Shown: positions 1-38,242 of the stretch, piece after piece | Numbering within the stretch: the first letter of the stretch is position 1 | Layout of the letters: each line of letters starts with the position of its first letter | Assembly: GCA_002869335.1 (NCBI GenBank) | Contig: PKTE01000070.1 | Location: 1-38,242, forward strand | Source: Salinivirgaceae bacterium | GTDB taxonomy: Bacteria > Bacteroidota > Bacteroidia > Bacteroidales > Salinivirgaceae | Length of the DNA stretch: 38,242 nucleotides | Reading direction: 5' to 3' | Notes under the pieces: model-generated | Seen by the model: the letters and a program-made list of their open reading frames with translations, nothing else | The model's database searches: none | What the model was told of the DNA's origin: nothing | Made by a program: the position numbers and the translations under genes

Positions 1-382
1 AAGGAACCGTTCCTAGATACACATCTTGCACAACAGTATCGAAATCTTCATGCTCAGGATCTGTACAATATAATTTCAATTTTGCCTTAAGGGGCACACT
101 ATATGTAAGACCTCTTTCGATACATTCATTAATGGTATATCTTGGTGGATCTACTTGGTAATCCAGGAACTCCAGAACAAAATTGTTTCTGGTGTCTGTT
201 ATAGGAAAGTTTTCTTCAAATACCCTACGTAAACCTTCTTTCTTTCTATGATCCAGGGTTGAATTTAATTGGAAGAATTCATAGAAAGATTTCAATTGAA
301 TTTCCAAAAAATCAGGATATTCCAATTGATTTTTAATAGAAGCAAACGATATCCGTCCGTTGATGTTTTGTGTTGAAGCCAT
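1..382 (-). CDS. rpoB: DNA-directed RNA polymerase subunit beta, N-terminal part (runs off window start)
   Basis: Minus-strand reading from ATG at 382-380 gives [39 protein letters not shown]..., RpoB N-terminus; follows rplL as expected. Confidence 0.95.
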
Positions 383-423
383 ACTCAAAGTTAAGATAAA
401 TTAAACTGAATAAAAATAACACG

Positions 424-459
424 AAAAAGGCCTAGAGTTCCTCTTAGAAACTCTAAACC
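424..459 (-). terminator. Hairpin plus T-run between rplL and rpoB (putative attenuator)
   Basis: Minus strand GGTTTAGAGTTTC-taaga-GGAACTCTAGGCC then TTTTT; 13-bp stem with G-T pairs. Confidence 0.7.
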
Positions 460-486
460 TCATGAATTCAGTTATTTAGGAGTAAA

Positions 487-861
487 TTATTTAATTTCAA
501 CTTCAGCTCCAGCTTCTTCTAATTTAGTTTTTAAACCGTCAGCTTCATCTTTAGATACTCCTTCTTTAATTGCTTTTGGTGCTTCATCAACAACAGCTTT
601 AGCCTCTTTAAGACCAAGACCTGTTAATTCTTTCACAAGCTTTACAACTTGCAGTTTTGCACCACCGGCTGCTTTAAGAATTACATCAAATTCAGTTTGC
701 TCCTCAGCTGCAGCACCTGCGTCTGCTGCTGGTCCAGCTACTACTGCAGCAGCTGCTGCTGGCTCAATTCCATGCTCTTCTTTAAGGATGTCAGCCAATT
801 CGTTTACCTCTTTTACAGTTAAGTTCACTAACTCGTCTGCAAGTTTTTTCAAATCTGCCAT
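487..861 (-). CDS. rplL: 50S ribosomal protein L7/L12
   Basis: 124 aa, Ala-rich hinge and C-terminal [27 protein letters not shown]. Confidence 0.98.
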
Positions 862-899
862 TTTCCTACAATTTTAATTTATTGTTGTTAATTTTTAAT

Positions 900-1415
900 C
901 TATTTGTTTGAAAGTGTCTCTAATACACCATGTATTTTACCTGCACCTGATTGAAGTGCTGAGATAACATTTTTAGCTGGTGATTGCAATAGCCCAACGA
1001 TATCTCCAATAAGTTCGTTTTTAGACTTGATACTTGCAAGAGTATCTAATTGTTCTTCACCTACATAAACAGTTTCCTCAACATATGCACCTTTAAGGAT
1101 AGGTAACTTACTCTTTTTCCGGAAATCTTTAATCATCTTTCCAGGGGCATTTCCTACCTGTGTAAACATCACAGAAGTATTGCCTTTCAGTAAATCATAA
1201 ACTTCGCTATAATCAGCTTCAGCCTTCTCCATAGCATTGCGTAAGAGTGTGTTTTTAGCTACAATTAATTGTATCTCACTCTTAAAGCATGCACGGCGAA
1301 GGTTTGATGTCTGTTCCGCATTCAACCCCTGAGTATCAGTCAAGTAAAAATGATCGTACTCATTGAGTTTTTCGGTAAGCGATTCAATGATTTTAGCTTT
1401 ATCTTCACGCTTCAT
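900..1415 (-). CDS. rplJ: 50S ribosomal protein L10
   Basis: 171 aa, L10-like, correct operon position. Confidence 0.96.
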   Translation of the reverse strand: MKREDKAKIIESLTEKLNEYDHFYLTDTQGLNAEQTSNLRRACFKSEIQLIVAKNTLLRNAMEKAEADYSEVYDLLKGNTSVMFTQVGNAPGKMIKDFRKKSKLPILKGAYVEETVYVGEEQLDTLASIKSKNELIGDIVGLLQSPAKNVISALQSGAGKIHGVLETLSNK

Positions 1416-1434
1416 TGCTTAAATCTTTAATTCG

Positions 1435-2130
1435 TTATACATCAAATGACCGTGCATCTAGTTGAATTCCTTTACTCATTGTAGAGCTTAAGAATATACT
1501 ACGCACATATGTACCTTTGGCTGCAGCAGGACGCAATTTATGAATTGTGCTCATAAACTCGATTGCATTTTCTGCAATTTGCTCCGGACTAAATGAAACT
1601 TTACCAATAGAGGTATGAACGATTCCGTACTTATCTACTTTAAAGTCGATTTTACCTTGTTTCACCTCTTTAACGGCAGCACCAATATCCATTGTAACTG
1701 TTCCGCTTTTAGGGTTAGGCATTAAACCACGAGGTCCTAAAACTTTACCTAGAGGTCCTACTTTACCCATTACTGGAGGCATAGTAATAACGACGTCAAA
1801 ATCTGTCCATCCACCTTTGATCTTGTCAACGTATTCATCAAGTCCCACATAATCAGCACCGGCATCTTTAGCTTCTTGTTCTTTGTCAGGTGTACATAAA
1901 GCTAAAACGCGAACTTCTTTACCTGTACCATGAGGTAAGGTAACAACGCCGCGAACCATTTGGTTTGCTTTACGTGGATCAACACCTAACCGAATGTCCA
2001 TATCAACTGAGGCATCAAACTTAGTATTAGTAATTTCTTTTACTAAGCTTGCGGCTTCTTTTATTGGATATAGTTTTCCAGCTTCGATCTTCTCCTGTGC
2101 TATCTTTTGTTTCTTTGTCAGTTTAGCCAT
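1435..2130 (-). CDS. rplA: 50S ribosomal protein L1
   Basis: 231 aa, [15 protein letters not shown] signature. Confidence 0.98.
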
Positions 2131-2153
2131 TGCTAATAAGATCTTTGATTGGT

Positions 2154-2591
2154 TTAAAATGGGGCATCACCTTTTACTGTAACACCCATGCTTCTGGCGG
2201 TCCCTGCAACCATTTTCATTGCAGATTCAATCGTAAAACAATTCAAGTCGGACATTTTCTCTTCTGCAATTGCTTTTACCTGGTCCCAGGTTACTGAAGC
2301 TACTTTTTGACGATTTGGTTCTGGTGAACCACTCTTCAATTTTGCAGCTTCTTTAAGCATTACCGGCACTGGTGGTTGCTTTACGATAAAATCGAAAGAC
2401 TTGTCACCATAAACGGTAATAATTACAGGCAATACTTTTCCGGCTTTGTTTTGAGTTCTAGCATTAAACTGCTTACAGAACTCCATAATGTTCACGCCTT
2501 TTGCACCAAGAGCAGGTCCTACAGGAGGTGAGGGATTTGCGGCCCCACCTTTGATTTGCAACTTAATAATTCCTGCAACTTCTTTTGCCAT
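2154..2591 (-). CDS. rplK: 50S ribosomal protein L11
   Basis: 145 aa, [35 protein letters not shown]. Confidence 0.98.
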
Positions 2592-2610
2592 AATTAATTA
2601 ATTCAAAATT

Positions 2611-3144
2611 TTACTCTTTTTCGACTTGTAAGAATCCCAATTCTAATGGGGTTCTTCGACCGAAAATTTTGACAGTAACATTTAATTTTCTTTTCTCTTC
2701 GTTAACTTTTTCGATAACTCCAGAAAATCCGTTAAATGGACCATCAATAACCTTCACAGTTTCACCTACGATATAGGGTACATTGATTTCTTCCTCTTTT
2801 TCGGAGATTTCATCAACTTTACCGAGAATTCGGTTCATCTCGTTTTGTCTAAGCGGAACTGGACTTCCCTCCTTTGATCCCAAGAAACCAATTACATTGG
2901 TCATATTCTTGATGATGTGTGGAGTTTCTCCCACGAGTATCGCTTCGATAAGGACGTAACCGGGAAAATAAGAACGCTCTTTCGAGATTTTCTTTCCATT
3001 TCTAATTTGGTAAACTTTTTCGGTAGGAATAAGTACCTGGAAGACATAATCTTTGAGTGAGCTTTTCATTTCACTCTCTAACAGCTCTTTAACTTTCTTT
3101 TCCTTTCCACTTACCGCGCGTACTACGTACCACTTTTTTTCCAT
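2611..3144 (-). CDS. nusG: Transcription termination/antitermination protein NusG
   Basis: 177 aa, WYVVRAVSGKEKKVKELLE..., KOW motif VIDGPFNGFSGVIEKV. Confidence 0.97.
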   Translation of the reverse strand: MEKKWYVVRAVSGKEKKVKELLESEMKSSLKDYVFQVLIPTEKVYQIRNGKKISKERSYFPGYVLIEAILVGETPHIIKNMTNVIGFLGSKEGSPVPLRQNEMNRILGKVDEISEKEEEINVPYIVGETVKVIDGPFNGFSGVIEKVNEEKRKLNVTVKIFGRRTPLELGFLQVEKE

Positions 3145-3168
3145 CAGAACCTAATTTTCGCCTATCGT

Positions 3169-3363
3169 TTAGTAAAACATGCTGTAAATAATCTTCATCA
3201 CATTAGTGAATGAAGTGTCCATCAAATAAATGATGAGCGCTATGATTAAGGAAGCAACCATTACAACTACTGCACTGCTTTGAAGTTCCTTGAGAGTTGG
3301 CCAACTTACTTTATGAACCAACTCACTGTATACTTCTTTAAAATATGTACGAATCTTTCTCAT
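3169..3363 (-). CDS. secE: Preprotein translocase subunit SecE
   Basis: MRKIRTYFKEVYSELVHKVSWPTLKELQSS... single TM; start placed at 3363 because the longer track ORF reads through tRNA-Trp. Confidence 0.93.
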   Translation of the reverse strand: MRKIRTYFKEVYSELVHKVSWPTLKELQSSAVVVMVASLIIALIIYLMDTSFTNVMKIIYSMFY

Positions 3364-3380
3364 ACTTTCTAAATAATTTG

Positions 3381-3454
3381 CACGGGAGGAGAGACTCGAA
3401 CTCCCGACACCTGGTTTTGGAGACCAGTGCTCTGCCAACTGAGCTACACCCGTG
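3381..3454 (-). tRNA. tRNA-Trp(CCA)
   Basis: Cloverleaf on minus strand, anticodon loop ctCCAaa, TPsiC arm GTTCGAGTC. Confidence 0.95.
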
Positions 3455-3496
3455 TATAAAGTGTCTCCGTAAAAACGAAGACACTTGAATTATAAA

Positions 3497-4684
3497 TTAC
3501 TCAAGAATTTCAGTTACCTGACCTGCACCTACTGTACGTCCACCTTCGCGAATTGCGAAACGAAGACCTTGATCAATAGCAACAGGGTAAATCAATTCAA
3601 CAGTGATAGTTACGTTATCACCAGGCATTACCATTTCTGTTCCTTCAGGAAGGTTTACAGAACCAGTTACGTCAAGTGTACGTAAGTAAAACTGAGGACG
3701 ATAATTGTTGTGGAATGGAGTGTGACGTCCACCTTCTTCTTTTTTCAATACATAAACCTCAGCTTTAAATTTAGTATGAGGAGTAATTGTATTAGGGTGA
3801 GAAATCACCATACCACGTTTAATTTCGTTTTTGTCGATACCACGAAGTAGAAGACCAACGTTGTCACCAGCCTGACCTTCGTCAAGAATCTTACGGAACA
3901 TTTCAACACCAGTAATAACTGATTTTCTTCCTTCTGCTCCAAGACCCATAATTTGTACTTCTTCACCAGTTTTTACGATACCAGTTTCGATACGACCAGT
4001 TGCAACAGTACCACGACCTGTAATAGAGAATACATCTTCAACAGGCATTAGGAATGCTTTGTCAACGTCACGCTCTGGAAGTGGAATCCATGTATCAACA
4101 GCTTCCATTAGTTCCATAATATTTTCTTCCCACTCTGGTTCACCGTTAAGTCCACCAAGTGCAGAACCTTTAATTACAGGAGCATTTTCACCGTCAAATT
4201 CGTAGAAGTCTAATAACTCACGAACTTCCATTTCAACAAGTTCAAGAAGTTCTTCGTCTTCTACCATATCAACTTTATTCAAGAATACAACGATTTTAGG
4301 AACGTTTACCTGACGTGCAAGCAAGATGTGCTCACGAGTCTGAGGCATAGGACCATCAGTTGCAGCAACTACAATGATAGCACCGTCCATTTGAGCAGCA
4401 CCAGTAACCATATTCTTCACGTAATCCGCGTGACCAGGACAGTCAACGTGTGCATAGTGACGATTTGCAGTTGAATACTCTACGTGAGCAGAGTTAATAG
4501 TGATACCGCGTTCTTTTTCTTCAGGAGCGTTATCGATTGAATCGAAATCACGTTCTTCAGAAAAACCTTTTTTTGCTAATACTTTTGTAATGGCAGCAGT
4601 CAAGGTAGTTTTACCGTGGTCTACGTGCCCAATTGTTCCCACGTTTACGTGTGGTTTGGATCGATCAAATTGTTCTTTAGCCAT
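3497..4684 (-). CDS. tuf: Elongation factor Tu
   Basis: 395 aa, [39 protein letters not shown]. Confidence 0.99.
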
Positions 4685-4747
4685 AACTTCTCAAATTATG
4701 ATATTTAACTTTCTATAATGTTTAATTCTTATAAACACAAAAATTCG

Positions 4748-4819
4748 AGCCAATGACGGGAATTGAACCCGTGACCTCTTCCTTACCAAGGAAGCGCTCT
4801 ACCCCTGAGCTACATCGGC
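4748..4819 (-). tRNA. tRNA-Thr(GGT)
   Basis: Minus strand GCCGATGTAGCTCAGGGG...CTTGGTAA...; 7-bp acceptor stem. Confidence 0.94.
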
Positions 4820-4828
4820 AAAAACTTG

Positions 4829-4901
4829 AGCGGGAGACGGGATTCAAACCCGCGGCCCTCAGCTTGGAAGGCTGATGCTCTATCAGCTGAGCTACTCCCG
4901 C
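4829..4901 (-). tRNA. tRNA-Gly(TCC)
   Basis: Minus strand GCGGGAGTAGCTCAGCTGATAGAGC...CTTCCAA...CTCCCGC. Confidence 0.94.
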
Positions 4902-5033
4902 TTATACACCGTAGCTTCAGTGAAGGTGAAAATCACCTTTCTTTAGCTTTGGCTTTACCTATTAAAACTAAGATGCAACTACACCTTAGTTTAGACTAGG
5001 AATCCGATTTCGCAAAAGCTACATCGGACAGTG

Positions 5034-5116
5034 TGGGGAGAGAAGGATTCGAACCTCCGAAGGCGTACGCCAGCAGATTTACAGTCTGCCCCAGTTGGCC
5101 ACTTTGGTATCTCCCC
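5034..5116 (-). tRNA. tRNA-Tyr(GTA)
   Basis: Minus strand GGGGAGATACCAAAGTGG...ACTGTAAAT... with long variable arm. Confidence 0.94.
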
Positions 5117-5153
5117 AGAAATTTACAGACATAAAAATACATCTGCAAACCTG

Positions 5154-5227
5154 AGCCGATGGAGGGATTCGAACCCACGACCTGCTGATTACAAATCAGC
5201 TGCTCTGACCAACTGAGCTACATCGGC
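5154..5227 (-). tRNA. tRNA-Thr(TGT)
   Basis: Minus strand GCCGATGTAGCTCAGTTGGTCAGAGC...TTTGTAA...CATCGGC. Confidence 0.95.
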
Positions 5228-5265
5228 GACTATTTAAAGAACCTATCTTCTTGTTTTCAGGGTTG

Positions 5266-5296
5266 CAAATGTATAATCTTATTTTCTACGTTGCAA
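5266..5296 (-). promoter_or_regulatory. Candidate Bacteroidota sigma promoter for the tRNA/tuf/ribosomal operon
   Basis: Minus strand TTG-N20-TACATTTG, matching TTG(-33)/TAnnTTTG(-7), just upstream of tRNA-Thr(TGT). Confidence 0.6.
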
Positions 5297-5315
5297 ATAA
5301 AAAATCACTTTTTTT

Positions 5316-5615
5316 TTAATTTCCTCTAACTTTTTCTTTATGCTTTTTTATTTGTCTCCTTAAAGCCTCCACTGATTGGTCCGCTGCCTCTTCAAAAGTC
5401 TTGCATTGTTTCTTTGCAAATAGTTCATTCCCAGGTATACTGATCTTCATTTCCACTAACTTATTTTCTGTATTTTGGTTTTTATCTAATCGAAGGAAAA
5501 CTTCAGTCTCGATAATATTCTCAAACAGTTTTTCTAGTTTTGTCACTTTAGACTCAATAAACTGAATTAGTTTTTGGTCTGCATCGAATTTGATTGAATG
5601 AATTTTTAGATCCAT
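5316..5615 (-). CDS. hpf: Ribosome hibernation-promoting factor HPF/RaiA family
   Basis: 99 aa, HSIKFDADQKLIQFIESKVTKLEKLF... and SVEALRRQIKKHKEK. Confidence 0.9.
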   Translation of the reverse strand: MDLKIHSIKFDADQKLIQFIESKVTKLEKLFENIIETEVFLRLDKNQNTENKLVEMKISIPGNELFAKKQCKTFEEAADQSVEALRRQIKKHKEKVRGN

Positions 5616-5635
5616 AATTACCTCCTATTTTATAG

Positions 5636-6511
5636 TTATGCCCTCGGATGGGCTTGATTGTATGCTTGCTGTAATTTTTTGAATGTATTGTGAGTATATA
5701 CTTCTGTGGCAGCAAGATTAGCATGTCCAAGCAATTCTTTGATTGCATTTAAATCTGCACCTGCATTTAACATCTGTGTTGCAAAAGTATGTCTCAATAC
5801 ATGAGGACTTCTTTTAGTTAGTGTGGCCATTTGGCTGATATACTTATTAACTATTCGATAGACTAGTTTGGGATAAATACGCTCTCCTTTAGTAGTAGTG
5901 AATAATGCTTCCTGATCAGAAATCACCAATTGATCTCTTTCAATTAAATATTGCTTGAGTTGATCAATCATCCAATCTATAATAGGTATACTTCTTACTT
6001 TATTTCTTTTACCAGTTACATTAATGACTCTTCTGGAAAAATCTATATCTCCAAGATTAATATCTATAAGTTCCTGACGACGTATGCCGGTTAAGTAAAA
6101 TAAATGGATGATGTTTTTATCACGAAGGCCTTCAAATGTATCATCAAACATGTCTGTCTGGAACATAAGATCAGTCTCTTGTGATTTCAAAAACTGAGGA
6201 AGACGTTTTTCCTTTTTAGGAAGGGTAACATAAATGGCAGGATTTTCACTTATTCTACCTTCTCTCATCTCAAAATTGTAAAATGCTTTTAAACTTGACA
6301 ATTTTCGATGAACTGAATTTGTACTGTTCTTTTTTTGCAATAAAAAAATAATCCACTGACGGATAACTTTAGTATTTATCCTCAATAGATTATCTATTTT
6401 ATTATTTTCACAGTACAAAACAAACTGTCTCAAATCAGTTTTGTAGGCTGTGATAGTATGTTTTGAAAGTTGTCTTTCAAAAGTAAGGTAATCAAAAAAT
6501 GCTTTTAGCAT
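5636..6511 (-). CDS. Tyrosine recombinase XerC/XerD family
   Basis: 291 aa; LTGIRRQELI, HVLRHTFATQML, LLGHANLAATEVYTH catalytic motifs. Confidence 0.95.
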   Translation of the reverse strand: MLKAFFDYLTFERQLSKHTITAYKTDLRQFVLYCENNKIDNLLRINTKVIRQWIIFLLQKKNSTNSVHRKLSSLKAFYNFEMREGRISENPAIYVTLPKKEKRLPQFLKSQETDLMFQTDMFDDTFEGLRDKNIIHLFYLTGIRRQELIDINLGDIDFSRRVINVTGKRNKVRSIPIIDWMIDQLKQYLIERDQLVISDQEALFTTTKGERIYPKLVYRIVNKYISQMATLTKRSPHVLRHTFATQMLNAGADLNAIKELLGHANLAATEVYTHNTFKKLQQAYNQAHPRA

Positions 6512-6557
6512 ATAAACAGACAGTTTACATCAAATGTATAAAAATTTAACGTAAAAT

Positions 6558-6755
6558 CTATCCGTTTTGTTCCTCGTTTTGCATTTTTTGTTTGTAAACA
6601 GCTTTAATTTTTTGCTCACGCTTAAGCACTGATGGCTTATTAAACTGTTGACGTTTACGTAACTCTTTTACAACTCCGGTTTTCTCGAACTTACGCTTAA
6701 ATTTTTTAAGCGCTCTGTCAATATTCTCCCCTTCTTTTACAGGAATAATAATCAT
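6558..6755 (-). CDS. rpsU: 30S ribosomal protein S21
   Basis: 65 aa, MIIIPVKEGENIDRALKKFKRKFEKTGVVKELRKRQQF. Confidence 0.97.
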   Translation of the reverse strand: MIIIPVKEGENIDRALKKFKRKFEKTGVVKELRKRQQFNKPSVLKREQKIKAVYKQKMQNEEQNG

Positions 6756-6787
6756 ATCTCTAAATATTTTTTTTGTTTTTCGGGCTG

Positions 6788-6817
6788 CAAATATATGAAG
6801 TAATTATTCTAAATCAA
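6788..6817 (-). promoter_or_regulatory. Candidate Bacteroidota promoter of rpsU
   Basis: Minus strand TTG-N19-TATATTTG. Confidence 0.6.
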
Positions 6818-6896
6818 AAAATATCCGATTAAATTTTACAAGAGAGAATAATTTATTAAACCCAAATTCTGATGTTTCAAAAAGCATTAATATTAA

Positions 6897-6926
6897 TTGG
6901 CTATTATTAAATAATTATTAATTTTG
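6897..6926 (+). promoter_or_regulatory. Candidate Bacteroidota promoter of EF-G paralogue
   Basis: TTG-N19-TAATTTTG, about 40 nt before ATG 6968. Confidence 0.6.
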
Positions 6927-6967
6927 ACGTCCGACAATTTTATAACGAATCTATAAATTAGCATATT

Positions 6968-9127
6968 ATGAAAGTATATCAACCAAACGAGCTTAAGAAC
7001 ATTGCCTTAATTGGAAGTGCCGGCTCTGGGAAAACCACCCTCGCAGAAGCGATGCTTTACGAGGGTGGAGTCGTGAATAGAAAAGGAGATATTGATAGTA
7101 AAAATACAGTATCTGACTACCACGACATTGAGCACCAACAAGGCCGTAGTATTTTTTCAACAGTACTTTATACTGAATACCAAAACAAAAAGCTAAATAT
7201 AATCGACACTCCGGGATTAGATGATTTCGTGGGTGGAGTAGTTTCTTCATTAGCAGTAAGTGATGCCGCACTATTTCTTATTAGTGGTCATCAGGGAGTA
7301 GAAGTTGGTACTGAGATCATGACTCGTCATACAAACAAATTTAACACTCCAGTTATATTTGCAATTAACCAATTAGATCATGAAAAAGCCAATTACGATA
7401 AAGCTGTTGATGATCTAAAATTGAAACATGGTGGCAAAGCAGTTCAAGTTCAATATCCAATTAACCCAGGAATTGAGTTCAATGCGGTTATTGATGTACT
7501 TAAAATGAAAATGTATAAGTGGGGTCCAGAAGGTGGGGAACCAACTATTGAAGATATTCCAGATAGCGAAAAAGAAAAAGCTGAAGAATTACATAATGCT
7601 CTTGTGGAATCTGCTGCTGAGAATGACGAAGAATTAATGGAATTATTTTTTGAAGAGGGTACACTGAATGAAGATCAAATGCGTGCCGGAATCAAGAAAG
7701 GACTTATCAATAAAGATTTATTCCCTATTTTCTGTGTGTCAGCTAAGAAAGACATGGGTGTTCGTCGTTTAATGGAGTTCCTTAATAATGTAGCTCCTCA
7801 AACTTCAGAAATGCCAAAACCAAAAGACGTTGAAGGAAATGAAGTATCGATAGATCCTGAAGGACCTGCATCTATTTTTATTTTCAAAACATCTGTAGAA
7901 GAACACCTTGGTGAGGTTGCTTATTTCAAAGTAATGTCAGGTAAGATTTCTGAAGGAATGGATATGATAAATTCTCGTAGTGGAAACAAAGAGCGTTTAT
8001 CTCAACTTTATTGTGTTGCCGGTAATAATCGTACGAAAGTAGATTCAATGGTTGCAGGGGATATAGGTGCAACTGTTAAATTGAAAGACACAAGAACAAA
8101 CGACACTTTAAATATTAAAGGTGCAGATTGGAAATTCCCAGCAATTCAATTCCCTGCTCCTAAATATCGTACAGCAGTGCGTCCTGTGAATCAGGGTGAA
8201 GAAGAAAAACTTGGGGAAATTCTACACCGTTTTGCCGGTGAAGATCCAACATACATTATTGAGCATTCAAAAGAACTTAAGCAAGTAATTGTTCATGGTC
8301 AGGGAGAATTCCATTTGAATACCATGAAAAAGCAAATTGAAGCTCAAGACAAATTAGAAATTGAATATATAACTCCCAAAATCCCATATCGTGAAACTAT
8401 TACTAAATCAGCTCAGGCAGATTACAGACACAAAAAGCAGTCTGGTGGTTCTGGTCAATTTGGTGAAGTACATATGGTAATTGAGGCATATCATGAAGGT
8501 AGTGAAACTCCAAAGTCATATAAAATTGACGGCAAAGAGATTTCAGTAACCAATCGTGGAGAAGATACACACGAATTACCTTGGGGTGGTAAACTTGTAT
8601 TTGTAAACAGTATTGTTGGTGGATCTATCGATGCCAAATACTTACCAGCTATTCTTAAAGGTATAATGGAAAAAATGGAAGAAGGCCCATTGACAGGTTC
8701 CTATGCTCGTGATATTAGAATTGTAGTTTATGATGGAAAAATGCACCCTGTAGATTCAAATGAAATATCATTTAAAATTGCGGGTATGCAAGCATTTAGA
8801 AGCGCCTTTAAGAACGCAGGCCCAAAAATTCTTGAACCAGTTTATAAGGTAGAAGTAATGGTTCCTGGAGACTTTATGGGTGATGTAATGAGTGATTTAC
8901 AAGGACGTCGTGCTATGATTGAAGGTATGAGTAGCGAAGGTGGTTACGAAAAGATTTCAGCTAAAGTTCCTTTGGCTGAAATGAATAAGTACTCTACATC
9001 ACTAAGTTCTTTAACATCAGGTCAGGCGATGTATACTATGGCTTTTGATAGTTACATGGCAGTACCAGGTGATGTACAGGATCAATTACTTAAAGCTTAC
9101 GAAGCTGAGCAAGCTGAAGATGAATAA
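6968..9127 (+). CDS. Elongation factor G paralogue (EF-G2-like)
   Basis: 719 aa, EF-G domains II-V; G1 GSAGSGKTT, G3 DTPGL, G4 NQLD diverge from canonical EF-G. Confidence 0.93.
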   Translation: MKVYQPNELKNIALIGSAGSGKTTLAEAMLYEGGVVNRKGDIDSKNTVSDYHDIEHQQGRSIFSTVLYTEYQNKKLNIIDTPGLDDFVGGVVSSLAVSDAALFLISGHQGVEVGTEIMTRHTNKFNTPVIFAINQLDHEKANYDKAVDDLKLKHGGKAVQVQYPINPGIEFNAVIDVLKMKMYKWGPEGGEPTIEDIPDSEKEKAEELHNALVESAAENDEELMELFFEEGTLNEDQMRAGIKKGLINKDLFPIFCVSAKKDMGVRRLMEFLNNVAPQTSEMPKPKDVEGNEVSIDPEGPASIFIFKTSVEEHLGEVAYFKVMSGKISEGMDMINSRSGNKERLSQLYCVAGNNRTKVDSMVAGDIGATVKLKDTRTNDTLNIKGADWKFPAIQFPAPKYRTAVRPVNQGEEEKLGEILHRFAGEDPTYIIEHSKELKQVIVHGQGEFHLNTMKKQIEAQDKLEIEYITPKIPYRETITKSAQADYRHKKQSGGSGQFGEVHMVIEAYHEGSETPKSYKIDGKEISVTNRGEDTHELPWGGKLVFVNSIVGGSIDAKYLPAILKGIMEKMEEGPLTGSYARDIRIVVYDGKMHPVDSNEISFKIAGMQAFRSAFKNAGPKILEPVYKVEVMVPGDFMGDVMSDLQGRRAMIEGMSSEGGYEKISAKVPLAEMNKYSTSLSSLTSGQAMYTMAFDSYMAVPGDVQDQLLKAYEAEQAEDE

Positions 9128-9143
9128 CAAACTCTATAAATAC

Positions 9144-9176
9144 AAAAAAGGTGGTCAGAATCTGACCACCTTTTTT
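9144..9176. terminator. Bidirectional intrinsic terminator
   Basis: aaaaaaGGTGGTCAGA-a-TCTGACCACCtttttt. Confidence 0.9.
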
Positions 9177-9232
9177 AATATTTTTACTTTTCAATATATA
9201 AAACAATAATTGATTTACATATCTAATTTAAA

Positions 9233-10666
9233 TTAATCATTTCCAGTAAATACATGAAAGAATCCTTTCTTTTCAAACATCCTATCATCTAAACCCCAAG
9301 CCCTTATCCAGTAATAATAAACACCGGAACCAACTTTCTGACCATTATATCTGCCATCCCAACCTTCTTCCGCAGTCCAGTTTGAACCAGTATGAGAAAA
9401 AACTCTCATTCCATAACGATTATAGATGTAGACTTCTATTTTTTTCATTGAGACGGTTCTTAATTTCTCACCATCTTCCGAGGGCACATCATAATCATCA
9501 TAGTTCCACTTTTCGATTTTTGTAAAAAAGAAACGGTAATCCTTATTTCCAGGAACTACCACATCAGGTAGCTCTCCAATAAATGATTTATAAATTGTAA
9601 TATAGAGCGGTTTTGTAATAGAATCAACACAGCTCCTCTCCTCACCGTTTTCGATAAATATAGGACCTTCAGCCCTAAGTTTTACATCATAATATCCAGG
9701 ATACTTATATGTAACAGGATCTAGCGGCTCAAAATAATCAGAAGCTCTAAGTACAGTATCTGCTCCTTTTTTTACTCTTATAGTATCGTTGTAAAATGTC
9801 CATTGATAAAACTCCGCATTTTCTGTTAAGTTTCTAAAAGTTAAATCAACAGGGCCTGAAAACATTAGGTCTTCAGGCGCGTAGGCAGCTGAATCACCCT
9901 CTGCAACTTCAAAGTCTACTTTCACTGCAATGGCTTGATAATAGAGGGTATCAGACTTACTATGCCCTAAACTATCTTCCACATAAACAGTAAACATATA
10001 ATTATCATACTCTATTGGTGGCGTTGAAAAATATTGATTTGCCTGATTTATAGGCGTGGTTAAAGAGTCAAACTCCAAAGAATCAAGTTCGATATATGAT
10101 TGCGAGAGAGGTTCGAGGTAGTAATCTTGCCACCTCTGTACATAGCCATTATCAATTGTTAGATTAAGTGAAACAGTATCCGGATTATAATAATAAAAAT
10201 CTACGCCACCATCGATACCATATATAGCCAATTCGTCGCAGGATTTTTCGTAATAAGGATCTACTACCAGATTATTAAAATATGCCCAAAAAGTAATAAT
10301 TGTATCATAGGTGCCATCTGTACTTTCTAATTCTACTTTATAGCCTCCATCAAATATTGTACTGTATGAAAAAAAAGAGGTATCCGCATGTTCAGACAAT
10401 AACGTGGATATCAATGTGTCCTGATCAACATCGCGGTCGATAGCATACCATTTAATAGTACCTGATTTGCCAAATGGAAAATAAGCTTCTAAATGAAGCG
10501 TATCACTAAAGCCATTTGGTCCGGGGCCAAATACGACATAAATACTATCGTGTCCCACACTTCTATTGTATTTGACTGGTATAACCGTATCTGCATTATG
10601 CGATATTTGCCCATACCCACTCAAAATCAGCACTATCCCTATTAGCGTAAAAAATAACTTCCGCAT
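9233..10666 (-). CDS. Secreted protein with gliding-motility-associated C-terminal / T9SS type B sorting domain
   Basis: Signal peptide; C-terminus IYNRYGMRVFSHTGSNWTAEEGWDGRYNGQKVGSGVYYYWI. Confidence 0.88.
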   Translation of the reverse strand: MRKLFFTLIGIVLILSGYGQISHNADTVIPVKYNRSVGHDSIYVVFGPGPNGFSDTLHLEAYFPFGKSGTIKWYAIDRDVDQDTLISTLLSEHADTSFFSYSTIFDGGYKVELESTDGTYDTIITFWAYFNNLVVDPYYEKSCDELAIYGIDGGVDFYYYNPDTVSLNLTIDNGYVQRWQDYYLEPLSQSYIELDSLEFDSLTTPINQANQYFSTPPIEYDNYMFTVYVEDSLGHSKSDTLYYQAIAVKVDFEVAEGDSAAYAPEDLMFSGPVDLTFRNLTENAEFYQWTFYNDTIRVKKGADTVLRASDYFEPLDPVTYKYPGYYDVKLRAEGPIFIENGEERSCVDSITKPLYITIYKSFIGELPDVVVPGNKDYRFFFTKIEKWNYDDYDVPSEDGEKLRTVSMKKIEVYIYNRYGMRVFSHTGSNWTAEEGWDGRYNGQKVGSGVYYYWIRAWGLDDRMFEKKGFFHVFTGND

Positions 10667-10704
10667 CTAAATGGTCTTTATCAATCTTTTCTTTAAACGA
10701 AAGG

Positions 10705-10740
10705 GTAAATGAAAAAGTACATTGATACCTTTTCATTTAC
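10705..10740 (-). repeat. Inverted repeat downstream of yidC (possible weak terminator)
   Basis: GTAAATGAAAA-N14-TTTTCATTTAC, 11-bp perfect arms. Confidence 0.55.
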
Positions 10741-10749
10741 TCAATTTAT

Positions 10750-12624
10750 TTATTTTTTCTTTTTCTGGTTTTGCATAGTTTGCTGGCGCTTTTGCATATC
10801 TTCCATTCGTTGCTGGAATTTTGACTTCTTCACCGGCTTCTTTTTATTTTCATTCAATTGAGCTCTCAATGCATCATCATCAATCATCTTACGGAAAATC
10901 CATGTTTGTAAAATTGTGATTGTCAATGAAACTAAATAATAATAACTCAATGCTGAGGCATAACTATTAAAGAAGAACAACATAAATAACGGCATAATAT
11001 ACATCATGGTTTTCATACCAGGCATACTAGCACTTTGTGGATTATTTTTATTGTTCATGCTAATGTAAATAAAGTTTACAATAGTCATTAGAAGTACAAA
11101 CAAACTCACATGATCACCATACATTGGTATATTAAAAGGTAAATCAAGAACTGAATCGTATGAACTTAAATCATCCGCCCAAAGAAAACTCTCCTGACGT
11201 AGCTCAATTGAAGCTGGGAAGAATCTAAATAATGCGATTAAGAAAGGCAATTGAAGCAACATTGGTAAACAACCTCCCATTGGACTAGCTCCAGCTTTTT
11301 TGTAGAGCGCCATAGTAGCTTGCTGCTTTTTCATAGCGTCCTCTTTTTTAGGAAATTTCTTACCAATTTCATCAACTTCTGGCTTCAAAACACGCATTTT
11401 AGCAGTTGATTTGAAAGACTTATAAGTTAATGGGAACAATCCTAACTTAATTATAAACGTAAGAATCAAAATAATTACACCAAAGTTAGAAATGAATCCA
11501 CCTAGCCAATCAAATAATGGAATGGTCATATACATATTTACCCATCCAAAAATTCCCCATCCAAGTGGAATTAATTCTTCAAACTTATTATCATAGGATT
11601 CTAATCTGCTAAATTTATTAGGTCCAAAGTAGAATGTAAATTCATAATCATTAACTCTTTGAGCCATATAAGGCAAGTAAGCTTTAGCAGCAACATGTTT
11701 TACAAAATCATGATTTGAAACTGTTGATGTTTTTAAATCAATATCAACAAATGGCTCTTTGGCCACTAAGATTGAACTAAAAAACTGTTGCTTAAAAGCT
11801 ATCCACTTAACTCTATCTTTAATCCTCTTTTGATCATCACTAGTTTCTGATAAATACTCGACATCATCACCCGCAAAACGGTAATAGATAGAAGAGTTAT
11901 TCATTTCCCAGCTATGCCCCTTCTCCATACTTGGCATATACAAAGACCAATCAAATGCCAAATAATCATTTTTGACAACATCACCTAGATTATGTAAGTC
12001 GACTTTAAAATCCATTGTGTAATCATTCTTTTTAAGAATGTATTTAAAGTCCACATATTTATCGTCTCCTGCATTCATACGCAGAACAAGATGCTGTGCG
12101 CTATCCGTTTGAACATTCTCCTGAACAGTAAAGAACATGTTTTGGGTTCTGATTGGAACCTGAGCATTATTGGCTATCCAATTAAACCCGAACATTGTGG
12201 AATCTCCATCAAATAATTTTAAGGGTAGAGAATCATATGTCTGATAGTCCTTAAGATGAACTGAATAAGGTCTTCCTCCAAGGGTGTGGATTTTTATTTC
12301 TAAAAATTCATTTTCAAGAGTAACAACTTCATTATTACCTTGTGCTGCGCTCGCAAAAGGGCCAAATTTACTTACCAGTTTTTTGCTCACACTGTCAGCT
12401 GGCAGCGCTTCAACCTTATCAATAGAGGATTGAGACTTCATCTCAATACTTTTCTTAAGGTCTTCTTCCTGCTGTTGAATTTGCTTTTGTTTCTCTATTT
12501 GTGCAATAGAATCTCTTTTATGTCTTGCAGCTTCAATTTCCTCTTGACTTGGGCTCGAAAAATAACTCCAACCAATCAATACTGCACCTATCAATAATAT
12601 TCCAATAATCGAATTTCTGTCCAT
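10750..12624 (-). CDS. yidC: Membrane protein insertase YidC
   Basis: 624 aa, N-terminal MDRNSIIGILLIGAVLIGWSYF, C-terminal MGGCLPMLLQLPFLIALFRFFP. Confidence 0.97.
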   Translation of the reverse strand: MDRNSIIGILLIGAVLIGWSYFSSPSQEEIEAARHKRDSIAQIEKQKQIQQQEEDLKKSIEMKSQSSIDKVEALPADSVSKKLVSKFGPFASAAQGNNEVVTLENEFLEIKIHTLGGRPYSVHLKDYQTYDSLPLKLFDGDSTMFGFNWIANNAQVPIRTQNMFFTVQENVQTDSAQHLVLRMNAGDDKYVDFKYILKKNDYTMDFKVDLHNLGDVVKNDYLAFDWSLYMPSMEKGHSWEMNNSSIYYRFAGDDVEYLSETSDDQKRIKDRVKWIAFKQQFFSSILVAKEPFVDIDLKTSTVSNHDFVKHVAAKAYLPYMAQRVNDYEFTFYFGPNKFSRLESYDNKFEELIPLGWGIFGWVNMYMTIPLFDWLGGFISNFGVIILILTFIIKLGLFPLTYKSFKSTAKMRVLKPEVDEIGKKFPKKEDAMKKQQATMALYKKAGASPMGGCLPMLLQLPFLIALFRFFPASIELRQESFLWADDLSSYDSVLDLPFNIPMYGDHVSLFVLLMTIVNFIYISMNNKNNPQSASMPGMKTMMYIMPLFMLFFFNSYASALSYYYLVSLTITILQTWIFRKMIDDDALRAQLNENKKKPVKKSKFQQRMEDMQKRQQTMQNQKKKK

Positions 12625-12644
12625 TTTATAGTTAGTTATGTTTA

Positions 12645-16587
<3,943 letters not shown>

Positions 16588-16596
16588 AAACGGGAT

Positions 16597-16642
16597 TTAA
16601 AAAACCAACGTTTGATTTGCTATAAATACACAAATCAAACGT
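16597..16642 (-). terminator. Perfect 12-bp inverted repeat with T-run just upstream of the TonB receptor start
   Basis: Minus strand ACGTTTGATTTG-tgtatttatag-CAAATCAAACGT TGGTTTTTT. Confidence 0.75.
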
Positions 16643-16689
16643 ACAGGCTAAATATTTTTTTGGCAGAAATGGATTTTAACCGGGTAGTG

Positions 16690-18705
16690 CTAATCATCCA
16701 TTTCATCTAAAACTTGCAATTTCTTACGCAACAAATCAATACGCTTTTTCGCTCTTTCAATTTTTCCTTTAATTTCATCTACAAGCGCATTCGAAGATTT
16801 TGAATTATCAAAAAATCCGATGTTGTTTTCGTATAATGTAATTTCGTTTTCCAAGTCTTTGATCTTGTTGATAATCTTATTTCTTTCAGGAGTAATTTTT
16901 TTCTTGAGGCGCTCGTTATCCATCCAATTTTCAATTTTATTCCTGAAGTTCATAAGATTTCGTTTCTCGTCTTCAATTTTCATGCTATCGAAATGCTTAT
17001 TGATAGCTTGACGAAACTCTTTTTGAACTTCATCTTTTTTGTTAAAAGGAACAAAACCAATCTCAGACCAATCTTTTTGAAAATCGCTCAATGTTTTTAA
17101 ATCTCCCTCATCATTACCTGAAAGCTCAAACTGTTTTACTTTTTCAATGAGCTCCTCTTTCATTTTAAGATTCTCTTCCTGACGCTCATCAGCATTGGAG
17201 AAGAACTCTTTTTTGGCATCAAAAAATGCATCACAAGCTCCTCTAAAGCGTTTCCAAATTGCTTCAGAATGTCTTCTTGGAACAGGTCCAATTTTTTTCC
17301 AGGTTTGTTGTAGCTTAATAAAATCAGCAGTTGTCTTTTTCCAATCCTTGCTATCTTTCATAGCTTCAGCTTCCAAGCACAACTCTGTTTTCTTATCCAT
17401 ATTCTCCTGCTCTTCAGAATGTTTTGAAGAGAAGAAATCGCGTTTTGCATCGAAAAAGCCATCACAAGCCTGCTTAAATCTTTGGTAAACCTCACTATTA
17501 TGTTTTTTAGGTGCAAAACCAATGGTTTTCCAAAGCTTCTGTATTTCAATTATTTCTTTGCTTTTCTCTTCCCACTTTTTAGGTTTGACAAGATTAAGCT
17601 TATTTATTTCCTCTACTCTCTTACAAAGCTCTTCTTTAGATTCAAGATTTTTCTGCTGGTCTTTTTTAAGATTTTCAAAAAACTCCTGATGACGTTTATT
17701 AACTTTTACTGTTGCCTCTTTAAAGCGCTCCCATACTTCTTCTTTTTTATCACGTGGAACTGGCCCTATTTCACGCCACTTTTGATGATAATCCTGTAAA
17801 GTTTTAAATGCTCTCACAACACTATCTTGAACCAAAAGTTGCTCGGCTTTTTCACAAAGATCTAATTTTTGATCGAGGTTTTTTCTCAAATCAAGATCAC
17901 GCAATTCTTTATTAATCTTTACATAATCGTAGAATTGCTCAACAGCAAAATGATACTTTTCCCAAATTGATTTTACATCACCTTGAGCAACTTTACCAAT
18001 CTCTCTCCAGCGATCCTGCAAAGCTCTAAACTCCTGGAATGTCTGATTTAGAGACTCTTCTTTATTAATTAAGTTTCTAATGCCTTCAATTACATCAAGG
18101 CGGGCAGCCAGATTATCTTTTTTATTCTGCTCAATCTGATCAATAAAAGCAGCGCGTTTATCTTTATAAACCTGCATAAAATTGTTGAATGCTTCATTTG
18201 AAGAATCAACATCAGGGTTAAAATCTTTTTCTTCACCACCTTCAGCTAAAAATGCCTCTTTTGCTTTGGCAATATCTTTTTGGTGCTTTTTATAGAATTG
18301 AGATTTTATGGACTCAACTCGTTTTCTAATCTTTTGCACCTCAAATTCAGTTAAAAGTCGTTCCAGTTCAGCTACTAATTGATCTTTACTTAGTGCACTA
18401 TAGTCCGGCTCATCCTCATCATCTTCTTCTTCGTAAGGGCTTTGGGCAGGAGGTAAAAGATCATCCTGTTCTGAATAACTATCCATGACTTCATCTTTGG
18501 AATTATCTTCATTTTCTTCTAATTCCGGCTCTTTAGTCACTTCTTGTTCTTCTGTTTCAGCCTCGACTTTTTCATTTTCGTCAGCTTCAACAGGTGCTTG
18601 ATTTTTTTCGACATTTTCATCAGTACTTTGCGCATTGGCATCTGATGCAGGAGAACTACTGTTCTCAGGCGTTTGCTGCTTGTCGTTGAATTCTTGAGTA
18701 TTCAT
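16690..18705 (-). CDS. DUF349 domain-containing repeat protein
   Basis: About five units of the W..IG.VP...../VW.RF..A...FF.....F type; ATG MNTQEFNDKQQ at 18705 preferred over longer ORF. Confidence 0.85.
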   Translation of the reverse strand: MNTQEFNDKQQTPENSSSPASDANAQSTDENVEKNQAPVEADENEKVEAETEEQEVTKEPELEENEDNSKDEVMDSYSEQDDLLPPAQSPYEEEDDEDEPDYSALSKDQLVAELERLLTEFEVQKIRKRVESIKSQFYKKHQKDIAKAKEAFLAEGGEEKDFNPDVDSSNEAFNNFMQVYKDKRAAFIDQIEQNKKDNLAARLDVIEGIRNLINKEESLNQTFQEFRALQDRWREIGKVAQGDVKSIWEKYHFAVEQFYDYVKINKELRDLDLRKNLDQKLDLCEKAEQLLVQDSVVRAFKTLQDYHQKWREIGPVPRDKKEEVWERFKEATVKVNKRHQEFFENLKKDQQKNLESKEELCKRVEEINKLNLVKPKKWEEKSKEIIEIQKLWKTIGFAPKKHNSEVYQRFKQACDGFFDAKRDFFSSKHSEEQENMDKKTELCLEAEAMKDSKDWKKTTADFIKLQQTWKKIGPVPRRHSEAIWKRFRGACDAFFDAKKEFFSNADERQEENLKMKEELIEKVKQFELSGNDEGDLKTLSDFQKDWSEIGFVPFNKKDEVQKEFRQAINKHFDSMKIEDEKRNLMNFRNKIENWMDNERLKKKITPERNKIINKIKDLENEITLYENNIGFFDNSKSSNALVDEIKGKIERAKKRIDLLRKKLQVLDEMDD

Positions 18706-18857
18706 ACTACCGCGGTATTTTCTGAGTTTATTAAAAACACATCCTTTAAACCCTACGAAAATAGGCATTTCATTGAAAATCCTCAAAATATTCTCTATTG
18801 TTTTTGTTAATTTAAATTCTTTAAAGGATTTATAAACACACAATTCCTATGTGACTA

Positions 18858-18889
18858 TTGATTTTAAACGCCCATTTTTCTTATTTTTG
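18858..18889 (+). promoter_or_regulatory. Candidate Bacteroidota promoter of trmD
   Basis: TTG-N21-TATTTTTG, 10 nt before ATG 18900. Confidence 0.5.
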
Positions 18890-18899
18890 CCTTAAAAAA

Positions 18900-19583
18900 A
18901 TGCGAATTGACATTCTAGCAGTCATACCTGAATTATTAGATAGCCCTCTAAATAATTCTATTATAAAAAGAGCTCAGGAAAGTAAAACGGCTGAAATATA
19001 CGTTCACAATTTAAGGGACTATTCTGATGACGAAAAATACAGACGGATTGATGATTATTCATACAGTGCGGGAGCCGGAATGGTATTGAAGGTTGAACCT
19101 GTTTTTAAAGCAATAACACATTTGAAAAGTCAGCGCACTTACGACGAAATAATTTACACTTCACCGGATGGCGAGCAATTTAATCAAAAATCAGCCAACC
19201 AATTATCTACTTTAAAGAACATTCTCATCCTTTGCGGGCATTACAAAGGAATAGACCAAAGAATAAGAGACCACTTGATTACCAGAGAAATATCCATTGG
19301 CGATTACGTTTTAACCGGGGGCGAACTAGCTGCAGCAGTAATGACAGACAGCATTGTCAGGTTATTACCTGGTGGTATGGGCGATGAAACCTCAGCATTA
19401 ACAGATTCTTTTCAGGATGGATTACTTGCACCACCTGTATACACTAGACCTGCAGAATTTAATGGATGGAAAGTTCCGGATGTGTTATTATCAGGTAATG
19501 ATGCAGCAATTGAAGAATGGAAAATGGATCAGGCATTTGCTCGCACTAAAAAACTAAGGCCCGATTTACTCAATGATGAATAA
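18900..19583 (+). CDS. trmD: tRNA (guanine-N1)-methyltransferase TrmD
   Basis: [26 protein letters not shown]..., [12 protein letters not shown]. Confidence 0.96.
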
Positions 19584-20832
19584 ATTTATACTTATGAATT
19601 TCAAATCAGTTTTCGTACTCGTTTTCATTTTTCTAAATGGTATTTCATTCTCTTATAGTCAAAATAAAGAGTATGCTGCAGAAATAATTTCAAAGCTATC
19701 TTCAAAAGATTTTTTTGGCAGGGGCTATGTAAATAATGGCGATTTAAAAGCTGCCATGTTCATTGCTGATCAATTTGAAAGGAATGGTGCAACTCCTATT
19801 GGTAAAAGTTATTTACTACCATTTGATATTTCAATTAACTCATTTCCAAAACCGATCACTTTAGAAGTTAATAATACAAAACTAGTTCCAGGTAAAGATT
19901 TTTTTGTGGGTGGTGGCTCTACTGCAACAGAAGGAGATTTTGAGGTAATATACCTTGATACAACAGACTTAAAAACAGCACTAAAAGATAAAAAAAGATT
20001 TGATGGGAAAATTGTTGCTCTTGACGCAATTAACCTAAAAAAAGAAGAAACTTTTTTACTTAATGCTTCTGGGTATATTTTCACTTTTAAAGAGAAAATA
20101 TACTGGCGGATGAGTGATGCCAATGAAGTAAAACCGTTTTTTTATTTCTATGCATTAGATTCACTAATTAAAAATGCAAAAACAGCAACAATAGATATCG
20201 CAAACGAATTTTATCCAACATATAAAACAAGTAATGTAGTCGCAAAAATAAACGGGAAAAAATACCCTGATTCAGCATTTGTATTTACAGCACATTACGA
20301 CCATTTAGGGATGATGGGAAACGTAATGTTCCCGGGAGCCAACGATAACGCTAGTGGAACAGCAATGCTTCTTGACATGGCAAAACATTACAGTAAACCA
20401 GAGAACCAACCTGATTATACGATAATTTTCATGGCATTTGCTGCTGAAGAATGTGGAATTTTAGGAGCTAGACATATGTCAGAAAACCCTATAATACCAT
20501 TATCACAAATTAAGTTTTTAATAAACCTAGATATGGTTGGCACTGGCAGCGAAGGAATCGGAATGGTAAACGCAAAGGTCGAAACAAGGGCAAACAACCT
20601 TATTCTGAAAATAAATAAAGAACAAAAACTCTTTGACAATATCCATTCAAGGGGAGCAAGATGCAACAGCGATCATTGCCCATTTGCTGAAAAAAGTGTA
20701 CCAAGCATTTTCATCTATACAAGGGGTAAAGAATATACACATTATCACACACCTGAAGACAAAGGTCCGGTTCCATTAACAAAATGGGATGAATTATTTT
20801 CGTTACTTGATATTTTCATTAAAACGTATTAA
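19573..20832 (+). CDS. M28 family metallopeptidase
   Basis: [35 protein letters not shown]; overlaps the end of trmD by 11 bp. Confidence 0.88.
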
Positions 20833-20834
20833 TC

Positions 20835-21461
20835 TTGAACAATTCCATTATTAAAAAGGCTGCTGAATATGTTAGGTCAATACAAATAAAGGCCGATGAA
20901 AGTGGCCATGACTGGCATCACACTGAGCGTGTTTGGCTTAACACTAAATATCTTGCCACAAAAATTGAATGCAATACAGAGCTTGCAGAATTAGGAGCGC
21001 TTTTTCATGATATAGCTGATGCAAAATTTCATAATGGAGATGAAACAATAGGAGCCGCATTAACCAAAGAATGGCTTGAAAATCAATTCTATGACAAAGA
21101 AAAAATTGACACAGTTGTTTTTATTGTGGATCATGTTTCATTTCGGAAAAAATATAAGCCCAATCCCAAAACACATCCTGAACTTTCCGTTGTTCAAGAT
21201 GCAGACAGACTTGATGCAATGGGTGCTATTGGTATAGCAAGAGCTTTTAGCTATGGTGGTTATAAACAAAGACCTCTTTACACCGCAAATTTTAAAGAAG
21301 CGAGTTCTACGATAGGTCACTTTTATGAAAAATTACTCACGCTTTACAAATTGATGAATACAGAACCGGCTAAGGAATTAGCAAAAGAACGTCATGATTT
21401 CATGGTCTCTTTTCTAGAACAATTTCAAAAGGACATCTTACCGATCAAATATCTTGGTTGA
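20835..21461 (+). CDS. HD domain-containing phosphohydrolase
   Basis: GHDWHHTERVW, LGALFHDIADAKFH, VVQDADRLDAMGAIGIARAFSYGG. Confidence 0.88.
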   Translation: MNNSIIKKAAEYVRSIQIKADESGHDWHHTERVWLNTKYLATKIECNTELAELGALFHDIADAKFHNGDETIGAALTKEWLENQFYDKEKIDTVVFIVDHVSFRKKYKPNPKTHPELSVVQDADRLDAMGAIGIARAFSYGGYKQRPLYTANFKEASSTIGHFYEKLLTLYKLMNTEPAKELAKERHDFMVSFLEQFQKDILPIKYLG

Positions 21462-21499
21462 CAATAATGCAATTAATTTGTTAATGCTTTCGTGCAATG

Positions 21500-21535
21500 A
21501 AAAAGAGCTCTTTTTTACTTTTTAGAAGTAAAAAA
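21500..21535. repeat. 16-bp perfect palindrome followed by AT-rich hairpin
   Basis: AAAAAGAGCTCTTTTT at 21500-21515; TTTTTTACTT-tttag-AAGTAAAAAA at 21511-21535 (arms 21511-21520 and 21526-21535). Confidence 0.6.
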
Positions 21536-21542
21536 CAATTAA

Positions 21543-21818
21543 ATGCAATTTACTAAAAATCAAGCTGCAAGACTGTAAATCATTTCCAACTCTTTTTTAA
21601 TATCCATTAAGTTTGTTGCAGGATTTGTTACAGGGTCAGTGAGTATGATCTCAGAAGCTGAGCCGTTTAAATTTACCGAGTTTAATATTGAGCTTTCTGG
21701 CGAACTTTCAATATCCAAAGCACATGAGATCTGTACTTAATTAGAATCGTATATCAAAAAAGAGATTGAGAATATTGAAGTTACTATTATCCCTGAACTA
21801 CTGGGGACTAACACTTAA
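21543..21818 (+). pseudogene. Remnant of a cation diffusion facilitator (CDF) transporter
   Basis: One frame: MQFTKNQAARL*IISNSFLISIKFVAGFVTGSVSMISEAEPFKFTEFNIELSGELSISKAHEICT*LESYIKKEIENIEVTIIPELLGTNT*; CDF TM1 fused to CDF C-terminal domain. Confidence 0.78.
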
Positions 21819-21820
21819 AA

Positions 21821-24151
21821 CTAGCTTAAGAACTTTTTCATTTTATTAAGCAACAAATAAGAAGAAATCGGTTTGGTTACATAATCATCGCAACCAGCCT
21901 CTTTTGCTTTATGAGCATCATCTGCCATTGCAAATGCTGTTTGAGCAATAATTGGAATATCTGGAGCGAGTTTTTTGATATAGCGAGTGGAATCGTAGCC
22001 ATTTAATTCAGGCAAGCGTATATCCATTAATATAATATCAACATTGCGAGCCTTAACAATTTCAATAGCCTCGTATCCTGTTTTTGCCCTATGAACATTG
22101 AGCCTGTTTCTCTTTAAAAGTGATGCCAAATAAATAAACGAAGTATCCTCATCTTCTACAATCAACACATCCATTCCAACGAATTGCTGCCACTCCTTAT
22201 ATTCTTCCTTACGCTCAATCACCTTACCTCCAGACTCATATGGCAACATAAATGTGAATACCGAACCTTCTCCTTCAATAGAATCAACGCTAATTTCACC
22301 GCCTAACAGATCAATCAATCCTTTGGTAACTGTAAGTCCCAACCCGGTTCCACGATATACTTTATCAGCAGTATTTTCGAGTCTTCTAAAGCGTTCAAAA
22401 ATTTGCTTTTGAGCTAATTCTGGAATACCTATTCCGGTATCCTTAATTGTAAAAGTTATTTTCTTGTTTTTAACTGTAGTATCGATACTAATTTTTCCTT
22501 CGTTTGTAAATTTCAGCGCATTGGAAATTAAATTTTGGAAAATCTGCATCAACCTGCTTTTATCTGTAAAAATCCAACCTTGTTGACTATCTGCCAGCCC
22601 ATTAAACTCAAGTTGAATAGGTTTGGCACTCATATCAATCTCTTTCAGATACATACGTTCAAGGTCTTTCAGTAATTCATTCAAATTAAAGTTAACCTTA
22701 TAAATTTTTAGCACCTTGGCTTCAATCTTTGATATGTCAATAATATCATCAATAAGCTGTAGTAATTGATGGCTATTTTTTTCGATTAAGCTGAAATACT
22801 CCTTTTTTTCATCTTGTGGAATATCTTCCTGAAGCAAAAGCTCAGCAAAACCGATCACTCCGTTCATTGGTGTTCGGATTTCATGGGACATATTTGCTAA
22901 AAATGCTGATTTTAATCTGTCTGATTCTTCAGCAAGCATTTTAGCCTTAACTAATTCTCTTTCTGCCTGTTTCCGCGCGGTAACTTCTCGCACAATAGAT
23001 AATGCAGTATTACCGACTCCCGGAACTAATCTTGACTCAAAAAATGATTGTTTTCCATGTAAATTCAATTGATACTCATGAATTACATGCTGTCTTGTAC
23101 GTATAACCTGCTTTACTTTTTCCAAATTTTCCGCTGCAATATTTGGAGGAAGAACTTCCATTGCATTCTTTCCTAGAAAATCTTCTGGTTCATAAATTAA
23201 GTTTTTGTATTGCCCTTTAGGTGCATGGAAGTCAATGAAATTACCGTTTTTATCCTGTATAAACATCATGTCAGGAATAGCACTTAACATAGCGTTTTTT
23301 TCTTCCATTTTAAAAAGCCTCTCATTTTCGAGTTTCCGAATTTGAGTTACATCCTGTATAATCCCGAAAATTAAAGTAGGCTTTCCATCCTCCTCAATTA
23401 ACTCACAATTTATGATATGGTAACATTTTTCATCGTTTACACCTATGGTATATTCATATTTAAACCTTTTCTCTGCAAAGATCTGCTCTCGCATTGCCTT
23501 GCTAATAAGAGCTTTATCATTATAATTCAAGAAACCCAAATATTTGCGCATTGAGATACCTTCATTTTTAGGAATCCCTAACAAATCAAATATTTGATCT
23601 GAGAAAAATGTTGCATCATTTTCTAAGTTCCATTCAAAATATGCTAACCTGGCAATTTGTTGAGCACTATTCAATTTGTACTCGCTAGCCTCTATCTTAC
23701 GCAGAATATTCTTACGATTAGTAACATCTGAAACCCAAAAAATTAGATTCTGCGACCCAATTGTTTTTACTTTTGATATATGCCCTTCAAAATATTTTAA
23801 TTGATTATCTATTTCAAGTGCATATTCAATTGTAGTTTGCAATTCAGTGTTTAATACTCGATTGATTCCATCCATTGCAATTTTTGCAACTTCTTTAGGT
23901 AAAACATCTGAGAATTTTTTACCTAAAAGTTCACTTCGTTGCTTGTATAACAATGAATCTTTATCGGTAAGAATATCGAGATAAACTCCATCCTGATCAA
24001 TTACGAAAACAATATCTGGTAAAGAATGAATTAAAGCTTCGAGATATTCAATATGTTCTAATGATTTTTCACTTTTCAGAATAGAACGGAGTCTTTCATT
24101 CTCATCTTCTAGTGCTTTTATCTTCTTTTTATAATCATCTTCCTGGCTCAT
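21821..24151 (-). CDS. PAS-domain hybrid histidine kinase with C-terminal receiver
   Basis: HisKA FLANMSHEIRTPMNGVIGF, HATPase DTGIGIP/GTGLGLT, REC DIILMDIRLPELNG. Confidence 0.95.
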   Translation of the reverse strand: MSQEDDYKKKIKALEDENERLRSILKSEKSLEHIEYLEALIHSLPDIVFVIDQDGVYLDILTDKDSLLYKQRSELLGKKFSDVLPKEVAKIAMDGINRVLNTELQTTIEYALEIDNQLKYFEGHISKVKTIGSQNLIFWVSDVTNRKNILRKIEASEYKLNSAQQIARLAYFEWNLENDATFFSDQIFDLLGIPKNEGISMRKYLGFLNYNDKALISKAMREQIFAEKRFKYEYTIGVNDEKCYHIINCELIEEDGKPTLIFGIIQDVTQIRKLENERLFKMEEKNAMLSAIPDMMFIQDKNGNFIDFHAPKGQYKNLIYEPEDFLGKNAMEVLPPNIAAENLEKVKQVIRTRQHVIHEYQLNLHGKQSFFESRLVPGVGNTALSIVREVTARKQAERELVKAKMLAEESDRLKSAFLANMSHEIRTPMNGVIGFAELLLQEDIPQDEKKEYFSLIEKNSHQLLQLIDDIIDISKIEAKVLKIYKVNFNLNELLKDLERMYLKEIDMSAKPIQLEFNGLADSQQGWIFTDKSRLMQIFQNLISNALKFTNEGKISIDTTVKNKKITFTIKDTGIGIPELAQKQIFERFRRLENTADKVYRGTGLGLTVTKGLIDLLGGEISVDSIEGEGSVFTFMLPYESGGKVIERKEEYKEWQQFVGMDVLIVEDEDTSFIYLASLLKRNRLNVHRAKTGYEAIEIVKARNVDIILMDIRLPELNGYDSTRYIKKLAPDIPIIAQTAFAMADDAHKAKEAGCDDYVTKPISSYLLLNKMKKFLS

Positions 24152-24160
24152 AATAACCTC

Positions 24161-25246
24161 CTACTTCTCTTTATCACTCATATAAGCAGGTAATGTAAAA
24201 GTAAAAGTACTTCCTTCATTCAACTTACTTTCAACATATAGGTCGCCATTGTTTCTTTTAGCAAATTCTTTACATAAAATAAGTCCAAGGCCTGTACCCT
24301 CCTCGTTTTCCGTACCTAATTTTGAATTACTATAGCCTATTTTAAAAAGCTTTTCTATTTCCTCTTCAGTTATTCCAATGCCGTTATCTTTGATGCTAAT
24401 TTGAACATACTTTTCATCAATTGATGTACCTATACTAATTGTACCTTCTTTATGAGTAAATTTAATTGCATTAGAAAGAATATTTCGAATCATTGAATTT
24501 ACCATATCAGTATCAGCCCATGCTTCTACAGACTCATCAATGTCTATTACAATTTCAATTTGCTTAAGTTCAGCACTTGCTTTGGCTAGAGCGATATTCT
24601 CCATCATTAACCTATGAATATTAACTTTTCGAGGTTTAAATGATAAACGGCCTGTCTGAGCACGAGACCATTGTAATAAGTTTTCTAAGAGTGAGTGGAG
24701 CTGTTTCGATGATCTGTAAATTAAATTGATAAACTCTTGTTTCTCATCATCTGTAAACGATTGCAGGTCTTGAGATAATACTTCAGTAAGTCCAAGAAAA
24801 CCCGCAATGGGGTTTTTAAGATCATGAGCAATAATTGAAAAGAATTTATCTTTACTGGAGTTAAGTTCGTCGAGTTGCTTTCTTTGTTTTTCAATTTCTT
24901 TCTTTTGGTTATTGATGATATTGTATGCCTTGCGCAAATCAACCATTTTACCAAAAAGTTCTATTGTACGTTGACGAAATTTATTATTAGTACGCTCTAA
25001 AGCTGTTCTTTTGTTATTTATCTCTTCATTTTTCTTTTCAAGCTCCTCATTCTGAATACTTATAATCTTTTTTGCTTTTTTCAGATCAATCATTTTACCG
25101 AACAACTCTATAGTGCGCTGTCTCGATTTCTGATGTTGCAACTCTACCTTATCCCTCTGACCTTCAAGCTCTTCATTCTTATGCTGAATTTCTTTGATCA
25201 GATCAGTAAGTCTCTTTCGCTCGGAATTCTTAAATTCTTCTTCCAT
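24161..25246 (-). CDS. Soluble histidine kinase with duplicated N-terminal coiled-coil
   Basis: FFSIIAHDLKNPIAGFLG, NAIKFTH, DNGIGI, GTGLGL; ATG at 25246 preferred over TTG at 25252. Confidence 0.92.
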   Translation of the reverse strand: MEEEFKNSERKRLTDLIKEIQHKNEELEGQRDKVELQHQKSRQRTIELFGKMIDLKKAKKIISIQNEELEKKNEEINNKRTALERTNNKFRQRTIELFGKMVDLRKAYNIINNQKKEIEKQRKQLDELNSSKDKFFSIIAHDLKNPIAGFLGLTEVLSQDLQSFTDDEKQEFINLIYRSSKQLHSLLENLLQWSRAQTGRLSFKPRKVNIHRLMMENIALAKASAELKQIEIVIDIDESVEAWADTDMVNSMIRNILSNAIKFTHKEGTISIGTSIDEKYVQISIKDNGIGITEEEIEKLFKIGYSNSKLGTENEEGTGLGLILCKEFAKRNNGDLYVESKLNEGSTFTFTLPAYMSDKEK

Positions 25247-25446
25247 CCACAAAATGATTTTTGCAAAATTACAAAAATATGCTTTCTATTAACATTAATT
25301 ACAACTCTTTCAGAATTTATTTAAGCTTTTGGGTTTCAACAATTATTTCTTATTCAAATCATTTAATTGTTAAATATGTTTGTCTCAAATCCATTCATGC
25401 GTATATTCGCACACTTAATTCAAATTCTTGATCAAGATACAATTTT

Positions 25447-26193
25447 ATGCATTTAATTAAAAGACTTTTATTTAAAATACTGGGTTTACAAAAATATCTA
25501 CAAACCATAAGAAACATTTTCTTCTTTAGCTATAATAACGGTTTTCTTAAAAATAAAGAAGAATACCTTGTTCATTATTACATCAAAAACCTTATTAAAA
25601 AAGGTGATAATATTATTGACATTGGTGCAAACCTTGGTTATTACAGCAAAATATTTGCTCAACTGACAGGAAAATCAGGGCAAGTATATTCTGTAGAACC
25701 AGTTGAAACGTTTAGAAAAGTGCTCGAAAGTAGTATTAAAAAGCACGATAACGTAAAAGTGTTACCTTATGCTTTAGGAGTAGATGACGGAAAAGAAATA
25801 GATATGGGATTGCCCTTGACAAGTAAATATCTTAGTCATGGAAGAACAAAAATAGTTGACAGCCAGCCTAATGATAACTATGCCTTTAAATTTAAGGCTA
25901 CCATGAAGCATCCCAATCTATTATTTAGTTCGATAAAAAAGATCGATTACATTAAATGTGATATCGAAGGTTATGAGGTAGTTGTTATTCCTGCCATGAA
26001 AGAGTTAATAGAAAAGCATACGCCCACAATTCAGATTGAGACTGATGGTGACAATAGAAAAGTAATAATGGATTTACTTTTAACGCTAGGCTACAAGGTA
26101 TTTTATGTAAGTCGAAAAGGTCTGGAACCTTACGAATTATCTCATTCTGGATTTACGGGAGACTTAATTTTTATACATCAGGATAAATTATAG
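25447..26193 (+). CDS. FkbM family methyltransferase
   Basis: IIDIGANLGYYSKIFAQLTGKSGQVYSVEPV, IDYIKCDIEGYE. Confidence 0.87.
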   Translation: MHLIKRLLFKILGLQKYLQTIRNIFFFSYNNGFLKNKEEYLVHYYIKNLIKKGDNIIDIGANLGYYSKIFAQLTGKSGQVYSVEPVETFRKVLESSIKKHDNVKVLPYALGVDDGKEIDMGLPLTSKYLSHGRTKIVDSQPNDNYAFKFKATMKHPNLLFSSIKKIDYIKCDIEGYEVVVIPAMKELIEKHTPTIQIETDGDNRKVIMDLLLTLGYKVFYVSRKGLEPYELSHSGFTGDLIFIHQDKL

Positions 26194-26197
26194 AAAT

Positions 26198-26224
26198 AAA
26201 GGCCGGGAAAATTACCCGGCCTTT
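26198..26224. terminator. Bidirectional intrinsic terminator
   Basis: AAAGGCCGGG-aaaatta-CCCGGCCTTT. Confidence 0.9.
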
Positions 26225-26231
26225 GATTTAT

Positions 26232-26399
26232 TTAGGAGTGACCACCAATCACAATTCTCATTATTTTGATGTTTAACACTGTAAACCTCCATATTTGCCA
26301 AATAATACTTTTTCTAAAAAACCGGGTAGCCGGTCCAGGAATGGTTGTAAATGCACCATTATCGTATGGATCTATTTCTTTATTTCTACGTATTTTCAT
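26232..26399 (-). CDS. Small ORF, 55 aa, uncharacterised basic protein
   Basis: MKIRRNKEIDPYDNGAFTTIPGPATRFFRKSIIWQIWRFTVLNIKIMRIVIGGHS*; 23 nt after the SQR-like stop, 7 nt before the terminator. Confidence 0.65.
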   Translation of the reverse strand: MKIRRNKEIDPYDNGAFTTIPGPATRFFRKSIIWQIWRFTVLNIKIMRIVIGGHS

Positions 26400-26422
26400 C
26401 TTTCTAAATTTTAATGTATTGA

Positions 26423-27883
26423 CTACTCAGGAATTAAATGCCATAAAAACTTCGCTTTTGCTTTATATAAAAACATATAGTGCAAAACTAATTTCACCCA
26501 GTGCCCTGCAAGACCTGCCTCACCTACTGTATATCTTATATCTCTGCCCCAATCAGGGTATTTTTCAATATCCTGTACAATTGGGAAAACAGTCATTGTA
26601 GCTGCAAGCCCGCTTCTAAAACCGTAACCGGCAGAAACAACACATGCCGCACCCATTCTGGCCATTGAAGCTTTATGCTTATGATTTTCTGTATTTTTCT
26701 TAATTCGATCAGCAATATTTTCTGCAACAATCTTTCCCATAACACCCGAAGGCATTCCTGTCCGCGGTGGCGTTGGAAAAATTTCAGTACCATTTTTGCT
26801 TTTCATTGGTTTTGAAATACCATGAGGTGGAGCAAATGCAATTCCTGGTGCATATAAATTTTTATACTCTGGATTTTGGTAAATAGAAGGCCAATCTGCT
26901 CCTGACCATTCCTCGTAAGGTTTAGCAGTATAATCAGCATCAACTTTCATAAATCCATTCGGCGCAAATACTTTAGCTGTAACATCCGCTCCATTTTTAT
27001 CGAAGGTTGGTAGATTAATACCACTAAACGAAGGTATAAGCATTGCATAATCGTAGTTCAATTCATGCTTTTCTCCATCAAGTGTTTCGAAGTAAACAGC
27101 TTTTTCATCGACTTTCTGCACTCCTGCGCGTTTTATCCAACGGATACCATATTCAGCCAAAATAGATTCGGTAAATACTTTTGTTGATGTGATATATCCG
27201 TTCCTCTTCACATAAGCGCCACCCATACCAAAATCACCTACCTCATACTCATTTGTGATCCAAACAATATCAGCTAATTTGTTCAGTTTCCGTTTATTAA
27301 TTTCGTGTGCAATATTTAATGCATACTCAAATGCGGCACCCTGACAAGTAGCCTTTGGATGTCCTGTACCTATAACGATGGTTTGTTTTTCACCATTCTT
27401 CAGTTTTTCAAAAACCTTCTTAAGGTTTTCCCAGGCTTCTTCGGCATGAGGATAAGTGCAAACAGACTGCACCAATCCAGCTTCAGGACCTAACCCAGGA
27501 GTAGTGTCAAATCGAAGTCTCGGACCTGTTGCATTTACAAGGTAATCGTATTCAATAGTTACCTCCTGTCCGGCTTTTTCTTTGCTTGTATATTTAGCTT
27601 TTAGAAAGGGTTTACTGTTTTGCGCATCACCTTCAGGATATAAAGACACTGCTTTGGCCTGATGGTATTCGATTTTTTGTTTTTTGTAAACCGGAGCTAA
27701 ATCAAAGATTACTTTTTTTGATTTCATTCTACCAATGCCTACCCAAATATTGGAAGGAACCCATTGATAATTTTTATTAGGGCTGACAACAACTACATTA
27801 TGTTTCTTCCCTAGTTTTCGTTTAAGAGTAAGAGCAGCGGTATGTCCGGAGATACCTGCACCTAAAACAACTACTTGTGCCAT
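26423..27883 (-). CDS. FAD/NAD(P)-dependent oxidoreductase, sulfide:quinone oxidoreductase-like
   Basis: VVVLGAGISGHTAALTLKRKLG, DYLVNATGPRLRFD, Cys in QSVCTYP, KATCQGA and GAACVVS. Confidence 0.8.
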   Translation of the reverse strand: MAQVVVLGAGISGHTAALTLKRKLGKKHNVVVVSPNKNYQWVPSNIWVGIGRMKSKKVIFDLAPVYKKQKIEYHQAKAVSLYPEGDAQNSKPFLKAKYTSKEKAGQEVTIEYDYLVNATGPRLRFDTTPGLGPEAGLVQSVCTYPHAEEAWENLKKVFEKLKNGEKQTIVIGTGHPKATCQGAAFEYALNIAHEINKRKLNKLADIVWITNEYEVGDFGMGGAYVKRNGYITSTKVFTESILAEYGIRWIKRAGVQKVDEKAVYFETLDGEKHELNYDYAMLIPSFSGINLPTFDKNGADVTAKVFAPNGFMKVDADYTAKPYEEWSGADWPSIYQNPEYKNLYAPGIAFAPPHGISKPMKSKNGTEIFPTPPRTGMPSGVMGKIVAENIADRIKKNTENHKHKASMARMGAACVVSAGYGFRSGLAATMTVFPIVQDIEKYPDWGRDIRYTVGEAGLAGHWVKLVLHYMFLYKAKAKFLWHLIPE

Positions 27884-27921
27884 AATATTTATTGTAAATT
27901 ACATTTCGACATATCTAGAAC

Positions 27922-27934
27922 ATTCGATACGAAT
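27922..27934. repeat. Short inverted repeat upstream of SQR-like gene
   Basis: ATTCG-ata-CGAAT. Confidence 0.45.
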
Positions 27935-27964
27935 ATACAATTTTTTAATGAAAAAACGGGACCC

Positions 27965-27995
27965 TATGTAAAATGTCAAATCAACATTTTACATA
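27965..27995. repeat. Perfect 12-bp inverted repeat in SQR-like/SUMF1 intergenic region
   Basis: TATGTAAAATGT-caaatca-ACATTTTACATA. Confidence 0.8.
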
Positions 27996-28037
27996 CAATA
28001 AATCAATAAAATAATATACGAAGATATAATATCAGGA

Positions 28038-29165
28038 CTAATTTAGATCTTTGACCAATCTGAATCCATTGGCATTATTAGTAATTAGAGGTGAACTAAA
28101 ATCACGATATGAAACACGACAGAATACGGCATCGCCATTCCAAATGCCACCTCTTAAAACTTTTTCAACACCATTGTCCGGACCTGTAGGGTTGTTCTCT
28201 GGTGAAACCTCATAATAAGCCTCATCATACCAGTCATTACACCATTCCCACACATTTCCGCTCATATCATGAATACCCAACTCGTTTGCTCTTCGGGTAC
28301 CTACAGCATGAGCTGAGTTTTCTGCATTTTCAACATACCATGCAACGGCTCCAATATCATTTCCACCTGCAAATATTGTAGAATCAGTTTCGTTCCCACC
28401 ACGGGCAGCAAACTCCCATTCCGCTTCTGTTGGTAAACGGCCACCCTGATGTTCGCAATATAATTTTGCACCATACCAACTAACCTCAACAACAGGAAAG
28501 TTTTCTTTCCCATGAACCGGCACATATTGGCCTGCTTGATATTTAATTTGGATGTTAGAAGATTGTAAGTCAATAATAGTTTCTCCTTGATAAACTCCCA
28601 TTGAGTCAATATCAATTTCATTTAAAAATTGTGCGAAATAGTAATTTGTTACTTCATGCTTAGAGATATAAAAAGAATCAACTGCTACGCTGTGAATAGG
28701 CAATTCATGGCTGAAACAAGAATACATATTATTTGAAGCACAGCCCATATCATATATACCCCCTTCAACTAATATCATTTCCATGGGCGTAATTTCTATT
28801 TCGGTATAGATCTCAACTGTAACCTGAGCTCTGGAACTCTTTTGATCAGTATCAACTGCTTCAGCTGTAAGTAAATATTGACCTTCTTCGATACCAATTG
28901 TGCTCCATACGTAACGATAAGGCGCTTCAGCATCTTCATTAATAAGATAATCGTCAATATAAAATTTTACTTTATACAGATTTCCATCGGGATCATCAGC
29001 CTCTGTAATGATAGTTACATTTTGCCCTTGCTCATAGGTTTGACCGTTATTCGGACTAGTAATTATAATGGATGGCTTAGAATTTCCGTCATCCTCATCA
29101 CCTGCACAAGCTCCAAGTAATAGAGCCATAGCAATAAAAAGCAGATAAAAGATATTTGTTTTCAT
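28038..29165 (-). CDS. Lipoprotein with Ig-like domain and SUMF1/formylglycine-generating-enzyme-like domain
   Basis: Lipobox LLGAC; EGGIYDMGC...EVSWYGAKLYCEHQGGRLPTEAEWEFAARGG...NVWEWCNDWY...NGFRLV. Confidence 0.9.
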   Translation of the reverse strand: MKTNIFYLLFIAMALLLGACAGDEDDGNSKPSIIITSPNNGQTYEQGQNVTIITEADDPDGNLYKVKFYIDDYLINEDAEAPYRYVWSTIGIEEGQYLLTAEAVDTDQKSSRAQVTVEIYTEIEITPMEMILVEGGIYDMGCASNNMYSCFSHELPIHSVAVDSFYISKHEVTNYYFAQFLNEIDIDSMGVYQGETIIDLQSSNIQIKYQAGQYVPVHGKENFPVVEVSWYGAKLYCEHQGGRLPTEAEWEFAARGGNETDSTIFAGGNDIGAVAWYVENAENSAHAVGTRRANELGIHDMSGNVWEWCNDWYDEAYYEVSPENNPTGPDNGVEKVLRGGIWNGDAVFCRVSYRDFSSPLITNNANGFRLVKDLN

Positions 29166-29239
29166 TTTTCTTTTCGTTGATTCTTTGACAAAAATATAAA
29201 TACCTAACGAAAAATTAATCGGAATACTATTTAAATAAA

Positions 29240-29267
29240 AAAACCGACCTCAAATGGGGTCGGTTTT
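29240..29267. terminator. Intrinsic terminator downstream of lpdA
   Basis: AAAACCGACC-tcaaatgg-GGTCGGTTTT. Confidence 0.88.
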
Positions 29268-29285
29268 AGTGTAAGTTATATCAAA

Positions 29286-30677
29286 TTAAATATGAATCAC
29301 TTCATCATAAGCTGCAGCTGCAGCTTCCATAATTGCCTCAGACATGGTTGGGTGTGGATGAATTGCTTTAATCAACTCGTGACCGGTTGTTTCCAATTTT
29401 TTAGCAACAACTAATTCAGCAATCATTTCTGTTACATTTAACCCTACCATATGACCGCCTAGTAATTCACCATACTTGGCATCAAAGATAAGTTTAATGA
29501 AACCATCTTTGTTCCCTGCTGCTGATGCTTTACCTGATGCTGTGTAAGGGAATTTACCAACTTTTACTTCATAACCAGCTTCTTTAGCTTGCTTTTCTGT
29601 CATTCCAACTGAAGCAACTTCAGGAACCGTATAAGTAGCACCCGGAATATTATTATAGTCTATTGGTTGTGGATTTTCACCAGCCATTTTCTCAACGGCA
29701 CAAATTCCTTCGGCTGATGCTACGTGAGCCAAGGCAGGGCCATGCACAATATCACCAATGGCATATACTCCATCAACGTTTGTTTTATAGAATTCGTCAA
29801 CTTTCACTTTACCGTTTTCCAGCTCAATTCCCATTTCTTCAATCCCAATACCTTCAAGATTAGGAGTTATACCAACAGCTGAAAGCACTACATCTGCTTC
29901 ATGCTGCTCTTCTCCCTTTTTGGTTTTAATGGTTACCTTACATTTTTTACCTGAAGTGTCAACCTTTTCAACTGAAGAGTTAGTCATAACTTTCATACCT
30001 GCCTTTTTGAAAGTGCGAGCCATTTGCTTTGAAACTTCTTCATCCTCATTAGGTAAAATATTTGGCAAGAATTCAACTAATGTAACTTTAGTTCCAATAG
30101 TTGAATAGAAATATGCAAACTCACTTCCAATGGCACCTGATCCAACCACAATCATCGATTCCGGTTTTTTATCAAGGGTCATTGCCTTGCGATAGCCAAT
30201 AATCTTTTTACCATCTTGTTTAAGGTTAGGTAGCTCTTTTGAGCGAGCTCCAGTTGCCAACATTATATTTTTGGCTTCGTAGGTCTTTTTGTTGCCTTTC
30301 TCGTCAGATACTTCGACTTTTCCTTTGGAGACTATTTTACCGAAACCATTAATTACTTCAACTTTATTCTTTTTGAAAAGGAACTCTATTCCTTTACTCA
30401 TGTTTCCAGCTACTTCACGGCTGCGACCAACCATTCCTTCAAAATCTGCCTCCACGTCACCATTAATTTTCACACCGTAATCTGCAGCATGTTTCGTATA
30501 ATCAAAAACCTGTGCTGATTTTAAAAGCGACTTGGTTGGAATACATCCCCAGTTTAGGCAAATACCTCCTAGCTCAGCTTTTTCAATTACAGCAGTTTTC
30601 ATTCCTAATTGAGAAGCCCTGATTGCTGCCACATAACCACCAGGACCACTTCCTATAACTATTAAATCGTAACTCAT
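29286..30677 (-). CDS. lpdA: Dihydrolipoyl dehydrogenase
   Basis: 463 aa, GGICLNWGCIPTKSLL redox motif, HPHPTMSEAIMEAA. Confidence 0.96.
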   Translation of the reverse strand: MSYDLIVIGSGPGGYVAAIRASQLGMKTAVIEKAELGGICLNWGCIPTKSLLKSAQVFDYTKHAADYGVKINGDVEADFEGMVGRSREVAGNMSKGIEFLFKKNKVEVINGFGKIVSKGKVEVSDEKGNKKTYEAKNIMLATGARSKELPNLKQDGKKIIGYRKAMTLDKKPESMIVVGSGAIGSEFAYFYSTIGTKVTLVEFLPNILPNEDEEVSKQMARTFKKAGMKVMTNSSVEKVDTSGKKCKVTIKTKKGEEQHEADVVLSAVGITPNLEGIGIEEMGIELENGKVKVDEFYKTNVDGVYAIGDIVHGPALAHVASAEGICAVEKMAGENPQPIDYNNIPGATYTVPEVASVGMTEKQAKEAGYEVKVGKFPYTASGKASAAGNKDGFIKLIFDAKYGELLGGHMVGLNVTEMIAELVVAKKLETTGHELIKAIHPHPTMSEAIMEAAAAAYDEVIHI

Positions 30678-30689
30678 GATATTACTTTT

Positions 30690-31547
30690 CTATTGTTTAT
30701 TATTCAATTTAGATTTTACTGTTTTATGAACGCCAATTTTATTCATTACAAATAAAAGCATTCTGGCTACCAAAAACATAAAAAGTAATGCGAAAATTAT
30801 TGATGCTCCAGAAGGAACATCTATTTTAAATGAAATTAGCAGCCCGGCAAATATTCCTATGAAAGAGAGAACAACCGAGTATAACATAATGTTTTTATAG
30901 TTGTAACTATACATATTGACAATAGCCTGAGGTACTGTCAACAATGAAATTACAAGAATAATTCCGGCAACCTTGATACTAAAAACGATGGTTAAAGCAA
31001 CCAAAGTTGATGTAAATAATGACATTATTTCTACCGGGAGGTTATGTGTACGTGCATAACTCTGATCAAATGCTATGAACATTATAATTTTATGAAAAAG
31101 CATAAAAAATACAACTACCACAATAGATAATCCTGCAAGCAGATAGACATCCAGCGCTGTTACCGTTAAAATGCTTCCAAAAAGATATGTCATTAAGTTT
31201 GGTGTATAACCTGGAGTAATGTAAATAAATAAAACCCCCAGGGCCATTCCAGCTGACCACCAAATACCAATCAAACTATCATTACGCATAAATCTTTTAT
31301 TGGAAAAAAGATCAATGCCCACAGCTGAAAAAACGGCAAATGCTGCAGCGCCGAAAACAGGGTTAAAACCCAGATAATATGCTATTCCTATTCCTCCAAA
31401 TGATGCATGCGTAATACCACCACTTAAAAATACCATCCGACGCGAAACAATATACGTCCCGATAATTCCTGCAGAAATACTTGCAAATAATGCTGCCAAA
31501 ACGGTATTTGTGAAAAAATCATATTGAAAAAGCTCTCCCAAATTCAT
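30690..31547 (-). CDS. Zinc/manganese-type ABC transporter permease (ZnuB/MntB family)
   Basis: 285 aa, multi-TM, LSGGITHASFGGIGIAYYLG. Confidence 0.9.
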   Translation of the reverse strand: MNLGELFQYDFFTNTVLAALFASISAGIIGTYIVSRRMVFLSGGITHASFGGIGIAYYLGFNPVFGAAAFAVFSAVGIDLFSNKRFMRNDSLIGIWWSAGMALGVLFIYITPGYTPNLMTYLFGSILTVTALDVYLLAGLSIVVVVFFMLFHKIIMFIAFDQSYARTHNLPVEIMSLFTSTLVALTIVFSIKVAGIILVISLLTVPQAIVNMYSYNYKNIMLYSVVLSFIGIFAGLLISFKIDVPSGASIIFALLFMFLVARMLLFVMNKIGVHKTVKSKLNNKQ

Positions 31548-31559
31548 CTATCCAACTGT

Positions 31560-32330
31560 TTATTTATGATTATGTGTATGTACATGATTGGCTAATACGG
31601 TATGCGGTACTTTACCATGTGTAACTAATTGTATTGGGCAATTATATGTTTGTAATTGTTGTTCGGTAATAATATTACTTGCATGGTAATGAAGATCTTT
31701 ATTCACACAGGCAATTGTTTTAATATAGGTAGATATTATTCCCAGATCATGTGAAACCATTATAATGGCCATTTTCTCATTGAGGCGCTTGAGAAGGTCA
31801 TAGATTTCTCCTTCAGAAGCATAGTCAACATAAGTATCAGGCTCATCAAGTATTAGAAGCGCTGGATCAGAAACAATTGCTCTGGCCAACAATACTTTTT
31901 GTGTTTCACCACCCGACAAACTACCAATATGCTTTTGTGATAAATGACTCACTCCCATCTTTTCCAATGACTCACATGCCTTACGATAATCGTTATGTGA
32001 ATATCTTCCAAACAATCCTTTTTTATTCATAAGGCCACTCAATACCACATCACAAGCTTTCAATGGAAAGCGCTTATCAACATCATTATACTGAGGCAAA
32101 TACCCCATTTCAAAGTCTTTCCGATGTTTAATTACTTTCCCTGAAATGGGCTTTAACAATCCCAAAATAACTTTCACCAATGTTGTTTTTCCACCCCCAT
32201 TGGGACCAATTACTCCAATAAAATCGTCTTCTGTAACAGTAATATTAACATTATTGAGTACAACTTTTCCATCGTACGCTACATTTAAATCCCGAAGTTC
32301 TATAAGATTTGAATTCATAACTCTATTCAA
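31560..32330 (-). CDS. Metal ABC transporter ATP-binding protein (ZnuC family)
   Basis: GPNGGGKTTLVKVILG, LSGGETQKVLLARAI; His-rich C-terminus NHVHTHNHK. Confidence 0.92.
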   Translation of the reverse strand: MNRVMNSNLIELRDLNVAYDGKVVLNNVNITVTEDDFIGVIGPNGGGKTTLVKVILGLLKPISGKVIKHRKDFEMGYLPQYNDVDKRFPLKACDVVLSGLMNKKGLFGRYSHNDYRKACESLEKMGVSHLSQKHIGSLSGGETQKVLLARAIVSDPALLILDEPDTYVDYASEGEIYDLLKRLNEKMAIIMVSHDLGIISTYIKTIACVNKDLHYHASNIITEQQLQTYNCPIQLVTHGKVPHTVLANHVHTHNHK

Positions 32331-33225
32331 CCAGTGATTTTTGGATTTGTTCAGCCATATAAATCATGTTATCCGGCCATTGATATGCCAAAGGATCTAT
32401 TTTAACAACTTTTGCTCCTAACTCTTTGGCAATAGCTTTCGCCTTGTCCTCGGGAAATTGCTTTTGTATAAAAATTGTCTTAATCCCAAGCTTCTTGCTT
32501 TTATTAATCAGGTCAATCATATACTTCCCACTAGGCTCTTTTCCCTCATATTCGAGGGGCAACTGTTCTAACCCATAATCTCTTGCAAAATAACTCATTG
32601 CAGGATGATAAATCATGTAAGTTTTTCGCTCAACATTATGGAACATTCCCATTATTTTTTTATCTGTATCAACTAATACCACTTTCAACTTCTCATAATT
32701 ATCAGTAAAATACTTTGCGCTGTCTGGCATGAGATTGACAAGAGCATTTTTAATATTTTCTATTTGCACTTGCATTTGCGATGCAGAAACCCATATGTGA
32801 GGATCGGTTCCAAAATGATTATGATCGTGTTTATGCTCGTGTGAATGATGATCATGAGAATGATCAGCTTCGATAAAATCAACCCCCTGAGATTGATCAA
32901 ATACTTGCATTGTTTGATTGGCATTTTGTATTCTTTCCATCCAGGCCTTTTCAAATCCGATATGTCCAATTCTGAAGTAAGCAATTGCTGATGAAAGCTC
33001 CCTCAATTGCATAGGACTGGGCTCGAATGTGGCCGGACTGGCACCTGAAGGCAATAAATCTTTTACTATAAAAACATCTCCTGCAATCTTTTCTACCATA
33101 TATTTTTGTGGTGCAATGCTTACATAAATTATTGGTTTTGTATTAACAACCTTAACATTATCTCCACATGAAAACATGGAAATCATTATTACAATGAAAA
33201 TCGTAAATCTTATCAACATTCTCAT
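32323..33225 (-). CDS. Metal ABC transporter substrate-binding protein (ZnuA family)
   Basis: DLLPSGASPATFEPSPMQLREL, His-rich loop DHSHDHHSHEHKHDHNHFGTDPHIW, lipobox FSC. Confidence 0.93.
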   Translation of the reverse strand: MRMLIRFTIFIVIMISMFSCGDNVKVVNTKPIIYVSIAPQKYMVEKIAGDVFIVKDLLPSGASPATFEPSPMQLRELSSAIAYFRIGHIGFEKAWMERIQNANQTMQVFDQSQGVDFIEADHSHDHHSHEHKHDHNHFGTDPHIWVSASQMQVQIENIKNALVNLMPDSAKYFTDNYEKLKVVLVDTDKKIMGMFHNVERKTYMIYHPAMSYFARDYGLEQLPLEYEGKEPSGKYMIDLINKSKKLGIKTIFIQKQFPEDKAKAIAKELGAKVVKIDPLAYQWPDNMIYMAEQIQKSLVE

Positions 33226-33357
33226 TTTATGAATTTTATTACCCGATTAAAAAAATACAACAGCAAAAGTCACTGTCTTAATTTTATTTAAACAAAATTA
33301 AAATAAACTACTATTTTAACCTTGGATTATTCAATTTTTTTCAAAAGAAAATTAACC

Positions 33358-35274
33358 TTAGAAAATCTCGTTTTGCAGTTTTACACTGAACGTGGTACCC
33401 TCTCCCAAATTACTTTCAAAGGAAAGCTCTCCATTATTCTGTTTGACAAAATCATTCACTAAAACTAAACCTAAACCAGTGCCTTTTTCATTGTTAGTGC
33501 CAGGACTTGAAATATTATTAGTTATATCAAACACTTTATTTTTAAATTCATCAGACATGCCGACACCATAATCTTTAACACTCAAAATAGTCTCTGTCCC
33601 TATAACCTTTGAAGATAATTCAATTTCAGATCCATTATGACTAAACTTTATCGCATTTGTAAGTAAATTTCTAAGTACCGTATACATCATATCAAAATCA
33701 CAAACTATCCATTGATCAGGATTCAATGTATTTTGGATATGGATGTTTTTTGCATCAGCCATATTAATTACATTGTCAATAGATTTTTATACTATATCAT
33801 ACAAATCGTGGTGCACAAGAATTGGTGAAATTGCTCCAGACTGAGATCGAGACCAATCAAGTAAATTTTGAAGCAACTCATAAGCTTGAGATGCTGATCC
33901 GTTAATTGCTTTTATATAACCCATAAGATCTTTATGAGTTATATCTTCAGGATCATCCAAAGCCAGATCTGTAAGACCAATTATATTACTAAATGGGTTT
34001 TTAAGATCGTGAGAAATGATTGAGAAAAATTTATCTTTCATAGCATTAAGCTCTCGATATTCTTTTTCACTTTTCTCAATTGCATCTCTATATAATTTAT
34101 TTTTAGTTATATCAACAAAAACTGCAATTACAGATACGACCTCTCCATTGTGTCCTCTTATGGAGGTTAGACTTACATCTCCCCAAATCACTTGATTATC
34201 TTTTGTTAATGCTCTGGATTCCAGACGAAGAGAATCAACTGCTCCAGTTGTTAATTGCTGTAGTTTTGGTCGTACAATACCCAAGTCATCAGCATAAATA
34301 AATTTAGATACATTGGCCTTTAAAATTTCGGATTTAGAATATCCAATCATATCTAACCAACCATTATTAACACGAAGATAATTGCCTTCTGTATCTAAAA
34401 TTGCAATTCCAACACCTGCATTTTGAAAAATTGCTTCTAATTGTTTCTCACTGCTATTAACCTGATCAATTATTTTCTGGTAATAAGTGACATCCCTAAT
34501 AACCAAGAGGCAGTATGAAGAATTTGAATTTGTAAACTGAACAGGGGAAATATTAAAATCAATTGTCCGATCTCCGATATTTATTCTTTTACGTCTAACA
34601 TTTCCTTTAGAGCAAAACTTATCAATCTCAGTTTTCAGGTTAAAATTATGTTCTTTAAAAGTTTTGTAAAGCTGATCTATAGTAGGTTTCCCATCGGAAA
34701 AGAACTCCTGCACAATTTCGCCTTCTGCTTTATGAACTTCATTGGGAGATTTACTAATTAATATAATTCCAGTATTTGGAAGTGATTTCGTTAGATTAAG
34801 AATTACTTCTTCACTATCAATATTATCATTCTCAAACCTAACTAGATTGGTGATTTCTTCCTGAATACTTAAGAATCCAACATTTTCATTATCACAATTA
34901 TACAAAGGACTAATTACGGAATACACCCAATATAAGTCACCATTTTTTCTTTTATTCTTAAATCGGGCTTCAAATTTTTCACCTGCTCGAATACTGTCCC
35001 ATAAACTATCATAAAATGACTTGGGCTGATCGCCACTCTTAAAAACAGAAGGATTTTTGCCAATCAACTCCTCAAGTTTATATCCAGAAAGTTCGGTCAT
35101 TTTCTTGTTGGCATACAATATAGAACCCTGAGTATTTGTAATAACAATACCTTCTGGGTTATCTTCTATTTGAGCACTTAACAAATTAACATTTCCTAAC
35201 TCCTCAAATAACTTAACGAAATTATCAGGTACTTCGAGATTGACTCTTTTATGTGACTTTTTATCCATCAACAC
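33358..35274 (-). pseudogene. PAS-domain histidine kinase interrupted by one in-frame TAA (33787-33789)
   Basis: Track ORFs 33787-35274 (PAS + HisKA HDLKNP) and 33358-33762 (HATPase) are the same frame: ...HHDLYDIV*KSIDNVINMADAKNIHIQN... Confidence 0.8.
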
Positions 35275-35355
35275 AAACTTTATGTTTATAACAATTCCAT
35301 TAAAGCTTGGTTTAACTGGAAATCAAATAAATGGCCTAAAGATTGAATTTATTGA

Positions 35356-36768
35356 TTAAAGCTTTCCAGCGATTGATGTAATTAAGCTAAAATCAAATGT
35401 TAACCCAAAGTAGGGTGTAATTTCCCATTTGCTAACAGTTGGAATAGACATACCCTGTGGAACAAGATCTCCTTCGCTAAAGCCTGATTTAAGCAATCGA
35501 AACTCTGCAATGTTTATTCCTGCATTGATATGTATGACATCGAAAATTTTAATATTAGGACCTATATAAAAGTTTTTGAAAAGATTTTTTCCTCCAAAGC
35601 CCAAAAAGAAACCTACATCTGAAGTATATTTTGAATCTTCTTTGCCAAGATCTAGCAATCGAAATGTAGCACCTGTAACAAAATCAAATTCATAATCGCC
35701 GGCATTTTCATTGCTAATCACATACCTATCTGGATTATCCGAGCTTTCAGGAGCTAAAGTGTATAAAGGCGACCTAAAATTCCTAATTCCAATTCCCTGA
35801 ACTAGTCGTATTTTTTTCTTTTTATTTGTCAACTCATGAATGCGTTGCTTAAGGGCTTTTATTTCTTTGGTAGAGTATTCCAATTTCGTTTTTGATAGCA
35901 ACAATTCTTTCTCAGTTTTAGCAATATGATCTCGCAAAGTGTCAATCTTGATAATCTCGTTTTTACGATTATCTTTAATTTCATTTATTTCTTTATTTTT
36001 CGCTAGAATATCGGCTTTTCTTTCAGCAATGCTCTCTGCTAGCAATTCTATTTCCCTATCCTTTCCCGCAAGCTCACTATTTTTACTTTGTAGTTGGCCT
36101 TCAAGCTTGACGAGGTCAATTTTGGACTCTTGAATTGCATTAGTATAAATAAGCTCCTTCTCTTTAAATAACTGCTCTTTCTCTTTAATTTTCTCTATTT
36201 GCTGATCAAGCATTTGACTTTGTTGAGAAATTTTCTCTTCCAGATTTTTAATTTGCTCATTCAACTCTTTATTTAAAGGTTGAAGCAATTGATTTCTTTT
36301 ACGAAGACGTTCAGCCTTATCCACCATGCTATCAATAACAGCCTTGGCCTGCATGAGAGAATCTTTATATTTTACACATCGGTCTCGATAAACCAGGTTG
36401 AGTTTTATGAGTGAATCATAATTATGTAAAACAGAAGTTATAGAATCCAGAAGTAAAATATTTGTGCTAATTAATGAATCATTTTTTGATGATAAACTAT
36501 CGTTTTGCTCAACAACTTTAACAATTCTCTTAGTTAGTGTGTCATTTTTATTTGACCTAGGTTCCTGAACAATAGTATCTTTTGATTTTTTAATTTCTAA
36601 AAAACTTTCAACACTGATTGACTTAATAGAATCACTTTTTATTGTATCAGAAGTAACCAATAATGTATCTTTTGAAATATTGATAATACTATCTTGCTCA
36701 ATTGAAAACTGAGCTAAGGATACTAAGGAGAAAACCATTAAAAACAATACTAAAACTACTCTTGACAT
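35356..36768 (-). CDS. Secreted/outer-membrane protein with long coiled-coil and C-terminal barrel-like domain
   Basis: Signal peptide, about 200 aa of coiled-coil, C-terminal aromatic/Gly-rich strands; ATG 36768 preferred over GTG 36774. Confidence 0.65.
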   Translation of the reverse strand: MSRVVLVLFLMVFSLVSLAQFSIEQDSIINISKDTLLVTSDTIKSDSIKSISVESFLEIKKSKDTIVQEPRSNKNDTLTKRIVKVVEQNDSLSSKNDSLISTNILLLDSITSVLHNYDSLIKLNLVYRDRCVKYKDSLMQAKAVIDSMVDKAERLRKRNQLLQPLNKELNEQIKNLEEKISQQSQMLDQQIEKIKEKEQLFKEKELIYTNAIQESKIDLVKLEGQLQSKNSELAGKDREIELLAESIAERKADILAKNKEINEIKDNRKNEIIKIDTLRDHIAKTEKELLLSKTKLEYSTKEIKALKQRIHELTNKKKKIRLVQGIGIRNFRSPLYTLAPESSDNPDRYVISNENAGDYEFDFVTGATFRLLDLGKEDSKYTSDVGFFLGFGGKNLFKNFYIGPNIKIFDVIHINAGINIAEFRLLKSGFSEGDLVPQGMSIPTVSKWEITPYFGLTFDFSLITSIAGKL

Positions 36769-36774
36769 AAGCAC

Positions 36775-36809
36775 AAAAAAATTTCGTGGTTAAAGAATCA
36801 ACCACGAAA
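36775..36809 (-). terminator. Intrinsic terminator between response regulator and coiled-coil gene
   Basis: Minus strand TTTCGTGGTT-gattcttt-AACCACGAAA then T-run. Confidence 0.85.
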
Positions 36810-36840
36810 AACAAAAACTATGCAAATTGATTTTAAAATC

Positions 36841-37239
36841 TTATTTATCCATATATTTTTTCAACATGGCAAAAAGATCATTAGGGTCAATTGGCTTTGC
36901 TATATAATCGTCACAACCAGCATCTAAACAATGTTGTTTTTCATCTTCCATTGCATAGGCAGTTTGAGCAATAATTGGTATAGAAGGCAACTTTTCTTTA
37001 ATTTTTCTAGTGGCATCCAACCCACTCATCACTGGCATTTTCACATCCATTAAAATAAGATCAATGTCATCGATTTCCAATGCTTTGTCCACAGTAGATT
37101 GCCCATCAGATGTAATAATAAGCTCGACGCCAGTATCTTCAAGTAATTCTTCGAAGAATATAAGATTTACTTCCTCATCTTCAGCAAGTAATATCTTTTT
37201 ACCTTTCCAGTCAATATCTGTCCAGGGTAGTTGTTCCAT
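36841..37239 (-). CDS. Single-domain response regulator (receiver only)
   Basis: KKILLAEDEEVN, DLILMDVKMPVMSG, PIIAQTAYA, DDYIAKPI. Confidence 0.93.
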   Translation of the reverse strand: MEQLPWTDIDWKGKKILLAEDEEVNLIFFEELLEDTGVELIITSDGQSTVDKALEIDDIDLILMDVKMPVMSGLDATRKIKEKLPSIPIIAQTAYAMEDEKQHCLDAGCDDYIAKPIDPNDLFAMLKKYMDK

Positions 37240-37422
37240 ATCAGTTATTTTTTTTAAAGGTAATATCTAATTTTCAGATTCGCAAAAAATTATCCCCCGT
37301 TTAAATTGAAATGCAAAAAACACGTATTTTTAACTGTTTTTTCCCCTATTAGTGATATTAAAATGTAGGTTGCAATCCTATTCATTGAATTATTAACCCA
37401 GAAAAGTTTAGTTTTGTTTGAA

Positions 37423-38242
37423 ATGTACATTTTGGATAAAGCACTTATAAAAATATTATTTCTGATCAGTTTACTTTTGTCCACCATTTATTTACAAGGG
37501 CAAGAGAATACAGATTCCACAAGTTTTATAAAACCTCATCATCTAATAATTGGAGAAGCTACATTTTATGGAGCCAGTATGTTGATTCTAAATGAGGCAT
37601 GGTATGCTGACTACCCTAGATCAGATTTTCATTGGTTTAACGACAACAATGAATGGCTACAAATGGATAAAATCGGTCATAGTTATGCTACTTATCAAAT
37701 TGCTTATCAAAATAGTTATATTCTTCAAAAAACAGGAATGCCCAAAAAGAAAGCCATGTGGATTAGCACCGGGTTGTCTGTTTTTGCAATATCGAGTATT
37801 GAATTGTTTGATGGTTTCTCAGATGAATGGGGTGCATCTCCAGGTGATTTGTTGGCAAATTCAATGGGAGGATTATTATATCTTTCACAGGAATTGCTAT
37901 GGAATGAACAAAAAGTAAGAATGAAATTTAATTATCTACCTTCACCATATGCTGATAAAAGACCGGAAGCATTGGGAAGTAATTACCATGAATCTCTTTT
38001 AAAAGACTACAATGGGCAGACATATTGGCTTAGTATTAATTTGAACAAAACCTTAGGCACAACTTTCTTCCCTTCATGGATGGCATTAGCAGTTGGTTAT
38101 GGAGCCACGGGATTACTAGGAGGAGAAGCTAACCCAGAAGGGTTTGAAAATATCACCCGCCATAGACAAATATTCCTTTCACCTGATATTGATTGGCAAA
38201 ACATCAAAACAAAAAGAAAAGGACTTATAATTCTATTTCGTG
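37423..38242 (+). CDS. DUF2279/YfiM-like lipoprotein-type protein, runs off window end
   Basis: Open frame from ATG 37423 (MYILDKALIKILFLISLLLSTIYLQGQENTD...MDKIGHSYATYQIAY...GASPGDLLANSMGGLLY...) to window end; absent from ORF track because no stop is present. Confidence 0.85.
   Translation, partial: MYILDKALIKILFLISLLLSTIYLQGQENTDSTSFIKPHHLIIGEATFYGASMLILNEAWYADYPRSDFHWFNDNNEWLQMDKIGHSYATYQIAYQNSYILQKTGMPKKKAMWISTGLSVFAISSIELFDGFSDEWGASPGDLLANSMGGLLYLSQELLWNEQKVRMKFNYLPSPYADKRPEALGSNYHESLLKDYNGQTYWLSINLNKTLGTTFFPSWMALAVGYGATGLLGGEANPEGFENITRHRQIFLSPDIDWQNIKTKRKGLIILFR

Follow-up and report, generated by a model that had tools for sequence, protein, structure and literature searches.

Sulfide:quinone reductase (SQR) is a main point at which electrons from sulfide enter quinone pools, and type IV SQRs, such as CT0117 of C. 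tepidum, serve sulfide-driven growth. Most SQRs possess two C-terminal amphipathic helices, and the C-terminal domain is responsible for membrane binding; in the A. ferrooxidans enzyme Tyr411 is located at the entrance of the quinone channel, while the type VI SQR remains membrane-bound without its C-terminal helix (PMC9666304). Expression of active SQR in foreign hosts has been difficult (PMC9666304). CT0117 is classified as a type IV SQR (SqrD) in PMC4584964, which gives its function by citing Chan 2009. Among other membrane enzymes, cytochrome bd oxidase has a small subunit, CydX, of 37 aa in E. coli (PMC4325964).

The window analyzed here, i.e. the whole stretch of 38,242 nucleotides (contig PKTE01000070.1 of a Salinivirgaceae bacterium), carries an SQR gene followed by a 55-aa gene of the kind that automatic annotation can miss. 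The features of this region are:

26423..27883 (-), SQR gene, 486 aa, with conserved Cys142, Cys180 and Cys414 (Pfam, phmmer, Foldseek, cysteine alignment)
26426..26521 (-), C-terminal helix 1 and protein end of the SQR (..GHWVKLVLHYMFLYKAKAKFLWHLIPE), with no second helix after it (alignment with control SQRs)
26400..26422 (-), A/T-rich gap of 23 nt from the SQR stop to the small-protein ATG (sequence)
26232..26399 (-), small-protein gene, 55 aa, ATG start, stop codon included in the coordinates (ORF, homologues after SQR, dN/dS)
26244..26333 (-), predicted long helix of the small protein, residues 23-52, with conserved Q35, F39, L42, N43, K45 and V50 (AlphaFold2, per-position conservation)
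26197..26225 (both strands), bidirectional terminator hairpin with 11 pairs, 7 of them GC, and T-tails on both strands (scan)
25447-26193 (+), convergent FkbM-type methyltransferase gene, having the terminator hairpin in common with the small gene

The earlier note had placed an unannotated 55-aa ORF at the end of an SQR-like operon, filling the gap between the SQR-like stop and a terminator. The ORF was found at 26232-26399 (-) with its sequence exactly as first quoted, and the spacing was as described, the ORF beginning 23 nt past the SQR stop and ending 6–7 nt from the hairpin. The gap contains no Shine-Dalgarno site, as is usual for Bacteroidota. The term operon holds for sqr and the small gene, which are joined, but not for any larger unit, as only these two genes are involved and the gene upstream is 154 nt away and unconserved. 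This upstream gene (28038-29165, -) is a lipoprotein-like ORF with Big_7 bacterial Ig and FGE-sulfatase domains, and was not conserved beside sqr in relatives. Elsewhere in the window, the following were observed: 1) two adjoining large signalling ORFs at 21821-25252 (-), 10 nt apart and histidine-kinase-like by eye, the longer with a receiver-like end and the smaller opening with a long coiled-coil and repeated RQRTIELFGKM motifs; 2) ABC-3 permease and ZnuA genes at 30690-33225 (-), forming a zinc/manganese uptake operon, adjoined by a dihydrolipoamide-dehydrogenase-like gene at 29286-30677; and 3) two long ORFs at 9233-10666 (-) and 35356-36774 (-), of 477 and 472 aa, with no Pfam match at E 1e-10.

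The 486-aa product matched Pfam Pyr_redox_2 (E 1e-11), having the flavoprotein fold with two dinucleotide-binding domains, and matched the A. ferrooxidans SQR in phmmer (E 9e-37); the top Foldseek matches were all to A. ferrooxidans SQR (E 2e-31, TM 0.69–0.76 by target). The catalytic-type cysteines Cys142, Cys180 and Cys414 were present in all aligned members and in the control SQRs. The ORF is predicted to encode an SQR performing sulfide-dependent quinone reduction. It shares 65% identity with the SQR at 112431-113885 of G433, a single-contig genome of 2,154,946 bp; this position fits what we take to be CT0117, the type IV SQR of C. tepidum TLS, and the sequence MGNYKFKAYYDEAYPPVPDKATLFWRKFIPWQLFRFFILNIKMIRIVVGGHS is presumably the C. 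tepidum copy of the small protein. The SQR class of the window is probably type IV (SqrD-like). A low-threshold search of G433 found no other SQR type, and CT1087 was therefore unusable as an internal control.

Sixty relatives from 56 genera were searched with the small protein and then with SQR. The small protein was found by sequence search in 12 of the 60, and a search of genome contigs gave nine more loci; wherever these loci had enough sequence, an SQR (62–71% identical) ended just before the small gene on the same strand. The SQR search yielded 13 positives, namely the same 12 genomes and G014 (SQR 56% identical), in which the ORF downstream of SQR, MSKRKVKIPWEERAYSEWNFGMYPTRFEQWKRRCLIIQFFRFIVLSMKFKKTASIND, is a divergent member of the small-protein family. 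The small gene was present in 13/13 genomes with the SQR and in 0/47 others (Fisher p = 2e-13). When an HMM of the small family was run over a 248-genome phylum sample, it matched 67 of the 67 SQR genomes and 1 of the 181 others; the sole match without SQR (G456, E 3e-4) has an internal stop and was taken as chance. Since one family (f131, inferred to be Chlorobiaceae) dominates this sample, its p value of 2e-60 overstates independence; by genus, SQR occurred in 15 and the small protein in 16 of 123. Co-occurrence with sqr, which the earlier note had named as a check, was thus practically complete whichever of the two genes was taken first.

A small ORF matching the HMM was located downstream of SQR on the same strand in 109 of 111 loci, at a distance of 1–251 nt (median about 42), and 66 distinct small proteins of 38–58 aa were obtained over all loci, the start being ambiguous at one (L019). 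The two misses (L070 and L092) are one contig, which ends 327 nt past the SQR, and in the genome concerned (G478) the small gene lies on a different contig. No fusion of the small protein to SQR was seen among the loci examined. The genes flanking the pair differ between loci (39 loci plus the window), which rules out a larger conserved operon. Thus, sqr and the small gene travel alone as a two-gene unit with unconserved neighbours, and the small gene is never separated from its SQR class, i.e. the partnership is obligate. Both genes are absent from two same-genus and three same-family genomes (G001-G005, compared with G000), suggesting that they were transferred, gained or lost as a pair. At one locus (L023 of G113), a small ORF of the Flavobacteriaceae type at about 1480-1640, still open, follows a fragment of an SQR C-terminus ending ..AKMRPFWWLIPE; the 1.5-kb flank contains no intact SQR, and the locus is probably decaying.

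The pair was found in Chlorobiaceae, Flavobacteriaceae, Campylobacterota, and Gamma- and Alphaproteobacteria. Outside the phylum, three classes are represented by plasmids of Sulfurovum mangrovi, Candidatus Thiodictyon syntrophicum and Marivivens sp., whose small proteins (WP_229937370.1, WP_172965425.1 and WP_197498098.1) are annotated only as 'hypothetical protein'. The full form of the family has about 52–55 aa (..P..T.F.RK...WQ..RF.VLN.K..RIV.GGHS), and a short Flavobacteriaceae form has 43–49 aa (..NPIIQFFKFIYLNLKILxIVAGGHGGTR). A mini version of 38 aa, MRPTSFDKFLMRCRIYQFWRFIVLNLKILKAVHHDKTA, follows a second SQR paralogue (477 aa, 39–43% identity) in Chlorobiaceae (L073-L081), and on these sequences the pairing would therefore have arisen before the two SQR groups diverged, or would have been kept in both. 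No such ORF was found downstream of three SQR relatives at 28–30% identity, and viral contigs yielded no relative. Profile and sequence searches of Pfam, NCBIfam and PDB gave no match for the small protein of the window, and 34 relatives gave one family match (E 0.027), taken as chance. The open-access literature searched contained no description of the small protein; an earlier one may exist in subscription papers.

In the true frame of the small gene, 124 gap-free pairs sharing 75% or more of their amino acids gave a pooled dN/dS of 0.095, with differences at the three codon positions of 0.117/0.040/0.345; a set of 15 disjoint pairs gave 0.053. Four of the five other frames had dN/dS above 1.6 and the fifth, a reverse frame, had 0.28. 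The amino-acid motif is retained although synonymous sites saturate, and a Shine-Dalgarno motif is present ahead of the start codon in copies from Proteobacteria and Campylobacterota and in some from Chlorobiota. The small gene is a protein-coding frame under strong purifying selection. Conservation of the frame in relatives, on which the earlier note had let its proposal depend, was borne out by homologues across several phyla with dN/dS of 0.05–0.10. For ribosome occupancy, its other condition, the purifying selection and the Shine-Dalgarno sites of those lineages that employ them serve as proxies. An accidental ORF, or conservation at the RNA or DNA level only, would agree with the shortness of the ORF, the lack of a Shine-Dalgarno site in the window copy and the lack of a family match, but the codon-level selection with its third-position bias, together with an Rfam search that gave no match, rules out a chance ORF or RNA element and leaves a non-gene reading with virtually no chance.

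The SQRs of this class end shortly after helix 1, with the sequence ..W.LIPE/D in 14/14 aligned sequences, whereas three control SQRs without the small gene have 25–30 residues more and a second amphipathic helix (..WFEKLGLKALGLQLV..-type). Tyr411 of the A. ferrooxidans SQR is 17 residues beyond Phe394 of helix 1; in the SQR of the window, the chain stops about 15 residues past the matching Phe. The small protein shares no detectable sequence similarity with the second helix of other SQRs, and the missing helix need not be replaced at all, since the type VI enzyme stays on the membrane without one.

For the small protein itself, AlphaFold2 gave a single helix (pLDDT 74–89 over residues 21-50), and an extended Pro/Tyr-rich N-terminus is predicted to precede one basic amphipathic helix of 30 residues. 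All 66 sequences have a net charge of +4 to +11. Maximal hydrophobic moments were 0.43–0.53. Q35 is invariant in the family, and a conserved His (H54) is close to the helix end. The conserved residues lean to one face of the helix, although not significantly (p = 0.076), with variable nonpolar residues opposite. Docking was modelled with AlphaFold2 on one locus (L013) that can be translated straight through, its two genes being in frame with each other; with 17 rows, the SQR body was modelled, but pLDDT was about 23–53 for the C-terminus of SQR and for the small protein, and their docking was not resolved.

The suggestion of the earlier note that the product may associate with the membrane and partner the quinone-reducing flavoprotein gains support from the conserved frame and the obligate co-occurrence; the partnership with the protein and the membrane association themselves we infer from the basic amphipathic helix and the missing SQR helix. 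We lean, by a little, towards the small protein being an obligate subunit of SQR. In other SQRs the second C-terminal amphipathic helix is part of the chain (in cis), and here the subunit would supply it in trans. On this reading it would bind SQR, be located at the membrane and make the quinone site complete. Its residues 23-52 would form a basic in-plane amphipathic helix, the conserved face of which (Q35, F39, L42, N43, I46 and V50) would bind the SQR C-terminal domain, with the variable nonpolar face sitting in the membrane. The flavoprotein would then be fixed on the membrane and the rim of the quinone channel completed, thereby allowing electrons from sulfide to reach quinone. Somewhat more tentatively, and at just under an even chance, the whole SQR class may consist of two subunits although studied so far as one chain, the helix for the membrane and the quinone rim being carried by an undescribed protein of 38–58 aa that ranges from Bacteroidota and green sulfur bacteria to Proteobacteria and Campylobacterota.

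Other roles would also agree with parts of these data. A dedicated assembly factor, stabilizer or activity regulator of the SQR class, binding transiently (e.g. pending FAD binding or the arrival of the enzyme at the membrane), would have the same genetics as a subunit, being obligate, adjacent and apparently co-transcribed; we consider it unlikely, as the gene order and the short gap suggest comparable expression of the two proteins, and it would be left unexplained why an enzyme lacking its second helix is matched by a partner made up of a helix alone. The division of the small protein into two separable parts, with an extended Pro/Tyr-rich N-terminus, which the 38-aa and Flavobacteriaceae forms lack, and a conserved helix with H54 near its end, could instead point to a tether whose helix faces a third protein, linking SQR to a quinone-using complex, a sulfur-globule or polysulfide site, or another SQR copy. 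However, no third partner recurs among the flanking genes, and the hosts include phototrophs and non-phototrophs with differing electron-transfer chains, which makes a tether improbable. A separate sulfur-handling peptide, i.e. a sulfane-sulfur acceptor or sensor merely sharing the operon, would suit the company of a sulfide-oxidizing enzyme, but is very improbable because the small protein was never found without its SQR class and only 21 of the 66 sequences contain a cysteine, the window copy having none; a sulfur carrier acting through cysteine is ruled out by this lack of conservation.

If the second subunit is needed, as the subunit reading would have it, this could help to explain the poor expression of active SQR in foreign hosts, and the gene set for heterologous sqr expression would change; the small gene would also be a simple marker of its SQR class. 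The locus would also add a clear case to the small subunits that annotation has left as 'hypothetical'.

Compared with the type IV SQR/SqrD (CT0117, PMC4584964), the window SQR is alike in its 65% identity via the G433 gene and in the three catalytic-type cysteines; none of the descriptions found speaks of a small companion gene. With the second C-terminal helix of type I SQRs (A. ferrooxidans and A. aeolicus) the small protein would share the amphipathic character, the place just beyond helix 1, and the proposed roles in membrane binding and at the quinone-channel entrance; that helix, however, is in cis, whereas the small protein is a chain of its own, has a conserved Q..RF..LN.K motif and shows no detectable homology to it. 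Overlooked small subunits of membrane redox enzymes are a known kind, and as far as can be told this instance, with the apparent splitting of SQR, is new. CydX likewise is a short protein of a membrane quinone-linked enzyme, hard to annotate and conserved with its enzyme, but it serves an integral quinol oxidase, whereas the small protein accompanies a monotopic flavoprotein and is predicted to be a basic amphipathic helix. The comparison is one of functional analogy and not of membership, and no sequence similarity is claimed; in function, the small protein may be comparable to a CydX-like subunit, as its short ORF is tied obligately to a single membrane redox enzyme.
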